Positions 1 to 64,000 of a stretch of DNA of 64,000 nt are shown piece by piece. Made by a program: the position numbers and the translations under genes. The stretch lies in NCBI RefSeq assembly GCF_041438805.1, contig NZ_CP109190.1:9114001-9178000 (forward strand), given 5' to 3'. Source of the DNA: Streptomyces sp. NBC_01707. GTDB taxonomy: Bacteria > Actinomycetota > Actinomycetes > Streptomycetales > Streptomycetaceae. Each line of letters starts with the position of its first letter. Positions within the stretch are counted from its first letter, which is position 1. A model generated the notes under the pieces. It was not told the DNA's origin. It made no database searches and saw only the letters and a list, made by a program, of their open reading frames with translations.

Positions 1-607
1 CGGGCCACTTCAGCACCGCCCACAGCGTTTCACTGGCATGTGCCAGGCCCAGCCGGTGTCCCAGCCAGCGGGCCAGCGGTCCGGTCAGCACCAGGGCGAA
101 CGCGCTGGTCATGAGCAGCAGGAGAAGTCCCACGGCGGTGGCCACGATGATGTGGGCCTTGCGCAGCGCCGGCCGCTTGTCCCGCACCCCGTGCTGGGCG
201 TGCAGTGCCCTGCGGAAGACGGCCAGATAGCTGGAGGCGGACCACACCGCGCTGACGGTCCCCGTCGCGATCAGCAGCCATACGGCGCCGCGTTCGTGGG
301 TCGCGGCCTCCAGCGGCTGGCGCAGCGCGGCTCCGGACTCCGCCGGGGCGAAGGCGGTGATGTCGGTGATCAGCGCGTCGGTGGCCCGGGGATTGGCCAG
401 GCCGATCAGAGCGACGGTGACCAGCAGCGCCGGGAGCAGAGCGAGGATGGCGTAGTACGTCAGGGCGGCGGCCCAGTCCGAGAGGTCGTCCTTCCAGATC
501 GATACAGGGGTACGGCACAGAGCGGACCGCCAGTGGGCGGCCCGCCCTGCAGGGCCGGCCTGGCGGGGGACGTGTCCGGCGGCGGTTGCGGTGGTCTTGC
601 TCGGCAC
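1..607 (-). CDS. YihY/virulence factor BrkB family membrane protein (partial, C-terminus outside window)
   Basis: The frame runs leftwards off the window edge, so only about 202 N-terminal residues are present. A GTG start at 607 follows a GGAG ribosome site. The family hallmark DWAAALTYYAIL is seen at about residues 40-51, followed by a hydrophobic segment and then by two more membrane segments near the window edge. BrkB/YihY proteins are multi-spanning inner-membrane proteins of uncertain function, once annotated as ribonuclease BN. The pattern of an aromatic-rich first helix after a short cytoplasmic tail matches the family. It lies in tandem with, but 216 bp from, the MscS gene, so co-transcription is uncertain. 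The family call is firm, the role unknown. Confidence 0.85.
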   Translation of the reverse strand, partial: MPSKTTATAAGHVPRQAGPAGRAAHWRSALCRTPVSIWKDDLSDWAAALTYYAILALLPALLVTVALIGLANPRATDALITDITAFAPAESGAALRQPLEAATHERGAVWLLIATGTVSAVWSASSYLAVFRRALHAQHGVRDKRPALRKAHIIVATAVGLLLLLMTSAFALVLTGPLARWLGHRLGLAHASETLWAVLKWP

Positions 608-823
608 GGCTGGTTCTCCGGGGACGTGGTCAGGCGCGGCGCGGCCTGGCAGCGCCGGGGGAGGCAGCGGATCCCCCGGTGTATGGACATCCTTGCTACC
701 ACTTCCGCTTCTGCCACCGTCACCGGGCCGTACACCCGCCGCGACCGGCCGCTTGGCGGCGGAGGTCGGTCGTCGACCGATGTCAGCGCCACGACCACGG
801 CGGTTGTCAGGGCTCGGAGCAGC

Positions 824-1894
824 TCACAGACCGACTGTGCGCTGGTGCGGGATCGGCACCGGCGTCTCGGCCTGCTGCACCGCCACCGTCCGCATCGGGG
901 CGGGAATCCTGATGCCTTCGGCCCGGTAGCGCTGGTGCAGGCGCTTGATGAACTCGTGCTTGATCAGATACTGGTCGCTGAATTCACCGGCCCGCAGGAT
1001 CACCGTGAAGTTGATCCTGGAATCCCCGAAGGTGTGGAACCGGACGGCCGGTTCATGGTCGGGGACGCCGCCGGTGATGTCGGTCATGACGCTCTCGACG
1101 ACCTCGGCGGTCACGCGCTCGACGTGCTCCAGGTCGCTGTCGTAGCCGACTCCGACCTGGACCAGCACCGACATCTGCTGTTCCGGCCGGTTGAAGTTGG
1201 TCATATTGGTGCCGGCGAGCTGGGCGTTGGGGATGATCACCAGGTTGTTCGACAGCTGACGCACCACGGTATTACGCCAGTTGATGTCGACCACGTACCC
1301 TTCCTCGCCGCTGCTCAGCCGGATGTAGTCGCCGGGCTGCACCGTCTTCGAGGCGAGGATGTGCACGCCCGCGAACAGGTTGGCGAGGGTGTCCTGCAGC
1401 GCCAGAGCGACCGCGAGGCCGCCCACACCCAGGGCGGTGAGGAGCGGGGCGATGGAGACGCCCAAAGTCTGCAGTACGACGAGAAAGCCCATCGCCAGCA
1501 CCACGATGCGCGTGATGTTGACGAAGATGGTGGCCGACCCCGCCACACCGGACCGGGACTGGGCGACGGACCGCACCAGACCGGTGATCACCCGTGCCGC
1601 GGTCAGTGTGGCGACCAGGATGAGCAACACCGTCAGTGTCCGGTTGACGTTGCGTCCGACCTGCGAGGTCAGCGGAAGCACCGCGGCGGCCGCCGCCACG
1701 CCCGCAGCTATCGCCGCCCAGGGCGCCAGCGTCCGCAGGGTGTCGACGATGACGTCGTCCCCGCTCCACCGCGTCCGGCGGGCACGCTCGCCCAGCCACC
1801 TCAGGGCGGCGCGCAGCAACAGTCCCGCCAGGACGCCCGCCACCACCATGACCCCGGCGACGATCAGGTCATGGAGCGTGAGTGCCCGGTTCAC
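824..1894 (-). CDS. MscS family small-conductance mechanosensitive channel
   Basis: A 356-residue membrane protein that should act as a tension-gated channel releasing ions and solutes on hypo-osmotic shock. Hydrophobic segments lie near residues 10-30, 55-75, 85-110 and 125-165; the last is the Gly/Ala-rich pore helix (LGVGGLAVALALQD) followed by the beta-domain with the VVDINWRNT stretch typical of MscS. The C-terminal cytoplasmic alpha/beta domain is complete and ends in a short polar tail. The GTG start at 1894 is preferred because GGGAGG sits six bases upstream; an ATG at 1954 with a weaker AAGGTGA site would add 20 polar residues. It is probably monocistronic. Confidence 0.9.
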   Translation of the reverse strand: MNRALTLHDLIVAGVMVVAGVLAGLLLRAALRWLGERARRTRWSGDDVIVDTLRTLAPWAAIAAGVAAAAAVLPLTSQVGRNVNRTLTVLLILVATLTAARVITGLVRSVAQSRSGVAGSATIFVNITRIVVLAMGFLVVLQTLGVSIAPLLTALGVGGLAVALALQDTLANLFAGVHILASKTVQPGDYIRLSSGEEGYVVDINWRNTVVRQLSNNLVIIPNAQLAGTNMTNFNRPEQQMSVLVQVGVGYDSDLEHVERVTAEVVESVMTDITGGVPDHEPAVRFHTFGDSRINFTVILRAGEFSDQYLIKHEFIKRLHQRYRAEGIRIPAPMRTVAVQQAETPVPIPHQRTVGL

Positions 1895-2104
1895 CGGTTG
1901 CCTCCCGCCGGCAGGACGAGCGGACCGGCGGCGGAACCCGTTGGAGGGCGCCATATGTGATTCATTGTCACCTTGTGTTACCTGCTTGATCGTCGGATCC
2001 GGAACGATCTTCCATCCTGCCGCATCCGACGGGCGGTGTGTGCGGCAGGCGGCCTCGGCACCCTGGGGGACGACCCAGGGGACATGAGGGCAGATCGGGC
2101 GTGG

Positions 2105-2255
2105 CATCCCACGGCGCGCAGGCTCTCGACGGTCTCGTCCACGGCGGCTCGGGCACCATCACGGGCTGGAACCGCCGTTCGAGGGCGGCGACCTTCTCGA
2201 TGTTCTTGGGGTACTCGGCGATGGTGGTCGCGCCGACGAGACAGAAGCCATTGCA
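2105..2255 (-). pseudogene. Relic of clpB (AAA+ disaggregase), frameshifted
   Basis: On the minus strand one frame reads [20 protein letters not shown] and continues through [11 protein letters not shown], which is the conserved first-AAA-domain segment of ClpB/ClpA after Walker B. The matching continuation (VDETVESLR) is in another frame a few bases later, so at least one indel has occurred. Upstream and downstream of these roughly 45 codons no further ClpB sequence is recognisable. This is therefore a short decayed remnant, not a gene. It lies in the gap between the MscS and acyltransferase genes. Confidence 0.6.
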
Positions 2256-2296
2256 TCGCGGACCCGGCACGGGAGTGATGTCGTACCGAGCACGAA

Positions 2297-3676
2297 ATGG
2301 TTGCGGTCTCTACTTCCCATCGTGGTTCCATCGGCTCTGCGACACCATGGCGACGCATGAGCAGAGACCGCTACGTCGACTTCATGCGCGCATGGGCCAT
2401 CCTCCTGGTGGTGACGGGGCACTGGCTGATCACCGCCTTGGTCCTGGGACCGGGTGGGCAGATCACCGCGCCGGAGCTCCTGGCGACCATTCCCTGGACC
2501 CAGTGGCTGACCCTGGGGTTCCAGATCATGCCGCTGTTCTTCCTCGCCGGGGGCCACGCAGCGGGCGGCTCCTGGTCGCGAGCCCGTGAGACGGGTGACA
2601 CGGCCGCCGGATGGGTGGGACAGCGGGCGTTGCGGCTGCTGCTTCCGGTGGCGGTGTACAGCGGGCTGGTGCTGCTCGCCGTCGGGATCTGCTCGGCTGT
2701 CGGCGTGGACCCGGACACTCTCGCGCTGGTGGGGTGGGCGATGGCGATGCAGTTCTGGTTCCTTCCGGTGTATCTGATCCTCAGCGTCCTGACTCCGTCG
2801 CTGCACGCGGCGCACCGGCGCTGGGGTCTGCTCGTTCCCGTGGTGATGGGCGCTGCCGCCCTTGCGGCCGACGCGTTGGCACTGGCGGTACGGGTGCCGT
2901 ACATCGGTCTGCTCAACTATGTGCTGGTGTGGGGCGTTGCCTACCAGCTGGGCTTCTGCTGGCGCGACGGCCTGCTGACGGGGCGTCGGCGGATGCCGGC
3001 CGCGATGGCGGCGGGCGGGGGACTGGCCTGCGCGGTGCTGATCACGCTCGGGCCGTTCCCGGTCAGCCTGATCCTGGTGACCGGGCAGGACCCCAGCAAC
3101 ACCGATCCGCCGTCGGCGGCCATGCTGGCGTGGGCAGTGGCCCAGGTTGGCCTATGTCTGCTCGCCGCGCCGGCGGTACGGCGGCTTCTGGACCGCGAGC
3201 GTGTCTGGCGAGCGGTGCGCCACGTGGGCGGCGCCAGCATGACGCTGTACCTGTGGCACATGCTGCCGGTGCTCGTCGTCGCCGCCGCGTTCTATCTGAC
3301 CGGGATCGCGCCCGAGCCGGCGTTCGGGTCCGGGGCATGGTGGGGGCTGCGGCTGCCCTGGCTGCTGGTTCTCGGAGTTGTCCTGGTCGGCGTTCTGCTG
3401 GCGCTACGACCGCTGGAGCGTCGGCAGGCGCTCCTGTACGAGCGAATCCGGCCGGCCATCGGCTTGCGCCGTCCCTGGCCGCTGTGGCTCGGCCTGGCGA
3501 CAAGCGTCGCCGCTCTGACCTGGTTCGCCATGCGGGGCTTCGCGTACGGCGGCCGCTTCCCTGCGCTGCCCACGCTGAGCCTGGCGCTGGGCACGACGCT
3601 GGTGACGGCCCACCGACGGACGGCAGTGCACAAAACTCCCGACGAGCCCAAGAGCGCCTTGAAGAGGGCAGCCTGA
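2297..3676 (+). CDS. Acyltransferase family (acyltransferase 3, OafA/YrhL-like) integral membrane protein
   Basis: The protein opens with [20 protein letters not shown], the first helix and catalytic His region of the acyltransferase 3 family, and has about ten hydrophobic segments ending near residue 430. Such enzymes move acyl groups onto envelope or small-molecule acceptors across the membrane. The substrate cannot be inferred. Neither start has a convincing ribosome site: ATG 2297 gives 459 residues, while ATG 2357 (439 residues, beginning MSRDRYVDF) places the first helix right after the start as usual for the family and is equally likely. A hairpin follows about 40 bp after the stop. 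Confidence 0.85.
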
Positions 3677-3718
3677 CACCATGTCGGGCCGCGTCCGCGG
3701 CCGTTGTGGCATCGATCC

Positions 3719-3750
3719 GGCAACTACTCATGGAGCTCTGAGTAGTTGCC
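3719..3750. terminator. 12-bp inverted repeat downstream of the acyltransferase gene
   Basis: GGCAACTACTCA and TGAGTAGTTGCC form perfect 12-bp arms around an 8-base loop, 43 bp after the acyltransferase stop. There is no T-run, as is common in Streptomyces. It is less GC-rich than the other hairpins here, so a mobile-element end is an alternative. Confidence 0.5.
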
Positions 3751-3885
3751 CTCAGGTGCGAGGCGGTCGTGGCCTTCTACCGTCTGGATCATGTGGTCGG
3801 TTCGGGGTCTCACCAGTGATGTCGTCGTTGTGTTGTCGGGTGTCTGCTGTCCGGCCGCCCGAAGGGTCGGGGGAGGGAGCCGCGG

Positions 3886-4455
3886 ATGCTGAGGAGGCGC
3901 CCCGGTCCTTGGGTTCTGTGGCTCACCGGCACTGTGCTGGCTGTGGGCGTGTCCGTGGTCGGTTACCGGGTGTGGGAGGGAGAACCGTATCCGACAGTCG
4001 TGCCTGATCAGGTTGCGGAACGCCTCAAGGGGGAGGCGCAGCGGGTCTACGAGGAAGTGGCGCTGCCTGGCCGGCCTGGTGTGAGTTCCAGTGGCGTGGA
4101 GACGGGCACGTGTTACTACCGGGGGCTGAGGTCCATCGCCCATATCGACGAAGGCCGTGGCGACGTGCGCAGCTTTGTTCTCGAGTGGCAGGTGACGGAC
4201 GTCCTGCGGAGCGACGCCCGTGCCGGACAGGAGCGCGTACGCCGACGGCTGGAGTACGAGGGCTGGAGGCTCACCGGCGAGAACTTCTCCGACATGGGCT
4301 TCCGCTTCGAGCGCCCGGACACCGACGAAACGGTCGCCGTGGACTGGTACGAGCACACCGGGACGCTCGCCGTGAGTGTCCATACCTCGTGCGGGAAGCT
4401 TCCGGCCGGCTTCGACGAGTACGCATGGCCGAGTTCCGAATGGAGCGCCGGGTGA
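3886..4455 (+). CDS. Hypothetical protein with N-terminal membrane anchor
   Basis: A 189-residue protein with basic N-terminus (MLRRRPGPW), one hydrophobic segment at about residues 10-28, and a soluble extracytoplasmic domain. The domain has two cysteines (in TCYYRG and TSCGKL) that may form a disulfide, and reads like a small secreted or anchored actinomycete protein of unknown function. A GGGAGGG stretch lies upstream of the ATG. It is convergent with the phospholipase gene and separated from it by a strong hairpin. No family assignment is possible by eye. Confidence 0.7.
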   Translation: MLRRRPGPWVLWLTGTVLAVGVSVVGYRVWEGEPYPTVVPDQVAERLKGEAQRVYEEVALPGRPGVSSSGVETGTCYYRGLRSIAHIDEGRGDVRSFVLEWQVTDVLRSDARAGQERVRRRLEYEGWRLTGENFSDMGFRFERPDTDETVAVDWYEHTGTLAVSVHTSCGKLPAGFDEYAWPSSEWSAG

Positions 4456-4505
4456 CCACCGCGCGGAGCACGTCCCCCTGAGGGAACGGCTCGTGCGACG
4501 GCGTC

Positions 4506-4536
4506 GGCCGCGGCCCGGTGGCACCGGGCCGCGGCC
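4506..4536. terminator. Bidirectional GC-rich terminator hairpin
   Basis: GGCCGCGGCCCGGTG and CACCGGGCCGCGGCC are perfect complementary 15-base arms separated by a single G, so the real loop is formed by the inner bases. It sits between two convergent genes (anchored protein and phospholipase C) and can serve both. Confidence 0.85.
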
Positions 4537-4553
4537 GGAACGGACGAGCGGGG

Positions 4554-6614
4554 TCAGCGGGCGGAGAAGGCCGGGTCGCTGGTGCTCGCGTGGCCGCTCT
4601 CCACGTGGGCGGCCAGACGACGCACGAAGGTGCCGTCGTGGTCGGCGGTCACGGTCAGGTCGTACCAGCCATGGGTGCGCTCGGTCCTGGCCGAGTGCAC
4701 CACGTGGGCGCCGGGGCGCAGCCGGTAGGTGGCCGGCTTGTGCTTGCCGTACTCGTCCTTGATCGTGAGCGTGACGGTCCTGTGGCCGTCGTTGGTCAGG
4801 ACCAGGCGCACGGCTCCGTCGTTGCCGTCGTGGCGGGCAGCAATCTCGGGGCCCGCAGCGGTGACCTTGCCGGCGAACTGGCGCAGGAAGCCGTTGGGAC
4901 CGTGGACGGTGAAGTCGTAGGCGCCGTGGGAGTTCGCGGAGACGTTCCAGACGCCGGACAGCGAGTGCCTCGAACCGACGGTGTACGTCCACGGGCCGGA
5001 GGCGTCCGTCGCGGAGGTGACCAGGAAGCCGGCGCCGGCCTGGCCGTGGGAGGCGAAGTCGATCCGCAGCGAGCCTGCGGCACTGATCTTGCCGTCGGCC
5101 GTCAGGTCGTACGGGATGGGCCGGGCGGGGCGCAGACCGTGCTCCTGGCGGGGCAGCGCGCCCTTGGCCGGCGGTGTCGGCACGTAGTCGGGGTGCCGGT
5201 CACCGTCCGGCGGCAGGTAGCCGGTGGTGTCGGGCAGGCGCGGTGTGTGGCTGTCCTTGTGCCGGAAGTCGAACGCCGTGGTCAAGTCGCCGCAGACGGC
5301 GCGGCGCCAGGGGGAGATGTTGGGCTCCGTCACGCCGAAGCGGCGCTCCATGAACTGGATGATCGACGTGTGGTCGAAGGTCTGGGAGCAGACGTATCCG
5401 CCCTTGCTCCACGGCGAGACCACGAACATCGGGACGCGTTGCCCCAGGCCGTACGCCCCTGCGGGGCGGCCGCTGTCGCCTGCGTACAGGTCGCCGCCGA
5501 CATCGACGGTGGACTTGCCCTGGGCGGCCGAGCCGGCCGGGAAGGGCGGCACGACGTGGTCGAAGAATCCGTCGTTCTCGTCGTAGGTGATGAACAGCGC
5601 CGTCTTGCTCCACACATCGGGGTTGGAGGTGAGCGCGTCCAGGACCTGCGAGATGTACCAGGCGCCGTAGTTGGCGGGCCAGTTCGGGTGCTCGGTGAAG
5701 GCCTCGGGCGCGACGATCCAGGAGACCTCGGGCAGCTTGCCGGCCTTCACGTCGGCACGGAGGACGTCGAAGAAGCCCTCGCCCTTGCGCGCGTCGGTGC
5801 CGGTGCGCGCCTTGTCGTACAGCGGGTCGCCGGGCTCGGCGTTGCGGTACTGGTCGAAGTACAGCAGCGAGTTGTCGCCGTAGTTGCCGCGGTAGGCGTC
5901 GCCGATCCAGCCCCAGCCGCCGTCCGCGTCCAGGCCGTCGCCGATGTCCTGGTAGATCTTCCAGGAGACGTCGGCGTTCTCCAGCCGCTCCGGATACGTG
6001 GTCCAGGAGTAGCCCGCCTCGTCGTTGCCGAGGACCGGGCCGCCGCCCTTGCCGTCGTTGCCTGTGCAACCCGTCCACATGTAGTAGCGGTTCGGGTCGG
6101 TGGAGCCCATGAACGAGCAGTGGTAGGCGTCGCAGACCGTGAAGGCGTCGGCGAGCGCGTAGTGGAACGGTATGTCCTCACGGGTCAGGTGCGCCATCGT
6201 CGTGGCGGACTTGGCCGGGATCCACTGGTCGTACTTGCCCTTGTTGAAGGCGGCCTGGGTGTCGTTCCAGCCGTGCGGCAGGTCCTCCAGGAAGGTCAGG
6301 CCGAGGTCCTTGGCGTCCGGATGGAAGGGCAGGATCTCCTTGGTGCCGTCCGACTGGTACCAGACCGGCTTGCCGCTCGGCAGCGTCACCGGGTGCGGGT
6401 CCCCGAAGCCCCGAACGCCGCGCAGCGTGCCGAGGTAGTGATCGAAGGAACGGTTCTCCTGCATGAGGACGACGATGTGCTCGATGTCCTTGATGGAGCC
6501 GGTCCGGCGGTTCGCGGGGATCTCCGCCGCGCGAGCGATGCTGGTGGAGAGAGCGGACAGAGCGGCAGTGCCGCCCGCAAGTTGCATGAACCGTCTGCGG
6601 TCGATGGCATTCAT
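4554..6614 (-). CDS. Phosphocholine-specific phospholipase C, Tat-exported
   Basis: A 686-residue secreted phosphoesterase (phosphoesterase family with C-terminal phospholipase C repeat domains). It should hydrolyse phosphatidylcholine or related lipids outside the cell, releasing phosphocholine and diacylglycerol. The N-terminus MNAIDRRRFMQL carries a twin-arginine signal, followed by a hydrophobic stretch and an ARAAE cleavage region near residue 30. The catalytic-core motif QENRSFDHYLGTL is at about 52-64, and the C-terminal 200 residues resemble two beta-rich repeats found in this family. Start ATG 6614 was chosen because GGGAG lies 11 bases upstream; ATG 6623 would overlap that site. A palindromic operator 61 bp upstream is shared with the ABC importer, which ties lipid head-group release to uptake. 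Confidence 0.92.
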   Translation of the reverse strand: MNAIDRRRFMQLAGGTAALSALSTSIARAAEIPANRRTGSIKDIEHIVVLMQENRSFDHYLGTLRGVRGFGDPHPVTLPSGKPVWYQSDGTKEILPFHPDAKDLGLTFLEDLPHGWNDTQAAFNKGKYDQWIPAKSATTMAHLTREDIPFHYALADAFTVCDAYHCSFMGSTDPNRYYMWTGCTGNDGKGGGPVLGNDEAGYSWTTYPERLENADVSWKIYQDIGDGLDADGGWGWIGDAYRGNYGDNSLLYFDQYRNAEPGDPLYDKARTGTDARKGEGFFDVLRADVKAGKLPEVSWIVAPEAFTEHPNWPANYGAWYISQVLDALTSNPDVWSKTALFITYDENDGFFDHVVPPFPAGSAAQGKSTVDVGGDLYAGDSGRPAGAYGLGQRVPMFVVSPWSKGGYVCSQTFDHTSIIQFMERRFGVTEPNISPWRRAVCGDLTTAFDFRHKDSHTPRLPDTTGYLPPDGDRHPDYVPTPPAKGALPRQEHGLRPARPIPYDLTADGKISAAGSLRIDFASHGQAGAGFLVTSATDASGPWTYTVGSRHSLSGVWNVSANSHGAYDFTVHGPNGFLRQFAGKVTAAGPEIAARHDGNDGAVRLVLTNDGHRTVTLTIKDEYGKHKPATYRLRPGAHVVHSARTERTHGWYDLTVTADHDGTFVRRLAAHVESGHASTSDPAFSAR

Positions 6615-6623
6615 GAAGAGCAT

Positions 6624-7212
6624 GTCTCCCGGAAAATCCGTGGGCCGTAAAGTGTGCAGCGGCCAGCATTTCCCAACTTGTTCAAACAAGTGGCGGCGGA
6701 GAAGCGAACCGTTCGGGAAACCTGTGCCAACCCGGCCCGGTGGCCGGAGGCAGGGCGGACCGGGCTGAAGCGGCTCGAACGCCGGGAACACCCCACCAGG
6801 GCACTGCTGTTCACCTTGGCCGCAGCGCGCGGCGCGGAACGCCGGCGGTCCTGGCTCCGGGCATCGGTCCGTCGCGCCCACCGGGTGGAGCGCAGCGTGC
6901 GGGCTCCACCCGTCGGCGAATCCGGCCGCGGTGAACGTCATCCGCGTCTGCCTGCACGCTGCGAGCATCGGACGGCCGGCGGCAGGGCTCGCCCGTTCCC
7001 GGGCAGCTGTCAGGGAACCTTGGGCGAGCTGCGGTCCTCCTGCTGCCTCGCTGCGTGGAGCCTTCTTTCCCGGACGGGTCGGGTGCCGGATGCGCCCATC
7101 GGTGGCTCCTGCGGGGCGGATCGGCGCGCGCGGTGGCGCGTGTGCGCGCCAGGCGTCGCAGGGCAGGCGGGACGGTTACGGACGTGCCTGGGCCTCGAGG
7201 CCGAGATCCGGT
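6624..7212. other. Gene-free stretch between phospholipase C and gntR
   Basis: Apart from the operator at 6675-6692 no gene with plausible start, codon use or recognisable product is visible on either strand. This is long for an intergenic region in this genome, so a small RNA or leader cannot be excluded. Confidence 0.4.
6675..6692. promoter_or_regulatory. Candidate GntR operator upstream of phospholipase C
   Basis: AACTTGTTCAAACAAGTG differs at one terminal base from the perfect palindrome found upstream of the ABC importer. Its core GTTCAAAC resembles the GT-N-TA-N-AC pattern known for HutC-subfamily GntR regulators. It lies 61 bp before the phospholipase start. Confidence 0.7.
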
Positions 7213-7255
7213 GCGACTCAGGGCCGACGGCTCAGCGCTGTCGGCCCTGAGTCGC
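7213..7255. terminator. 16-bp-arm hairpin at the end of gntR
   Basis: GCGACTCAGGGCCGAC and GTCGGCCCTGAGTCGC pair perfectly around an 11-base loop. The hairpin overlaps the last codons and stop of the gntR gene on the minus strand. Confidence 0.8.
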
Positions 7256-8005
7256 CGGCGTCGCGCCCGGGCCGGTCCGACGAGCCAGCGCGTTGTTGCC
7301 TATCGAGTTGTGGACGCTGAAACTCACCGCGTCGGAGCAGTACCGGTCGTCGGACCACTCGACGGGGCGGCCCTCGCGGGTGGTCGTGACCCGGCGCACC
7401 CGCAGCAGCGGACTCGTCCGGCGCACGCCCAGCAGTTCGGCGTCCTGCGCTCCCGCCGCGACGGCGTCGATCAGATGCTCACCGTATGCGAAGACCAACC
7501 CCGAGTCCTCGTACAGCCGTTGCGTCACTGATGAACACTCCGGCTCGATGCGCTCGACAGCCGGGGCGATCCAGTCCGCGTACACCGTCCGTTCCAGCAG
7601 CACCGGTTCGCCGTCCAGGCCGCGCAGTCGCAGGACGTGCAGCACCGGTACGCCGATGGGCATCTGGAGTCGTACCGAGTCCTGGGCGGTCGTGGGGCGG
7701 TACTCCGAGGACACCACCCGGCCCGTCGCCGTGCGGCCCATCGCGCGCGCCCACTGGGCGAAGCTGCGCAGCTCGGCGAAGCTCTGATTGCGGCGGCTGG
7801 CGAGCACCACGCGCCGCGCGCCCTGCCGGGACCCGATCAGGCCCTCCGACGTCAGGGTGGCGACGGCCTGCCGGACGGTGCCGCGCGAGACGCCGTAGCG
7901 CGCAGCGAGTTCTGTCTCGGGGAGCAGCCGGCTGCCCACCGCGTACTCCTCGCGATCGATCGCCTGGCGCAACTCCTCGGCGATCTCCTCGTGTCGGGCT
8001 GCCAT
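7232..8005 (-). CDS. GntR family regulator, HutC/UTRA subfamily
   Basis: A 257-residue DNA-binding regulator. The N-terminal winged helix (about residues 1-70) shows the family signature LPETELAARYGVSRGTVRQA, and the C-terminal UTRA ligand-binding domain (about 90-235) ends with the usual sugar- or amine-phosphate pocket strands. It is divergent from the ABC importer. The 18-bp palindrome in front of the importer and of the phospholipase is the obvious candidate binding site, so it probably represses both until an organophosphate ligand appears. The effector identity is inference; the family call is firm. Confidence 0.9.
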   Translation of the reverse strand: MAARHEEIAEELRQAIDREEYAVGSRLLPETELAARYGVSRGTVRQAVATLTSEGLIGSRQGARRVVLASRRNQSFAELRSFAQWARAMGRTATGRVVSSEYRPTTAQDSVRLQMPIGVPVLHVLRLRGLDGEPVLLERTVYADWIAPAVERIEPECSSVTQRLYEDSGLVFAYGEHLIDAVAAGAQDAELLGVRRTSPLLRVRRVTTTREGRPVEWSDDRYCSDAVSFSVHNSIGNNALARRTGPGATPATQGRQR

Positions 8006-8168
8006 GGTTCCCTCTCGTGCTGTGCGCAGTGTGCAGGTGAACCAGCGTAGACGAGAACGGGAAGGGGGTCGTTCTCCTGGGGGGCATCCGGCGAGTGTGC
8101 AGAAGAGTGGTGGTCACAGTTGCCCCTCTGTTCACCGAGACGACATGGAGGACGTGCCTACTGAGGTC

Positions 8169-8186
8169 AACTTGTTCAAACAAGTT
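8169..8186. promoter_or_regulatory. Perfect 18-bp palindrome, candidate GntR operator of the ABC importer
   Basis: AACTTGTTCAAACAAGTT has 8-bp perfect arms around CA. It lies 55 bp before the binding-protein start in the gntR-importer intergenic region, and recurs with one mismatch before the phospholipase gene 1.5 kb away. Confidence 0.8.
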
Positions 8187-8240
8187 CTCTGTCGAGCCCC
8201 AGCGGGGATCTCCGCCCGGGGCGCCACACCAGGAGAGATC

Positions 8241-9395
8241 GTGACGTTGCCCCTGTCCAGGATCGCCGTGCTCACCGGCGGCCTCGCCGTCGCCGCACTC
8301 AGCCTCAGCGCCTGTGGCGCAGCCACCAGCCAGTCCGCCACCACCCCGGACGGCAAGAAGGCGAACACCGCCACCTCCGCGACGGACTTCGGCGGCATGG
8401 ACGCCCTCGTCGCCGCGGCGAAGAAGGAGGGCACGCTGCACGCCATGGCCCTGCCCCGCGACTGGGCAAACTACGGCGCGCTGATCGACGGCTTCACCGA
8501 GAAGTACGGCATCAAGATCGAGGTCGAGAACCCCGACGGCAGCAGCCAGGACGAGATCAACGCGGTCACCTCGCGCAAGGGCCAGGACCGTGCCCCCGAC
8601 GTGCTGGACCTTGGCAGCTCATTCGCCCTGAGCGGGGCCCAGCAGGGACTGTTCGCGTCGTACAAGGTCGCCTCGTACGACGACATCCCGGCCGCGCAGA
8701 AGGACCCGCAGGCACGCTGGTACAACGACTACGGCGGCTACGTCTCCATCGGCTGCGACGCCAAGCGCGTCAAGCACTGCCCCAGCACCTTCAAGGACCT
8801 CCTCAAGCCCGAGTACAAGGGCCAGGTCGCGCTCAACGGCAACCCGACCAAGTCCGGCTCCGCGTTCGGCGGTGTCTACGCGGCGGCCCTGGCGAACGGC
8901 GGTTCCCTCGACGACGTCCAGCCGGGACTGGACTTCTTCGCCGAGCTGAAGAAGAACGGGAACTACACGCCGGTCGAGTCGACCCCGGCGACGGTCGAGA
9001 AGGGCGAGACGCCCATCAGTATCGACTGGGACTACCTCAACGCCGGCTACGCCGACGAGTTCAAGAGCAAGGGCGTCGACTGGAAGGTCTCCGTCCCGTC
9101 CGACGGCCGGTACGCGCAGTACTACTCGCAGGCCATCACCAAGGACGCGCCGCACCCCGCGGCCGCCCGCCTCTGGCAGGAGTACCTGTACAGCGTCGAG
9201 GGCCAGAACATCTGGCTCAAGGGCTACGCCCGCCCGGCGCTGATGCCCGCCATGGAGAAGGCGGGGACGCTCGACAAGGACGCCGCCGCCAAGCTGCCCG
9301 AGGTCTCGGGCGCGGTCACGTTCCCGACCGAGGCCCAGCAGAACAAGGCCAAGGGCGTCATCGCCCAGGGCTGGGGCAAGGCCGTCTCGGGATGA
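8241..9395 (+). CDS. ABC importer substrate-binding lipoprotein (Fe3+/aminoethylphosphonate-type fold)
   Basis: A 384-residue extracellular solute-binding protein. A GTG start at 8241 follows GGAGAG. The signal peptide ends in the lipobox LSAC with the lipidated Cys at about residue 25. The mature part follows the periplasmic binding protein type II pattern of the AfuA/PhnS/PotD group, including the VLDLGSS and NPTKSG segments that line the ligand cleft. The gene begins a four-gene importer operon with 4-base or larger overlaps. Given the shared operator with a phospholipase C and the HAD enzyme downstream, the ligand is likely an organophosphate such as phosphocholine, or a phosphonate. This ligand is inference; iron or polyamine binding is less supported by context. 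Confidence 0.88.
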   Translation: MTLPLSRIAVLTGGLAVAALSLSACGAATSQSATTPDGKKANTATSATDFGGMDALVAAAKKEGTLHAMALPRDWANYGALIDGFTEKYGIKIEVENPDGSSQDEINAVTSRKGQDRAPDVLDLGSSFALSGAQQGLFASYKVASYDDIPAAQKDPQARWYNDYGGYVSIGCDAKRVKHCPSTFKDLLKPEYKGQVALNGNPTKSGSAFGGVYAAALANGGSLDDVQPGLDFFAELKKNGNYTPVESTPATVEKGETPISIDWDYLNAGYADEFKSKGVDWKVSVPSDGRYAQYYSQAITKDAPHPAAARLWQEYLYSVEGQNIWLKGYARPALMPAMEKAGTLDKDAAAKLPEVSGAVTFPTEAQQNKAKGVIAQGWGKAVSG

Positions 9396-10309
9396 CCTCC
9401 GGCATGTCTGTCACTTCCGCGCCGCCCCCCGTCGTCGCTGCGCCCGCCGCCGCTGCCGCGGGGCGGCGGCGCCGGGGGGCCGGGTGGCTCGCCGTCGTTC
9501 CGTTGCTCGTCTTCGTGGCGATCGCCTTCGGGATCCCGGCCCTGGCCATGCTGAACGGCGCCTTCACGGTCAAGGACCCGGCCACCGGCGCCACGTCCTA
9601 CACCACCGCCAATCTGACCACGTCGCTGCACGGCGCCTATCTGACAGCGCTCCTGGGCAGCGTAAAACTGTCCGCGGTCTCGGCGGCCATCGCCATGCTC
9701 CTCGGGTTGTTGCTCGCGCAGGCCGTGGTGGTCTCCCGCTTCCGCGCACTGCGCGAGGCCGTACTCACCGCCTCCGGGGTGCTGGCGAACTTCGGCGGTG
9801 TCCCGCTCGCCTTCGCCTTCGTCGCGACGCTCGGCAACTCCGGTGTCCTCACAAGGCACCTGGGCCTCGCCGACGCGGGTTGGACCCTGTACAGCTTCTG
9901 GGGCCTGACTCTCACGTACCTCTATTTCCTGATCCCGCTGATGGTCCTCACCATCACGCCCGCCCTCGACGGGCTGCGCTCCCAGTGGCGCGAGGCCGCC
10001 CGGAACAACGGCGCCACGCATGCCCAGTACTGGCGGCACGTCGCCCTGCCGGTGCTCGCGCCGTCGTTGCTCGGTGGTCTGGTGCTGCTGTTCGGCAGCG
10101 CGTTCGCCGCCTACGCCACTGCCGCCGCGATGGTCGGTAGCTCGGTCCCGCTGGTCACGCTGCAGATCGCCGACGCCATCTCGGGCAACGTCCTGGTCGG
10201 CCAGGAGAACGTGGCTCTGGCCCTCAGCCTCGACATGGTCCTCGTCGCGGGCCTGGTGATGGCCGTGTACCTGCCCCTGCAACGACGGAGCGCGCGATGG
10301 CTCGCCTGA
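9392..10309 (+). CDS. ABC transporter permease (first of pair)
   Basis: A 305-residue inner-membrane permease whose start overlaps the preceding stop by four bases. It has six predicted membrane segments, and the EAA loop (REAARNNGATHAQYW, about residues 208-222) that docks onto the ATPase. The N-terminus carries a long Ala/Pro-rich cytoplasmic leader. It forms the channel together with the next gene product. Confidence 0.9.
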   Translation: MTSGMSVTSAPPPVVAAPAAAAAGRRRRGAGWLAVVPLLVFVAIAFGIPALAMLNGAFTVKDPATGATSYTTANLTTSLHGAYLTALLGSVKLSAVSAAIAMLLGLLLAQAVVVSRFRALREAVLTASGVLANFGGVPLAFAFVATLGNSGVLTRHLGLADAGWTLYSFWGLTLTYLYFLIPLMVLTITPALDGLRSQWREAARNNGATHAQYWRHVALPVLAPSLLGGLVLLFGSAFAAYATAAAMVGSSVPLVTLQIADAISGNVLVGQENVALALSLDMVLVAGLVMAVYLPLQRRSARWLA

Positions 10310-11130
10310 ACACCACCTTCCGCCCCGGACGGGCCGCGGTTCTCGCCGTCGCCGGGCTCTACTTCCTGGTGCCGCTGGCAGCCTCCGTGATCTTCACGGT
10401 CGATGTGCCGGGTCAGGGCCTGAACGTCGACGCGTACGCGCGGATCCTCGGCACCGACGGCTTCCTGCCCAGCCTGGTGCTCTCCCTCGAACTGGCCGCC
10501 GCCACGATCGCCGTCGTTCTGCTGCTGATGGTGCCCGCCATGGTCGCGCTGCGGCTCGGCGCACCCCGGCTGCGGCCCGTGGTCGAGGTCATCTGCTCGC
10601 TGCCGCTGATCGTCCCGCCGATCGCGTTCGTCGCCGGGATCGGAACGGTCCTCAAGTGGGGTCCCGAGTACCTCGCGACGACGCCGCTCTTCCAGACGTT
10701 CGTCGCGCTCCAGAACCCGGACTTCCCGATCGTGCTCGTCCTCGCCTACGTCGTGATGGCTCTGCCGTTCGTCCACCGTGCCCTCGACGCGGGGCTTCGC
10801 GCCGTCGACGTGCGCACGCTCGTCGAGGCCGCCCGCAGCTGCGGTGCGGGCTGGCCGCAGGCCCTCGTCCGCGCGGTGCTGCCGAACCTCCGCGGTGCGC
10901 TGCTCAACGCGGCGTTCCTCACGCTGGCACTCGTACTGGGGGAGTTCACCGTCGCCCAGCTCCTCGGCTTCCAGCCATTCGCCGTGTGGATCTACAGCAT
11001 CGGCGGCTCCCAGGCCCAGATGTCCGTCGCCGTGTCCGTGCTCAGCCTGTTCCTGACCTGGGCACTCCTCCTGGCGGTCGCCACCCTCGGCGGCCGCCGC
11101 GCCCCCTCCCGTACCGTCTCCCAGGGATGA
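10297..11130 (+). CDS. ABC transporter permease (second of pair)
   Basis: A 277-residue permease overlapping the previous gene by 13 bases, showing translational coupling. Six membrane segments and an EAA loop (VEAARSCGAGWPQAL, about residues 176-190) are visible. The separate second permease matches the heterodimeric arrangement of PhnU/PhnV- and PotB/PotC-type importers. Confidence 0.9.
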   Translation: MARLNTTFRPGRAAVLAVAGLYFLVPLAASVIFTVDVPGQGLNVDAYARILGTDGFLPSLVLSLELAAATIAVVLLLMVPAMVALRLGAPRLRPVVEVICSLPLIVPPIAFVAGIGTVLKWGPEYLATTPLFQTFVALQNPDFPIVLVLAYVVMALPFVHRALDAGLRAVDVRTLVEAARSCGAGWPQALVRAVLPNLRGALLNAAFLTLALVLGEFTVAQLLGFQPFAVWIYSIGGSQAQMSVAVSVLSLFLTWALLLAVATLGGRRAPSRTVSQG

Positions 11131-12221
11131 CCCTCACCATGACGATCACCACGCCGGAGAAGGCCGCCACGACCGGCGCCGCAACCGTCGAATTCCGCGG
11201 CATGCGCCGCAAGTTCGGCGCGACCGTCGCCCTCGACGGCCTCGACCTGACCGCGCGGCCCGGAGAACTCCTCGCCCTGCTCGGCCCGTCCGGCTGCGGC
11301 AAGACCACCGCACTGCGCGTGCTCGCCGGGTTCGAACACCCCGACTCCGGCGAGGTACTCGTCGACGGTGAGGACGTGACCCGGGTGCCGGCCCACCGCC
11401 GCGACGCCGGGATGGTCTTCCAGTCGTACAGCCTTTTCCCGCACCTCACCGCGCTCGACAACGTCGCGTTCGGGATGCGCATGCGCAAGGTCCGTACGGC
11501 CGAGCGGCGCGCCCGCGCCGCCGAGCTGCTGGAGCTGGTGGGCCTCGGGGACAGGGGTGAGCGCTTCCCGCACCAGCTTTCCGGCGGGCAGCAGCAGCGC
11601 ATCGCACTCGCCCGCGCGCTCGCGCTGCGCCCGCGGGTCCTGCTTCTCGACGAGCCGCTGTCCGCGCTCGACGCCAAGGTGCGGCTGGCGCTCCGCGAGG
11701 AGATCCGTCGCCTGCAGCAGGAACTCGCCATCACCACACTCTTTGTGACGCACGATCAGGAGGAGGCGCTCTCGATGGCCGACCGCGTCGCCGTGATGCG
11801 CGCGGGACGGCTGGAGCAGTGCGCGGCCCCCGCCGAGCTGTACGCGAGGCCCGCCACCGCGTTCGTCGCCGAGTTCGTCGGCACCATGAGCCGGATCCCG
11901 GGCGTCCTCGATGCCGAGCGCACGACGGTGACGGTCCTGGGACGACGGCTTCCCGTGGACGGTGACCCGGGCGAAGGCGACGACGTGGACGTCCTCGTAC
12001 GACCCGAAGCGGTCCGGCTCGCCGTGGACGACACGGCCGACGCCAGGGTCGTAGCCACCGCCTTCCTCGGCGCCGTCACCCGAGTCACCGTCCGCCTCGC
12101 CGACGGCACCGAGGTGAAGGCCGACCTGCAGACACACGAAGCGGCGGTACTCACCGCGGGCACCGCCGTGACCGTGATGCTCCCGGACCGGCCGGTGCTC
12201 GTCGCGGCGCGGCGCCACTGA
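11127..12221 (+). CDS. ABC transporter ATP-binding protein with TOBE domain
   Basis: A 364-residue ATPase that powers the importer. Walker A (GPSGCGKTT), the Q-loop (VFQSYSLFPH), the signature (LSGGQQQRIALARAL) and Walker B (VLLLDEPLSALD) are all intact, and the switch His is in LFVTHDQEEA. The last about 110 residues form the regulatory TOBE/OB-fold typical of the CUT1/spermidine/phosphonate group. The ATG overlaps the preceding stop by four bases; an alternative ATG is four codons on. Confidence 0.92.
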   Translation: MTLTMTITTPEKAATTGAATVEFRGMRRKFGATVALDGLDLTARPGELLALLGPSGCGKTTALRVLAGFEHPDSGEVLVDGEDVTRVPAHRRDAGMVFQSYSLFPHLTALDNVAFGMRMRKVRTAERRARAAELLELVGLGDRGERFPHQLSGGQQQRIALARALALRPRVLLLDEPLSALDAKVRLALREEIRRLQQELAITTLFVTHDQEEALSMADRVAVMRAGRLEQCAAPAELYARPATAFVAEFVGTMSRIPGVLDAERTTVTVLGRRLPVDGDPGEGDDVDVLVRPEAVRLAVDDTADARVVATAFLGAVTRVTVRLADGTEVKADLQTHEAAVLTAGTAVTVMLPDRPVLVAARRH

Positions 12222-12323
12222 CCCCGGCGCCGCCGCATCCGAACGCCCGCAGGACGTCTGCAGGCGCACAGCCCTGCAGCACGTCGACACCCGCCCTACG
12301 CCGAGCCGCCGAAAGAGATCTTT

Positions 12324-13082
12324 GTGAAGCAACCCAGCACCACGCCCGTTCAGCCATCGCTGCTGGAAGCCGTGCTGTTCGACATGGACGGCACCCTCGT
12401 GGACACCGAGCAGCTGTGGTGGGGGGCCGTCGACGAGGTGGCTGCCGGTTTGGGGTACGCACTCACGGAGGCCGACCAGCCCGATGTGCTGGGCCGCCCC
12501 GTGGAGCACACGGCGAAGGCACTGGGCCGGGCCGCCGGAGTTCCGGTCGACGCGGTCGCCGCCGATCTCCACAGGGAATTCGCGGCCCGGGTGCGCGCCG
12601 ACGTCGTGCCGCGCCCCGGCGCCGTCGAGCTGCTCGTGGCGCTGCGCAGCGAAGGCGTTCCCACCGCCTTGGTCACGGCCTCGCCGCGGCACGTCGCCGA
12701 CACCGTCGTGAAGGCCCTGGAGGCTCTGGGTGCGGGCCGGTTCACCACCACGGTCACCGCCGACGACACGCTCCGCACGAAACCCGACCCCGACCCCTAC
12801 CTCGCCGCCTGCCAAGCCCTCGGTGTGTCCCCGGGCGCCTGTGTGGCCGTGGAAGACACCCCCACGGGCGTCGCCTCGGCGGAGGCGGCGGGCTGCCACG
12901 TCCTCGCGGTCCCGTCCGTCGCACCCATCGAACCGAGGGACCGGCGCACGGTTCTCGGGAGCCTGGAGGAGGCGTCCTTGGGGCTCTTGAGTGCGCTGGT
13001 GCGTGCCGGGGTACCGGACCCGCGTGCGCTCACCGAGCCGACGCCGGCTCGGGGGAGGCGCGCCCTGGGCCCGGCCCGTTGA
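12324..13082 (+). CDS. HAD family phosphatase (HAD-IA, beta-phosphoglucomutase-like)
   Basis: A 252-residue haloacid-dehalogenase hydrolase with motif I LFDMDGTLVDTE (nucleophile Asp about 20, acid/base Asp about 22), motif II in ALVTASPRH, the motif III lysine in TKPDPDPYLAA, and motif IV AVEDTPTG. A helical cap follows motif I. It starts at GTG 12324, 102 bp after the ATPase gene, and most likely belongs to the same transcript. It probably removes phosphate from the imported compound in the cytoplasm; a phosphonoacetaldehyde hydrolase role is less likely because the sequence resembles the beta-PGM branch. Confidence 0.85.
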   Translation: MKQPSTTPVQPSLLEAVLFDMDGTLVDTEQLWWGAVDEVAAGLGYALTEADQPDVLGRPVEHTAKALGRAAGVPVDAVAADLHREFAARVRADVVPRPGAVELLVALRSEGVPTALVTASPRHVADTVVKALEALGAGRFTTTVTADDTLRTKPDPDPYLAACQALGVSPGACVAVEDTPTGVASAEAAGCHVLAVPSVAPIEPRDRRTVLGSLEEASLGLLSALVRAGVPDPRALTEPTPARGRRALGPAR

Positions 13083-13259
13083 GTCTGGGCGCGGTGGTGG
13101 GCGCGGGCACCGGCCCGGAGAGCGACGCTTCCACCTGACCGTGCACGCAGTTGACGCGATACCCGTCACCACGCCTGGCCACCGGAGTGCTGTGCACCCT
13201 CCTGCAACGGGTCGCCGCCGTCGTGCGGCGATGTTCCCGCTCGGCGCCTCCGCCGGTGG

Positions 13260-13988
13260 CTATTCGCGCTCTCCCGCCGTTCCACCGGCGGCGAGCCGCA
13301 TGAGGTCCGTGGTGAAGTCGACGTCGTCGGCGGTGTGTTCGGCGCGGGTGGCGTTGCCGCCGAACTGGTGTTGGTAGCCGGTCCAGGCGCTGTCGGCGAT
13401 CGACCGGCCGACGCCGCTGCGCAGCAGGAGTACGAGTTCGGTGGCGGCGCGCTGGATCCGGTCGCCGAGCGCGGCCTGGCCCCAGTCCTCGGGTGCGGCG
13501 AAGAGGGAGGTGGGTGCGGGGAGAGCGCGCAGGAAGGCGAACAGGGGCCGGAGTTGCTCGTCGACAACCATGGCGTGCCGGGACGTGCCCGCGGTGGCGG
13601 CGAGGATGACCGGTTTGGCGATGAGCAGGTCGTTGTCGAGGATGTCGGCGAAGGACTTCAGCAGCCCGCTGATGCCTGCCTTGTACACGGGTGTGCTGGC
13701 GATGACGGCGTCGGCAGCGGCAAGGCGCTCGAACGCGGTCTTGAGGCGCTCGCCGGGGTATCCGGAGACGATCGCCTGGGCGATGTCGACCGCGAGCGGG
13801 CCGAGTTCGATGACACCGACGGTCGCGGAACTGCCGGATTCGAGGAGCAGGTCGAGAACCTTCTGCGCGGTGCGATCCGCGAGAAGGCGGGTGGACGAGG
13901 GTTCGCTCACACCAGCGCTGACGACGACGAGGCGCAACGGCTCGTCCACTTCGGCGGAATCGTGCGGGGCGGAGGTGTTGAGGCTCAT
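13260..13988 (-). CDS. NADPH-dependent FMN reductase (CE1759-type)
   Basis: A 242-residue flavodoxin-fold reductase that would supply reduced FMN to a partner monooxygenase. VVSAGVSEPSSTRLLAD near the N-terminus is the phosphate-binding loop, and STPVYKAGISGLLKSFAD is the flavin-contacting segment. Homologues of this subgroup are encoded beside LLM-class oxidoreductases, and that is the case here with 151 bp between the genes. ATG 13988 follows an AAGGAA site. Upstream in-frame starts would add an Arg/Pro-rich stretch that looks non-coding. Confidence 0.88.
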   Translation of the reverse strand: MSLNTSAPHDSAEVDEPLRLVVVSAGVSEPSSTRLLADRTAQKVLDLLLESGSSATVGVIELGPLAVDIAQAIVSGYPGERLKTAFERLAAADAVIASTPVYKAGISGLLKSFADILDNDLLIAKPVILAATAGTSRHAMVVDEQLRPLFAFLRALPAPTSLFAAPEDWGQAALGDRIQRAATELVLLLRSGVGRSIADSAWTGYQHQFGGNATRAEHTADDVDFTTDLMRLAAGGTAGERE

Positions 13989-14139
13989 ACGGGGTTCCTT
14001 ACCTCTTCCTTGGGTGCGGTGGATGTCGTTGCCTCGCACTCGGCGGCGTCGAGGCGCGCGAGGCCGACGTCGCGGAGCACCTCGCCCGGGAGAAGGCCTC
14101 GCGCGCCTCGATCGCGAGTGGAAACGCTGCCTGCCCTGG

Positions 14140-15327
14140 TCACACGGCCGACGGGAAGTGTGCCTCGACGGCCGGGTCGCTGTCCTGGTACGGGGACGCG
14201 CCTGAGAGGTTGTCGCCGCGGTTCGGGTTCGGGCGCGGCTGCCGTGGCTCGGCATCGCCGTACTTCTCCGTGACCCGGGTGCTGTGGACGGGGGCGTCGG
14301 ACACTCCGGGGGCGCGCCTGGCGGCCATCTCCTTGCGAAGCACCGGGACGACCTCGGTCCCGAGCAGCTCGACCTGCTCGAGCGCCATCTCGACGGGCAG
14401 CCCCATGCCGTCGAGCGCGAAGAGCTGGCGCTGGTAGTCGCCGAAACCCTCCTGGAAGGTGAGGGTCTTGTCGATGACCTCCTGCGGACTGCCGACGCTC
14501 AGGGGTGTGCGGGTCATGTAGTCGTCGAGCGAGCTCCCCCGGAAGACCGGGTACTCCTCGAAGTACGGGCGGAAGGTGTTCACGGCATCCTGGGAGCGTC
14601 GGGCGATGAACGCCTGCCCGCCCAGACCGACGATTGCTTGTTCCTTCGTGCCGTGCCCGTAGTGCTCGAAACGTGCGCGGTAGAAGTCCACGAGCGGCTT
14701 GAAGTGCAGGTTCGGCGCCAGGATGTGATTGGCGAAGTACCCGTTTCCGTAGTAGGCGGCCTGCTCGGCGATCTCGGGCGTGCGGATCGAGCCGTGCCAG
14801 ACGAACGGCGGCACATCGTCCAAGGGCCGCGGGGTCGAGGTGAAGCCTTGCAACGGGGTGCGGAAGGTGCCCTCCCAGTCCACGACATCCTCCCGCCAGA
14901 GCCGGTGCAACAGGTTGTAGTTCTCCAGAGCGAGAGCCACACCCTTGCGGATGTCCTTGCCGAACCATGGATAGACCGGCACCGTGTTGCCGCGCCCGAC
15001 CATGAGATCGAGCCGTCCCTTCGCCACGTGCTGGAGCATGGCGTAGTCCTCGGCGATCTTCACCGGGTCATTCGTGGTCATGAGCGTGACCGAGGTGCTG
15101 AGGATGATGCGCTCGGTCAGCGCGGCGATGTGCGCGAGCAGGGTGGTGGGCGAGGACGGGATGAAGGGGGGATTGTGGTGCTCGCCGAGTGCGAACACGT
15201 CCAGGCCGACCTCGTCGGCCCGCTGGGCCACTCGCACCAGGTTGCTGATGCGTTCCGCCTCGCTCTGGGTGTAGCCGGTGACCGGGTCGGGTGCGATGTC
15301 GCCGACCGTGAAGATTCCGAACTGCAT
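14140..15327 (-). CDS. LLM class flavin-dependent oxidoreductase (CE1758-type)
   Basis: A 395-residue luciferase-like monooxygenase with a TIM-barrel fold. It starts MQFGIFTVGDI, with EHHNPPF at about residues 49-55 and GRLDLMVGRGN at about 105-115, both typical of the flavin site. It should use FMNH2 from the adjacent reductase to oxidise an unknown substrate. The last 50 residues are polar and Pro/Asn-rich and lie beyond the barrel. ATG 15327 is chosen because the family begins there; further upstream codons read as non-coding Arg-rich sequence. Confidence 0.9.
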   Translation of the reverse strand: MQFGIFTVGDIAPDPVTGYTQSEAERISNLVRVAQRADEVGLDVFALGEHHNPPFIPSSPTTLLAHIAALTERIILSTSVTLMTTNDPVKIAEDYAMLQHVAKGRLDLMVGRGNTVPVYPWFGKDIRKGVALALENYNLLHRLWREDVVDWEGTFRTPLQGFTSTPRPLDDVPPFVWHGSIRTPEIAEQAAYYGNGYFANHILAPNLHFKPLVDFYRARFEHYGHGTKEQAIVGLGGQAFIARRSQDAVNTFRPYFEEYPVFRGSSLDDYMTRTPLSVGSPQEVIDKTLTFQEGFGDYQRQLFALDGMGLPVEMALEQVELLGTEVVPVLRKEMAARRAPGVSDAPVHSTRVTEKYGDAEPRQPRPNPNRGDNLSGASPYQDSDPAVEAHFPSAV

Positions 15328-15529
15328 TCTGTCCGTCTTTCTGTGTTGTCCCTGGGCGAGGACACCCCTCCGCCACCGGGTCCGGATCGTTTCGCCGTGT
15401 GACAGCGGCCGGTCCTGGGCGTCGTGGGTCACGTCACCGACCGTGTCCGGTCCGAGCGTGATGGGGCCCTGACATCGACGGGTTTGTCATGTCCCGCAGC
15501 GGTCGAAAGGGTGGTGCAGGCCCTGCGCA

Positions 15530-15558
15530 CCGCACCGGCGTCGGGGACGCCGGTGCGG
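15530..15558. terminator. Hairpin downstream of the NAD(P)H oxidoreductase
   Basis: CCGCACCGGCGTC and GACGCCGGTGCGG are perfect 13-bp arms with a GGG loop, 32 bp after the oxidoreductase stop on the minus strand. It separates this gene from the LLM gene. Confidence 0.8.
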
Positions 15559-15590
15559 GGCATGTCGGCGGAGCCTCGTGATACCTCGCG

Positions 15591-16151
15591 TCAGCCGACG
15601 CGCAGCGGAGCGAGGGCGTTGCTCCAGGCGACGACCTGGTCGAGGGTGGTGGTGAGGGAGTCGCGGTGGAGATCGGCGGGCTTGAAGACGCTGAAGTTCT
15701 CGAAGTCGGTGAACAGGGAGAACGCCACCTGGGAGCGGACGTCCGCCATCTGCAGCTCACCGGCGATCAGACGCAGGTGCTCCACGGCGCGGGTGCCGCC
15801 GGTGGAGCCGTAGCTGACGAAGCCGACGGACTTGTTGGCCCACTCGGCGGCCAGGAAGTCGATGGCGTTCTTCAGGGCGCCGGGCACCGAATGGTTGTAC
15901 TCGGGGGTCACGATGACGAAGCCGTCGAACGAGGCGATCTTCGCGGCCCACTCCTGCGTGTGCGGCTGGTTGTACTGACCCATCGCAGGCGGGTAGATCT
16001 CATCCAGCAGCGGCAGCTTGTAGTCCAGCAGGTCGACGAGCTCGTACTCCGCATCGGTGCGGGCCGTGGCCAGCTCGTGCACCCAGTGGGCGACCGCCTC
16101 GCCGTTACGTCCGGGGCGCGTACTGCCGAGGATGATGCCAATCTTTGTCAT
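15591..16151 (-). CDS. NAD(P)H-dependent FMN reductase / quinone reductase (flavodoxin fold)
   Basis: A 186-residue enzyme starting MTKIGIILGSTRPGRNG, the FMN phosphate loop, with VTPEYNHSVPGALKNAID at about residues 75-92, the second flavin-binding segment. Members reduce quinones, azo compounds or free FMN. AAAGGGAC precedes ATG 16151. It is divergent from a MarR regulator, and the 86-bp gap holds two copies of a palindromic motif, so redox or phenolic stress control through MarR is likely. Confidence 0.9.
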   Translation of the reverse strand: MTKIGIILGSTRPGRNGEAVAHWVHELATARTDAEYELVDLLDYKLPLLDEIYPPAMGQYNQPHTQEWAAKIASFDGFVIVTPEYNHSVPGALKNAIDFLAAEWANKSVGFVSYGSTGGTRAVEHLRLIAGELQMADVRSQVAFSLFTDFENFSVFKPADLHRDSLTTTLDQVVAWSNALAPLRVG

Positions 16152-16177
16152 CGTTTGTCCCTTTGCTTGGATATGTA

Positions 16178-16191
16178 CTTGCCGAGTCAAG
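16178..16191. promoter_or_regulatory. MarR operator candidate, copy 1
   Basis: CTTGCCGAGTCAAG has CTTG/CAAG arms and, with the flanking A and T, forms ACTTG-N6-CAAGT. It lies in the divergent marR-oxidoreductase gap. Confidence 0.65.
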
Positions 16192-16206
16192 TAAATGAGC
16201 TGAGTG

Positions 16207-16220
16207 CTTGCCTTGTCAAG
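16207..16220. promoter_or_regulatory. MarR operator candidate, copy 2
   Basis: CTTGCCTTGTCAAG repeats the first site (12 of 14 bases), centred 29 bp away or about three helical turns. It abuts a TAGGAT hexamer at 16225-16230 that could be the marR -10 box. Confidence 0.65.
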
Positions 16221-16237
16221 GAGCTAGGATGTGAGGC

Positions 16238-16699
16238 ATGCCCCATGACGAAGAGCCCCTGCGCCCCTTGGATGGGACCGAGGAAATGCTCGTGCGCGCT
16301 CTGGGCCATGTCATGACGGCGCTGCCACGACTGGTGGACGCGGACATGGTCCGTGACGGAGGGCTTCCTCTGTCCGAGTACACCCCCCTCATGCACCTGT
16401 CCGAGGCTCCCCACCGCCGGATGCGGATGAGCGAGCTCGCCGCTGCCTGCAACCTGTCCCTCAGCGGAATGACCCGCGTCGTCAACCGCCTCGAGAAGCA
16501 GGGACTCGTCCGACGAGCCAAGTGCGAGGAAGATCTACGCGGATGGAACGCGGTCCTCACCGACGACGGCCTCGCCCGTCTGCGGGAAGCCTGGCCGTCC
16601 CATCTGGACAGCATCCGACGGCACGTCCTCGACAACCTCGCCGGCCATGACCTCGCCGCACTCGCCGCCGCACTCCGACGCGTGGCGACCGCACCCTGA
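16238..16699 (+). CDS. MarR family transcriptional regulator
   Basis: A 153-residue winged-helix regulator. The recognition segment MSELAAACNLSLSGMTRVVNRLEKQGLV (seen in pieces at about 65-92) and the wing with a Lys-Cys-Glu-Glu-Asp stretch are typical. The Cys pair in the helix-turn-helix region and wing (about 73 and 97) might make it redox-sensitive, which is inference. A TAGGAT hexamer eight bases before the ATG suggests a leaderless transcript. It probably represses itself and the divergent oxidoreductase gene. It is convergent, with a two-base gap, to the SpoIIE-family gene. Confidence 0.9.
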   Translation: MPHDEEPLRPLDGTEEMLVRALGHVMTALPRLVDADMVRDGGLPLSEYTPLMHLSEAPHRRMRMSELAAACNLSLSGMTRVVNRLEKQGLVRRAKCEEDLRGWNAVLTDDGLARLREAWPSHLDSIRRHVLDNLAGHDLAALAAALRRVATAP

Positions 16700-16701
16700 C
16701 C

Positions 16702-19047
16702 CTACGAATTCCCCGACCCGCCGAAGTGGCGATCATCAAGGTGTCCGGCATCGTTTCGGCGCTCCGTCGACACCCCTGTCGGTTGCTGTGCCCAGACGGT
16801 CTTTCCCTGGGATCGGGAGCGGGTGCCCCACTGGTCCGCGAGGCTTGCGATGATGAACAGCCCCCGGCCGGTCTCGTCGATGGTGCGGGCATGTTTCACC
16901 TGCGGAGCGCTGGTCGCTCTGTCGCTGACCTCGCAGGTCAGCATCCGCTCGAAGATCAGGCGTAGTTGCAGGGGTGGAGTGCCGTAGCGGACCGCGTTGC
17001 CCACGAGTTCGCTGACGATGAGCTCGGTGGTGTACGCCGTCTCCTCGTCCACCCCCCAGGCCTCCAGTTGCCGGCGGGCCGCTGCGCGGGCGATCGGTGC
17101 GGCCTCGGAACCCGCAGGGAGGTCGAGGGTCAGTACCCGGTCCTTGGGCAGCGCTTTCGTCCGGGCGAGCATCATGAGTGTCTCGCCGGCCCGGTTGCCG
17201 GCCGGGAGGGCGTGTGCGATGTCGTCGCGCAGGTCAGGCAGGGGCCTTGTGCCGGCGCCGTCCAGGAGCGGGCGCAGCGGACCGGACGGCGCCAGGACCT
17301 CGTCCGCGAGCGCGGCCGTGCCCATCGCCAGAGTGCTTCCTTCGGGGAGGCCGACGGTGGTCGCGGGGAACGGGGCGTTGCCTGTTCCGGCGAGTGGGGG
17401 ACCTGAGGGGACGGACAGACCGGCCGGGGCGCCGTCCGGGAGTACGGCGACCGGCTCCGGGAGTCCGGCGCGGGCGATGGTGCAGGTGAGTTCGACCGGG
17501 TCGTAGATCGCGATGGCGCAACCGGTGGTGAGCGGCTCGGAGGCCGGGGGATCCATGGGCAGTCGTGCGTACGCGGCCGCGAGACGGGCTGCGGTGTCGC
17601 TGAGGCGGGCCAGCAGCTCGTCGGGCTGCATGTCCAGGGCCGCGAGAGTGTGGATGGCCGTCCGCAGGAGTCCCATCGTGATGGCTGCGGCGATGCCGTG
17701 CCCCGCCACGTCGCCGACGATCAGCGCGGTCCGCGCGCCGGGCAGCTCGATCGCGTCGAACCATGCGCCGCCGGCCTCCGGAGCCGGAAGGTGGAGTTGG
17801 CAGATGTCCACGGTGGTGTGTGTGGCCGGTGGTTGGGGGAGAAGCCTGCGCTGGACGGTCTGCGCGATGATCCACTCGCGCATGTACTGCCGGGCGTTGT
17901 CGATGCAGAGCGCAGCATGGGAACACACCGCGGACGCCACCGCGAGGTCCTCCTCTTCGAAGGGGTCGTGTTGCTGGTGGCGGTAGAAGCTGACCACGCC
18001 CAGAGCATGCCCGCGCAAGGCCAGCGGAGCCACGATCAGGGAGTGCGAACCGGATCTCCTGATGACTTCGGCTCGGGCCGGGTCGGCGGCCAGCCACGAG
18101 CTGTCCTCCTCGATCGATACCAGGCGCGGTCGCAGGTCGGACAGGACGTCCGAGAAGGGGGTGCCGGTCGGCAGGGGGCGCACGTCTTCGACCAGCTGAT
18201 CCGCGATTCGGCCTTGGAAGGCCGTTCGCCGCAGTGGAACGTTCGTGCGGACGGGCACCGCCGGGGGCTCGTTGCCGCGGATGACGTCTTCGATCACCTG
18301 GACGTCGGCGATGTCGGCGAAGGCGGGTACCACCGCCTCCACCAGCTCCTCGCAGACGATGCCCACGTTCAGCAGGTGCCCCACTCCTCTGCGGACCGCG
18401 TCCAGGACCGCCAGGCGATTCTGTGCGTTCTCCCGCTCGGTGACATCGACCGCGTATGTCACCAGCCCGAGCACACGGTCGTGGGAGTCCTCCAGACGGA
18501 AATAGGAGACGGAGTGGATACGGCGCGTGGGTCGGCCCGGTCCCTTGGTGCGCCGGACGAGCCGGTTCACCACCGGCTCTCCGCTCTCCAGGACTCTTTG
18601 GGCCACGGTGGCTTCTTCCGCGGGGTCCTCGAGCTCGTACGCCTCGGTGAAATGCTTGCCCAGCACCGGAGTGCTGCTCAGACTGTCGGCGGCGACGCTG
18701 ATGCGGACCACGCGCAGCTGATTGTCGAGGACGTGCAGTACCACCGGGGAACGGGCGAACATGGCCTTCAAGATCGCCACATCCTGCCCCGGCCCGGCGT
18801 CCCCCGCCGAGAGCACCTGCCACATCACGGAAGTACCTCGCAGCGCCGGCTTGACCAGCACCGAGGCCGTGTCCGAGAACCTTTCCCGCAGCCGTTCACC
18901 GTCAGCGGCGGCCTCACTCATGAGCGCGGTCACGGACCGGCCGACGGCCTCCTCGGCGGACCACCCGAACAGCTCTTCGGCCGGACGTCCCCACTCGACC
19001 ACCCGGCCACTGTCATCGATCAGTACGAGCACGTCGCCGCTGGGCAT
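16702..19047 (-). CDS. PAS-PAS-GAF-SpoIIE-HATPase protein with degenerate phosphatase site
   Basis: A 781-residue signalling protein. An N-terminal PAS fold covers about 1-60, a second PAS about 95-205, a GAF domain about 215-385, a PP2C/SpoIIE domain about 410-640 and an RsbW-like HATPase domain about 660-765. Family members dephosphorylate STAS anti-anti-sigma factors and the HATPase phosphorylates them. Here the phosphatase metal motifs are damaged: GGDWFD is GGAWFD (426-431), AGH is AGL, TDGL is missing (LAMGTAALAD) and the final DD is lost, while VGDVAGHG remains. The HATPase N-box (ELIVSELVGNAVRYG) and G-box (DETGRGLF) are intact. It may thus act as a kinase or scaffold only. GGAGGTG precedes ATG 19047. 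Confidence 0.88.
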   Translation of the reverse strand: MPSGDVLVLIDDSGRVVEWGRPAEELFGWSAEEAVGRSVTALMSEAAADGERLRERFSDTASVLVKPALRGTSVMWQVLSAGDAGPGQDVAILKAMFARSPVVLHVLDNQLRVVRISVAADSLSSTPVLGKHFTEAYELEDPAEEATVAQRVLESGEPVVNRLVRRTKGPGRPTRRIHSVSYFRLEDSHDRVLGLVTYAVDVTERENAQNRLAVLDAVRRGVGHLLNVGIVCEELVEAVVPAFADIADVQVIEDVIRGNEPPAVPVRTNVPLRRTAFQGRIADQLVEDVRPLPTGTPFSDVLSDLRPRLVSIEEDSSWLAADPARAEVIRRSGSHSLIVAPLALRGHALGVVSFYRHQQHDPFEEEDLAVASAVCSHAALCIDNARQYMREWIIAQTVQRRLLPQPPATHTTVDICQLHLPAPEAGGAWFDAIELPGARTALIVGDVAGHGIAAAITMGLLRTAIHTLAALDMQPDELLARLSDTAARLAAAYARLPMDPPASEPLTTGCAIAIYDPVELTCTIARAGLPEPVAVLPDGAPAGLSVPSGPPLAGTGNAPFPATTVGLPEGSTLAMGTAALADEVLAPSGPLRPLLDGAGTRPLPDLRDDIAHALPAGNRAGETLMMLARTKALPKDRVLTLDLPAGSEAAPIARAAARRQLEAWGVDEETAYTTELIVSELVGNAVRYGTPPLQLRLIFERMLTCEVSDRATSAPQVKHARTIDETGRGLFIIASLADQWGTRSRSQGKTVWAQQPTGVSTERRNDAGHLDDRHFGGSGNS

Positions 19048-19239
19048 TCGAAAACACCTCCGCGGCCATCCCTGCCCAGCCCGTGTCGACGACAGGCCCG
19101 CTCATCCGGCAGCTACACCGATTGGCTCAGCCCGCTCGCCGGTCCCCAGCCCGGAGTCCGCAGCGCCGCCGAGCGGCCCCGGACCGTCAGTGTGCTTCCG
19201 CCGTCGGGGCACAGTGTGGCGGCAAGTGCCCGCGGCCCG

Positions 19240-20043
19240 TCATCGGTGGACGGTCCCGGTCCGGGCGTACCGGCCCGGGGTGACGCCCACAACTCGCTTG
19301 AAGTGCCGGGTGAGGTGGGACTGGTCGTAGAAGCCGACGGCAGTAGCCACCTCGCCGGCCGGCTGTCCGTCGAGCAGCAGACGACGGGCCAGGTCGACGC
19401 GACGGGACATCACGTACTGATGCGGGGCGATGCCGAAGGCGCCGCTGAAGGCTCGCACGAGATGCGTGGGGTGGGCGTGTACCAACCGCGCGGCTTCTTC
19501 CAGAGCGACGCCTTCGAGCAGGCGCTCGTCGAGGAGGTCACGCAGACTCCCGGCGATGTCGCGGTCGGGCGCCGCGCCACCGAGGACCAGCCTGGGGCGC
19601 AGATGCTCGCGCAGTCGCTCGCCGATGAAGGCCAGACGGCTCTCCGCCTCGAACTCGTCTCCCCGGTTCGCGAGAGTCGTGTGCAGCTGTCCGACGCGTC
19701 TGCGCAGCACAGGATCGGTGAGGTCCGGGCCGTCCACCGCCGGCCCGATGAAGCTCTCGTCCAGCTGTGTCGTGTCGAGGTAGAGCACGCGCTTGCGAAA
19801 TCCCTGAGGGGTGGCCGGCGAGCCGTTGTGCGGGATCTGCGGCGGGAGCAGACTCACGGTGTCGCTCGGGGTGCCGCGCTCGTAGCGGTCCAGGTCGTAA
19901 CGGACCGCGCCGTCATCGACGATCAGCAGCGTCCAGGCGTCGTGGACGTGCATGGGGTAGGCGTGCTCGGTGAAGTGTGCGTGGAAAACCTCCACGACGC
20001 CCGCCACTGGGGGGCGCCAAGCGGAGATCTCCTGCCGGGGCAT
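19240..20043 (-). CDS. AraC family transcriptional regulator
   Basis: A 267-residue protein with an N-terminal AraC-type cupin (HAHFTEHAYPMHVHDAW at about residues 21-37) and two C-terminal helix-turn-helix motifs, the second marked by VGFYDQSHLTRHFKRVVGV. The typical final helix Pro-Gly-Arg-Tyr-Ala is present. It is divergent from a DUF2000 gene, a common pairing in Streptomyces in which the regulator probably controls that gene. ATG 20043 fits the family length; an ATG at 20098 would overlap the neighbour's start. Confidence 0.88.
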   Translation of the reverse strand: MPRQEISAWRPPVAGVVEVFHAHFTEHAYPMHVHDAWTLLIVDDGAVRYDLDRYERGTPSDTVSLLPPQIPHNGSPATPQGFRKRVLYLDTTQLDESFIGPAVDGPDLTDPVLRRRVGQLHTTLANRGDEFEAESRLAFIGERLREHLRPRLVLGGAAPDRDIAGSLRDLLDERLLEGVALEEAARLVHAHPTHLVRAFSGAFGIAPHQYVMSRRVDLARRLLLDGQPAGEVATAVGFYDQSHLTRHFKRVVGVTPGRYARTGTVHR

Positions 20044-20095
20044 CACGCAAAGAACGTACAAGACGCGGAAGGCGCGAACCCAGGAGTCTCGAAGC

Positions 20096-20575
20096 ATGAG
20101 AAATGACGATGAGACCGAGACCGGAACCGGGATCGAGACCGGCGCATGGGATGAGAACGTGCCCGTCCGCTTCGACACCAAGATCGCTGTTCTGCTGCGG
20201 GAGGATCTTGAGTCCTGGCAGCGGCTGAATGTGACCGCCTTCCTGGTCAGCGGGCTCGGCACGGTGTCACCCGAGGTGATCGGCGAGCCGTACGCGGACG
20301 CCGACGGCACCGCGTACCTGCCGATGTTCCGCCAGCCCGTGCTGGTCTTCGAGGGGACGAAGGAGGTGTTGACCGCTGCGCACGGCCGTGCGCTGTCGCG
20401 GTCGCTGCCGAGGGCCGTGTTCACTTCGGATCTGTTCGGCACGGGCAACGACCGGGACAACCGGGCAGCTGTACGGGCCGTTGGAAGGGACCAGCTCGAT
20501 CTGGTGGGGATGGCTGTTCACGGGCCGCGCAACGCGGTGGACAAGGTCCTCAAGGGCGCGCGCATGCACCCCTGA
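20096..20575 (+). CDS. DUF2000 family protein
   Basis: A 159-residue protein of the DUF2000 family (peptidyl-tRNA hydrolase-like fold, function unknown). FDTKIAVLLREDLESWQRLN at about residues 23-42 is the start of the domain and the LDLVGMAVHGPRNAVDKVLK segment closes it. The first 20 residues are an acidic Thr/Glu/Gly extension. CAGGAG precedes ATG 20096. It is controlled most likely by the divergent AraC regulator. Confidence 0.85.
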   Translation: MRNDDETETGTGIETGAWDENVPVRFDTKIAVLLREDLESWQRLNVTAFLVSGLGTVSPEVIGEPYADADGTAYLPMFRQPVLVFEGTKEVLTAAHGRALSRSLPRAVFTSDLFGTGNDRDNRAAVRAVGRDQLDLVGMAVHGPRNAVDKVLKGARMHP

Positions 20576-21034
20576 GCGATGTCCGATCCCGGATCCCGAT
20601 CACCGGAACTCGGGCGGTCACGTGCCTTCCGAGGGAGGCGGCCATGGCCACGGCGAGGATCAGACGCCCGAGGGGTCTGCCGCGACCGTGGAGCGTGGCA
20701 ACGAGGTTGCCGACGGGGCGGCGGTCGCAACAGGGCCGCCCCGTCGATGACAACTGTCCTGCTTGGTGTGCTGGGCACCCCCCAGCCGGCCGGCAGCGAC
20801 AGTGACACCCTTCGTGCTGCCACGGCTGCTGAGCTGACACACGTCAGTCGGAACCTGGTCGAACAGAAGTGGGACCAAGGATCTCGGTGCTGGACCGGAG
20901 CGTGCGAGCGACGGCGTGGGGGAGGCCCACTCCCGCACCGCCGCACGCCGACTCGGCCCCGCACGACGAGGTTCCGGCCGGAGCGTCACCGGACCGCCCC
21001 CTGGTGGCGACTAGATGGGCGCTCCTGAGGATCC
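20576..21034. other. Gene-free stretch
   Basis: About 460 bp between the DUF2000 gene and the convergent winged-helix gene. Open frames here are Arg/Pro/Ser-rich and antisense to one another, with no credible start site or family match. Nothing specific is seen. Confidence 0.4.
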
Positions 21035-21733
21035 TCAGCCGGCCACTTTCTCCTGCTGAGGCTCGGCCGCGGCAGACTCCGAATCGGCCGTCGCGGTGTA
21101 GAAGACGGACGAACCCTGCTTGGTGCGCTGAGCCTGGCTCTTGGCGACCAGCCCTTCGAGGGTGGTACGCACAACGGTGGTCTTGACGCCGCGGTCAGGG
21201 TGGTCCTGCGTGAGCGCGGCGGAGATCTCGGTGGCGGACCGCGGCTCGCTCTGCTGCCCCAGGTGACTGCGGATCAGGTTGACGAGCGTCGGCTTCGCGT
21301 CTGTCTTGGGTGCCTTCGCGGAAGAAGCCTTGGCGGTGGAGGCCTTCGCGGACGGGGCTTTGGCGGAGGAGGCCTTCGCGGACGGGGCTTTCGCGGACGG
21401 GGCCTTGGCGGCGCTCTTCTTGGATGCCGTCGCCTTTGCGCTCGTGGCGGCCGCCTTCTTCGGCTTGCCCTGCAGGGGTTCGGCGGTGGCCTGACGCGGT
21501 ACGGTCGGCGCGGCCGTGGTGTCTGCCTCGCCGGCCGCGTTCGCGCCGCCGAGCGCCTCCCGCATGCTCACCAGCACGGAGTGGTCGTGCTGCAGAGCAC
21601 CCAACTGCTGCTGCAGCGCCTCGATTTCCGCACTGATGCGTTCCTGCTCCTTGACGTTGCGCTCAAGGTCGCCCGTCACCTGGGCGATGTACTGCGACGT
21701 CAGTCCTGTGGCGTGGGCCTGAATTTCAGTCAT
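21035..21733 (-). CDS. Putative DNA-binding protein: coiled coil, Lys/Ala-rich repeat linker, winged helix
   Basis: A 232-residue protein in three parts. Residues about 8-60 form a heptad-rich helix (NVKEQERISAEIEALQQQLG) likely to dimerise. Residues about 90-145 are a histone-H1-like stretch of five-residue AKAPS/AKASS repeats. Residues about 148-215 read as a winged helix with LVNLIRSHL, SATEISAAL and VVRTTLEGLVAKS, as in replication or chromatin regulators of Streptomyces. The basic linker should bind DNA without sequence specificity. AAAGG precedes ATG 21733. The gene is monocistronic. Function is not established; a nucleoid-associated or stress regulator role is inferred. Confidence 0.8.
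   Translation of the reverse strand: MTEIQAHATGLTSQYIAQVTGDLERNVKEQERISAEIEALQQQLGALQHDHSVLVSMREALGGANAAGEADTTAAPTVPRQATAEPLQGKPKKAAATSAKATASKKSAAKAPSAKAPSAKASSAKAPSAKASTAKASSAKAPKTDAKPTLVNLIRSHLGQQSEPRSATEISAALTQDHPDRGVKTTVVRTTLEGLVAKSQAQRTKQGSSVFYTATADSESAAAEPQQEKVAG
21316..21420. repeat. 15-bp tandem repeats inside the winged-helix gene
   Basis: The plus strand shows about seven imperfect 15-bp units of the type GCGGACGGGGCTTTG and GCGGAGGAGGCCTTC. They encode the AKAPS-like five-residue repeats and are prone to copy-number change by slippage. Confidence 0.75.
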
Positions 21734-22221
21734 GTCATGGGCCTTTCTGCAGCTCGCGGGTACGGCGGTGAAGAGTACGAACCTGGTCCGCGAGTGAGTG
21801 GAGGCAGGTGCCCAGGCTGTGCCGACCGGGTCACCCGCAGGACATAACTGCCGCAATGTGCAGCAGTGTCTAGAGATAGTACGCACGAGGAGAGCCCTCA
21901 TGTGCCAGTCGGGTGATGTCTCACCCTTCCCTTCAGGGTGAGGAACCAGTGGATGCGAGGCACACGACGACGAGACCGACAGGGGCAATGTCACTGTCGC
22001 AGCCCCGTGCGGACCACCCGGACCTGCACCCGAGACAGGCGCCAGGTGACTTCGCCGGCATGCCGGTGGACGGGGCGGACGGGACTTGCGCTGCGTCGGG
22101 CAACGGCCATTGAAGGCGTTCGAACGTGGTGCCGTCCCATGGCAACCGACGGGGGACCGTCCATCGGCATCTCCGGCCGCCTGCTGCGACCGGTCCCAAA
22201 ATCCTTCAGGAAGTGGGACGT
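21734..22221. other. Gene-free stretch
   Basis: About 490 bp upstream of the winged-helix gene. A small hairpin (TCACCCT/AGGGTGA around a 7-base loop, 21921-21941) is the only structure noted. No credible gene is visible. Confidence 0.35.
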
Positions 22222-22686
22222 TCAGCTGCTACGACCCTCCACCGCTGTGGCGACGTCGTCGAGGTCCTTCGCGATCGCCTTGCTCACGGCCCGTGCGCCC
22301 ACACCGCCCAGGACCTTGGCGAGCAGGCCGGTGAAGCCGCCGGCCGGCTCGGCCGTGAAAGTCATGCGGACCGTCGTCGTCGCCGGGCCGTCCGCCCGCA
22401 GCGCCCACTCCGAGACGTAGTGGGTGCCATGGGATTCGGCTTCCGCCACGTAGCGCTCGGGCGGCTCGCTCGCGGTCACCCACATCTCCTCGGTGGCTTC
22501 CTTGCCGAACATGCGCCGCGTCTCGCGCCAGTGTGTGCCCACGTCGAAGGCTCCGTCTGTGAGAACCTCGGTCTTCGATACGCCGCTCAGCACCTGCGCC
22601 ATGCCCCTGAGATCCGTGAGGGCTTCCCACACGGTCCCCTGGGATGCGGCGATGCGGCGCTCGACGACGACTGTCCTGCTGGTCAT
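22222..22686 (-). CDS. SRPBCC family (polyketide cyclase/START-like) protein
   Basis: A 154-residue helix-grip protein with a hydrophobic ligand cavity. VVVERRIAASQGTVWEALTD at the N-terminus is the first strand and helix, and the C-terminal long helix (LLAKVLGGVGARAVSKAIAK) closes the cavity. Such proteins bind or modify small hydrophobic compounds; this one resembles the generic polyketide cyclase 2 group. ATG 22686 is used; an in-frame ATG three codons earlier is equally possible since no clear ribosome site is present. It lies 94 bp after the nucleotidyltransferase-like gene. Confidence 0.82.
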   Translation of the reverse strand: MTSRTVVVERRIAASQGTVWEALTDLRGMAQVLSGVSKTEVLTDGAFDVGTHWRETRRMFGKEATEEMWVTASEPPERYVAEAESHGTHYVSEWALRADGPATTTVRMTFTAEPAGGFTGLLAKVLGGVGARAVSKAIAKDLDDVATAVEGRSS

Positions 22687-22780
22687 GGACCCCATGGAAC
22701 CACTGTGGTCCGGCAGCCGCCTGCCGCAGCAGTGCACCCGGGCGGGCACATGCTCGTGTGTTCACCGAACGCTGCCCACC

Positions 22781-23272
22781 TCAGAAGTGGGTGGCGATTC
22801 CGAAGGCACGCCGGAGCTGGGCCATGTCGTGACGGTCATGGTCGGTCGGCTCGTAACCCTGGTGGAAATAGACCTGCTGCTCGGCCGAAAGACAGGGAAC
22901 CGGCGTGTCACCGATCATGCCGGTCACGAAGCACGTCGCGGGATAGACGAACGGGCGCTCTGCGTCGAGGGATGCCTGCAGGGCGGAGCCGTCCGCTGCA
23001 GGAGTGAGGGGGTGGAGGTCGATTTCCCGTCCGTCCGATGCTGCGACCACGAACCGCACGGGCCGCCAGTTCAAGGTCTCGACGAACCCGACTCCGTTCA
23101 GGGCTCTCACAACATCGTCCTCCCGGTCCTCGGGGTGCATGAGATCCAGGTCGCGGTGCTCACGGGTCTGCTTGCCGAGCAGGGCGTCTATGCCCCAACC
23201 CCCGCCGATCCAGACTCCGACCTCGGCCCGTCGCATCAGCGCAAGCACGGACAACACGTCATCAGCTGTCAT
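22781..23272 (-). CDS. Aminoglycoside 2''-nucleotidyltransferase-like protein
   Basis: A 163-residue nucleotidyltransferase of the aminoglycoside adenylyltransferase (ANT(2'')/LinB-like) superfamily. VWIGGGWGIDALLGKQTREH and DLDLMH give the Gly-Gly/Asp...Asp-x-Asp catalytic pattern at about residues 20-48. It would transfer AMP to a hydroxyl of a small molecule. Whether it confers resistance cannot be told from sequence; many chromosomal actinomycete copies have unknown substrates. Start ATG 23272 (MTADDVLSVL) fits the family; four upstream codons are possible. Confidence 0.8.
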   Translation of the reverse strand: MTADDVLSVLALMRRAEVGVWIGGGWGIDALLGKQTREHRDLDLMHPEDREDDVVRALNGVGFVETLNWRPVRFVVAASDGREIDLHPLTPAADGSALQASLDAERPFVYPATCFVTGMIGDTPVPCLSAEQQVYFHQGYEPTDHDRHDMAQLRRAFGIATHF

Positions 23273-23418
23273 CACCCCGAGCACGCTAGTGCACCGAGAC
23301 CTGTGCGGGCCGAGTGGAGCCGGATCACCTTCTCACCTCGGTGGTGCCGCTTCTGTTACCGCACGGGAGTCCGAAGGACCCGGACGGAACACCATCTGTC
23401 GCTGGACATGCGTCATGA

Positions 23419-24171
23419 TCAGGCGAGTTCGAGTCCGCCGTCGACCGTGAGCACCTGCCCGGTGAGCCAGGCGGTCTGCGCGTCGGCCAGACGCAGGATC
23501 CACTCGGCCACTTCATCGGGTTCACCACGGCGGCCCAACGGAATGCGTGCTGCCTCGGCATCCTTGAGGTGTTGGATTTCCCCGGCGGACAAGCCTGCGC
23601 CGGCCAAGGCTCCGCTTTCGGTGGGGCCAGGAGCCACTGCGTTGACCCGGATGTTGTCGGGCGCCAACTCCAGTGCCCAGCTTCGGGTCAGCTGTTCGAT
23701 CGCAGCCTTCGAGGCACCGTAGTGAGAGGCGTGAGCGATGGGCCTGTGCCCGAACGTACTGCTGACGTTGACGATCACCCCCTGGGAGCTCCGCAGGTAC
23801 GGAAGGGCGGTGCCGGCCAGAAGGCTCGGAGCGGTGACGTTGGTGGCCAGTAGCTGGTTGATGCCTTCGGCGGTCACCTGACCGAGGGGCATCATCGCGA
23901 GGACTCCGGCGTTGTTGACCAGGACGTCGACGCGGCCCCATCGATCGACCGCGGCCCGCACGATCCGCTCGGGTGCGCCTTCGGCACTGACGTCGACATT
24001 GAGCGTCTCGATGGCCGGGTGGAGATCGGCCGTCTCCTGCAGCGCCTCCGCTCGTCTCCCGACTCCCAGCACCCGCGCGCCCTCCTTCGCGAACGCCAGT
24101 GCGGCAGCTCGCCCGATCCCGGAGCCGGCGCCGGTCAGGATCACGACTTGGTTGGCAAATCGGCTGGACAT
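23419..24171 (-). CDS. SDR family oxidoreductase
   Basis: A 250-residue classical short-chain dehydrogenase. The cofactor loop TGAGSGIGRA is at about 11-20, NNAG at about 83-86, the catalytic Ser in NVSSTF, and Tyr/Lys in HYGASKAA (about residues 148-155). The C-terminus QVLTVDGGLELA is typical. It follows the STAS gene by 63 bp on the same strand and may share its transcript. Substrate unknown. ATG 24171 is preferred because AAGGA lies about 12 bases upstream. Confidence 0.9.
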   Translation of the reverse strand: MSSRFANQVVILTGAGSGIGRAAALAFAKEGARVLGVGRRAEALQETADLHPAIETLNVDVSAEGAPERIVRAAVDRWGRVDVLVNNAGVLAMMPLGQVTAEGINQLLATNVTAPSLLAGTALPYLRSSQGVIVNVSSTFGHRPIAHASHYGASKAAIEQLTRSWALELAPDNIRVNAVAPGPTESGALAGAGLSAGEIQHLKDAEAARIPLGRRGEPDEVAEWILRLADAQTAWLTGQVLTVDGGLELA

Positions 24172-24234
24172 CACTGAACACATCCTTGTTGGTCGATGTA
24201 CATCGAAGATCGAAGAGGTTGAGGAACGAGCCGA

Positions 24235-24717
24235 CTACGGGCCCCGGCGGCCAAGCCGACCCTCAGCCGCCGACCGAAGGTCCTCACTGCCCTGTGCCGT
24301 GAGTGCCGTGCAGACGTCGCGGTGGAGCGGGACCACTGTGTCCATCCCGGTCAGCCGATAGGCCTTCTCCAACGTCGGCGAGAGACCTGCAAGGGCCACT
24401 GAGGCGCCGACCTGGCTCGCGCCGCGGTATGCGGACGCGACAGCTCCCATGCCGCTGGAGTCCCAGAAGGACAGCAACGAGAAGTCCAGTACCAGTTTCC
24501 GGGCGCCTGCTGCGATTTCCTGCAAAGCGGTGGCTCGCAGCGCGCCGGCAGTGGCCCAGTCGACAGCGCCCGTCACGGCGAGGACGACGCGACCGTCGCG
24601 CATACGCGTGACATGGATGCAGAACGGCCTGACGGCCGAAGCCGTGGTCGGTCGATTTCCGGGGCAGTCATGGCAACGGGGCGGGCACGCAGGCTGGTCG
24701 TGACAGTTGGAGAACAT
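24235..24717 (-). CDS. STAS domain anti-anti-sigma factor with Cys-rich N-terminus
   Basis: A 160-residue protein. The STAS domain (about residues 40-140) carries LDFSLLSFWDSSGMGAV, where the Ser after Asp is the usual phosphorylation site of SpoIIAA/RsbV proteins. It would bind a HATPase anti-sigma kinase and free a sigma factor when unphosphorylated; the SpoIIE phosphatases in this window are possible partners. Unusually, residues 5-18 hold four cysteines and two histidines (CHDQPACPPRCHDC), suggestive of a metal- or redox-sensing finger. ATG 24717 follows GAAGGG. Confidence 0.87.
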   Translation of the reverse strand: MFSNCHDQPACPPRCHDCPGNRPTTASAVRPFCIHVTRMRDGRVVLAVTGAVDWATAGALRATALQEIAAGARKLVLDFSLLSFWDSSGMGAVASAYRGASQVGASVALAGLSPTLEKAYRLTGMDTVVPLHRDVCTALTAQGSEDLRSAAEGRLGRRGP

Positions 24718-25106
24718 CGACTTCACCCTTCGCTCGCGGTCGGGTGTCCGCTTCCTTGGACGGAACGATTGGTCCCGGTCCCGTCGCCCGCCGATCGGTG
24801 CCAGGTCTGACGGCGCGCGTGCCGGACCATCCGGTGTCGATCACGTGAACCATCGAGAACCGACGTTCCGTGGTGGCCATGAGTACTCCGGTTGTGATCG
24901 CAGTTGCGGGTTCGTCGGGTATGACCGGCCCACCTCGTCATTTGTGACATGACGGCCATGGGGCCTCGGCCGGGTCGCCGACAACCGGCGGACCAGGTTG
25001 CGCGCCCGTCGGCAGCAGAGACGCACATCAGATTCTCCGTGCTGTCACACTTCGCCTCGCCGTCTTGTCAGTGCTGCGTAACTGTCGACGCGGCATGGGA
25101 GAAGCA
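24718..25106. other. Divergent intergenic region between STAS gene and oxidoreductase
   Basis: About 390 bp that must hold promoters for the divergent STAS and NDH-2-like genes. No family-specific promoter motif or conserved operator was recognised by eye. Confidence 0.4.
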
Positions 25107-26303
25107 ATGAAGGACATCCTTGTCATCGGTGGGGGATTCGCCGGCGTATGGAGTGCGGCAGGGGCCGTGCGCGCCACGCGTGAGGCAGGCGAGGAGGTGC
25201 GGGTGACCCTGATCAGTGGTGGTGACGATCTGGTCGTGCGCCCCCGTCTCTACGAAGAGGAGCCGGAGAGCAAGCGGGTTCCTCTGGACCGCGTTCTCGG
25301 GCCCATCGGAGTGCGCCGGGTCACAGCGACGGTGACCGGTATCGACACCGGTGCCCGGACGGTTCGGGCCGTCGGGCGAGCAGGCGAGGACCTGACCCTG
25401 TCGTACGACAAGCTCGTGCTGGCCGCCGGCAGTCGGCTGGTGCGCCCTGACTTCCCGGGCGCGCGGAACGTCTTCGACGTCGACACCCTGTCCACGGCGG
25501 CTGCGTTCGATCATCACCTGCGGCGGCTGCCGCAGCGGGCACCGTACCCGGGCCGGTACACGGCCGTCGTGGTGGGCGCCGGCTTCACCGGCCTGGAAGT
25601 GGCGACCGGCCTGGGCGACCGGCTGCGGGCGATCGCCGACGCACACGGCGCGGGCGAGGAGGTGCGGGTCGTTCTGGTCGACCGCGCTGACGTCCTCGGA
25701 CCGGAGCTCGGCCCTGGACCCCGCCCGCAGATCGACGGAGCGGTCGACGAGCTGAAGATCGAGCGACGCCTGGGACGCACTGTGGCGTCGGCCACCGCCG
25801 AGGACGTCACCCTCTCGGACGGTGAGGTGATCCCCACGGCGACCGTCGTCTGGACGGCCGGCATGGTCGCCAGTTCTCTGACGGCACAGATTCCGGGGGA
25901 CCGCGACCGTCTGGGACGGCTGAGCGTGGACGCCTACCTGCGGGTGACGGGAGTCCCTGACGTCTACGCCGCCGGCGACACCGCCTCCGCTCTCGCGGAG
26001 GAAGGGCATTACACGACGCAGAGCTGCCAGCACGCCCAGCCGATGGGGAAGTTCGCCGGACACAACGTGGCCGCCGACCTCCTGGGCACGGACCCGCTGC
26101 CTTTCACTCCCGATCCCTACGGTGTGTGCCTGGATCTCGGGCCGGCCGGCGCCGTGGTCACGCAGGGCTGGGACCGCACGGTCCAGATGACCGGCGAGGG
26201 CGCCAAGTCCCTCAAGCGGGACATCAATACGCTGTGGATCTACCCCCCGGTCGATGACGCCGAGCAGATCCTCGCCCAGGCAGGCCGCTTCTCCAACCTC
26301 TGA
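25107..26303 (+). CDS. NAD(P)/FAD-dependent oxidoreductase, NDH-2-like
   Basis: A 398-residue flavoprotein of the type II NADH dehydrogenase/pyridine nucleotide-disulphide family. The FAD loop ILVIGGGFAGVWSA is at the N-terminus, the NAD loop VVVGAGFTGLEVATGLG at about residues 153-169, and the second FAD motif DVYAAGDTAS near 290. HAQPMGKFAGHNVAADLLG is typical of the NDH-2 group. No C-terminal membrane anchor is seen. GGGAGAA precedes ATG 25107. It lies upstream of an ECF41 sigma gene; ECF41 systems are often paired with such oxidoreductases or carboxymuconolactone decarboxylases, so a functional link is plausible despite the 690-bp gap. Confidence 0.88.
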   Translation: MKDILVIGGGFAGVWSAAGAVRATREAGEEVRVTLISGGDDLVVRPRLYEEEPESKRVPLDRVLGPIGVRRVTATVTGIDTGARTVRAVGRAGEDLTLSYDKLVLAAGSRLVRPDFPGARNVFDVDTLSTAAAFDHHLRRLPQRAPYPGRYTAVVVGAGFTGLEVATGLGDRLRAIADAHGAGEEVRVVLVDRADVLGPELGPGPRPQIDGAVDELKIERRLGRTVASATAEDVTLSDGEVIPTATVVWTAGMVASSLTAQIPGDRDRLGRLSVDAYLRVTGVPDVYAAGDTASALAEEGHYTTQSCQHAQPMGKFAGHNVAADLLGTDPLPFTPDPYGVCLDLGPAGAVVTQGWDRTVQMTGEGAKSLKRDINTLWIYPPVDDAEQILAQAGRFSNL

Positions 26304-26377
26304 CAGCGCGGGCGGCCGCGCATCACGCGCGCCGGTCCTGAAGGATCACGGCCGGCCGCGCTGACGAACGCCGTCGC

Positions 26378-26418
26378 GGACAGGCATCGCTCTTGCTCGG
26401 TGAGCGCGATGCCTGTCC
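26378..26418. terminator. 13-bp-arm hairpin after the NDH-2-like gene
   Basis: GGACAGGCATCGC and GCGATGCCTGTCC pair perfectly around a 15-base loop, 75 bp after the stop. Confidence 0.75.
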
Positions 26419-26995
26419 CGCGGTGGGCGCCGGTCCCGCGAGTGCCCGTTCCCGCCGTACGTCCGCGGGACGTCCGAGGCGTCGGCCAGGACCGACGACC
26501 GGTGAGGGTTCCTCCCCGACTCATGTCGGCCGTTCGGGTTCTGTGTCGTCGGCTTCGACAGATCGGGTCACACATCAGTGGAGTACGCGGTCATAGCTAT
26601 GAGGAGCACGTTCTCGCAATGGCCGAGGAGCACACATGTACACGTCCGAACGACGGATCGCCGGGTCCGTCCTCGTCGCCGGTGGGGAGGGTCCGGCCTG
26701 CGCGACGCCGTCGAGCTCGCCGGAGGCAGGGGCGACGTCCTCGCGGGTGGGCAGGCGACCGAAGACGGACGGATTCGGTCCGGTCAGAGGATCACGGGAC
26801 CGGGGTCGACGGCCTGTACGCGATCGGCGTGGAGCGGCCTGCACCCTTGACCCTGCGAACCGCAGGTCATTCCGGTGCGGTCCGGTCCCGGGCCGGTGGA
26901 AGTGCCGGCCGCACCACCGGCCCCGACGACATGCGGCCTCCATGCGTGAGGTCTCGACCGCCGGTAATCCCGTCGAGTAGCAAGGGTCACGAACC
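26419..26995. other. Gene-free stretch upstream of ECF41 sigma gene
   Basis: About 580 bp with no credible complete gene. A plus-strand patch near 26800 reads GVDGLYAIGVERPAP, which looks protein-like and could be the tail of a decayed oxidoreductase, but no flanking homology was found. It should contain the sigma gene promoter. Confidence 0.3.
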
Positions 26996-27892
26996 ATGTC
27001 GTCGAAGAACGATCCAGCGGAAGACGTCGAGAGCCTTCAGGAGGCCGAGGCGGTGTTCCGCGATGTCCGCGGTCGCATGTTCGGGATCGCCTACCGAATG
27101 CTGGGCAGCGTGAGCGAGGCGGAAGACATCCTCCAGGAGGTCTGGATCCGCTGGCAGACCTACGACCGGTCCAAGGTGCAGAACGCGCCGGCGTTCCTCG
27201 CGACGACCACCACGAGGCTTGCGATCAACGTCCTGCAATCCGCGAGGGTCCGTCGTGAGACCTATGTCGGCCCGTGGCTGCCGGAGCCGGTCGACACCAG
27301 CAGTGACCCGGCGCTGGGCGCCGAGCGCGGCGAGGCTCTGGAGGTCGCGGTGCTGATGCTGCTGGAGAAGCTCACGCCTACGGAGCGGGCGGCATACGTT
27401 CTGCGGCAGGCGTTCGACTACCCGTACGAGCAGATCGCGGAGATCATCGGTCAGACGAACGCGAACGTACGCCAGTTGGTGAGCCGGGCGCGGAAGCATC
27501 TGGCCGCGGAGAAACGTGCGAGTGTCGCGGCCGACGAGCACCAGCGGTTTCTGACGGCGTTCGTGGCGGCGGCGCAGACAGGGAACGTGGCCGCATTGGA
27601 GGAGCTGTTCGCACAGGACGTCGTCTCGTATGCCGACGGCGGAGGGGCCGTTCGGGCGTCGAAGTTTCCCGTCGTGGGCATTCACCGTGTGGCGAAGTAC
27701 ATCCACGCTTTCGCCGACACCTTCTGGTCGGGTGCGACGGTGGAGCAGGTCGAGACCAACGGCCGGGCCTCGGTGCGTCTGTACCGTGACGGGGACGTCT
27801 TCGCCGTGGTCACAGTGGGTGTGAGCGCAGACGGCATCGACCGGGTGCTGTGGATGATGAACCCGTCGAAACTCTCCGCCGTGGCCACCTGA
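26996..27892 (+). CDS. sigJ: ECF41-group RNA polymerase sigma factor (SigJ-type)
   Basis: A 298-residue sigma factor. Region 2 covers about residues 18-85 (GIAYRMLGSVSEAEDILQEVWIRW), region 4 about 115-165 (LTPTERAAYVLR, then QIAEIIGQTNANVRQLVSRAR), and a C-terminal SnoaL-like domain about 180-295 with the ECF41 hallmarks WLPEPV before it, YADGGG and NPSKL. In this group the C-terminal domain controls sigma activity in place of an anti-sigma factor. It is followed 190 bp later by a truncated paralogue. Confidence 0.92.
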   Translation: MSSKNDPAEDVESLQEAEAVFRDVRGRMFGIAYRMLGSVSEAEDILQEVWIRWQTYDRSKVQNAPAFLATTTTRLAINVLQSARVRRETYVGPWLPEPVDTSSDPALGAERGEALEVAVLMLLEKLTPTERAAYVLRQAFDYPYEQIAEIIGQTNANVRQLVSRARKHLAAEKRASVAADEHQRFLTAFVAAAQTGNVAALEELFAQDVVSYADGGGAVRASKFPVVGIHRVAKYIHAFADTFWSGATVEQVETNGRASVRLYRDGDVFAVVTVGVSADGIDRVLWMMNPSKLSAVAT

Positions 27893-28085
27893 GCCTTCCG
27901 CCCCGCCCCCTCCCACCGGGCGCGGGGGATCGGCTGTCCCGGCGGGAGCGACAGAGGGCGCATCGCGGCCACGCAGCGGCCGTGCGGCGCCCTGTCCCGG
28001 GCTTGTGCGAGTCCGTGTCCGCTCCGGCACCCGACGCGAGCCCGGTGGCCGCCGTCCGACGCACCAGCAGAAAGGACCATCCCCC

Positions 28086-28868
28086 ATGGATGAGAACCAC
28101 GACGAGGACCTGTCCATCGCTGAAGTCAGCGAGATACCGCAGGTGGGGCGGACACACGTCGCTGCACGCATATGCCTCGACATCCTCGACTCCGCCCGGC
28201 ACCGGCGGAAGCTGTACGTGGGTGAGTGGCTGCCTGAGCCGGTGCCGGACGGGACGACCACCGTGTCTTCGACGCCGGTGAGGGCGCTGGACCGGATCAC
28301 CCTCGACGAGTCCGGGAAAACGGCGCTGACGGTCGTGCCCGCATCCCTGACGCCTGCGGCCCGGGTCGCGTTCGTCCTGCGCGACATGGTCGCCCTGTCG
28401 TTCGGAGGGATTGCCGCCATCGTCGGCCGTACCTCGCAGATGTGCGGGAGACTCGCGTTCGCCGCCTGTCGGCAGTTGCGCGACCGGCATCGACGGGAGA
28501 GTGCGTCCGATGTGCACACCCGCATCGTCACGGCCTTCTGGGCCGCCTGCGACACCGGCGACCTGCCCGCTCTCGTCTCACTGCTCGACCCGGACGCCAC
28601 CACGCTCAGCGATGGTGGCGGCAAGGCACGCGCTGCCCTGAAGCCGATCCACGGCGCGGACCGCACGGCCCGTTTCATGCTTGCCGCGCTGTTGCAGTAC
28701 CCCAAGCTCCGAGCGACCCTGCAATCCGTGAACGGCAAGGCCGGTCTGGTCCTCCGTCATGACACCACCGTGTCCGGTGTCGTCAGTTTCCACGTCCAGG
28801 ACGAGAAGATCACAGACGTGTGGCTGGTACTCAACCCCGACAAGCTCCGCAGCTGGAACCGCAGCTGA
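28086..28868 (+). CDS. ECF41-like protein lacking sigma region 2
   Basis: A 260-residue paralogue of the upstream sigma factor. It keeps the linker YVGEWLPEPVP, a region-4-like stretch (LTPAARVAFVLRDMVALSF, then IAAIVGRTSQMCGRLAF) and the SnoaL domain with LSDGGG and LNPDKL. The first about 40 residues replace the whole of region 2, which binds core polymerase and the -10 element; only the last helix corresponding to the end of region 2 is left. It is therefore unlikely to act as a sigma factor and may bind -35 DNA or the intact paralogue. The reading frame is clean, so it seems maintained. ATG 28086 begins the conserved part. Confidence 0.82.
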   Translation: MDENHDEDLSIAEVSEIPQVGRTHVAARICLDILDSARHRRKLYVGEWLPEPVPDGTTTVSSTPVRALDRITLDESGKTALTVVPASLTPAARVAFVLRDMVALSFGGIAAIVGRTSQMCGRLAFAACRQLRDRHRRESASDVHTRIVTAFWAACDTGDLPALVSLLDPDATTLSDGGGKARAALKPIHGADRTARFMLAALLQYPKLRATLQSVNGKAGLVLRHDTTVSGVVSFHVQDEKITDVWLVLNPDKLRSWNRS

Positions 28869-28893
28869 CCACTGCGTCCCCCGGCCGCCGGCA

Positions 28894-28916
28894 AGTCCGG
28901 GCGTTCTGCCCGGACT
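28894..28916. terminator. Hairpin after the ECF41-like gene
   Basis: AGTCCGGGC and GCCCGGACT flank a five-base loop 25 bp after the stop; the gene on the other side is convergent. Confidence 0.7.
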
Positions 28917-29034
28917 CCGGCCACCGCAACATGGTGCCGTTCGCCCGAGGGGGCCACGCGTCGCAGCTTCCTCCGACAGTTTCCCGCGGCCCCACGGGCC
29001 CGGCGTGATGTGGCCAGGACGTGCTCATGTTCCG

Positions 29035-30168
29035 CTACGGGTGCAGCACGACCTTCGTGTAGCCCTCGATCCGCTTGTCGAACTTGTCGTACGCCGACGA
29101 CGCCTGATCCAGAGGCAGTTCATGGGACACGACGAAGCTCGGTGTCGCCCGGCCTTCGATGATCATGTCGCGCAGGTACCGGTTGTAGCGCTTCACGTTG
29201 CACTGCCCAGTACCGATCCGCAGGCCCTTCTCGAAGAGCTTGCCGATCGAGACGAGAAGCATGCCGTGCTTGGCCTGCTCGTTGGGGCCTCCGGGGTCGG
29301 TCGGGACGTAGAGCCCGGGCACGCCGAGCGCTCCGGTGGCCCGGACCGTGTCGACGAGTGAGTTCAGGACGGTCGCCGGTTCCTCGCGGTCCGCGCCCTG
29401 AGCCGTCGCCTGGTAGCCGACGGCGTCCACGCCCTTGTCCGTGCCGACGCCCTCGGTCTGCTCCCTGATCTGCTCCACGGGATCGCCCTCGGCGAAGTTG
29501 ATCGGAACCGCACCGATCTCCCGGGCCTTCTCCAGCCGCTCAGGGACCCGGTCCACGACGAACACCTTCTTCGCGCCGCGTAGCAGGGCCGAGTACGCGG
29601 CCATGAGCCCGACCGGCCCGCCGCCGTACACGGCGACGCTCTCGCCCGGGCGGACATCGGCGAGTTCACAGCCGTGGTACCCGGTGGGGAAGATGTCGGC
29701 AAGCAGCATGAAGTCGGTCTCATGCTCGTCTCCCGGCGGCAGCTTCAGACAGTTGAAGTCGGCGTAGGGAACGCGCAGGTATTCTGCCTGGCCGCCAGGC
29801 CAGGGCCCCATGGCGACATAGCCGTAAGCGCCGCCCGCGAAGCCGGGATTGACGGTCTGACAGTATCCGGTGAATCCCTCCACGCAATTGACGCAGAATC
29901 CGCAGGCGACATTGAAGGGCATGACCACGCGGTCGCCTTCTTTGAGCGAGGTGATCCCCTGGCCGATTTCCTCGATGAGTCCCATGTTCTCGTGGCCGAA
30001 GACGATGCCGGGCTCAGCTGCGGTACGACCCTCGTACATGTGCAGGTCAGAGCCACAGATCGCGGTCGAGGTGATCCGTACGATCACATCGTTCGGGTGC
30101 TGAATCCTGGGCTTTTCAACGTTTTCGACCGCCACGGTGAACGGTCCCTTGTACACAACGGCTTTCAC
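29035..30168 (-). CDS. fdhA: Glutathione-independent formaldehyde dehydrogenase (zinc alcohol dehydrogenase family)
   Basis: A 377-residue medium-chain dehydrogenase. The catalytic zinc ligands are Cys38 (TAICGSDLHMYEG) and the His-Glu of GHENMG (about 59-60); the structural zinc site is CGFCVNCVEGFTGYC at about 88-102. The NAD loop GGGPVGLMAA is at about residue 175. The long insert and the PGLYVPTDPGGPNE segment mark the dismutating formaldehyde dehydrogenase subgroup (Pseudomonas putida FdhA type), which oxidises formaldehyde without glutathione. GTG 30168 follows GAGGTG by six bases. It is monocistronic. Confidence 0.9.
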   Translation of the reverse strand: MKAVVYKGPFTVAVENVEKPRIQHPNDVIVRITSTAICGSDLHMYEGRTAAEPGIVFGHENMGLIEEIGQGITSLKEGDRVVMPFNVACGFCVNCVEGFTGYCQTVNPGFAGGAYGYVAMGPWPGGQAEYLRVPYADFNCLKLPPGDEHETDFMLLADIFPTGYHGCELADVRPGESVAVYGGGPVGLMAAYSALLRGAKKVFVVDRVPERLEKAREIGAVPINFAEGDPVEQIREQTEGVGTDKGVDAVGYQATAQGADREEPATVLNSLVDTVRATGALGVPGLYVPTDPGGPNEQAKHGMLLVSIGKLFEKGLRIGTGQCNVKRYNRYLRDMIIEGRATPSFVVSHELPLDQASSAYDKFDKRIEGYTKVVLHP

Positions 30169-30338
30169 GCCTGCCACCTCCGCTCGGCGATGCACGCATG
30201 CTTCCCACCCAGGCCCCGCGATTTTCCGCGTGACCCATCTCTCATGATTCTCCGGCCTGCGCCAACAGACAACCCGGTAATCTCGGGAGAAATGCCCACC
30301 CAGGTGTCGCACCGAGATATGGAAAAGGAGGGCGAGGA

Positions 30339-30530
30339 GTGGCAGCACAACGGCTCGGGACCCTGCTCGTCCCAGTACCTGGCCTGTCCGGTACCATGTA
30401 CCCGCCCGGAACGACGGTGACTGTCCGTGGTCGCGGCGCGACTGTGGATGCCTTCGTCAACGGCGACTGGCTACCGCTGTCGTGGTGGGAGTTCTCCGAC
30501 GGCCTCCGCGAGGACATCGCCGACCGCTGA
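30339..30530 (+). CDS. Small hypothetical protein (63 aa)
   Basis: A GTG start at 30339 lies six bases after a near-perfect AAGGAGG site, which is why this short frame is called a gene. The product is a soluble, Gly/Val/Trp-rich protein with VRGRGATVDAFVNGDWLPLS in the middle and a SWWEF motif near the end. It resembles no family I can name. Confidence 0.65.
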   Translation: MAAQRLGTLLVPVPGLSGTMYPPGTTVTVRGRGATVDAFVNGDWLPLSWWEFSDGLREDIADR

Positions 30531-30687
30531 CCCCGGCGGGCAGGACGCGTTCGGCGGCCTGTACGGGCTGATGGTTGTGCGAACCGATGAACCGCGGATC
30601 CTCGATGATGTGCCGCGTGGCCAGGAGCGCGAATCGGTAACGGGGCTCGGCCGACGACGGCGCGGTGCGGGAACTCCGGCCGATTCC

Positions 30688-30693
30688 TAGGAT
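30688..30693 (+). promoter_or_regulatory. Possible -10 box of a leaderless GNAT transcript
   Basis: TAGGAT ends seven bases before the GTG at 30701, the spacing seen for leaderless streptomycete mRNAs. No clear -35 box was found. Confidence 0.4.
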
Positions 30694-30700
30694 GTCGCTC

Positions 30701-31276
30701 GTGAATACGACCATGACCAGCAGCGGGACCGCTGAACCCGCCATCCTCGGAGTGCCGGAGCTGACCTCCGATCCCGAACTGGGAGCCCGGCTGGTGGAGT
30801 CGGCCCACCGGATCCTGGCGGACCTGGTCCGTGGAGGTGCCGCGCTGGGTTGGGTCGAGCCCCCTTCGCGCGATGAGGTGGCAGAACTCCTCGGCCACGT
30901 CGTCACTGCCGTGCAGGCCGGGGACGGGGCTCTGCGCGCCGCCTACCTCGACCGCCGGCTCGTCGGGTTGGGGTACTGGCTGCGCTACGTGCGGCCGACT
31001 CACCGACCGCACGCCGATCTGGAGAAGATCGCGGTGGATGCTGCTGTCCAGGGTCGTGGCGTGGGTCGGGCGCTGACCTCTGCTTTGATCGCTGACGCCC
31101 GGCGGGCGGGTGTGGAGGTCCTCACCCTGGACGCCCGTGGCGACAACAGCGACGCCCTTCGCCTCTACCGGTCGCTGGGCTTCACCGAGTACGGCCGTCT
31201 TCCCGACTTCGTCGCCGTCGGTGAACGCCGGTACGACAAGGTCTTCTACATGCTGGACTTCCGCCGACAAGGGTGA
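30701..31276 (+). CDS. GNAT family N-acetyltransferase
   Basis: A 191-residue acetyltransferase. The acetyl-CoA loop reads VDAAVQGRGVGRALTSALI at about residues 113-131 and the C-terminal LYRSLGFTEYGRLPDF closes the fold. The acceptor is unknown. The GTG at 30701 is chosen from three nearby starts (ATG 30692, GTG 30701, ATG 30712) because of the upstream -10-like hexamer. It is convergent with grpE. Confidence 0.87.
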   Translation: MNTTMTSSGTAEPAILGVPELTSDPELGARLVESAHRILADLVRGGAALGWVEPPSRDEVAELLGHVVTAVQAGDGALRAAYLDRRLVGLGYWLRYVRPTHRPHADLEKIAVDAAVQGRGVGRALTSALIADARRAGVEVLTLDARGDNSDALRLYRSLGFTEYGRLPDFVAVGERRYDKVFYMLDFRRQG

Positions 31277-31381
31277 CACCACGAAGGCAGGGGAGACGAC
31301 GACATCGCGTTCCCGTACCTTCCCGCCGACGAGGCCCCGGACTGCCGCTCCAACCACTCGGGCACTGCGTCCATGCGGGGA

Positions 31382-31969
31382 CTAGGCGGCAGGGGCGGGT
31401 CCTGACACCGACACCTGAGCCGGGCGCAGGAGGCGGTCGCCCACCCGGTAGCCGTGGCGCAGCACCTCGGCGCACACGGCTTCCTGGCCCGTACCGGAGG
31501 CGCAGTAGTCGATTGCCTCATGCGTGTTCGGGTCGAAGCGTTCACCCGCCGCACCGACGGTGCGCAGCCCCAGGGCCGACAGCCGCTCCTCGAGTACGTC
31601 GAAGAGGACCTCCGCAGCGTCGTCGCCCTGCCTTCGAGCCGCCTCCACGACATCCAGGACCGGCAGCAGTCCGGTGAGTACATTGACCACCGCGATCTCG
31701 CGTACGGCCAGGCGGTCGCGGCGCACCCTCTTGCGGTAGTTGTCGTACTCGGCCTTCACCCGCTGCAGATCTTCGGTCAGATCCGCGATCTGCTCACGCA
31801 GCCGTGCGGAGTCGGCTCGATCGGAGTCCGGGCGCCCCTGACCGACGCCGTCCGGACCGGACACATCCTGGCGTCGGCGGGACTGGAGGATGACCGGGTC
31901 CGTCCTGCGCACGTCGCGCGTCACCACGGAGCGCTCACCCTCATGCCCGAGGTGCGGATCCTTGCTCAT
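31382..31969 (-). CDS. grpE: GrpE nucleotide exchange factor
   Basis: A 195-residue co-chaperone that drives ADP release from DnaK. A disordered charged N-terminus (about 1-55) is followed by a long coiled coil ([25 protein letters not shown]) and the C-terminal beta domain with [10 protein letters not shown] and [14 protein letters not shown]. Its ATG overlaps the dnaK stop by four bases, so the two are co-translated. It is most likely a second, accessory copy because dnaJ and hspR do not follow. Confidence 0.93.
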
Positions 31970-33834
31970 CCGACGCCTCCCTTCTGCTCGTCATCGACGA
32001 TCTCCGCATCGATGACGTCCTCCTCGTCGGTGGCCGCGCCCCCAGCCGTGCTGCTGTCGGCCGTGCCGCCCTCACCGGCTTCGGTCTGCGTCTGCGCGTA
32101 GAGGGCGGTGCCGATCCGCTGTGCGGCCGTACTCGCCTTCTCGGTGGCGGTACGGATCTCGGCGGTGTCCTCACCCTCGAGCTTCTCCTTCAGCTCGGCG
32201 AGCGCGGTCTCCACCTCCGTCTTCACGTCACCGGGGATCTTGTCCGCGTTGTCCTGCAGCAGCTTCTCGGTCTGGTAGATCAGGGACTCCGCCTGGTTGC
32301 GGGTCTCGGCACCCTCGCGACGGCGGTGGTCCTCCTCCGCGTACTGCTCGGCCTCCTGCACCATGCGGTCGATGTCGTCCCTGGGCAGCGAGGAGCCACC
32401 GGTGACGGTCATCTTCTGCTCCTTGCCGGTGCCGAGGTCCTTGGCGGCGACGTGCATGATGCCGTTGGCGTCGATGTCGAACGTGACCTCGATCTGTGGG
32501 ACACCACGCGGGGCCGGCGGCAGACCGGTCAGCTCGAAAACGCCCAGTTTCTTGTTGTACGCCGCGATCTCGCGCTCGCCCTGGTAGACCTGGATCTGTA
32601 CCGACGGCTGGTTGTCGTCGGCCGTCGTGAAGATCTCGGACCGCTTGGTCGGGATCGTGGTGTTGCGCTCGATGAGCTTCGTCATGATGCCGCCCTTGGT
32701 CTCGATACCGAGGGACAGCGGTGTGACGTCGAGGAGCAGGACGTCCTTGACCTCACCCTTGAGGACACCGGCCTGGAGCGAGGCACCGATGGCGACGACC
32801 TCGTCCGGGTTCACACCCTTGTGCGGATCCTTGGAGGTCAGCTCCTTCACCAGCTCGGTCACTGCCGGCATCCGCGTCGAACCGCCCACCAGGATCACAT
32901 GGTCGATGTCCGACACCTTGATCCCGGCGTCCTTGACCGCGTTGTGGAACGGACCCTTGCAGCGCTCAAGGAGGTCCGCGGTGAGCTGCTCGAACTGCGC
33001 GCGCGTCAGCTTCTCGTCCAGGTGCAGCGGGCCCTCGGCGGACGCCGTGATGTACGGCAGGTTGATCGTCGTCTCGGTCGCGGACGACAGCTCGATCTTC
33101 GCCTTCTCCGCGGCCTCGCGCAGACGCTGCAGAGCCATCTTGTCCTTGGACAAGTCGATGCCGTAGCCGTTCTTGAACTGCTTCACCAGGTGGTCGACGA
33201 TCTGCTGGTCCCAGTCGTCACCGCCGAGGTGTGTGTCGCCATTGGTGGCCTTGACCTCCACCAGCCCCTCGCCGATCTCCAGCAGGGACACGTCGAAGGT
33301 GCCGCCACCGAGGTCGAACACGAGGATCGTCTGGTCGTTCTCCTTGTCCAGGCCGTAGGCCAGCGCGGCGGACGTCGGCTCGTTGATGATCCGCAGCACG
33401 TTCAGGCCCGCGATGTGGCCCGCCTCCTTGGTCGCGGTGCGCTGGGAGTCGTTGAAGTACGCCGGGACGGTGATCACCGCGTCGGTGACGTCCTCCCCGA
33501 GGTGTGCTTCGGCGTCCCGCTTCAGTTTCTGCAGCACGCGCGCGGAGATCTCCTGCGCCGTGTACCGCTTGCCATCGATGTCGCCGGACTCGGGGAAACG
33601 CCACTGGGCCTCTCCCATGTGCCGCTTGACCGACCGCGCGGTGCGCTCGACATTCGTCACCGCCTGCCGCTTGGCGATCTCGCCGACGAGCACCTCACCC
33701 GTCTTGGCGAACGCCACCACCGACGGAGTGGTCCGCGCGCCCTCGGTGTTCGCGATGACCGTCGGCTCGCCGGCCTCGAGCACAGACACCACGGAGTTCG
33801 TCGTTCCCAGGTCAACGCCCACAGCGCGTGCCAT
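31966..33834 (-). CDS. dnaK: Chaperone DnaK (Hsp70), accessory copy
   Basis: A 622-residue Hsp70. [20 protein letters not shown] opens the ATPase domain, the phosphate loops [15 protein letters not shown] and [12 protein letters not shown] follow, and the substrate domain (about 375-540) and helical lid with an acidic C-terminus ([13 protein letters not shown]) are complete. GGAGG precedes ATG 33834. The operon is dnaK-grpE without dnaJ or hspR, unlike the main streptomycete dnaK operon. A HAIR-like HspR site lies 50 bp upstream. Confidence 0.95.
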
Positions 33835-33883
33835 CACTGCCTCCATTTCCCGGGCAATGCTTGATGCTCATTCATTGATAAAA

Positions 33884-33904
33884 CCTGAGTGCATCTGGGT
33901 CAAG
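33884..33904. promoter_or_regulatory. HAIR-like site (HspR operator candidate) upstream of dnaK
   Basis: CCTGAGT-GCATCTG-GGTCAAG matches the HAIR consensus CTTGAGT-N7-ACTCAAG at 11 of 14 defined positions with the exact 7-base spacer. It lies 50 bp upstream of the dnaK start. Confidence 0.55.
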
Positions 33905-34914
33905 TATCGTCCGCCTCCCTGGCCGGCCGCAGTGCGGCGTCCGGGCCGGCCGCCTGCTCGGGGCCACGCTCACGCTCACATCCCGGCGTCGCCCTTTGTG
34001 ATGTCTGAGCAACCTCTCGATCTGCTGGACGAGGAGGTCCACGCGGTCGGCAGGAGTGGCGGTTCCGTCCTCCATGTATGGGTGGGCGTGAGCGAGGGGC
34101 TCGATGAGCCGGGCGGCGTCGCCGAGGCCGATCGCACACGGGGAGGGGGACGCCCTGACGTCGGCCCCGCAGTTCGGCGGCGCGACCGGTGCGGAGTACC
34201 GGCGGCCACCGTGCTGCTACTCCCTGGGGCCATTGTCCCCGTTCGCCATGTCACCGGCCTGCTCTCCGACGCTTCGACCCTGCGTGCCCTGATGAGCACC
34301 GACCAGTTCCGAGCAGTGCCGACACCACCACCGGCCGGGGGCACCAGTTCCGCGTCACCGAGCACCCCGCGTCCGACCGGTGCGGGTGCCGGCAGAGTGC
34401 GATGGGTACGCCGCCTCGCCGACGATGTGGTCAATGCCCAGGACCGAAGTCCCCGCCGGGCTACAAAGGATGCGAACTGGGCCCGGTCGGCCCAACTGAC
34501 GCGAGAGGACATCCGGGGACGTGTCCGCGCCGGAGAGGTCTCCCGTTTCCTCTTCGGCAGGGGCGCTCCCGCGCAGACGTCCAGCAGCGTGACGACTGAG
34601 GTCGGTTCGATCGCGCAACGGGGCCTTGAGGCCGTGGCCGACGTCGGTCGCCCGGCCGGCCCTGTGGACAGCGGGATCGAAGCGGTCGGACATCTCCGGG
34701 GTGGTGCGGAAGTTCCGAAGTGGTCGGCGGCTGCAGAGGAGCCGTCGGGGCCCGACCACTATGGAACCGGCAACCGTCGGCTGCTTCGGAGTCGGCCTAC
34801 TGAGGAAATTCCCGACGGCCCGATGGAGACCGGACCGCGTCTTCGGCATCGCGCAGGGGCTCGGACGAGGCACCAGGTCCGACCGCCCTCGCAACACGAC
34901 AATGAGGAGAGGTC
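33905..34914. other. Gene-poor stretch with possible decayed coding sequence
   Basis: About 1 kb without a convincing gene. On the minus strand around 33990-34140 one frame reads IGLGDAARLIEPLAHAHPYM then DRVDLLVQQIERLLRHHKG, which is protein-like, but it has no start with a ribosome site and runs into Arg-rich sequence on both sides. It may be a fragment of a lost gene. Confidence 0.3.
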
Positions 34915-35286
34915 ATGGCGAGGGTGGAAGTGGAGGGCACCGATATCGTCGTTCGCCTGTCATGGTGGGAGAAGATCGCGGCACGCCACAGCGAGGTGCG
35001 GGTACCGGGATCGGCACTTCGCGGGCTGTATCTCGAGCCGGACTGGTGGCGGGCGCTTCGCGGTGGGCGCGGCCGGGGAACCTGGATTCCTGGACAGTTG
35101 TGCGCGGGTATCCGCCCGCTTCAGAAGGGGCAGGATTTCGCATTGGTACGGGCCGGCGGGCCGGTGCTGTGTGTGGAACTGCGCCGGTGCGCGCCGTTCA
35201 GCAGGCTGGCGATCTCCGTCTCCGACCCTGAGCGGGCGATGCGGGTCCTGTCGCCGCTGGTCCCGCGGGATCGTCTGGGAACGTGA
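34915..35286 (+). CDS. Hypothetical protein, 123 aa
   Basis: GAGGAGAGG stands directly before ATG 34915, giving a strong start. The product begins MARVEVEGTDIVVRLSWWEK, contains PGSALRGLYLEPDWWRALR and ends with SDPERAMRVLSPLV; it looks like a compact beta-rich domain with a C-terminal helix, as in small PH-like actinomycete proteins. No enzymatic motif is visible. It stands alone between two gene-poor stretches. Confidence 0.72.
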   Translation: MARVEVEGTDIVVRLSWWEKIAARHSEVRVPGSALRGLYLEPDWWRALRGGRGRGTWIPGQLCAGIRPLQKGQDFALVRAGGPVLCVELRRCAPFSRLAISVSDPERAMRVLSPLVPRDRLGT

Positions 35287-35844
35287 GCGCCGACGATTCG
35301 ATGTGGTTGATCGGACCCTCCGTGGCCGACTCCTTTCGCCCGTCCGGGACATGAGGCGAACGGCGCCCTGTGGAGCCCGCCACCCGGACGGGGGAATCAG
35401 CAGCAGGTGCCGTCGCCGTGAGCCAGGGGACATCTGACCCCGAACGGTTCACTCTCCGCTACGCCGCATCGATTCCGATCCGGAACCGGGAGCCCGGTGC
35501 GGTGTCGATGCCCGGAACAGCAAATGCAGTTGTGACGGCCGCCGTCGCTGCCGGAGGAATTCGTCACCGGTGCCTTCATCCACTGGCGCCTCAAGGGCCC
35601 CTTCAGCATCCGTGACCCCGAGGGCGCTCGCTTCACCGACTCCGGCGCGAACAGCGGTTGCCTCATTCAGCGTAGTCAGGTCGACTGCGCCGACCGGGTG
35701 CGGGGCCGGCCCCAGGCGTGCGCCCCTTCGACCCTTCCTCGCCGGACTGCTCTCGTGCGCGCGGTACGTCACCGATTGCGGCCTCGGAGTCATCGGCGCA
35801 GGGTGAGTACGTCAGTCCCCCTCACAGTGAAGGACAGCATCGTT
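35287..35844. other. Gene-poor stretch with an orphan protein-like fragment
   Basis: About 560 bp. On the plus strand 35536-35695 one frame reads LPEEFVTGAFIHWRLKGPFS then IRDPEGARFTDSGANSGC, bounded upstream by a stop and passing into Arg-rich sequence downstream. It has no proper start and looks like a decayed gene piece of unknown family. Confidence 0.3.
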
Positions 35845-36018
35845 ATGAGCAAGGCAAAGGCGAAGGCCAAGCAGGTCAAGGGCAAGCTGAAGGAAACCGC
35901 CGGCGACGCCATGGGCGACAAGGGTATGCAGGCAGAGGGCCGCAGCGAGCGACTGACGGGCAAGTCCCAGGAGACCGCAGCAAAGGCGGCCGAGCGGTTG
36001 AAGAAGTCCGGACGGTAG
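35845..36018 (+). CDS. CsbD family stress protein
   Basis: A 57-residue highly charged protein with the CsbD pattern AKQVKGKLKETAGDAMGDK and a Lys/Ala-rich second half. CsbD proteins are small general-stress proteins, sigma-B controlled in Bacillus. AAGGA precedes ATG 35845 by ten bases. No obvious sigma-B-type promoter was recognised upstream. Confidence 0.9.
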   Translation: MSKAKAKAKQVKGKLKETAGDAMGDKGMQAEGRSERLTGKSQETAAKAAERLKKSGR

Positions 36019-36347
36019 TTGTCCGGCTGGACGCAGGCAGGACCGCGCAGCCGGGCTGACGGCGTTCGTGCTTCACGCTCGTGCGCCGGAGCCTCAGATC
36101 TCGGTGCTACCGGACTTCGCCGGCGTTCAGCGAACGCCGAGTCGAGCTTCTTTCAACACCGGTTCGCAGGCCGATCACCCGTCATGCACGCCTCTTCGCA
36201 GGCGGAGTCATCGCGCCCGGCCCGTCGTCCCGTGCCCGCCATGGCTGTTCCTGAGCGTTCGTGTTGCGTACAGGACAGCCATGGCGGGGTGGACGGGTTC
36301 ACAAGCCCCCGCCCGCTCTGCGTGAGCGCTGATGGTCGGACGCGACA
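36019..36347. other. Intergenic stretch with long hairpin
   Basis: About 330 bp between csbD and the methyltransferase. No credible gene is seen. It holds the hairpin listed at 36235-36289. Confidence 0.4.
36235..36289. repeat. 18-bp imperfect inverted repeat
   Basis: CCCGCCATGGCTGTTCCTG and CAGGACAGCCATGGCGGG pair with one bulged T around a 17-base loop. It is 60 bp upstream of the methyltransferase start and 217 bp after csbD, so it could be a late terminator or a structured leader. Confidence 0.6.
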
Positions 36348-37007
36348 GTGAAACTCCTCAAGCCTCCAGGTGTCTACGCGCCGCAGGAAGACACAGCCAT
36401 GCTGATATCCGCCCTGCGGCGCGAACATCTGTCACCCCAGGCCGATGTGCTGGACGTGGGTACCGGTACCGGCGCATTGGCGATCGCCGCAGCCCACCAT
36501 GGTGCTGCCCGCGTCGTCGCCATCGACGCGTCGGCTGCGGCGGTGCTCACCGCACGACTGAACGCGCTGCTTTCCGGTCACGCACGGGCAATCCGGGTCA
36601 GCCGCGGCGACCTGACGGAACCTGTGACCGGCCTGAGATTCGACATGGTGCTGGCGAACCCACCGTACGTACCGTCGGCGGACGCTCGCATGACCGGCCG
36701 CGGCGCTGCTCGGGCCTGGGAGGCGGGGATCGACGGCCGGGCCGTCATCGACCGGCTCTGTGCCGAAGCTCCCGCTCTGCTGCGCCCAGGGGGTGTGCTG
36801 CTCGCGGTCCACTCCGTGATGAGCAACCCGGCGATGACCGTGAAGCGGCTGACCGAAGCCGAACTGGACGTCACCGTGACCGACCGCCGCTTCGTCCCCT
36901 TCGGCCCTGTGTTGCGTGAACGTGCCGACTGGCTGGAGGCCCAGGGGCTGATCGCGCGAGGCCAGGAGAAGGAGGAACTGGTGGTGATCCGTGCCGAACG
37001 GCCGTGA
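36348..37007 (+). CDS. HemK2/MTQ2-type protein methyltransferase
   Basis: A 219-residue class I methyltransferase. The N-terminal VYAPQEDTAML, the SAM loop VLDVGTGTGALAIAA at about residues 34-48 and the NPPYVPS motif at about 102-108 are the signature of glutamine/lysine N-methyltransferases such as HemK2 and PrmC. Its target protein is unknown. It starts at GTG 36348. The next gene (CDGSH) overlaps its end, suggesting an operon with a possible iron-redox theme. Confidence 0.87.
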   Translation: MKLLKPPGVYAPQEDTAMLISALRREHLSPQADVLDVGTGTGALAIAAAHHGAARVVAIDASAAAVLTARLNALLSGHARAIRVSRGDLTEPVTGLRFDMVLANPPYVPSADARMTGRGAARAWEAGIDGRAVIDRLCAEAPALLRPGGVLLAVHSVMSNPAMTVKRLTEAELDVTVTDRRFVPFGPVLRERADWLEAQGLIARGQEKEELVVIRAERP

Positions 37008-37251
37008 TGAACCAGGGGCCACGTCTCGGGCAGCCGCACGACGCGTCATGCAGGAGCCGGGTGGACCCATGCTTGTGGAAGGGCCCGTCGAAGTCGTCCA
37101 GGAGGACGGCACCATTGCTCGCTCGGACCGGCCTGTCGTCGCACTGTGCACCTGCCGACGGAGCCTCATCTTCCCTTGGTGCGACACGAGCCACCGCGGC
37201 CGGAAGAGGCGGAACGTGCCACCGACGGCCTCGGAGCGGCGTGCGGAGTGA
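36991..37251 (+). CDS. CDGSH iron-sulfur domain protein
   Basis: An 86-residue protein whose CTCRRSLIFPWCDTSH motif provides the three Cys and one His ligands of a [2Fe-2S] cluster, as in the mitoNEET family. The first half is polar and variable. GTG 36991 overlaps the methyltransferase end by 17 bases; ATG 37048 is an alternative giving 67 residues. In many streptomycetes such a gene neighbours a HemK2-like methyltransferase and an iron-containing redox enzyme; here a hemerythrin gene follows. Confidence 0.85.
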   Translation: MPNGRDEPGATSRAAARRVMQEPGGPMLVEGPVEVVQEDGTIARSDRPVVALCTCRRSLIFPWCDTSHRGRKRRNVPPTASERRAE

Positions 37252-37481
37252 GGACTCTCTCGCCGGGTCGCGACACCCCGCTGAGACGTTGGTCCGGCTC
37301 GGGCGCGCCGTGCCGCAGGGAAGCGGAAGCGCCGGGGCGTGCCCGGGGAGTGGCTGCGCCGGGGAGGTGACTGGCGTGTCCGTCTTCGCGTGCAGAGCGC
37401 AGGTTTTGCTTCCCCGACCTGTTGTCTGAGTGTCTGCGGCTCCGTTCTGCGGAGGGCGACGAACCCGAGGAAGGCACTGTC

Positions 37482-38045
37482 ATGGGACACGGCGGGAATG
37501 TGATCGTGGAGCTCACGGCCGATCATCGCGAGCTGGAGGAGTTGTTCGCGCAGATCGAAGCTCAGCCGGTCGAGCATCCACGGCGACGTGAGCTGGCCGA
37601 CCGGCTGACCGCGGAACTGGTGCGGCACTGCGTCGCCGAGGAGATGTACCTGTATCCGACGGTGCGCAAGGATGTACCGCACGGTGCGGCACTGGCGGAC
37701 AAGGAACTCGCCGATCACGCCAAGGTCGAGCAGATGCTCAAGGACCTCGAAGACCTGCGCGCCGACGATCCGCAGTTCAACGACATCGTCGCGAAGCTGA
37801 AGTTCGAGGTCGCTTCCCACGTGCGTGAGGAGGAGCACGAGCTGTTCCCGACACTCGCGGCGTCGTCTTCATCCGACAAGCTGGACGAGCTGGGGCGGCT
37901 GGTGCGGCGGGCCAAGGAGATGGCCCCCACCCGACCGCACCCCTCCCTCCCGAACACTCCGCCCGCCAACAAGCTGCTCGCGCCCGGCGTCGGACTGGTG
38001 GACCGTGTACGCGACCTGGTCAGCAGCCGTACGACCACAGGCTGA
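37482..38045 (+). CDS. Hemerythrin domain-containing protein
   Basis: A 187-residue helical protein with di-iron ligands visible in LTADHRELEELF, RHCVAEEMYLYP, DHAKVEQML and SHVREEEHELFP (about residues 9-130). Hemerythrin-like proteins bind O2, NO or iron. The C-terminal 60 residues form a Pro-rich and amphipathic extension. GAGGAAGG precedes ATG 37482 by eight bases. Confidence 0.88.
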   Translation: MGHGGNVIVELTADHRELEELFAQIEAQPVEHPRRRELADRLTAELVRHCVAEEMYLYPTVRKDVPHGAALADKELADHAKVEQMLKDLEDLRADDPQFNDIVAKLKFEVASHVREEEHELFPTLAASSSSDKLDELGRLVRRAKEMAPTRPHPSLPNTPPANKLLAPGVGLVDRVRDLVSSRTTTG

Positions 38046-38460
38046 ACCGTCGACCGGTGTCCGCAGGGGAGCATGGCACAACATCCCCGCATCCGGCGCC
38101 GCGCCCGCCGGCATGCCCCCGCCGGGCGGGGGCTGTCCCGGCGAAGAGGACCACGGCGGCTGCGAAGAAGCGCACGCCCAGGAAGACTTCCGCGAAGAAG
38201 CGCAGCGCGTCCTGACCGGAGCGGGCACTGTCCTGGCCGGCCGGCCGCAGATCGCTCCCGGCTCGCCACTCGCGGCAGTCTGCCGCCCGAGGCGTCGTCC
38301 TGACGCTGGAACCACTTGTGCGATACGGAGTGGGTGCTGCGACTCCCGGTCCGACACCGGCGGCGCGGACCGCCGGCCACAGTGAACGACCACCCGACAT
38401 CGCACATCGACGGGATGTCCGTGCCGCCCAAGTGCTGAGGTTTGCTCCTACCCTCGTCCC
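38046..38460. other. Gene-poor stretch with a Lys/Arg-rich mini-frame
   Basis: About 415 bp. A plus-strand frame from GTG 38057 to TGA 38216 ends in AAAKKRTPRKTSAKKRSAS, a basic tail like those of actinobacterial Ku or HU proteins. No ribosome site is visible, so it may be the tail of a lost gene. Confidence 0.3.
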
Positions 38461-38775
38461 ATGACCGAGAACGAGATCAAACTCAAGGCCATCGCTGCGC
38501 TCACCGCACTGCGCAGCGGGGTCGGTACGGACTATGTCTCGGACCTGCTCGGCGAGGTGGTTCCCGAGCATTTCGTCGTGTCTGCCGCCGCAGGTCCACG
38601 CGAGGTCGGGCTGTCCGTTCTGAGCCAGCTCTCTCAGCCGCTCAGTGCACTGATCACCGGATTCGTGCTCGCGTTCCAGGCCGTTGCGGACGCCTATGAC
38701 GAGACAGCACCTGCGACACCGACGGAGGAAATTCTTCAGGCCCTTGCACTCGAACTCGCGCGCGAATCGGATTGA
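38461..38775 (+). CDS. Hypothetical protein, 104 aa
   Basis: A clean frame from ATG 38461 encoding a helical protein with alternating Ala/Leu/Val-rich segments (KLKAIAALTALRSGVGTDYV) and an acidic Thr/Pro stretch near the C-terminus. No ribosome site is apparent, so translation may be leaderless. No family is recognised. Confidence 0.55.
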   Translation: MTENEIKLKAIAALTALRSGVGTDYVSDLLGEVVPEHFVVSAAAGPREVGLSVLSQLSQPLSALITGFVLAFQAVADAYDETAPATPTEEILQALALELARESD

Positions 38776-38980
38776 ACCGTTTCCCGAAGGCCGGCCCGCG
38801 CTCTCACGTATCCGCTCGTCGCTCGTCGATCCGGTGTCCGGCCGGTAGCTCGACAGCCGAGTCGACCCGGGTGGTCCTCTCGGCGGCGGCAGCGTCGACC
38901 TGGCGATCGAGGTGGGCTTCGGCCGGTCGAGCTTCGGCGGCTCGATGCTTCGTTCGACCGCCGACTCCGAGACATGGTGA

Positions 38981-39002
38981 GCCCCGTCCTTCAGGGCGGG
39001 GC
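38981..39002. repeat. IS605-like end hairpin remnant
   Basis: GCCCCGTCC-TTCA-GGGCGGGGC resembles the CTTCAG-centred hairpins at the ends of IS200/IS605-type elements in actinomycetes. No transposase or tnpB frame is left nearby. Confidence 0.35.
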
Positions 39003-39077
39003 GAGGCCACCTCGGCAGCTGCCGGGAGAGCGAACTCCGGCTGCCTGCCGGGCTTCGAAGCGGCGCCTCTCGCGGAT

Positions 39078-39587
39078 TCAGGCTCCCACAGTCCCGTCGA
39101 GCCCCTCCCGCAGAAGGTCCGCGTGTCCGTTGTGGCGGCCGTACTCGAGGAGGACGTGCACCATCACCATCCGCAGTGATACTTCCTCGTCCCATCTCGG
39201 CTGGTACCCGGCCAGGTCGAGGGAGTCGGCCTCCCGCTCGATGGAGCGTGACTTCTCCACCTCGGCCTCCCAGGCACGGAACGCCTCGTCCCTGGTTGAT
39301 GCGCTTGCGTCGTACGCCGCCTGGAAGTCAGGCTTGTCGGACCAGACCATGGGCGCGTCGTTGTCCTCGAACACCCGGCGGAACCAGGCGCGTTCCACCT
39401 CTGCCATGTGCCGCACCAGACCGAGCAGTGAGAGCGTTGACGGTGGCATCGAGCGCTGCCGCAGTTCCTCGTCGGCAAGTCCATCGCACTTCATGGCGAG
39501 AGTCGCACGGTGGTAGTCGAGGAAGGCCCGCAGCATGTCGCGTTCGCTGCCGAAATTGGGCGGTCCTGTGCGATTGTCGCTGGTCAC
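39078..39587 (-). CDS. DinB family protein
   Basis: A 169-residue four-helix-bundle protein of the DinB/DUF664 group. MLRAFLDYHRATLAMKCDGL begins the domain, followed by LLGLVRHMAEVERAWFRRVF with the first metal-ligand His and by VHVLLEYGRHNGHADLLREG with the other two. Related proteins use bacillithiol or mycothiol in thiol transfer. The GTG start at 39587 follows GAGAGG by eight bases. It is divergent from a second DinB gene 424 bp away. Confidence 0.88.
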   Translation of the reverse strand: MTSDNRTGPPNFGSERDMLRAFLDYHRATLAMKCDGLADEELRQRSMPPSTLSLLGLVRHMAEVERAWFRRVFEDNDAPMVWSDKPDFQAAYDASASTRDEAFRAWEAEVEKSRSIEREADSLDLAGYQPRWDEEVSLRMVMVHVLLEYGRHNGHADLLREGLDGTVGA

Positions 39588-40011
39588 TGGTCGTACCTCT
39601 CGTCCGTGGCCGTATCCGGAGCTCAGTATCCACTCCCTTCGGAAGTCCCTCGGAGGTGGGCCGTCTGCCCGACCCGGACCGTCACCAAGGGCGGCGAACG
39701 ACACAGGACTCGGTCCGGGTCGTCGGCGCCTCGGTGATCACGGGCGCAGGACGCAACGCGCTCGGCACCGGCGCTCACCCGGCCCACTGCCCCAAGTCGG
39801 ATACGGGCGGGACCCGTTGGGCAGGTCACCGTATCGCGTGGGCGAGAGCGCAAGGCGCTCCGGAGAATCGCGGAAGGACGGTCGCGGGGGAGGCCGGCTG
39901 GCCGGCCGGTGAAAGCATCCACCACGGTGTCGCGAGGCAGAGTCCCTGCGGCACCGTCGTGCGTTGCCTTGCAGAGCCTGATTGTCAGTGGCGAATGGAA
40001 GACTGCCCGGC
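39588..40011. other. Intergenic region between divergent DinB genes
   Basis: About 420 bp with no credible gene, operator repeat or terminator recognised; it should hold both promoters. Confidence 0.4.
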
Positions 40012-40611
40012 ATGATCGAACCGAACCCGAAGTCGGATCTTCTTCGCTACCTGCAAGACGGTCGTGACGCCCTGTTGTGGAAGCTCGACGGGCTCTCGGA
40101 GTACGACGTCCGCCGCCCTTTGACACCCACCGGAACCAATCTGTTGGGACTGGTCAAGCATGTCGCCGGCGTGGAGGTGGGGTACCTCGGCGACACGTTC
40201 GGGCGACCGTTCTTCGACGACGAACCGCCGCCCTGGTGGTACACGGAGGACGCCGAACCCAACGCGGACATGTGGGCCACCGCGGACGAGTCGCGCGAGG
40301 AGATCACCGGGCTGTACCGCCAGGTGTGGGAGCACTCGAACAGCACGCTCGCGACGCTCACGCTCGACGCGATCGGTCACGTCCCGTGGTGGCCGGAGGA
40401 ACGACGGGAGGTGACACTGCACCACGTCCTGGTGCGTGTGATCGCCGATACGCAACGGCACGCCGGTCACGCCGACATCGTGCGTGAGCTCATCGACGGG
40501 ACCGTCGGGCTGTTGAAGGGCGGTGACAACGTGCCACCGGGCGATCAGGCGTGGTGGGAGAGTCACCGGAGCCGACTGGAGCGCGCGGCGCGGGAAGCAG
40601 GCAACGGCTGA
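40012..40611 (+). CDS. DinB family protein
   Basis: A 199-residue protein with the DinB helical bundle. Metal-ligand histidines lie in GLVKHVAGVEVGYLG and in DTQRHAGHADIVREL, with another in LHHVLVRVIAD. It is longer than the divergent DinB copy because of a C-terminal GDQAWWESHRSRLE extension. ATG 40012 begins MIEPNPKSDLLRYLQ, which fits the family. Function is probably thiol-dependent detoxification, by family analogy. Confidence 0.88.
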   Translation: MIEPNPKSDLLRYLQDGRDALLWKLDGLSEYDVRRPLTPTGTNLLGLVKHVAGVEVGYLGDTFGRPFFDDEPPPWWYTEDAEPNADMWATADESREEITGLYRQVWEHSNSTLATLTLDAIGHVPWWPEERREVTLHHVLVRVIADTQRHAGHADIVRELIDGTVGLLKGGDNVPPGDQAWWESHRSRLERAAREAGNG

Positions 40612-40650
40612 TCCCGCGCCGCCACGGCCGACACCACCGGTTCGCGGGTT

Positions 40651-40672
40651 GGCCGTGCGGCGCCGCACGGCC
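40651..40672. terminator. Perfect 22-bp GC palindrome after the DinB gene
   Basis: GGCCGTGCGGC and GCCGCACGGCC are exact 11-base inverted halves with no spacer, 39 bp after the stop. Confidence 0.7.
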
Positions 40673-40776
40673 GGAAGCGTCTGCGGCTCGACAGCCGCCC
40701 CGGCATCGCCGGTGGTGTGAGCGCGCCCGGCGGTGCCGTCAACTGCCGGCACATGGGGGAGTCGACGGTCCCCGGA

Positions 40777-41420
40777 TCAGTCGGAGCCGGGCTCGCGGTG
40801 ACTCCGTACGACCTCCTTCACCTTGGCGACGGCGAATCCCCAGCCCTGTGCGAGTGTCGGTTCGGCCGGGACGGCGATTTCGTCAGGGTTCGTCAGTACG
40901 TCGAGCAGGAGCGGCCCCGGCGTGGACAATGCGCGTCGTACCGACTCGTCCAGCTCGGCGGGGTCCGTGACGCGGATGCCGGTGATGCCCATGGCGGTGG
41001 CCACCGCGGCGAAATCCGGGTTGTCCAGCAAGGTACCGAACTCAGGCAGTCCCGCCTGCTCCTGCTCCAACTTGACCATGCCGAGGCGGCGGTTGTCGAA
41101 GACGACGAGTTTGACGGGGAGATTGCCGGTCTTGAGGGTCATGAGATCACCGAGAAGCATGCTCAGGCCGCCGTCATCGCAGAATGGGTCGAGGTACTGC
41201 GCTCCCAGAGCATGTGGCATGGCATTGGCCATGGAGCCGAGGTTGTACGAGCCCAGGAGGCGTCGTGTACCGCGCATCTCCACGAATCGTGAGAGCCACA
41301 CGGTGGCCATTCCGGTGTCGGAGGTGAAGACGGCGGTGTCGGCGGCGACCCGGTCGACTGTGGCGGCCAGTGCCTCGGGCCTTACTCCGTTCCCGGGATT
41401 GTCGAGCGCCGAGCGGAGCC
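40777..41420 (-). pseudogene. 5'-truncated pyruvate oxidase (PoxB-type) pseudogene
   Basis: About 213 codons correspond to the C-terminal thiamine-pyrophosphate domain of pyruvate dehydrogenase (quinone)/pyruvate oxidase: VFTSDTGMATVWLSRFV, LLGSYNLGSMANAMP, VKLVVFDNRRLGMVKLEQE and LLLDVLTNPDE. The first two thirds (PYR and FAD domains, about 350 residues) are absent. The metal motif normally reading CGDGGLSM is CDDGGLSM, and about seven residues before it are deleted (ALGAQ-YLDPF). The remaining frame is still open but cannot encode an active enzyme. The sequence 5' of codon one is unrelated. Confidence 0.8.
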
Positions 41421-41547
41421 CCTCATCCTTGTCCGACGGGCACAGGCCTGCGGTCGTGACTGACGATCTGCCGAGTCGGAGGCGGCACCTCTGATGAGGC
41501 ATGGCCGGCAAACATCCTGTCGGCCGAGCATCGTTGCCGGGCATGCG

Positions 41548-41585
41548 ACGGCCCCCGGGACTCCTTGAGGAGTCCCGGGGGCCGT
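41548..41585. terminator. Perfect 17-bp-arm terminator
   Basis: ACGGCCCCCGGGACTCC and GGAGTCCCGGGGGCCGT enclose TTGA. It lies 23 bp after the PRC-barrel stop on the minus strand. Confidence 0.9.
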
Positions 41586-41607
41586 GCGGCACAGAACGGA
41601 CGCAGGG

Positions 41608-41976
41608 TCAGATGAACGGACCGCCGAAGGGTGTGCCGGCGCCGTAGTAGGTGCCCAGCTGGGCATGGTAGCCCGGGTCGCCGAGGTGCTTCTCCCGGTC
41701 GAATTCCGGGGCGTCCTTGATCTGCTCCTTGGTGCGGTCGACGAAGATCTTCTGCTCGTCCGGGTCGATGCCGACGACCGTGCTCGCCGGGAGCAGGACC
41801 TCCCGGCCGAAGATCCACACGCCGGTGTCCACCACCAGGTAGGCGTCATCGACCTCATCGGAATGCTTGTCGACCTTCCCGATGCTGCCGTCCGTCGCCT
41901 CGACCTTGTAGCCGGTGAGGTCGGGGCCCGTCGCACGGCCCGCAGTCGACTTGTAATTCCACACGTTCTCAGTCAC
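41608..41976 (-). CDS. PRC-barrel domain protein
   Basis: A 122-residue protein with a PRC-barrel (about residues 15-75, TGYKVEATDGSIGKVDKHSD and AYLVVDTGVWIFGREVLLPA) and a C-terminal Gly/Tyr-rich tail. PRC-barrel proteins of this sort are small stress-associated proteins in streptomycetes, function unknown. GTG 41976 lies eleven bases after GGAG and gives VTENVWNYKS. It is probably transcribed alone and ended by the strong hairpin. Confidence 0.87.
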   Translation of the reverse strand: MTENVWNYKSTAGRATGPDLTGYKVEATDGSIGKVDKHSDEVDDAYLVVDTGVWIFGREVLLPASTVVGIDPDEQKIFVDRTKEQIKDAPEFDREKHLGDPGYHAQLGTYYGAGTPFGGPFI

Positions 41977-42328
41977 GCGAAACAACTCCTCCGGTAAACG
42001 GAGGGCGGCAGGGATTCCCGCCGGCCTCCTTTCTCCGTACGTCGTGCACAGCGGTTTCGACCGCGTGCGGTCCGGGTGTCCCGCATCCGAAGATTGTCGC
42101 CCCGATGGAAAAGTGAATCGGGACCTTCTCCAATCTTCAGAAGGGCAGGCGTTCTCTGTGCTGAGTCACGGCGACCACCCGGCATCGTCCGCCTTCCCCC
42201 GATATCCGGCTTCAATCCGCCATCGGAAAACAGCGGCGGCGCCTGCTGTGAACGCGGTGGCCTGCTGCTTCGTCCGGAAGACGACGGGCCACCGCCCTGC
42301 ACTGCTTGGAATGCGCCGAAGGTGTCGG
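41977..42328. other. Gene-free stretch
   Basis: About 350 bp between the PRC-barrel start and the end of the hydrophobic mini-protein gene. Nothing recognisable on either strand. Confidence 0.4.
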
Positions 42329-42490
42329 CTACCAGCGGTACCAGCGGCCACTGCCACCCTTCGGGCGGGCGACGAAGCCGATCAGCCACAGGACCAGCAC
42401 GGCGATCGCGACCCACCACAGAATCTTCAGCGCAAAACCCGCGCCGAAGAGAATCAGGGCCAGCAGAAGAACGAGAAGCAGGGGAACCAT
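42329..42490 (-). CDS. Small hydrophobic membrane protein (53 aa)
   Basis: ATG 42490 follows GGAGG by about ten bases. The product is almost wholly hydrophobic (VPLLLVLLLALILFGAGFAL, then ILWWVAIAVLVLWLIGFV) with a short basic tail ending GRWYRW, so it spans the membrane twice. Similar tiny proteins are common in streptomycetes near PRC-barrel and CsbD genes and appear stress-related. Confidence 0.8.
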   Translation of the reverse strand: MVPLLLVLLLALILFGAGFALKILWWVAIAVLVLWLIGFVARPKGGSGRWYRW

Positions 42491-42639
42491 ATTTATCGAC
42501 CTCCGTACCATCGCTTGCCCCACCATTCCCTGACCATGCACACGAATTGAGATCAGCCTGCATTCGGGCACGTCAGTGCAATCTGACCTGCTCTCTTCCG
42601 GAATTGGATATGCGGCTGGAATGGGGATGCCCCTGGGCC

Positions 42640-43030
42640 GTGGACACCCACAGCGCAGCAGCGCTCGTCCGGAAGGCCACCGCCGCCCGCACGCTGTACG
42701 CCGACCGGGAACGGGTGGCCGCGACTGCGTCGCCACCCTGCGCCTGTACGCCGGGCCGCCACCCCGACGACCCACAGCTCACCGAGCTGATCGGCGAACT
42801 GTCCCCGCACAGCGAAGCGTTCTCTGCCCATGTGGGCCGACCACGACGTTCATGCCCACACCACCGGCACGAAACGCCTCCAGCCCCCGCTGGTCGGCGA
42901 CCCGCCCTGGGCTACGTCGTCCTGGCCGTCGAGGACGACCCGAGCAGACTCTTGTCATATACACCCGGAGCCGGCCTCACCCACTGCTGAAGCCCTCGAC
43001 ATCCTGGCCGGCTGGAGCGGCGCGACCCCC
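42640..43030 (+). pseudogene. Relic of an XRE-family regulator with MmyB-like C-terminal domain
   Basis: Pieces of the MmyB-like ligand domain are spread over the three plus frames in order: ARTLYADRERVAATA, then VATLRLYAG in another frame, then GRHPDDPQLTELIGELS, then WADHDVHAHTTGTKRL, then LGYVVLAVEDDP, EQTLVIYT, and finally SPTAEALDILAGWSG. At least four frame changes are needed. The N-terminal helix-turn-helix is missing. It is a decayed gene, not a sequencing slip, because the indels are many. Confidence 0.75.
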
Positions 43031-43126
43031 ACCGGCCGACCCGCTCCCGATCAGCGCCCAACGGAACAGGCTGACCCGAGGCCTGCGGTGCCGGACCACT
43101 CCGTACGTCCTGCCCGCTGCTCCGAC

Positions 43127-44458
43127 TCATTCGGCCGTCTTGGGAGTCTGTCTCCAGTTGTTACCGGCACCCGCCGGGTGCGATGGGTGTGCGTGGGGTC
43201 TGCCGGGTCCGTGTGTCGGTCCGTGGTCGCCGATGCCGCGCACCACGCCGTCGGCCGACGCATCCGGATGATGACGGTCGTGAGGGACGATGTGCTGACT
43301 CGAGGGCGTGCTCGGACCGTCCGGTGTCTTGTCGCGCTGGACGACGATCATCGCCATGTCGTCGTTCAGTGGGCCTGCCGCGAACGCCTTGAGATCGGCG
43401 GTGATCGTCTGCACCAGTGGTCCGGGCTCCTGATCGGTCCAGGCGGCGGCGCGCTCGGCAAGCGGATAGAAGGTGCCCTGTACGTCGCGGGTCTCGCTGA
43501 CGCCGTCTGTGTAGAGCAGGAGCCGGTCGCCGCAGGCGAACGGAAAGGTCGCCTGGACGTAGGTGTCGTCGGACAGCCCTCCGAGACCGAGAGGCAGTGC
43601 GGGGCAGGGCACAGTGAGCGCGGTCGCGGTGGCGTCGCGCAGCAGAAGCGGCGGCGGATGCCCGCAGCTGATCACGTGGACCACCGGCTGGTCGTCCGGG
43701 ATGTCCACCACCACGGCGGTCACGAAGCGTTCCCCGACGTCCGCCTCGGACCCCGAGGACTCCGAGAACTCCGCCAGACCCCACCGGACCGCGCCCTCCA
43801 GGTACGCGACCAGCTCCGGCAGTGGGGACTGGCGGTGGGCCGCGGCGCGGAATGCACCGAGCATGATCGCGGTGTCGCTGATCGAGGCGAGGCCCTTGCC
43901 CCGTACGTCCCCGATGACCAACCGAGTGGAGTCGGAGGCGCGGGCCACGGCATACAGGTCGCCGCCGATGCGGGTGTCGGCCTCGGCGCTGCGGTACTCC
44001 GAAGCGATGGACACCGGCCCGGCCCTCTCCGGCAGCGGGCGCAGGACGACGCGCTGTGTCGCGTCGGAGACCGAACGCACCCGGCGCAGTTCCAGCCACA
44101 GTCGGTCCCGCAGAAGCGCGAAGATCACCAAGAGCACGGAGAGCACCGCGAGGGACCCGAACTCGACCAGGACACTCTCGGTGGTCAGGACGCCCCGCTC
44201 CGTCCCCGCGACGACGAGTGAAGCCACCGCCAGCCCGCCGATCAGAGCAGTGAGCCGAGGGCCCGAGACGACGGAAGTGACCGCGGGGGCCACGATGAGC
44301 AGGTGGGCCAGGTGAATGTCCGGCGGCAGGAAGTAGTCGGCCACCGGTATGGCGATGATGAGCGTCAGGGGCACCACCAACCACAGGGGGCCCGGCGCCG
44401 ACCGACGCCAGGACCGAAGGATCCGGCCCAGTGGTGTGGTGATGCTCGCAGTTGTCAC
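43127..44458 (-). CDS. Membrane-anchored PP2C-type serine/threonine phosphatase (SpoIIE/RsbU family)
   Basis: A 443-residue protein with about four N-terminal membrane segments (LWLVVPLTLIIAIPVADYF onward, residues about 25-130) and a cytoplasmic PP2C domain about 150-385. All metal motifs are intact: TRIGGDLYAV, LVIGDVRGKG, SCGHPPPLL, LLYTDGVSE and DDMAMIVV. The last about 55 residues are a His/Pro-rich tail. It probably dephosphorylates a STAS anti-anti-sigma factor in response to a membrane signal. GTG 44458 follows GAGGAG by seven bases. Confidence 0.9.
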   Translation of the reverse strand: MTTASITTPLGRILRSWRRSAPGPLWLVVPLTLIIAIPVADYFLPPDIHLAHLLIVAPAVTSVVSGPRLTALIGGLAVASLVVAGTERGVLTTESVLVEFGSLAVLSVLLVIFALLRDRLWLELRRVRSVSDATQRVVLRPLPERAGPVSIASEYRSAEADTRIGGDLYAVARASDSTRLVIGDVRGKGLASISDTAIMLGAFRAAAHRQSPLPELVAYLEGAVRWGLAEFSESSGSEADVGERFVTAVVVDIPDDQPVVHVISCGHPPPLLLRDATATALTVPCPALPLGLGGLSDDTYVQATFPFACGDRLLLYTDGVSETRDVQGTFYPLAERAAAWTDQEPGPLVQTITADLKAFAAGPLNDDMAMIVVQRDKTPDGPSTPSSQHIVPHDRHHPDASADGVVRGIGDHGPTHGPGRPHAHPSHPAGAGNNWRQTPKTAE

Positions 44459-44708
44459 GTCGCTGCTCCTCGCCCTATACCTCCCAACGCGTCGCCGACC
44501 GTCGCTCATTCCGTGGTGCGCCGATGAGCCGGTCACGGCCGCTCCGGCGCTTGCCGAGGAAGTGACGGATTCGTTGTTGTCGTAGAGGCCGACGTGGGTC
44601 GCGTCCGCGGCCGGACGGAACGGGGCACACCGTGGCGGACCGTGGCTTCGGGCGGGGCCATCAGGACCACGGTTCGCCATGGTGCGAACATCTGAGGGAC
44701 AGGCCCGG

Positions 44709-45116
44709 TCATCCCATGGCGTCGGTTGCCTGCGGGCTGTGAGTGAGCCGGTTCACCTGGACGTCCTTGCAGTACGGGACCGTCCCGGTCCGTGCTGCGT
44801 AACTCGCCGAGATCCATGCCTGCGTGTCACGCAGCAGGTACCAGACGTCGTTGCCGGCGATGGTCTGCGCACGGACCTTGCACCGCAGGCCCACTTGATC
44901 CTGGTACTCGAGGACGGCCACCACCGACGAGTCCGTGCTCGGGTACTGCCGCTCGTTCAAACCACTCTGGCTGGTCACCGTGGCATAAGGCTGTACGGGA
45001 GGAGCGAACTGAGCGGGAGCAGCAGCCGCAAGCAGCGGGGAACCGAGCACGACGACTGCGGCAGCCCCCGAGCTCGCTGCGATGTGCCGAGCCCGCCTCT
45101 CCAAGATCTTCAACAT
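44709..45116 (-). CDS. Secreted SH3-like domain protein
   Basis: A 135-residue exported protein. The N-terminus MLKILERRARHIAASSG with a following Ala/Val/Leu stretch and a cleavage region AAAAPAQF near residue 35 is a signal peptide. The mature part carries a bacterial SH3-like fold (GLNERQYPSTDSSVVAVL, DVWYLLRDTQAWISASY), with two cysteines likely in a disulfide. Such domains bind cell-wall peptides. GAGAGGG lies six bases before ATG 45116. Confidence 0.83.
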   Translation of the reverse strand: MLKILERRARHIAASSGAAAVVVLGSPLLAAAAPAQFAPPVQPYATVTSQSGLNERQYPSTDSSVVAVLEYQDQVGLRCKVRAQTIAGNDVWYLLRDTQAWISASYAARTGTVPYCKDVQVNRLTHSPQATDAMG

Positions 45117-45389
45117 GATCATCCCTCTCGCTCATCCATTGACTCCGGATCACATCGGATCACTCCGAGCTGCATACGCCCCGCACCCTGTGCTGCGGCA
45201 GCGCGTCGATCCCTCGAAAAGACGATCACGACCGGGCCACCAAGCCGGCGAGGGCGATTACCGGGACACGCGGGGGCGGTGAACCGGGCGGACTCCCACG
45301 TACGGTCGTCGCTCCTCACTCCTTGCGTCAGGGTGGGCACGTAGCAAGGCGCCTTGCCGCCCTCCGGCACCGGGTCCATGCTTGGTGGC

Positions 45390-46148
45390 ATGGGTGACCA
45401 GACCGGCCCCGAGCTCATCGCGTCCGTCGACCGGGCCCTGCGCCTGCTGGAGGCCGTAGGCGCGCACGAGGCAGGTGCCCCCGCGCAGCAGCTTGCCGCG
45501 GAGACGGGACTGCCGTTGGCCGGCGTCCAGCGACTGCTGCCCGCACTCGCCCGGGACGGATACGTGACTGAACTGGACGACGGCGCATTCGCCCTCTCCT
45601 GCAGACATCACCCGCTGGGTGCGGAGCACGACGGGCAGGGGTTGGTGGAGCGCATCCGACCTGTCCTGATGTCCCTGCGGGACGATCTGTCGGTCGCTGT
45701 CTATCTGAGCCTGTACGAGCAGGGCGAAATCCGTGTCATGGAGATCGTCGACAGTGCGCAGGCTCCGCGTGTGGACTTCTGGGTGGACTTCCAGGACGCC
45801 GGGCACGCCACCGCGCTGGGCAAGAGCGTGCTGCGTGAGCTGAGCGAGGAGGCGCGCGCCGACTACCTCTCCCGGCACTCCCTGGCCGAACTCACCCCCC
45901 GCACCATCACGCGCAGGGAGGAGCTGATGCAGGAACTCGACTCCTCGCGGACAGAGCCGGTCGTCATGGACCGGGAAGAGTACCGCCGCGGTACGACGTG
46001 TGCCGCGGTGCCCGTGTACAGCGGTGACCAGGTCGGTTCGCTCGGCATCTCCTTCCGGTCGGACTGGATGTACCGGACCACTCGGGTCAGGGTGGGGATG
46101 TTGTCGGCGGCGATGTGCTTGACCAGGAGGCTCTCGCTCCCTGACTGA
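45390..46148 (+). CDS. IclR family transcriptional regulator
   Basis: A 252-residue regulator. The N-terminal winged helix (about 8-70: SVDRALRLLEAVGAHEAGAP, GYVTELDDGAFAL) precedes an IclR effector domain (about 80-245) with GHATALGKSVL and GTTCAAVPVYSGDQVGSL. Ligand and targets are unknown; there is no catabolic operon next to it. ATG 45390 gives the usual length; weak upstream starts exist. Confidence 0.85.
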   Translation: MGDQTGPELIASVDRALRLLEAVGAHEAGAPAQQLAAETGLPLAGVQRLLPALARDGYVTELDDGAFALSCRHHPLGAEHDGQGLVERIRPVLMSLRDDLSVAVYLSLYEQGEIRVMEIVDSAQAPRVDFWVDFQDAGHATALGKSVLRELSEEARADYLSRHSLAELTPRTITRREELMQELDSSRTEPVVMDREEYRRGTTCAAVPVYSGDQVGSLGISFRSDWMYRTTRVRVGMLSAAMCLTRRLSLPD

Positions 46149-46279
46149 ACCCGGACCCGGTCCGCCGGCCGCGTCCACGCACCGCGAGCGCCTGGTCACG
46201 CGTGGGCGAGCGGTGTGCTGGGCACCCGGTTCATGGCCCCGTGCCGCCCGGTGAGCCGCGTGACCGGTTCCCCGTACAC

Positions 46280-48667
46280 CTACTCGGGAAGGGGCTGCTC
46301 GGCCCAGATGGTCTTGCCTGTGCCGGTATGCCGCATTCCCCAGCGCTCGGTGAGCTGAGCGACCAGCATGAGGCCCCGTCCGCCCTCGTCGAAGATGCGG
46401 GCACGGCGCAGGTGGGGGGCGGTGCTGCTGGCGTCGGAGACCTCGCAGATCAGCGTCCGTTCCTTGATCAGCCGAAGCTGAACGGGTGCGGAGGCGTAGC
46501 GGATCGCGTTGGTCACCAGCTCGCTGACCACGAGTTCGGTGACGTAGGCCAGGTCGTCCAGTCCCCAGGCGTGCAGTTGGGCGGTCGCCTTGGAACGGGC
46601 CTCGGCCACAAATTCCGGATCGGCGGGAAGATCCCAGACAGCGACGTGTCCGTTGTCCAGAGCGCGGGTGCGGGCGAGGAGCAGCGCGACATCATCGGCA
46701 GGCCGCTCGCCGAGCAGAGTGTCGAGCACGCGATCGCAGGTGGTCTCCAACGACGGAGACGTGTCGGCGAGGGCCGTGCGCAGAGTCTGCAGGCCGGTGT
46801 TGACATCGCGATGCTGTGCCTCGACCAGGCCGTCCGTATAGAGGGCCAGCAGGCTGCCTTCGGGCAGTTCGCGTTCAACCGCCTCGAACGGCAGTCCGCC
46901 CAGGCCGAGCGGCGGGCCGGTGGGCAGTTCGAGGAAGTCCACCGTGCCGTCAGGGGTCACCAGAGCGGGCCACAGGTGGCCTGCGCTGGCGAGTGAGCAC
47001 TTGCGGGAGATGGGGTCGTACACCGCGTACAGACAGGTGGCTCCGAACTCTCCGAAGGGGGCCCCGGTTCCGGCCTCCGGCCCGGACTTGAGCCGGACGA
47101 CCAGGTCGTCCAGATGCGCGAGCAGCTCGTCCGGGGCCAGATCGACGTCGGCGAGGGCGCGTACCGCGGTGCGAAGCCGGCCCATGGCGGCGGAGGCGTG
47201 GATCCCGTGACCGACCACATCGCCGACCACCAGGGCGACGCGGGCGCCGGAGAGCGGGATCACGTCGAACCAGTCACCGCCGACACCCACTTTCGAGTCT
47301 GCGGGCAGGTAGCGGCTGGCTACATCGACCGCGACCTGCTCGGCGATCCCCTGTGGCAGAAGGCTGTGCTGGAGGGCCAGCGTCGTCGTGTGTTCGCGCG
47401 TGTAGCGGCGCGCGTTGTCGAGGCAGACCGCGGCGCGTGCCGCAAGCTCCTTGGCGATCTGCAGGTCTGCCTGCTCGTACGGTGCGGCAGACGGATCCAG
47501 GCGGGCGAAGAACACGACGCCGAGGTTGGTGCCGCGGCCGCGCAGCGGCACCACCATCATCGAGTGCGCGTGCTGTCGGCTCATCCAGGCGGACCGGACC
47601 GGGTCGTGGGCCAGCCAGTGGGTGACCTCGGGCTCGCCGACCTGGTGCAGGGTGCCGCGGCCGGTGGCCAGGCTGCGAGCGATCGGCGAGAACTCCGGGT
47701 AGCGGGACAACCCGCCGACCGCGACGACAGCCTTTGCGACGGGGCGGGTGGCCACGCGACGCAGTACCAGAGGACCGTCGTCGGGAACCGGTGGGGGCTC
47801 GTCCCCGAGCAGCACGGCGTCGAGAAGATCGACCGAGACGAAGTCCGCGAGGTCGGGCACGGCTACGTCGGCCAGTTCCTGCGCGGTGCGGGCCACGTCC
47901 AGGCTGCTGCCGATACACCTGCTGGCCTCATCGAGCAGCGCCAGACGTTCGCGGGCCGCGTACTGCTCGGAGAAGTCGAGAGCGGCCTGCTGCACGCCCT
48001 GCACCAGGCCGAGGGAGTCCTTGAGCGGGGTGAAATGGATGGTCCAGGGGTGGGCTTGGGGCTCGCCCGGCACCTTGACGTAGTTCTCGATGTGTTCGGG
48101 TTCCCCGGTACGCAACACGTGATCGACCGACTGCTCAGGGGCTCGAAAGGCAGGATCGGGCATGTGCTCGGTGATCCGGAGCCCGCGAACGTCCCGTTCC
48201 GTGGCGGCGAGCTGCTTGGTCATGTGTTCATTGACCCGCAGGAACCTGCCCTCGGTGTCGTAGATCGCCAGGGCGAACGGGGACTGGTCGAACGACCAGC
48301 GGATCAGTGGGTCCTGTTCGCGGTCGTCCTCTTCCTCCCTGATTCCCTCCAGCAGCCATCCGGCTCGCCCGTCACCGGTGGGCAGCGGGCGTGCCCGCAG
48401 CCGGCATTCGACGGCGCTGTCGTCCCGGTGGCGGAGTACCACGTGTCCTGTCCAATCCTCCTGCCGATCGAAACGCTCACGGACCCCGGCGGGGAGGGGA
48501 GCAGCAAGCAGCGCCGTCGCGAGCCGACCTACGGCCTCACCGGCGGAGTACCCGAGCAACTGCTCCGCACCGGTGCTCCAGCCGGTCAGCGTGCCATCCG
48601 GAGCCGCCACGGCCAGAGCCGCGGCGGGGGTGAGGGAGTCACCTGGCGTGCTTGCCGGTGTGTCCAT
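46280..48667 (-). CDS. PAS-PAS-GAF-SpoIIE phosphatase with C-terminal HATPase kinase domain
   Basis: A 795-residue dual-function sensor. PAS folds at about 15-110 and 120-250, a GAF domain at about 260-420, a PP2C/SpoIIE domain at about 445-660 with every motif intact (GGDWFDVIPL, VVGDVVGHG, SAGHLWP, LYTDGLVE, DDVALLLAR), and an RsbW-type HATPase at about 680-790 (ELVVSELVTNAIRYA, FDEGGRGLML). It can both dephosphorylate and phosphorylate STAS partners. A longer upstream frame exists but reads as non-coding; ATG 48667 (MDTPASTPGD) begins the PAS region. Confidence 0.9.
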   Translation of the reverse strand: MDTPASTPGDSLTPAAALAVAAPDGTLTGWSTGAEQLLGYSAGEAVGRLATALLAAPLPAGVRERFDRQEDWTGHVVLRHRDDSAVECRLRARPLPTGDGRAGWLLEGIREEEDDREQDPLIRWSFDQSPFALAIYDTEGRFLRVNEHMTKQLAATERDVRGLRITEHMPDPAFRAPEQSVDHVLRTGEPEHIENYVKVPGEPQAHPWTIHFTPLKDSLGLVQGVQQAALDFSEQYAARERLALLDEASRCIGSSLDVARTAQELADVAVPDLADFVSVDLLDAVLLGDEPPPVPDDGPLVLRRVATRPVAKAVVAVGGLSRYPEFSPIARSLATGRGTLHQVGEPEVTHWLAHDPVRSAWMSRQHAHSMMVVPLRGRGTNLGVVFFARLDPSAAPYEQADLQIAKELAARAAVCLDNARRYTREHTTTLALQHSLLPQGIAEQVAVDVASRYLPADSKVGVGGDWFDVIPLSGARVALVVGDVVGHGIHASAAMGRLRTAVRALADVDLAPDELLAHLDDLVVRLKSGPEAGTGAPFGEFGATCLYAVYDPISRKCSLASAGHLWPALVTPDGTVDFLELPTGPPLGLGGLPFEAVERELPEGSLLALYTDGLVEAQHRDVNTGLQTLRTALADTSPSLETTCDRVLDTLLGERPADDVALLLARTRALDNGHVAVWDLPADPEFVAEARSKATAQLHAWGLDDLAYVTELVVSELVTNAIRYASAPVQLRLIKERTLICEVSDASSTAPHLRRARIFDEGGRGLMLVAQLTERWGMRHTGTGKTIWAEQPLPE

Positions 48668-49240
48668 GGGCCGATCATCTCGCCTTCGAGTCCACTGGTG
48701 ATTCAAGGATCTCTCGGTCCTGCCGTCAGATCGCGCCAAGCGGGGTCGCACGTGCTGGATGCGGTGAATCGGACCCCGGGGGTGACCAGTGAGACGCACC
48801 TCGGTGACGGTCCGTAACGATTGTCGGCGATCGGCTGCCGGCACGGAGCCGATCAGCCCGCGATCCGACCCGGTGGTGCCGCGTCCGCGCCGCGGAGTCA
48901 GGCGGGACGGCGGGTCGAGTGCCGTCCGCCGGAGGTGTCGGGCTTCCACCAGCAGTGGGAGCACTGCGGAGGTTCCTGAGGGCCTCGCCCGGCCGTGGAC
49001 CGCCTTCGCGCGGGTTCTCCCATGGGTGTGTTCGGCCCTTGACCCAGACGGGTGGCTGCCACCCCGCCCACCCCCCCGGCCTTCAGTCGGAGAACTCCTC
49101 GTACTGCATTCTCTCCGCCTTCCATCCGCCAGGGCCTCAGGCTGTGGTCGGTAGCGTCGGGAGAGAGGATGGAAGACGATGCCTGGTGAGGGGGCCAGGG
49201 AGTCGGGCACGGCTATGTATTTCGGGAGAAGAGGTGCCTC
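48668..49240. other. Divergent intergenic region between two SpoIIE phosphatase genes
   Basis: About 570 bp with no credible gene. It must hold the promoters of the two divergent phosphatase genes, but no operator repeat was recognised. Confidence 0.4.
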
Positions 49241-51328
49241 ATGGGTGCCACCGGTGAGTTCCCGGAGGGTCCTGCGTCGGTGGGGGTCGCCCCGGCCGAG
49301 CCGGGTGGGCTGCTGGACGTGCTGGGTGTGGCCGCGGTGGTGCTGGACAGCGCGGGTCGGATCGCGTTGTGGAGTCCGCAGGCCGAGGAACTGTTCGGCT
49401 GGACCGCCGACCAGGCGCTGGGCCGGTTCGCGGCCCCCCTGCTGGTGGCTCCCGAGCACTTCGACCTCGTCCTGCACCTGTTCGCGCAGGTGATGAGCAG
49501 TGGCGAAACCTGGGCCGGCGTGTTTCCCGTGCGGCACAAGGACGGCAGCACGCGGCTGGTGGAGTTCCGCAACATGCGGTTGCTGGGCCAGCAGGGAATG
49601 CCGTACGCCCTGGGCATCGCGACCGATCAGGCCACCTTGCGAGAGGTGGAACGGGACCTGGCGCTGTCGGTGCAGTTGGTGGCCCAGTCCCCGATCGGTC
49701 TGGCCGTTCTGGACAGCAACCTGCGGTACGTGATGGTCAACCCGGCGCTGGAGAGCCTCAACGGTCAATCGGCGGCCCAGCACATCGGCCGGGACGTCCA
49801 CCAGGTCCTGCGGTTCCTGGACGACACCGGGGCCGTCGCGTCGATGATGCGGCAGGTTCTGGACACCGGCAGACCGCTGATCAATCACTTCATCGTGGGC
49901 CGGTCCCCGACCGATCCGGGCGATGAAATAGCCCGGTCGGTGTCGTACTACCGGCTCGAGAATCCCGCCGGACGGGTGCTGGGTGTGGCGGCGTCGGTGG
50001 TGGACAGTACCGAGCGGCACCGCGCCGGCTTGGAGGCGGCCGCTGCCCGCAAGCGGCTGGCGACCATTGCCCGGGCCTCGGCGATGGTGGGCACCACCTT
50101 GGATGTGGAGAAGACCGCCCGGGAGCTGGCCGACATCCTGGTGCCCGAGCTGGCCGATCTGGCCGCCGTCGACATCCTCGACGCAGTCCTCGACGACCGG
50201 CAACCGGAAACTGTGTCCCCCGGAGCGCCCGCCGTGTTCAGGGCGCTGGCAGTCACCGCCGCCTATCCCACCGACGCCGTCTACGCGGCCGATCAGACCG
50301 GACATATGGCCGCCTACGCCGCAGACCGGCTCATCACCCAGTGTGTGATCACCGGCCGCCCCGTCCTGGTGAATCAAGTGACCGACACGGACCTGCAGCA
50401 CATCGCCGCCGAGCCACGGGGAGCCGCCCTCCTGGCCCAGGCCGGCCTGCACGCCTACCTGGCCGTGCCGCTGATCGCCCGCGGTGAAGTCCTGGGCGCC
50501 CTGGACCTGTGCCGCGCACGCAACCCGCTGCCGTTCGACCCCGACGACGTCGTCCTGGCCGTCGAGCTGGCCGACCGAGCTGCGGTGCGCATCGACAACG
50601 CCCGTTTGTACCAGAACCAGCGTCGCACCGCCCTGACGCTGCAACGCCACCTCATGACCCACCTGCCACCCCAGCCGACCGGCCTGGAGATCGCCTATCG
50701 CTACCAGCCGGCCCAGGTCTCCGCGGAGGTCGGCGGTGACTGGTTCGACGCCATTCCCGTGGCGGGCGACAAGACCGCCCTGGTCATCGGTGACGTGATG
50801 GGCAGCGGGATCAACGCTGCCGCGACCATGGGACAGCTCCGCACCGCCGTCCGCACCCTGGCCGAACTCGACCTCGACCCCGCGCAGGTCCTCCTGCACC
50901 TCGATCACATCGCCGCGGGCCTTGAGCCCGGCTTCGCCACCTGCATCTACGCCGTCTACGACCCGCATCGCATGCATTGTGTGATCGCCCTCGCCGGCCA
51001 CATACCGCCCGTCCTGACCCGGCTCGGAGGGCCACCCGAACTTGTCGAACTGCCCACCGGCACCCCCCTCGGCGTCGGCCTCGCCGCGTTCGAGCAGACC
51101 ACCCTGCAGCTCGATACCGGGGACCAGTTGCTCCTCTACACCGACGGCCTCGTCGAAACCCGCGACCAACCCATCGACACCCGTCTGAACACCCTCCTCG
51201 ACCTCCTCACCGAGCCGCAACCGACACTCGAAGCCACCTGCGACCACCTCCTGGGTGCGCTGCGCCATCCGCACGACCACGACGACGTCGCCCTCCTCAT
51301 CTGCCGCGCGAACGGCCACCGATCGTGA
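49241..51328 (+). CDS. PAS-PAS-GAF-SpoIIE phosphatase without HATPase domain
   Basis: A 695-residue sensor phosphatase. PAS at about 22-135 (VVLDSAGRIALWSPQAEELF), a second PAS about 145-265, GAF about 275-460, and PP2C/SpoIIE about 480-693 with intact motifs (GGDWFDAIPV, VIGDVMGSG, LAGHIPPVL, LYTDGLVE, DDVALLIC). Unlike its divergent neighbour it ends right after the phosphatase, so it can only dephosphorylate. AGAAGAGG precedes ATG 49241 by six bases. Confidence 0.9.
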   Translation: MGATGEFPEGPASVGVAPAEPGGLLDVLGVAAVVLDSAGRIALWSPQAEELFGWTADQALGRFAAPLLVAPEHFDLVLHLFAQVMSSGETWAGVFPVRHKDGSTRLVEFRNMRLLGQQGMPYALGIATDQATLREVERDLALSVQLVAQSPIGLAVLDSNLRYVMVNPALESLNGQSAAQHIGRDVHQVLRFLDDTGAVASMMRQVLDTGRPLINHFIVGRSPTDPGDEIARSVSYYRLENPAGRVLGVAASVVDSTERHRAGLEAAAARKRLATIARASAMVGTTLDVEKTARELADILVPELADLAAVDILDAVLDDRQPETVSPGAPAVFRALAVTAAYPTDAVYAADQTGHMAAYAADRLITQCVITGRPVLVNQVTDTDLQHIAAEPRGAALLAQAGLHAYLAVPLIARGEVLGALDLCRARNPLPFDPDDVVLAVELADRAAVRIDNARLYQNQRRTALTLQRHLMTHLPPQPTGLEIAYRYQPAQVSAEVGGDWFDAIPVAGDKTALVIGDVMGSGINAAATMGQLRTAVRTLAELDLDPAQVLLHLDHIAAGLEPGFATCIYAVYDPHRMHCVIALAGHIPPVLTRLGGPPELVELPTGTPLGVGLAAFEQTTLQLDTGDQLLLYTDGLVETRDQPIDTRLNTLLDLLTEPQPTLEATCDHLLGALRHPHDHDDVALLICRANGHRS

Positions 51329-51498
51329 CCGTCGGCATCCTGCCTGCGCCTCGCCCCATGGAGGCTGTGGGGGTGCTGGGGCGCGGGGGATCGTCGAGCG
51401 GCCCTGCGCGTCGCCTGCCTCCGTCCCCTTCCGGCCCGCGAGGGCATGACAGAGCGTTCCGCAGGTGTGCTCGCGGCCGATGAGGGCAACTGTGTGCC

Positions 51499-52302
51499 AT
51501 GGCTGCAGAGGTGGACAGTGAAGCTCGGCGACGCAGAGTGTGGGGAACCACGCTGCTGCGTGCGCTCGTCCTGGTGGCAACATTCCTGGCCCTGACCGCA
51601 TTCTCCATCGCTTTGGCGAAGGTGACGCTCACCCCGTCACCGGCATCGGAGGAGCTCGTCCGGTCCAACCTCCGGCCAGGAAGGTCGCTGCGGCAGTACG
51701 CAGAGGACTACACCTTTCTCGCGGCCTGCAAGCAGGCCGGCGGAAACCTCCTGCTGGGCGTCCCGTTCGGCATCCTGCTGCCGATTCTCGTGCCGCGCCG
51801 GCTTCGGATGCTGCGCATGGTCGCGCTGACGGTGACGGTGATGGTGGTGATCGAACTCGTCCAGGGTGCCCTGGTCCCCGGGCGCGCCTTCGACATCGAC
51901 GACGCGATCCTCAACACGAGCGGCGCACTGCTCGGATATCTCCTGGCGGGGCGGCGGATCAGCCATCGCTATCACCTCCTGGCGGAGGGGACGACCAGAG
52001 CGGAGGCGGCTCCGGAGCCGAAGCCCAAGCGGAAGGTTGCGCCGAAGTCCGCACCGACGTCCAGGACCAAGCCCGAACCGGCGTCCAAAACCAAGTCCAA
52101 GCCGGCGTCCAAGACCAAGCCCAAGCCCAGGTCCAAGCCGTCATCCAGGACCAAGGCCACGCCTGTGTCCAAGGTCAAGTCCAAGGTGAAGCCGAAGTCC
52201 AAGTCCAAGTCGCGGAGCAGGGCCTCGACCGGCCGTGGCGGGTCCGGACTGGTTGCCTCGGGACGCGCACTGTTCGGCCGACTTCTGACCCGTGACCGGT
52301 GA
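51499..52302 (+). CDS. VanZ family membrane protein with long Lys/Ser/Pro-rich tail
   Basis: A 267-residue protein. Four membrane segments lie in about 18-155, with the VanZ-like NLLLGVPFGILLPIL and FDIDDAILNTSGALLGYLLA segments. Residues about 170-245 are a low-complexity basic tail of SKTKPKP-type repeats on the cytoplasmic side, like histone H1 tails, ending in a Gly/Ser-rich stretch. VanZ proteins are linked to glycopeptide tolerance and envelope stress, mechanism unclear. The tail could bind nucleic acid or anionic lipid; that is inference. Confidence 0.85.
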   Translation: MAAEVDSEARRRRVWGTTLLRALVLVATFLALTAFSIALAKVTLTPSPASEELVRSNLRPGRSLRQYAEDYTFLAACKQAGGNLLLGVPFGILLPILVPRRLRMLRMVALTVTVMVVIELVQGALVPGRAFDIDDAILNTSGALLGYLLAGRRISHRYHLLAEGTTRAEAAPEPKPKRKVAPKSAPTSRTKPEPASKTKSKPASKTKPKPRSKPSSRTKATPVSKVKSKVKPKSKSKSRSRASTGRGGSGLVASGRALFGRLLTRDR

Positions 52303-52535
52303 CCTGCCGAGTCCGGGAGCCTCGCCGCCCCCGCGTCGTGCCCGCACCTTCGAGGGGGACGAGCGCGACCGTTCATGGCTGACGTCTCCTGGGCGACCGA
52401 GCCCGTAGCGCGTTCTTTGCTGTTGTCGGTGGACCACCTGCGGCCCCCACTATGGAAGTGGGCGCCGTTGCGCCTATGAGTACTGCTTGCGGCCGAGCGG
52501 CTCGTGGGTACGGGCCGGAGCGGAGGTGTGCGGCC

Positions 52536-52660
52536 ATGACCAGCGGAGACGTGCTCATGCGAATCGATGACGGCAGGCGGGTGATCGACTGGTCCCCTTC
52601 GGCCGGCTCGGTTGGACCGCAGAGGAGGCCGTAGGCCCGATCGGCACGCCCACCATCCCT
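52536..52660 (+). pseudogene. Relic of a PAS/SpoIIE phosphatase N-terminus
   Basis: ATG 52536 starts MTSGDVLMRIDDGRRVIDWS, clearly related to MPSGDVLVLIDDSGRVVEWG at the start of the 781-residue SpoIIE-family protein in this window. The next conserved PAS piece, GWTAEEAVGPIG, continues in another frame after an indel, and the rest is absent. Confidence 0.65.
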
Positions 52661-52691
52661 TTTGCGCGTGTCCCGCTGGAAGGATTTCGGC

Positions 52692-52952
52692 ATGACCGAC
52701 AGCGCCCCCGGCAAGAAGGCCTGCGAACTGCTCGCCCAAGCATCCCGGCACCCGGTCGCAAGTCCCCAGCGCAACGCACTGGTGGCGGAAGCAGCTGTGT
52801 GGGCACAGCTGGAGCACGCAGCCACCATGGACAAACACGCTGCCGTAGTGGTCGAAATCGAGTCCGCCCTGGCGTGCCTTGCCGACTTCGTGCAGAAGCT
52901 CCGCAGCGAGATCGGCGGTCTGACCGAGCGCATGAAGCTCGGCCAGAAATGA
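52692..52952 (+). CDS. Hypothetical helical protein, 86 aa
   Basis: GGAAGGA lies eight bases before ATG 52692. The product begins MTDSAPGKKACELLAQASRH and is predicted fully helical with amphipathic character (VVEIESALACLADFVQKLRS), probably forming a small bundle. It directly follows the PAS relic, so it may once have been the partner gene of a SpoIIE-type regulator. No family is recognised. Confidence 0.6.
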   Translation: MTDSAPGKKACELLAQASRHPVASPQRNALVAEAAVWAQLEHAATMDKHAAVVVEIESALACLADFVQKLRSEIGGLTERMKLGQK

Positions 52953-53389
52953 GCGAGCGCGCGCCGGAGCACGCTGACCGAGCTTGATCTCGACCCCGAC
53001 CGGGATCACTCACTCAGCCCGACGCGGCGGCCGGTGTGGGGAAACGAGTACCGGGACGGCGGCAAGACGCTCCACACCCTGGCTGGTAGGGGTCACGTGA
53101 ACGTGTCCCGTGCGCGACATCATCCGCCGCAGCCGGAGGATCCGGCGCTGGGACAACCGCCCAGGTGAAGAGAGAAGTTGACAGCAGCCGGTGGGGCCGG
53201 CCCCGGACGGGGCACCGGCCTCGTGCCCCGTCCGCCGGCTGCCGTGGATTTCGTGGCCCTCAGGTCACGACCTGACCAGCCGAATCCGAGCACGCCGGTC
53301 GGCCCGACAGGCGTCTGTTCGCGGTCCGGTCGACCGGCCGGTTGCGACGACCCCGCGAATCGGCGCCGGGGCCGTCCGGACGTTTCTTG
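52953..53389. other. Gene-free stretch
   Basis: About 440 bp with no credible gene; it contains the hairpin at 53205-53233. Confidence 0.4.
53205..53233. terminator. 11-bp-arm hairpin
   Basis: GGACGGGGCAC and GTGCCCCGTCC pair around a 7-base loop; outer bases CAGCCGG/CCGGCTG extend the stem with a mismatch zone. It could end transcripts from either side. Confidence 0.6.
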
Positions 53390-54388
53390 TCAGGCTTCCT
53401 CGGCTGTGGCCAGTGCGTGGCCGGCGGCCGCGGGCGCCGGACGACTGTGCCGTGACCGGTGGGACAGCCAGGCGGCGACCAGGGCGCCCGAGATGTTGTG
53501 CCACACGGAGAACACCGCTGCCGGCAGGGCGGCCAGTGGGCTGAAGTGAGCGGTCGCCAGTGAGGCGGCAAGCCCCGAGTTCTGCATGCCGACCTCGAAA
53601 GCCATGGCGCGGCTGGCGGGTCGGCCGAGTCCGGTGGCCTTGCCCACGCCGTAGCCGAGAGCGAGTCCGAAGCCGTTGTGCAGCACGACGGCGATCAGCA
53701 CGCTGACAGCGGCCGATTTGATGGCACTGGCACTGCCTGCCACGACGGCGGCGACGATCGCGGCGACGGCCAGCGATGACAGCCAGGGCATCAGGCCCAG
53801 CACCCGGTCGACGAGTTTGCCCGCGACCAGCCGCACCAGCAGGCCACCGAGCACCGGAAGCAGCACCGTCTTGAGGATGTCCGTCATCATCGAACCGGCG
53901 TCCACCGGCAGGTACGCACCGGCCAGCAGCAGTGTGAGCGGCGGCGTCACCAGCGGGGCGAGCACGGTGGAGACGGTGGCGACGGAGACGGACAGGGCCA
54001 CGTCGCCGCGGGCCAGGAAGGTCACCACGTTCGACGCCGTGCCGCTCGGCGCGCAGCCGACCAGGATCACACCGGCGGCCAACTGTGGCGGGAGCCCGAG
54101 CAGATGGGCGATGAGCCAGCCGAGCCCCGGCATGATCACGTAGTGCGCGACCAGGCCGATCGCCACGGCCCACGGACGCTTCGCCACGCCTCTGAAGTCG
54201 AGTGGGGTCATCGTCAGTCCCATGCAGAACATGACGGTTCCCAGCAGGTAGGGAACCGAGCTCGTCCAGCCCGCGAACGCGCCGGGCGAGACGAGGCCGG
54301 CTGCGCCTGCCACGAGTACGAGGACGGGAAATACGGTGACGGCGCGTCGGGCTGCCTTGTCGCCGGACGCCGGGCGATCAGTGATCAT
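53390..54388 (-). CDS. Bile acid:sodium symporter (BASS) family transporter
   Basis: A 332-residue membrane protein with about nine to ten segments. MFCMGLTMTPLDFRGVAKRP, VGCAPSGTASNVVTFLARGD and MAFEVGMQNSGLAASLA are the BASS-family sodium-binding and crossover motifs. Bacterial members import organic anions such as pantothenate, pyruvate or sulfur compounds with Na+. The substrate here is unknown. No strong ribosome site precedes ATG 54388; a GTG at 54403 is possible. It follows the epoxide hydrolase gene by 169 bp on the same strand. Confidence 0.88.
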   Translation of the reverse strand: MITDRPASGDKAARRAVTVFPVLVLVAGAAGLVSPGAFAGWTSSVPYLLGTVMFCMGLTMTPLDFRGVAKRPWAVAIGLVAHYVIMPGLGWLIAHLLGLPPQLAAGVILVGCAPSGTASNVVTFLARGDVALSVSVATVSTVLAPLVTPPLTLLLAGAYLPVDAGSMMTDILKTVLLPVLGGLLVRLVAGKLVDRVLGLMPWLSSLAVAAIVAAVVAGSASAIKSAAVSVLIAVVLHNGFGLALGYGVGKATGLGRPASRAMAFEVGMQNSGLAASLATAHFSPLAALPAAVFSVWHNISGALVAAWLSHRSRHSRPAPAAAGHALATAEEA

Positions 54389-54557
54389 CTGTTCGGTTTG
54401 CACGAGCGTGATGAGACGATGCGGGCCCGGCCCTTCGCAACCGAGTCTCGATATATGGTCATGGTGTCCAGGATTCGAACGACAGCTTCCTGGGGAGATG
54501 CGAGCGGCAGCGCCCAGGAAGTGGTGCACGGGTTCGATCGGGGACCGGCGACCCGGG

Positions 54558-55769
54558 TCACTCGTGGTGGCTCCGTCGACGGTCTCTCAAGTCCCGGAAG
54601 AACTTCCTTACATCGCCGACCAGCAGGTCCGGCTGTTCCATGGCCGCGAAGTGCCCGCCGCGGTCGTACTGCGTCCATTGCACGATGTTGTTCGTCCGTT
54701 CCGCGATGTGCCGCAGCGGAATGAAGTTGTCCCGGGGGAAGTCGGCGAGCGCGGTCGGCGTCGTCGAGGGCTCAGGTGGTGTGCCCCGGTAGTCGGCATG
54801 CGCGCGCTCGTAGTAGATGCGGGCGGACGAGCCTGCTGTGCCGGTGAGCCAGTACAACATGACGTTGGTGAGCATCTGGTCGCGGTCGACGGCGTCTTCA
54901 GGGCGGTTGTCGGAGTCGGTCCACTCCTTGAACTTCTCCGCGATCCAGGCCAGTTGACCCACGGGTGAGTCGGTGAGGCTGTAGGCAAGGGTCTGCGGCC
55001 GGGTGGACTGGATGTCGGCGTAGCCCTGGCGGTCACTGCTCCATTCCCGCATGCGTTGCCAGGAGGCCAGCGTCCGCTCGCGCTCGGCGGGGCCCAGCGC
55101 GTCCAGGTCGTCCGCGCCGGGGTCCTGCGTCGCGGCTGAGTTCGGCAGCAGGTTCAGGTGTACGCCGATGACCTGGTCGGGCCGAATCCGGCCGAGCTCC
55201 CGGGAAATGGCTGCTCCCCAGTCACCGCCTTGTACCCCGTACCGTTCGTAGGCGAGGCGCTCCATCAGCTCGGCGAATGCGGCGGCGACCCGCTTGAACT
55301 CCCAGCCCCGTTCCCTGGTGGGCCCGGACAGCCCGAACCCGGGAATGTTCGGCAGCACCAGGTGGAACGCGTCGGCAGGGTCGCCGCCGTGGGCTCGCGG
55401 GTCGGTGAGAGGTCCGGCGACCTCGGCGAACTCGACGATCGAGCCCGGCCAGCCGTGCGTCATGACCAACGGGGTCGCATCAGGCTCCGGCGACCGGATG
55501 TGAGCGAAATGGATATTCGCCCCGTCGATCGTGGTGGTGAACTGCGGCCACTGGTTCAGCCGGGACTCCGCGGCACGCCAGTCGTACTCGTGCCGCCAGT
55601 ACCTCACGAGTTCCTCGAGGTAGTCGCGTGGAATGCCGTATGCCCAGCCCACTCCGGGCAGTTCGTCCGGCCAGCGGGTGCGGTCGAGACGCTCGTGGAG
55701 ATCGTCCAGCTCGTCTTGGTGGATGTCGATGCGGAACGGGTGGATGGTCTCGTCGGTCGACGTCGTCAT
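54558..55769 (-). CDS. Epoxide hydrolase (microsomal-type, alpha/beta hydrolase fold)
   Basis: A 403-residue enzyme. The N-terminal EHN lid region (IHPFRIDIHQDELDDLHERL; RWPDELPGVGWAYG) precedes the hydrolase domain with the oxyanion motif HGWPGS (105-110), the nucleophile Asp183 in GGDWGA, and the terminal catalytic His in YDRGGHFAAME. It opens epoxides to diols. ATG 55769 is preferred over longer frames because it begins MTTSTDETIHPF. Confidence 0.92.
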   Translation of the reverse strand: MTTSTDETIHPFRIDIHQDELDDLHERLDRTRWPDELPGVGWAYGIPRDYLEELVRYWRHEYDWRAAESRLNQWPQFTTTIDGANIHFAHIRSPEPDATPLVMTHGWPGSIVEFAEVAGPLTDPRAHGGDPADAFHLVLPNIPGFGLSGPTRERGWEFKRVAAAFAELMERLAYERYGVQGGDWGAAISRELGRIRPDQVIGVHLNLLPNSAATQDPGADDLDALGPAERERTLASWQRMREWSSDRQGYADIQSTRPQTLAYSLTDSPVGQLAWIAEKFKEWTDSDNRPEDAVDRDQMLTNVMLYWLTGTAGSSARIYYERAHADYRGTPPEPSTTPTALADFPRDNFIPLRHIAERTNNIVQWTQYDRGGHFAAMEQPDLLVGDVRKFFRDLRDRRRSHHE

Positions 55770-55878
55770 GCCTGCACATGCTACGTACCGGCGCTCCGGA
55801 AGCGCGGACGTCGTCCGTGCCCACCGTGTCCCCGACAACGAATGCCGGACCGCCCGGCCGGCGTCTGCCTCGGGTGGG

Positions 55879-56625
55879 TCACAGTCTCCGGGCGACTTCC
55901 GCCGCGGTGTCGCAGACGGTGGGGGCGAAGGTGCGCAGTTGTTCCTCGGTGACCAGGAAGGTCAGTGAGGATACGGAGACCGCGGCTCTGGGATAGCCGT
56001 CCCGGTCCAGTACGGGGGCCGCGATCGAGCAGACCGATTCGTCGGCCTCCTCGTACTCGGACGCATATCCCTGCTCGCGTACGCGTGCCAGTTCGTCGTC
56101 CAGCCGTCCGCGGTCGGTGATGGTGTGGGTGGTGCGTTCGGGGAGGCCCGCGCGGTCCAGGAGGGCGGCCGCCTCCGCCGGGGGAAGGTAGGCGAGCAGC
56201 GCCTTTCCGGCGGCGCTGGCGTGCAGGGGTACGGGCATGCCGACGCCGGTGGCGATGCGGTACGCGTGGCCGGGCTCGACCTTGTGCGTATAGGTGGCGA
56301 ACTCGCCGCCCAGGACGGCGAGATGGACTGCCTGCCCCAGGCGTTGCTGGAGTGCGCGCAGGGTCGATTCGATTCCGACGGTGTCGTCCGCGAGCACCTG
56401 GGCGGCCATGGATCGTAGTTGGGGCCCCACGCCGTAGCTGCCGCCGCCCTCCGGGACGACGTACCCCTCCTCGATCAGTGTGCCGAGCAGGCGGTGCGTG
56501 GTGGCCTTGGGGATACCGGACTCCTCGGCGATCTCGCTGAGTTTGCGCGCGGAGTCGAGCCGGGCCACGGCATGCAGAACCCGCAAGGTCTTCGCGGCAG
56601 AGTTCGCCGATTTCCCGTGATCCAT
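55879..56625 (-). CDS. IclR family regulator of the divergent PTS-like operon
   Basis: A 248-residue regulator: winged helix at about 8-70 (TLRVLHAVARLDSARKLSEI, GIPKATTHRLLGTL) and IclR effector domain with GMPVPLHASAAGKALLAYLP. GGAGGG lies just before ATG 56625. It faces the amidohydrolase gene across 133 bp that contain two related palindromes, its probable operators. It most likely senses the sugar-acid substrate or an intermediate of the downstream pathway, in the manner of KdgR-type IclR proteins. Confidence 0.9.
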   Translation of the reverse strand: MDHGKSANSAAKTLRVLHAVARLDSARKLSEIAEESGIPKATTHRLLGTLIEEGYVVPEGGGSYGVGPQLRSMAAQVLADDTVGIESTLRALQQRLGQAVHLAVLGGEFATYTHKVEPGHAYRIATGVGMPVPLHASAAGKALLAYLPPAEAAALLDRAGLPERTTHTITDRGRLDDELARVREQGYASEYEEADESVCSIAAPVLDRDGYPRAAVSVSSLTFLVTEEQLRTFAPTVCDTAAEVARRL

Positions 56626-56659
56626 TGACCCTCCGTGCATCAGCCAGCTAGATTCCAGT

Positions 56660-56676
56660 AATCCGTACAGCGGAAT
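56660..56676. promoter_or_regulatory. IclR operator candidate, site 1
   Basis: AATCCGTACAGCGGAAT contains the inverted halves TCCG and CGGA around TACAG. It is nearer the iclR start. Confidence 0.6.
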
Positions 56677-56680
56677 GATA

Positions 56681-56696
56681 GTCCACTGTACGGAAC
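56681..56696. promoter_or_regulatory. IclR operator candidate, site 2
   Basis: GTCCACTGTACGGAAC read on the minus strand is GTTCCGTACAGTGGAC, nearly the same as site 1. Together the two sites also form a larger inverted repeat TCCGTACAG-N15-CTGTACGGA. Confidence 0.6.
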
Positions 56697-56758
56697 GCGG
56701 CGGTTTCTCGCTGCCGCGTGTCTGCCTCCCCACCCCCGCAAGGGAAAGGCGGCCATCC

Positions 56759-57970
56759 ATGGCTGTACACCACTCCGCAATCCCTTCACAAGATCCGGAT
56801 CCGTTCGACCTCGTGATCACCGGTGCCAATCGCCCGAACCCGGACACGGGCGAGCTCCAGCCGGTCGAACTCGCCGTCCGCGACGGCCGGATCGCCCACA
56901 TCGGCGGGGCCGGGAGTCTGGCGGCGGCGCCGGCGGCGCAGCGGCACGATGCAGGCGGAGATCTGCTCGCCCCGGGCCTCGTCGACCTCCATGCCCACGT
57001 CTACCACGCCAGTACCGGGCTGGGACTCGAGGCCGACCGGGCGGGAGTCGAACAGGGCGTCACCACCCTCGTGGACGCGGGCAGCTGCGGCAGCGACCAC
57101 TGGGACCACTTCGCCGGTCACGTCGTCGATGCCGCCAGGACCCGCGTGCTCAGCTGGCTGAACATCTCCCGGCACGGCCTCGTCAACGGTGTGCGTGAAC
57201 TCGCCGGCGGTGCCGCTGACATCGATGTCGACGCCACCGCCGGACTGCTCCTGCGCCATCGCGACCGCATCCGCGGCCTCAAGGTCCGGATGAGCAGCTC
57301 CGTACTGGGCGACAGCGGCCTCCTGCCGCTGAAGGTGGCCAAGGAGACGGCCGCCCGCCTGCGGTCCGAGATCGGACACGTGCCCGTGATGGTGCATGTG
57401 GGCAACGCACCGCCCGCTTTGGGGGACGTGCTCGACCTTCTCGACGAGGGCGACGTGGTGACCCACGCGTTCCACGGGAAGACGGGTGGCCTGTTCGGCG
57501 GCGGCGCGCAGCCGCTGCCGCAGGCCCGCGCCGCGCTCGAACGGGGCGTTCGGCTGGACGTCGGCCACGGCAGCGCCAGCTTCTCGTTCCGGACGGCGGA
57601 ACGGGCGCTCGACGCGGGGATCCGCCCGTACACCGCAGGCTCGGATCTGCATCTGCGCAACGTCGAAGGGCCGGTCCACTCGCTGGCCACGACGCTGAAC
57701 AAACTGCTCGTGCTCGGGCTGCCCCTCCACGAGGTCCTCGACTGCGCGACCCGGCGGCCGGCAGAAGTGCTCGGCCTCGCGGGTGAGTTGGCGGACCTCG
57801 GGGTCGGTTCCTGCGCCGACGTCAGCCTGTTCCGCCTCGATGCGGAGGAAGCGGGACTGACCGACGCCGAGGGCGAGACCCGCACCGCGCGGCGCCGGCT
57901 GGTGCCTGTCGCCGTCGTGCGGGCAGGGCTGCTCACCCACCTCCACGACCACCGAAAGGCCGCTGCGTGA
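56759..57970 (+). CDS. Amidohydrolase/deacetylase family metallohydrolase (cog3964, EF0837-like)
   Basis: A 403-residue TIM-barrel metallohydrolase. The first metal motif HAHVYH is near residue 81, the bridging Lys in GLKVRMSSS near 180, further His ligands in VMVHVGNAP and THAFHGK, and the catalytic Asp region DVGHGSASF near 263. Members of this group, wrongly called dihydroorotases or adenine deaminases in the past, hydrolyse acyl esters or amides of hydroxy acids. In this operon it may remove an acyl group from the substrate before DgaE acts. First gene of the run; the next start overlaps its stop by four bases. Confidence 0.9.
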   Translation: MAVHHSAIPSQDPDPFDLVITGANRPNPDTGELQPVELAVRDGRIAHIGGAGSLAAAPAAQRHDAGGDLLAPGLVDLHAHVYHASTGLGLEADRAGVEQGVTTLVDAGSCGSDHWDHFAGHVVDAARTRVLSWLNISRHGLVNGVRELAGGAADIDVDATAGLLLRHRDRIRGLKVRMSSSVLGDSGLLPLKVAKETAARLRSEIGHVPVMVHVGNAPPALGDVLDLLDEGDVVTHAFHGKTGGLFGGGAQPLPQARAALERGVRLDVGHGSASFSFRTAERALDAGIRPYTAGSDLHLRNVEGPVHSLATTLNKLLVLGLPLHEVLDCATRRPAEVLGLAGELADLGVGSCADVSLFRLDAEEAGLTDAEGETRTARRRLVPVAVVRAGLLTHLHDHRKAAA

Positions 57971-58374
57971 CCGACCGATCCTTGTCTTCCCTGATCGACC
58001 TCCTCGCCGAGACGGTGGCACAGACCTCCCGACCGGTGTCCGACGACGACCGGGCAGAACTGCTCGTGCTGCTCACGCTCGTCGAGCAGCAGGCGGCCGA
58101 CGAGACGCTGTCCCCGACCCAGGAGCGGCGGCTCGCCATCGCCGTCCACGCGCTGGCTTTCGTGCGCAGGATGCGGGACGGCGAGCGCCTCGACGACCTG
58201 GGCCCCGAAGTCTTCGCCGAAGTGCCCGAAGAACGACTGCGCGATGTGAGGCAGATGCTCGCCCTCTACTGCACGCCGCGTGCCCAGACCCCGAGCGAGA
58301 CCGAAGTGCTCCTGTTCGCGCTGCACTTCGAGGCGGCCCGGCAGTCGACGTCCGCGCTCGACCTTCCCGCGTGA
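57967..58374 (+). CDS. Stand-alone PRD-like (PTS regulation domain) protein
   Basis: A 135-residue helical protein. IAVHALAFVRRM at about 58-69 and LLFALHFEAARQ at about 118-129 hold the spaced histidines expected of a PRD, the domain phosphorylated by HPr or EIIB in antiterminators. There is no DNA- or RNA-binding domain attached. Equivalent small PRD proteins accompany SFCGS/DUF4310-4312 genes in enterobacteria. It overlaps the amidohydrolase stop (GTGA). It may relay the phosphorylation state to another protein; function is inferred. Confidence 0.7.
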   Translation: MTDRSLSSLIDLLAETVAQTSRPVSDDDRAELLVLLTLVEQQAADETLSPTQERRLAIAVHALAFVRRMRDGERLDDLGPEVFAEVPEERLRDVRQMLALYCTPRAQTPSETEVLLFALHFEAARQSTSALDLPA

Positions 58375-58421
58375 CGCACCGCGCGTACCCCACCCCCGAC
58401 AGACCCTGAAGGAGCACCAGC

Positions 58422-58787
58422 ATGACTGTGAAGATCGTGATAGGTCACCGCCTCGGCAAGGGCGACAGCGTGGCCGAGGGCATCCGCAAGGCCGGCGCCG
58501 AGCCCGTCCTGATCCCCGGCCCCGGCGCCGACATGAAGGTCGGCGACATCATGGCTGCCGAGGGCGCCGCGCTCGGCATCTCGTTCTGCGGCAGCGGCGG
58601 CGCCGGAGCCGTCACGGCCAAGGCGAAGTACGGGCACGACATCGAGTTCGGCATGCGCTCGGTTCAGGCGGGCATCACCGCCGTCGAACAGGGCCGCACC
58701 GTGCTGGGGTTCGGCTTCATGGACACCGAGGAGCTCGGCCGGGCCATCGCCGGGGCGCTGCTGAAGAAGCTGGGTGAGCAGGCATGA
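58422..58787 (+). CDS. SFCGS family glycine-rich protein
   Basis: A 121-residue protein with the family hallmark LGISFCGSGGAGAVTAKAK at about 51-69. It has an alternating strand/helix pattern (KIVIGHRLGKGDSVAEGIR; GAEPVLIPGPG) like an EIIB or Rossmann-type domain. Cys56 sits in a Gly/Ser-rich loop, comparable to the phosphocysteine loop of some PTS EIIB proteins, a suggestion not proven. It is encoded between PRD and DUF4312 genes, as in other bacteria with this locus. A GAAGGAG site precedes the ATG. Confidence 0.85.
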   Translation: MTVKIVIGHRLGKGDSVAEGIRKAGAEPVLIPGPGADMKVGDIMAAEGAALGISFCGSGGAGAVTAKAKYGHDIEFGMRSVQAGITAVEQGRTVLGFGFMDTEELGRAIAGALLKKLGEQA

Positions 58788-59119
58788 GGGAGACGCTGCT
58801 CACGGTCCGTGTCACCGGCACCGGCCCGACCCGCGAGAGGGCCTTCGCCGCCGCGATGCAGCAGGTCCGGCAGGAGGTCGGCAAGCAGGTCGACGGCGTC
58901 TGCTACCGCGTCGAACCGCAGTCGCTGGAGGTGGCGTCCGCCACCGAGTACCGCTGGACGGAGCGCTTCCTGGGTCTGCTCTTCGCCCGTGCGCGCCGCC
59001 GCTTCGAGCTGAACCTGCTGGTCCGGGTGCGCGCCGGCCACCTCGACCTGGAGGGACTCGACTTCATCGTCCGCGAGGAGCGCCTCACGCCGCTCCAGCA
59101 CGCGCTCCACATGAGGTGA
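58784..59119 (+). CDS. DUF4312 family protein
   Basis: A 111-residue soluble protein starting MRETLLTVRVTGTGPTRERA and ending RLTPLQHALHMR. It overlaps the SFCGS stop by four bases. The family always occurs with SFCGS, DUF4310 and DUF4311 proteins and its role is unknown. The C-terminal His pair might be a phosphoacceptor if this is an EIIA analogue, but there is no direct sign of that. Confidence 0.85.
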   Translation: MRETLLTVRVTGTGPTRERAFAAAMQQVRQEVGKQVDGVCYRVEPQSLEVASATEYRWTERFLGLLFARARRRFELNLLVRVRAGHLDLEGLDFIVREERLTPLQHALHMR

Positions 59120-59126
59120 ACCGGCC

Positions 59127-59918
59127 ATGAATCAGACACTCACCATTCTGCTGGAATCCATCGTCGTCGGCGGGCTGATCGGATTCGCCGCCTCGGCGGG
59201 CGTGGCCCGCATGTTCCACGCGCCGAAGGTCCAGGGCATGGGCGCCTTCCGTACGCTGGGAGAGCTCAACGCCTGCGAGAACGACCCGGTCGCCCACTTC
59301 TCCTTCGGCCTCGGCTTCTTCTTCAACGCCTGGGCCGGAGCCGTCGGCACAGGCGCCCTGAGCTCCGACGTCGACCACCGGATCGTGCCCCACTGGGCCG
59401 CGGCGCTGTCCATGGTCAAGAACCGCAACCTCACCGAGACACTGCACAACCCGCGGCGCATGGCGTTCGTCGGTACGGGTGTGGGCATCGTGCTCGTCTC
59501 GGCGCTCAACACGACTGCCGCGTCGATCCCCGACTCGCTCCAGCGCATCGCCGCCGACGTCCTTGGGCCCGCGTCCGAGTGGCTCATCAACCCTGTGATG
59601 CCGATCGTCTTCTGGATGGCGGCCGTCGACGCCGGCCGCCGGACCGGCGCGTGGGGCACCGTCCTCGGCGGTGTCGCGCACATCGTCATGGGGAACGCGG
59701 TGCCCGGCATCGTCCTCGGCATCGTCATCGGCAAGGCGTTGGACGACCTCGGCTGGACCCGCCTGACCCGCGTCCTCGCCGGCGCGGTCGCGGTCCTCTT
59801 CATCGCCAGCGCCTTCCTGCGAGGCGTCGACCTGGACATCCTGGAGCAGATGAAGGTCCACGCCCCGAACTGGTTGCATCAACTGCACGAAGCCACCGGC
59901 ACCGAACCCACCGATTGA
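59127..59918 (+). CDS. DUF4311 family integral membrane protein
   Basis: A 263-residue protein with about six membrane segments (IVVGGLIGFAASAGVARMF; FSFGLGFFFNAWAGAVGTGA; NPVMPIVFWMAAVDAG). The gene follows DUF4312 by seven bases. With DUF4310 it is the likely membrane channel of the PTS-like uptake system. No similarity to classical EIIC or EIID is evident by eye, although the split into two membrane subunits recalls the mannose-type PTS. Confidence 0.87.
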   Translation: MNQTLTILLESIVVGGLIGFAASAGVARMFHAPKVQGMGAFRTLGELNACENDPVAHFSFGLGFFFNAWAGAVGTGALSSDVDHRIVPHWAAALSMVKNRNLTETLHNPRRMAFVGTGVGIVLVSALNTTAASIPDSLQRIAADVLGPASEWLINPVMPIVFWMAAVDAGRRTGAWGTVLGGVAHIVMGNAVPGIVLGIVIGKALDDLGWTRLTRVLAGAVAVLFIASAFLRGVDLDILEQMKVHAPNWLHQLHEATGTEPTD

Positions 59919-59929
59919 GGGGCACCTTC

Positions 59930-60652
59930 ATGACGCACGCGACCGCCAGTGCCGCCTCGGCCGGTTCCGACGCCGGGGCGCCGACATCCTCGAAGGTGAA
60001 CGTGCCGCAGGAGGGCAGCTTCTGGCTCTCCGAATGGGCCTTCCCGCTCTTCGTGGCGATGCTGGCCTCAGGCATCTTCACCGGAACACACCTCTACTAC
60101 GTCTACCACACCGGTACGTTCAGCGACATCGCCGTCACCGCTCTGCTCAAGGCCGGTATGGAAAACGGGAGTTACGGCGCCGCTGCGGCCTTCGGCGCCG
60201 GATTCCTGTTCGCCCGGATCATCGAAGGACCGATGGTCGGCATCCTCGACATCGGGGGCTCCCTGCAGACCGGCGTGGGCATCGGCATCCCCGCGATGCT
60301 CCTGGCGGCCGGCATCACCGCGCCCCTGGAGAACTTCTGGCTGGCCCTGCCCACCGGAGCACTCTGCGGCGCGCTCATCGGCCTGCTGATCATCGCCATA
60401 CGCCGGGCGACGTTGAACTCACCGGGCAACACGTCGACCTTCGGAGCCGACGTCATGATGGGCGCCGGCAACTCCGCGGGGCGCTACCTGGGACCGCTGG
60501 TCATCATCGCGGCTGCCACCGCCTCCCTCCCGGTCGGCATCGGCTCCACCATCGGCGCGCTCCTCTTCTACCTGTGGAAGAAGCCGCTGACCGGCGGAGC
60601 CATCCTCGGCGCGATGGTCTTCGGCGTCATCTTCCCCATCCCCGGCAGCTGA
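59930..60652 (+). CDS. DUF4310 family integral membrane protein
   Basis: A 240-residue protein with a 30-residue Ala/Ser/Thr-rich cytoplasmic leader and about six membrane segments. LDIGGSLQTGVGIGIPAMLL and FGADVMMGAGNSAGRYLGPL are conserved Gly-rich motifs that may line the pore. ATG 59930 lies eleven bases after the DUF4311 stop. It is the presumed partner of DUF4311. Confidence 0.87.
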   Translation: MTHATASAASAGSDAGAPTSSKVNVPQEGSFWLSEWAFPLFVAMLASGIFTGTHLYYVYHTGTFSDIAVTALLKAGMENGSYGAAAAFGAGFLFARIIEGPMVGILDIGGSLQTGVGIGIPAMLLAAGITAPLENFWLALPTGALCGALIGLLIIAIRRATLNSPGNTSTFGADVMMGAGNSAGRYLGPLVIIAAATASLPVGIGSTIGALLFYLWKKPLTGGAILGAMVFGVIFPIPGS

Positions 60653-60669
60653 GAGACAGGAGAACGACC

Positions 60670-61785
60670 ATGGCAGATTTCTACGACACCCTGGGCCTCA
60701 CACCCGCCGTCAACGCCAACGGGAAGATGACCGCCCTGGGAGGCAGCAGGCTCTCCGAGGAGACCATCGAGACGATGGGCGCGGCGGCAAGGGCACATGT
60801 CGTCATGGACGACCTGATGGTCGCCGCCGGTCGTGAACTGGCCGCCGCCGCTGGTACCGAGGACGCGTGCCCGACAACCGGAGCGGCCTCCGGCGTCGCC
60901 ATAGCCGTCGCCGCCCTCGTCGCCGGAACGGACGTCGCCCGCATCGAGGCGCTTCCGGACGCGGGGGATCGTCCCTGCGAAGTGATCCTCCCCAAGGGCC
61001 ACGCCGTCCACTTCGGCGCGCCCCTCACCCAGATGATCGCGCTCGGCGGCGGCCGCGCAGTCGAGGCCGGGTCGGCCAACAAGGTCCGCGCGGCCCACCT
61101 CGAAGGTGCGATCACCGACCGCACCGTCGCCCTGATGTACGTACAGTCGCACCATGCCGTACAGAAGGGCATGGTCTCGCTGGCGGAGACGGTGGCCGTC
61201 GGACGTGAGCACGGCATTCCGGTCATCGTCGACGCGGCGGCCGAGGAAGACCTGCGGCGATGGCCCGACACCGGCGCCGACCTGGTCGTCTACAGCGGAG
61301 GCAAGGCCATCGGCGGCCCCGCCTCCGGCTTCATCTGCGGTTCGTCGGAGCTCATCGCCGCATGCCGAGCCCAGTACGCGGGGATCGGCCGGCCGATGAA
61401 GGTCGGCAAGGAGACCGTCGCCGGCCTGGTGCAGGCGGTACGCACGTACGGAAGGGCGGCCACCACCTCCGAAGGGGAACGGCAGCGCACCCGAATGCAC
61501 GCTCTCGCCGCGCGGCTCGGCGCCCTGCCCGGGATCGAAGCGCGCGTGGTGCAGGACGAGGCGGGCCGGCAGATCTTCCGCACGGAACTCACCGTCCACC
61601 CGGAGGCCGCCGGGCGTGACGCCGTGTCACTGGCGGCCGAACTCGTCGCGGGAACCCCCGGCATCCACCTCCGCGACCACCACGCATCCTCGGGGCGACT
61701 GGCCGTCGATCCGCGTCCCCTGTCCGACGCCGAGGAAGAGATCCTGGTCCGCCGCCTGACCGAGCTGCTCCCCGCCCGGGACTGA
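60670..61785 (+). CDS. dgaE: DgaE-type pyridoxal phosphate-dependent ammonia-lyase
   Basis: A 371-residue SelA-like PLP enzyme. The cofactor lysine is Lys212 in VVYSGGKAIGGPASG, and the phosphate-binding CPTTGAASGVAIA loop is at about 67-79. DgaE of Salmonella converts D-glucosaminate-6-phosphate to 2-keto-3-deoxygluconate-6-phosphate and ammonia. AGGAG precedes ATG 60670. The aldolase downstream completes the route. The exact sugar acid in this organism is not known; the gene name is by family. Confidence 0.85.
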   Translation: MADFYDTLGLTPAVNANGKMTALGGSRLSEETIETMGAAARAHVVMDDLMVAAGRELAAAAGTEDACPTTGAASGVAIAVAALVAGTDVARIEALPDAGDRPCEVILPKGHAVHFGAPLTQMIALGGGRAVEAGSANKVRAAHLEGAITDRTVALMYVQSHHAVQKGMVSLAETVAVGREHGIPVIVDAAAEEDLRRWPDTGADLVVYSGGKAIGGPASGFICGSSELIAACRAQYAGIGRPMKVGKETVAGLVQAVRTYGRAATTSEGERQRTRMHALAARLGALPGIEARVVQDEAGRQIFRTELTVHPEAAGRDAVSLAAELVAGTPGIHLRDHHASSGRLAVDPRPLSDAEEEILVRRLTELLPARD

Positions 61786-61903
61786 TCGGGCGCCACCGCA
61801 CGGCGCACTGAAGCTCCCCGTCCGGCAACGCCGCGAGACGGGGCCGCACATCCGCACGGGCCGGCCCCTCGCCCCCACAAAACTCCGTAAGGAAGGTATC
61901 GCT

Positions 61904-62188
61904 GTGCCCGTCGTCGAACGACGCCTCGTGGTCACGGAAGAGTCCGGGCTCCACGCCCGGCCCGCCGCCGCATTCGTCCAAGCCGCCACCCGCACCGACG
62001 CCCAGGTGACGGTCGCCCGCGCCGACGCGGGCCCCGAGGCCAGGCCCGTCAATGCCCGCAGCGTGCTCTCCCTGCTCGCCCTCAGCGTCCGATGCGGCGA
62101 GGAGATCGTGCTGCGCGCGGACGGCGTCGACGAGGAAACGGCCCGACAGGCCGTCGACGCCCTTGCCGCCATCGCCGCGCCCGCCTGA
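61904..62188 (+). CDS. ptsH: HPr family phosphocarrier protein
   Basis: A 94-residue PTS carrier. His17 in SGLHARPAAAF is the EI-phosphorylated residue. The ARSVLSLLALSV segment holds the Ser that aligns with the regulatory Ser46 of Gram-positive HPr. GTG 61904 follows GGAAGG by seven bases. Its location inside a catabolic operon, next to EI, rather than in a general ptsH locus suggests a dedicated phosphate supply for the transporter upstream. Confidence 0.92.
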   Translation: MPVVERRLVVTEESGLHARPAAAFVQAATRTDAQVTVARADAGPEARPVNARSVLSLLALSVRCGEEIVLRADGVDEETARQAVDALAAIAAPA

Positions 62189-62219
62189 CCGCACGACCGC
62201 TCACGAACGGAAGACCCCC

Positions 62220-62828
62220 ATGCCCCTCACCCCCGCCGTACAGGACGTCATCGACCGACTCGCCGCCGCCCGCGCCGTGCCGACCGTACGGGCCGCCGAC
62301 GCCGACAGCGCCCACGCCCTTGCCGACCAGCTCGTCGCGGCCGGCATCACCGCTTTCGAATTCACCGCGACCACGCCGGGTTGGGAGGGGCTGGTGGAGC
62401 ACTGGACGGGCAGCAGGCCCGACGTACTGGTCGGGCTCGGCACGGTCACCTCGGCCGAGATCGCCGAAACCGGCCTGGCCTCCGGTGCCCGTTTCCTCGT
62501 CAGCCCCTTCCAGGTGCCGGAAGTACGACCGGTCGCCGACGACGCGGACCGGCTCTTCGTCGAGGGCGGCCACAGCCCCACCGAGATCAGGGCCGCCGCA
62601 CTCCGAGGCGTCGCCAAGCTCTACCCCGCGCATGTGGGCGGCATCCCGTACCTGAAGTCCCTGCTGTCCGTGCTCCCGGGGGCGCGCATCATGGCGACGG
62701 GCGGCGTCGGTGTCGAACAGGCGGGGGAGTGGCTGGCGGCCGGTGCCTTCTCGGTGAGCATCGGGAGCGACCTCACCGCTCACGGGAATGTGCGCGAGGC
62801 GGTGGAGCGGCTGCAGCAGCAGCTGTAG
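62220..62828 (+). CDS. KDPG/KDGP aldolase (Eda/DgaF-type)
   Basis: A 202-residue class I aldolase. FEFTATTPGWE at about 46-56 contains the catalytic Glu, and the Schiff-base Lys133 is in GVAKLYPAHVGG. GLGTVTSAE and MATGGVGVEQ complete the phosphate site. It splits 2-keto-3-deoxygluconate-6-phosphate into pyruvate and glyceraldehyde-3-phosphate, the product of the DgaE reaction being its expected substrate. It lies 31 bp after the HPr gene. Confidence 0.9.
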   Translation: MPLTPAVQDVIDRLAAARAVPTVRAADADSAHALADQLVAAGITAFEFTATTPGWEGLVEHWTGSRPDVLVGLGTVTSAEIAETGLASGARFLVSPFQVPEVRPVADDADRLFVEGGHSPTEIRAAALRGVAKLYPAHVGGIPYLKSLLSVLPGARIMATGGVGVEQAGEWLAAGAFSVSIGSDLTAHGNVREAVERLQQQL

Positions 62829-63005
62829 CGACGTGGGTGAGGGCCGCCCCACCTCGACTGCCGCGCGTCCGCGCCCCGGCCCGCCGAGCGGAGTGGCCGG
62901 GTCGGGAGCAGAGCATCGGGCGGTCACACCACCACGGGGCACGGCCGGGACGCGGTCAGGAATCCGGCGCGGGGGCGGAACCTCCGCACCATCGGGGACG
63001 GTTAC

Positions 63006-64000
63006 ATGGAGACAACACTGCAGGGCGTCGGTGTCAGCCACGGATGGGCGATCGGCGAAGTGCGGCACATGGGCGCGGCGGACCTGGAGCCGCCTGCCGA
63101 GCAGGTTCCGGCCGAGGAGGTGGAGCGTGAGCAGGGTCGCGCCCGTCGAGCGGCCGAGGCGGTCGCGGCAGACCTCGTCGCCCGTGGCAACCAGGCCGAC
63201 GGCGAGGCGCAGGCGGTCCTCGAAGCGCAGGCCATGATGGCACAGGACCCCGAGCTCATGGCGGACGCCGAGCGGCGCATCGCGGCCGGCAGCTCGGCGG
63301 AGCGAGGGATCCACGACGCCTTCGCGGCGTACCGCGCGCTGCTCGCTCATGCGGGCGAGTACCTGGCGGGACGGGTTGCGGACCTCGACGACGTCCGCAA
63401 CCGGATCGTGGCCCGCCTGATGGACGTGCCGATGCCCGGCGTGCCGGACAGCGACTCGGCGTACATCCTTGTCGCGCGCGACCTGGCCCCGGCGGACACC
63501 GCACTGCTCGACCCGACACTCGTGCTCGGTTTCGTCACCCAGGAGGGCAGTCCCACCAGCCACAGCGCGATCCTTGCGCGGGCACTGGGCATACCGGCGG
63601 TGGTCGCACTGCCCGGCGTGGCCGAGCTGGCCGAGGGAACCGTCGTCGCGGTCGACGGCCGCACCGGTGAGGTCTTCGTCGAGCCCAGCGCCGAGGCGCG
63701 GGCCGAGATGGAGAGTGCCGCCGCGCAGCACAAGGCCGCGCTCGCCGTCTCGACCGGACGCGGCACCACGTCGGACGGACACAGGGTGCCGCTCCTGGCG
63801 AACATCGGCGGACCGGGTGACGTAGCGGCCGCACTGGAGGCGGGCGCGGAGGGCATCGGGCTGTTCCGTACGGAGTTCCTCTTCCTGGACGACAGCAAGC
63901 AGGCGCCGTCCGAGGAGAAGCAGGTCGAGGCCTATCGTGCGGTGCTGGAAGCCTTTACCGGGAGCCGAGTCGTGGTACGGGTGCTGGACGCGGGCGCCGA
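63006..64000 (+). CDS. ptsI: PTS enzyme I, phosphoenolpyruvate-protein phosphotransferase (partial, runs off window)
   Basis: About 331 N-terminal residues are present. The active-site His186 is in QEGSPTSHSAILARALG, at the position equivalent to His189 of E. coli EI, and the start of the PEP-binding barrel (EGIGLFRTEFLFLDD) follows at about 285-299. It takes phosphate from PEP and passes it to HPr. The N-terminal helical HPr-binding region (about 22-145) is intact. The gene is 177 bp after the aldolase and may use its own promoter. Confidence 0.93.
   Translation, partial: METTLQGVGVSHGWAIGEVRHMGAADLEPPAEQVPAEEVEREQGRARRAAEAVAADLVARGNQADGEAQAVLEAQAMMAQDPELMADAERRIAAGSSAERGIHDAFAAYRALLAHAGEYLAGRVADLDDVRNRIVARLMDVPMPGVPDSDSAYILVARDLAPADTALLDPTLVLGFVTQEGSPTSHSAILARALGIPAVVALPGVAELAEGTVVAVDGRTGEVFVEPSAEARAEMESAAAQHKAALAVSTGRGTTSDGHRVPLLANIGGPGDVAAALEAGAEGIGLFRTEFLFLDDSKQAPSEEKQVEAYRAVLEAFTGSRVVVRVLDAGA

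Follow-up and report, generated by a model that had tools for sequence, protein, structure and literature searches.

A Streptomyces operon of DUF4310, DUF4311, DUF4312, SFCGS and PRD proteins as a candidate PTS-type importer of amino-sugar acids

Layout and boundaries of the operon

The window, a stretch of 64,000 nucleotides from Streptomyces sp. NBC_01707, carries on its plus strand ten genes behind a divergent IclR gene (Table 1). A preliminary description had reported this row; re-reading bore out the run, with the same genes in the same order. Its statement that most genes are joined by 4-base overlaps or short gaps held less well, as the overlaps of 4 bases are two, not most: amidohydrolase/PRD and SFCGS/DUF4312 (both −4). 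The other gaps are 133 bases (IclR/amidohydrolase, divergent) and 47 (PRD/SFCGS) in the 5′ part; 7 (DUF4312/DUF4311), 11 (DUF4311/DUF4310) and 17 (DUF4310/DgaE) in the middle; and 118 (DgaE/HPr), 31 (HPr/aldolase) and 177 (aldolase/EI) in the 3′ part. The window end cuts the EI gene, which in the genome encodes 555 aa and ends 673 bases further on. Rfam gave no match over 55000-64000, and a terminator scan gave a single match, on the minus strand at 55844-55858 (shuffle mean 1.7).

Table 1. Genes and sites of the operon, in window coordinates
Feature	Position	Strand	Basis or remarks
IclR-family regulator	55879..56625	-	divergent; Pfam IclR_C + HTH_IclR
Promoter-like site TTGACC-18-TAGATT	56625..56654	+	divergent gap; consensus match only
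Amidohydrolase/deacetylase-family metallohydrolase, EF_0837-like	56759..57970	+	NCBIfam PRK09237; PDB relatives
Stand-alone small PRD-domain protein, EF_0829-like; proposed phosphocarrier	57967..58374	+	His61, His120 invariant
Glycine-rich SFCGS protein, EF_0830	58422..58787	+	RpiB/LacAB fold; invariant Cys56
DUF4312, EF_0831-like, small	58784..59119	+	no predicted membrane segment
DUF4311, EF_0832	59127..59918	+	integral membrane protein; four invariant His
DUF4310, EF_0833	59930..60652	+	integral membrane protein
DgaE-family lyase	60670..61785	+	NCBIfam; phosphate-site Arg comparison (PMC9529869)
HPr phosphocarrier, GTG start	61904..62188	+	LHARP site intact
KDPG/KHG-type aldolase	62220..62828	+	Pfam Aldolase above cut-off; NCBIfam eda below cut-off
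PTS Enzyme I (EI)	63006..64000, continuing to the equivalent of 64673	+	active-site GSPTSHSAI present

Within the operon the NCBIfam cut-offs were passed for EF_0830, EF_0832, EF_0833, TIGR01437 and PRK09237 (the amidohydrolase, 389.4 bits against 371; PDB relatives 8wzy, 2ogj and 2ics); scores fell short for EF_0829, EF_0831, EF_0837 and for the equivalog of the true D-glucosaminate-6-phosphate lyase. The lyase, whose Lys213 we take to be the PLP lysine, scored 416.4 bits against the TIGR01437 cut-off of 385.3, and 368.6 against the equivalog cut-off of 600. Its three phosphate-site arginines are kept throughout its relatives (79/79, 78/78 and 78/78), and the available part of the DGL study places these arginines by the phosphate in a docked model (PMC9529869). 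DgaE seems to be made for a phosphorylated sugar acid.

The claim that the operon encodes no classical EIIA, B, C or D was borne out, and no EII gene adjoins it. A classical EII set just outside the window had been named as the finding that would count against a PTS permease here; a Pfam scan of the flanks found no EII family in the seven larger ORFs of the 11 kb after EI, nor in the two genes before IclR. In the whole genome, searched for three EIIC families, there was no EII-Sor (mannose), EIIC-GAT (galactitol/ascorbate) or EII-GUT (glucitol) gene.

Conservation of the cassette and its PTS genes

We surveyed 87 related loci, 16 actinobacterial and 71 others, taken as a best-hit sample of DUF4311 loci; the cassette families as such occupy at least 496 confirmed places. 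The order PRD-SFCGS-DUF4312-DUF4311-DUF4310 is common to 84/87 loci and is therefore far beyond chance, and PRD is present in all 84 loci that hold SFCGS together with DUF4310-4312. An IclR gene lies in 13/16 actinobacterial loci. BglG-type activators (PRD/EIIA-type regulators) occur in 68 of the 71 other loci and in none of the 16 actinobacterial ones, all of which nevertheless keep HPr.

HPr lies on the same strand within the gene run in 36/87 loci (16/16 actinobacterial, 20/71 others), and EI is found in 11/87, once, on a Bartonella plasmid, fused to HPr; with EI in only 1/16, the constant PTS gene of the actinobacterial loci is HPr, not EI. The position of HPr varies: before the aldolase in Streptomyces, after it in Cryobacterium, Glaciihabitans and Brevibacillus, and before the regulator, with EI or alone, in Paenibacillus. 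No classical EII was found in the fetched DNA of 74/87 loci with single-sequence references. The co-occurrence anticipated in the preliminary description, of DUF4310-4312 with EI and HPr away from EII genes, was seen for HPr and for the lack of classical EII, and for EI in a minority of loci. That description had also singled out EI and HPr as unusual in such an operon; HPr recurs, and EI belongs to the operon only here and in the smaller part of the related loci.

The genome (9.9 Mb) has three HPr genes, so that nearness of HPr to the cassette by chance is unlikely; the other two share only 50% identity with the one in the window. Among 16 wholly searched genomes whose cassette has HPr, 15 encode at least one further HPr. 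The genome has another EI, to which that of the window, at 85.5% identity, is closely paralogous.

Relationships of the cassette proteins

The small PRD protein resembles PRD domains in family and structure, and has two histidines at the phosphorylation positions. Its profile matched PDB 3nuf (2.9e-33) and LicT (2.3e-5 over the whole chain, 0.0019 in the best domain), and both histidines align with those of both LicT PRDs; in LicT, the PRD2 histidine is phosphorylated by HPr. His61, Arg68, Glu113 and His120 are present in 88/88 sequences (redundant loci kept). PF00874 was matched by 46/50 members at E up to 1 (best 1.1e-9); the window protein alone gave no PF00874 match, and two cassette members scanned alone scored 20.7 and 19.8, below the Pfam cut-off of 23.

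SFCGS has the RpiB/LacAB fold and is related to YhfU/DUF2620, both relationships being new here. The hhalign probability for SFCGS-RpiB was 92.6 in local and 63.5 in global mode; for SFCGS-DUF2620 it was 86.8 local and 88.5 global with ten YhfU sequences, and only 1.3 with three; for DUF2620-RpiB it was 56.2 and 8.2, and for SFCGS with other families at most 3.4 local and 0.2 global. A Pfam scan of 37 SFCGS members at E up to 10 returned LacAB_rpiB for 16 (best 0.006) and DUF2620 for 18 (0.0065), next to the chance-level families Cecropin (10/37, best 0.014) and DUF1521 (4, 0.0072). Because RpiB did not turn up when the PDB was searched by sequence with the SFCGS profile, the claim of RpiB kinship is carried by the fold match. 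Cys56, present in 88/88 sequences (redundant loci kept), sits in a glycine-rich loop and aligns on the RpiB catalytic Cys in its Gly-rich loop; the RpiB ring-opening His and the adjacent conserved Asn, features taken from the available part of PMC3212906, fall in hhalign on Glu and Gln of the window protein. With an RpiB-like rather than EIIB-like fold, SFCGS is no ordinary EIIB; the idea that it is an EIIB by homology, raised by the invariant Cys, was rejected on this match, although it may still function as one.

The membrane proteins gave few relationships. DUF4311 matched no solved fold and only weakly DUF2232; PDB sequence searches with the DUF4310, DUF4311 and DUF4312 profiles gave nothing credible; homology of DUF4310 and DUF4311 to each other or to YhfT was rejected, as no profiles matched. 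Against EIIC profiles of the mannose (29 sequences), galactitol/ascorbate (29) and glucitol (16) types, both proteins scored probabilities below 1 in hhalign, where positive controls scored 100, and DUF4310-4312 matched no EIIC profile tested. No EIIC Pfam family stood among the matches of 43 DUF4311 and 42 DUF4310 members; for the Glc/Fru/Lac EIICs the comparison comprises no more than that scan plus one sequence. EIIA and EIIB Pfam families were likewise absent from those named for SFCGS and from the 25 families listed of 41 for DUF4312 and of 64 for PRD, and hhalign against E. coli single sequences gave at most 3.4. As far as these families go, the membrane proteins of the cassette are therefore not homologues of a known EIIC, and the cassette has no EIIA or EIIB domain of known type; the His and Cys expected of soluble EII subunits are there, by conservation only. 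Kinship with the glucitol PTS (SrlA/SrlE/SrlB) was rejected, as hhalign gave no match. The unrecognised PTS permease of the preliminary description, if taken to belong unnoticed to one of the known EII families, finds no support, since DUF4310, DUF4311 and DUF4312 match no EII profile tested.

A candidate phosphorelay, its alternatives and known systems

The five genes look like a phosphorylating sugar importer because they often travel with phosphate-relay proteins and feed DgaE. We see an even prospect that the operon serves to take up an amino-sugar acid, or its N-acyl form, by PTS-type group translocation outside the EII families tested. In the scheme that we infer for every phosphotransfer after HPr, for the transport role of DUF4310/DUF4311 and for the substrate, phosphate would pass from PEP through EI to the operon HPr, and from there to His61/His120 of the stand-alone PRD, as a stand-in for EIIA. 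The next carrier, of which Cys56 of SFCGS is the likeliest candidate and DUF4312 the other, would phosphorylate the sugar acid while the DUF4310/DUF4311 membrane pair binds it. DgaE would then take ammonia off the 6-phospho amino-sugar acid, the aldolase would cleave the 2-keto-3-deoxy product, and the amidohydrolase would remove the acyl group, before or after entry. The PTS coupling proposed earlier finds support and is strengthened: HPr, at times with EI, recurs across several genera and arrangements, both PRD histidines and the DgaE phosphate-site arginines are kept, and three EIIC families are absent from the genome.

The main rival, which we judge unlikely, is a secondary transporter under PTS control: DUF4310/DUF4311 would import the unmodified sugar acid, the HPr-phosphorylated PRD would be an on/off switch, and a kinase elsewhere would make the 6-phosphate. 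The known role of PRDs as PTS-controlled regulatory domains (PMC8560693, in its available part), the lack of any EIIC match for the membrane pair, the weak DUF2232 match of DUF4311 and the un-EIIB-like SFCGS all suit it; so does the KDG-type kinase of 8/87 loci, but that kinase was not found in the fetched DNA of the other 79/87 (single-sequence references), and a PRD present in every complete locus looks more like an integral component than like a dispensable switch.

Two further readings are less probable. Improbably, SFCGS might be an RpiB-superfamily sugar-phosphate isomerase or epimerase acting after import, the five genes being a transporter plus an extra enzyme with no phosphorelay; but a sugar acid offers no aldehyde or ketone to an aldose-ketose isomerase, HPr and PRD would be left unexplained, and the ring-opening His of RpiB (PMC3212906, available part) is a Glu here. 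More improbable still, HPr and EI could be hitchhikers, or serve general carbon-catabolite control, in an operon without PTS chemistry. The 85.5% identity of the window EI to its paralogue, the sole ptsHI of E. ratti, which adjoins the cassette, and the 51/87 loci that miss HPr fit such a view, against which stand the HPr of every actinobacterial gene run, the divergence of the window HPr from the genome's two others and the invariant PRD histidines.

Returning to PTS-type group translocation, we tentatively suggest, at clearly less than even confidence, a further PTS permease family with PRD as EIIA, an RpiB-like Cys protein as EIIB and DUF4310/DUF4311 as channel; E. coli YhfY-YhfU-YhfT would be a second family of this type, PRDs then being relay domains as well as regulators. 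If true, this would be a new EII family for which no kinship in sequence with the established ones was found. It would also give functions to five widespread uncharacterised families, and both a free-standing PRD and an RpiB-like protein would be phosphate carriers.

Among open-licence papers, judged by title and start of the abstract, none was on the DUF4310/4311/4312/SFCGS system, and the locus tags led to none that looks related; the MafR target OG1RF_10478, in the available part of PMC10773906, is no part of it. The proposal shares with classical PTS EIIs a His carrier, a Cys protein, a membrane pair and HPr/EI supply, whereas no sequence relation of the cassette proteins to the families tested was found. 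SFCGS shares the fold and catalytic-type Cys of the RpiB/LacAB isomerases, but lacks the ring-opening His and, at 121 residues, is shorter than the RpiB sequences compared (141-172).

In Salmonella, D-glucosaminate is handled by DgaABCD-DgaE-DgaF, comprising PTS uptake, lyase and aldolase, as the available part of PMC9529869 has it; a title in its reference list calls DgaABCD a mannose-family PTS. The Streptomyces operon has a DgaE-family lyase with the same phosphate-site arginines, an aldolase and a PTS link, but in place of DgaABCD five unrelated proteins, in a genome without an EII-Sor gene; it also carries an amidohydrolase, and HPr and EI of its own. Closer is the EF_0829-EF_0837 / AHA_3910-3915 set (NCBIfam TIGR03577-03580, TIGR03582 and TIGR03583, of type 'hypoth_equivalog'), which, in the Enterococcus and Klebsiella versions compared, has the five core genes, the amidohydrolase and a DgaE-type lyase; the Streptomyces version adds HPr, here also EI, and has IclR and an Eda-type aldolase in contrast to a PRD activator and a KDGP aldolase family. 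In the E. coli yhf module, YhfT is unrelated by profile to DUF4310/4311, the enzymes differ, and neither YhfY nor a Cetobacterium PRD keeps the second His; the E. coli of the control set gave no DUF4310 match. Yet a small PRD (YhfY), an RpiB-like Cys/Gly-loop protein (YhfU, DUF2620) and a membrane protein (YhfT) again stand together. The proposed relay, if true, would offer a route into this uncharacterised operon.

Operon content and relatives

Ten plus-strand genes directly follow the divergent IclR gene of the window, part of a 9.9 Mb genome, and the ten-gene operon seen there by the preliminary description stands after Pfam and NCBIfam searches: eight of nine scanned proteins match the family named for them, and the ninth, the stand-alone PRD-domain protein, has EF_0829 (1.8e-6, below cut-off) as its sole match. 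Enzyme I (EI), at full length beyond the window end, has 555 residues and all three EI domains. The flanks, where a classical EII set might have lain, carry unrelated genes: AlkZ-like, zinc dehydrogenase, WYL regulator, thiolase, PEP-mutase family, DUF6299 and DNA polymerase III alpha 3′ of EI, and a symporter and an epoxide hydrolase upstream of IclR.

Coordinates of features in the window and of yhf-type loci compared with it
Feature	Locus	Coordinates	Strand	Remark
SBF-type sodium/bile-acid-family symporter	window	53390-54529	-	no visible operon link
Epoxide hydrolase	window	54558-55838	-	no visible operon link
DUF4311	window	59127-59918	+	
DgaE-type lyase	window	60670-61785	+	
Eda-type KDPG aldolase	window	62220-62828	+	
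EI	window; L004	63006-64673 (equivalent)	+	runs past window end
E. coli K-12 yhf operon	L106	5936-13345		
yhf-type locus	L111	6294-14657		
yhf-type loci	L113-L119			

DUF4310 is rare in the Actinomycetota and genus genomes searched: it is above cut-off in one of 396 Actinomycetota genomes, the window's own (one further genome falls below cut-off), and in 6/392 genomes of the genus, own genome counted. A DUF4311 profile run against 84,980 species genomes gave at least 597 candidates, at least 496 of them confirmed; the best 79 loci, with plasmid and Streptomyces loci added, form a non-redundant set of 87, window included, annotated with profiles built for this analysis. The order PRD-SFCGS-DUF4312-DUF4311-DUF4310 is kept in 84/87 of these best-matching and added loci. 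The exceptions are L077, where profile annotation did not find DUF4312; L073 (Lactococcus raffinolactis), where PRD, SFCGS and DUF4312 were not found beside DUF4311/DUF4310; and L019 (Aeromonas caviae), where it found neither DUF4310, beyond one 35-residue match, nor a lyase or amidohydrolase. N runs are absent from L073 and L019. With several contigs short, an amidohydrolase was found in 82/87 loci, a DgaE-type lyase in 81/87 and an aldolase in 73/87.

Phosphotransfer proteins and the membrane pair

The presence of both EI and HPr, on which the first reading leaned, recurs in relatives for HPr but not generally for EI: a same-strand HPr lies within the gene run in 36/87 loci (best 79 of at least 496, plus added loci), comprising all 16 actinobacterial loci and 20 of the other 71, whereas EI is confined to 11/87 (the window, eight Paenibacillus, Bartonella and E. 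ratti). Whole-genome searches found at least one further HPr in 15 of 16 genomes with an HPr-bearing cassette, the exception being E. ratti, with a single HPr and a single EI above cut-off; the Streptomyces relatives G816, G817 and G818 have two HPr each, one of them the cassette's. Because the operon HPr is 50% identical to the two other HPr of its genome, and the operon EI 85.5% identical to the second EI, its close paralogue, HPr looks dedicated to the operon and EI looks like a recent addition. The Bartonella cassette has an HPr-EI fusion gene and occurs on 56 kb Bartonella sp. plasmids from bat faeces (L017, L018).

A BglG/MtlR-type activator is present in 68 of 71 non-actinobacterial loci; all three activators scanned have PRD domains and two an EIIA domain. 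No such activator was found in the 16 actinobacterial loci, 13 of which have IclR. HPr is probably not there to serve the regulator; because the actinobacterial loci still keep HPr and the small PRD protein, gene content points to that protein or the permease as its natural target.

The claim that no classical EII is encoded holds for three families in the whole genome, where searches for EII-Sor, EIIC-GAT and EII-GUT (mannose, galactitol/ascorbate and glucitol families) found none. Of the 87 loci, at least 13 have a classical EII gene within the fetched DNA, single-sequence references making this a lower bound. In or adjoining some Enterococcus and Lactococcus cassettes (L016, L069, L073, L079, L083, L089) lie an EIIC, in L016 PF02378, and a MupG-type gene, which suggests a link to peptidoglycan sugars or sugar recycling in those loci.

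DUF4310 and DUF4311 each have several hydrophobic segments, and DUF4311 histidines 57, 84, 107 and 254 are invariant (91/91 sequences). Neither protein matches YhfT or any EIIC profile tested, which leaves the idea of EII homologues in disguise unsupported; a predicted DUF4311 model (pLDDT 85.9) gave no useful match in the PDB. The PTS-like reading itself is better supported than it was from sequence alone: a PTS-type permease of new build ranks as the likeliest mechanism, with a gated transporter as the main rival. DUF2232, also an uncharacterised membrane family, weakly matches 29 of 43 DUF4311 members (best E 0.0005).

The lyase and its substrate

In the known system, according to PMC9529869, DGA enters via a PTS as the 6-phosphate, DGL (DgaE) converts this to KDG-6-P and DgaF splits KDG-6-P; a manually docked DGL model places the phosphate beside Arg301, Arg332 and Arg346 (PMC9529869). 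The window lyase has R304, R335 and R349 at the equivalent positions, and every relative covering them keeps the arginines (79, 78 and 78), so the substrate is very likely phosphorylated; no kinase gene was recognised in the operon. Because the lyase scores below the equivalog level and has Ser225 in place of the carboxylate Arg, this substrate may be other than glucosaminate itself. The closest solved relative, PDB 8t7j (E 4.9e-122), was deposited as a putative selenocysteine synthase, a name that is probably misleading. The KDPG aldolase profile matches in 14/87 loci and KDGP in 61/87, with the Eda-type enzyme in actinobacterial cassettes and the KDGP family in most others, an apparent swap of different enzymes.

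Comparison with the yhf operon

By sequence, SFCGS is related to DUF2620 (YhfU), whose gene also occurs in 7 of 39 cassette-bearing genomes. Like the cassette, the E. coli yhf operon brings together a small PRD protein (yhfY), an RpiB-like Cys protein (yhfU) and a membrane protein (yhfT); PRD, DUF2620 and YhfT are likewise consecutive in a Cetobacterium operon, and nine yhf-type loci (L111-L119) have YhfT in 9/9 and a PRD relative in 6/9. Unlike the cassette, the E. coli operon has as its membrane part YhfT, which is unrelated to DUF4310/DUF4311 by profile. That two unrelated membrane parts share both kinds of soluble partner suggests that the PRD and RpiB-like proteins form a reusable unit.
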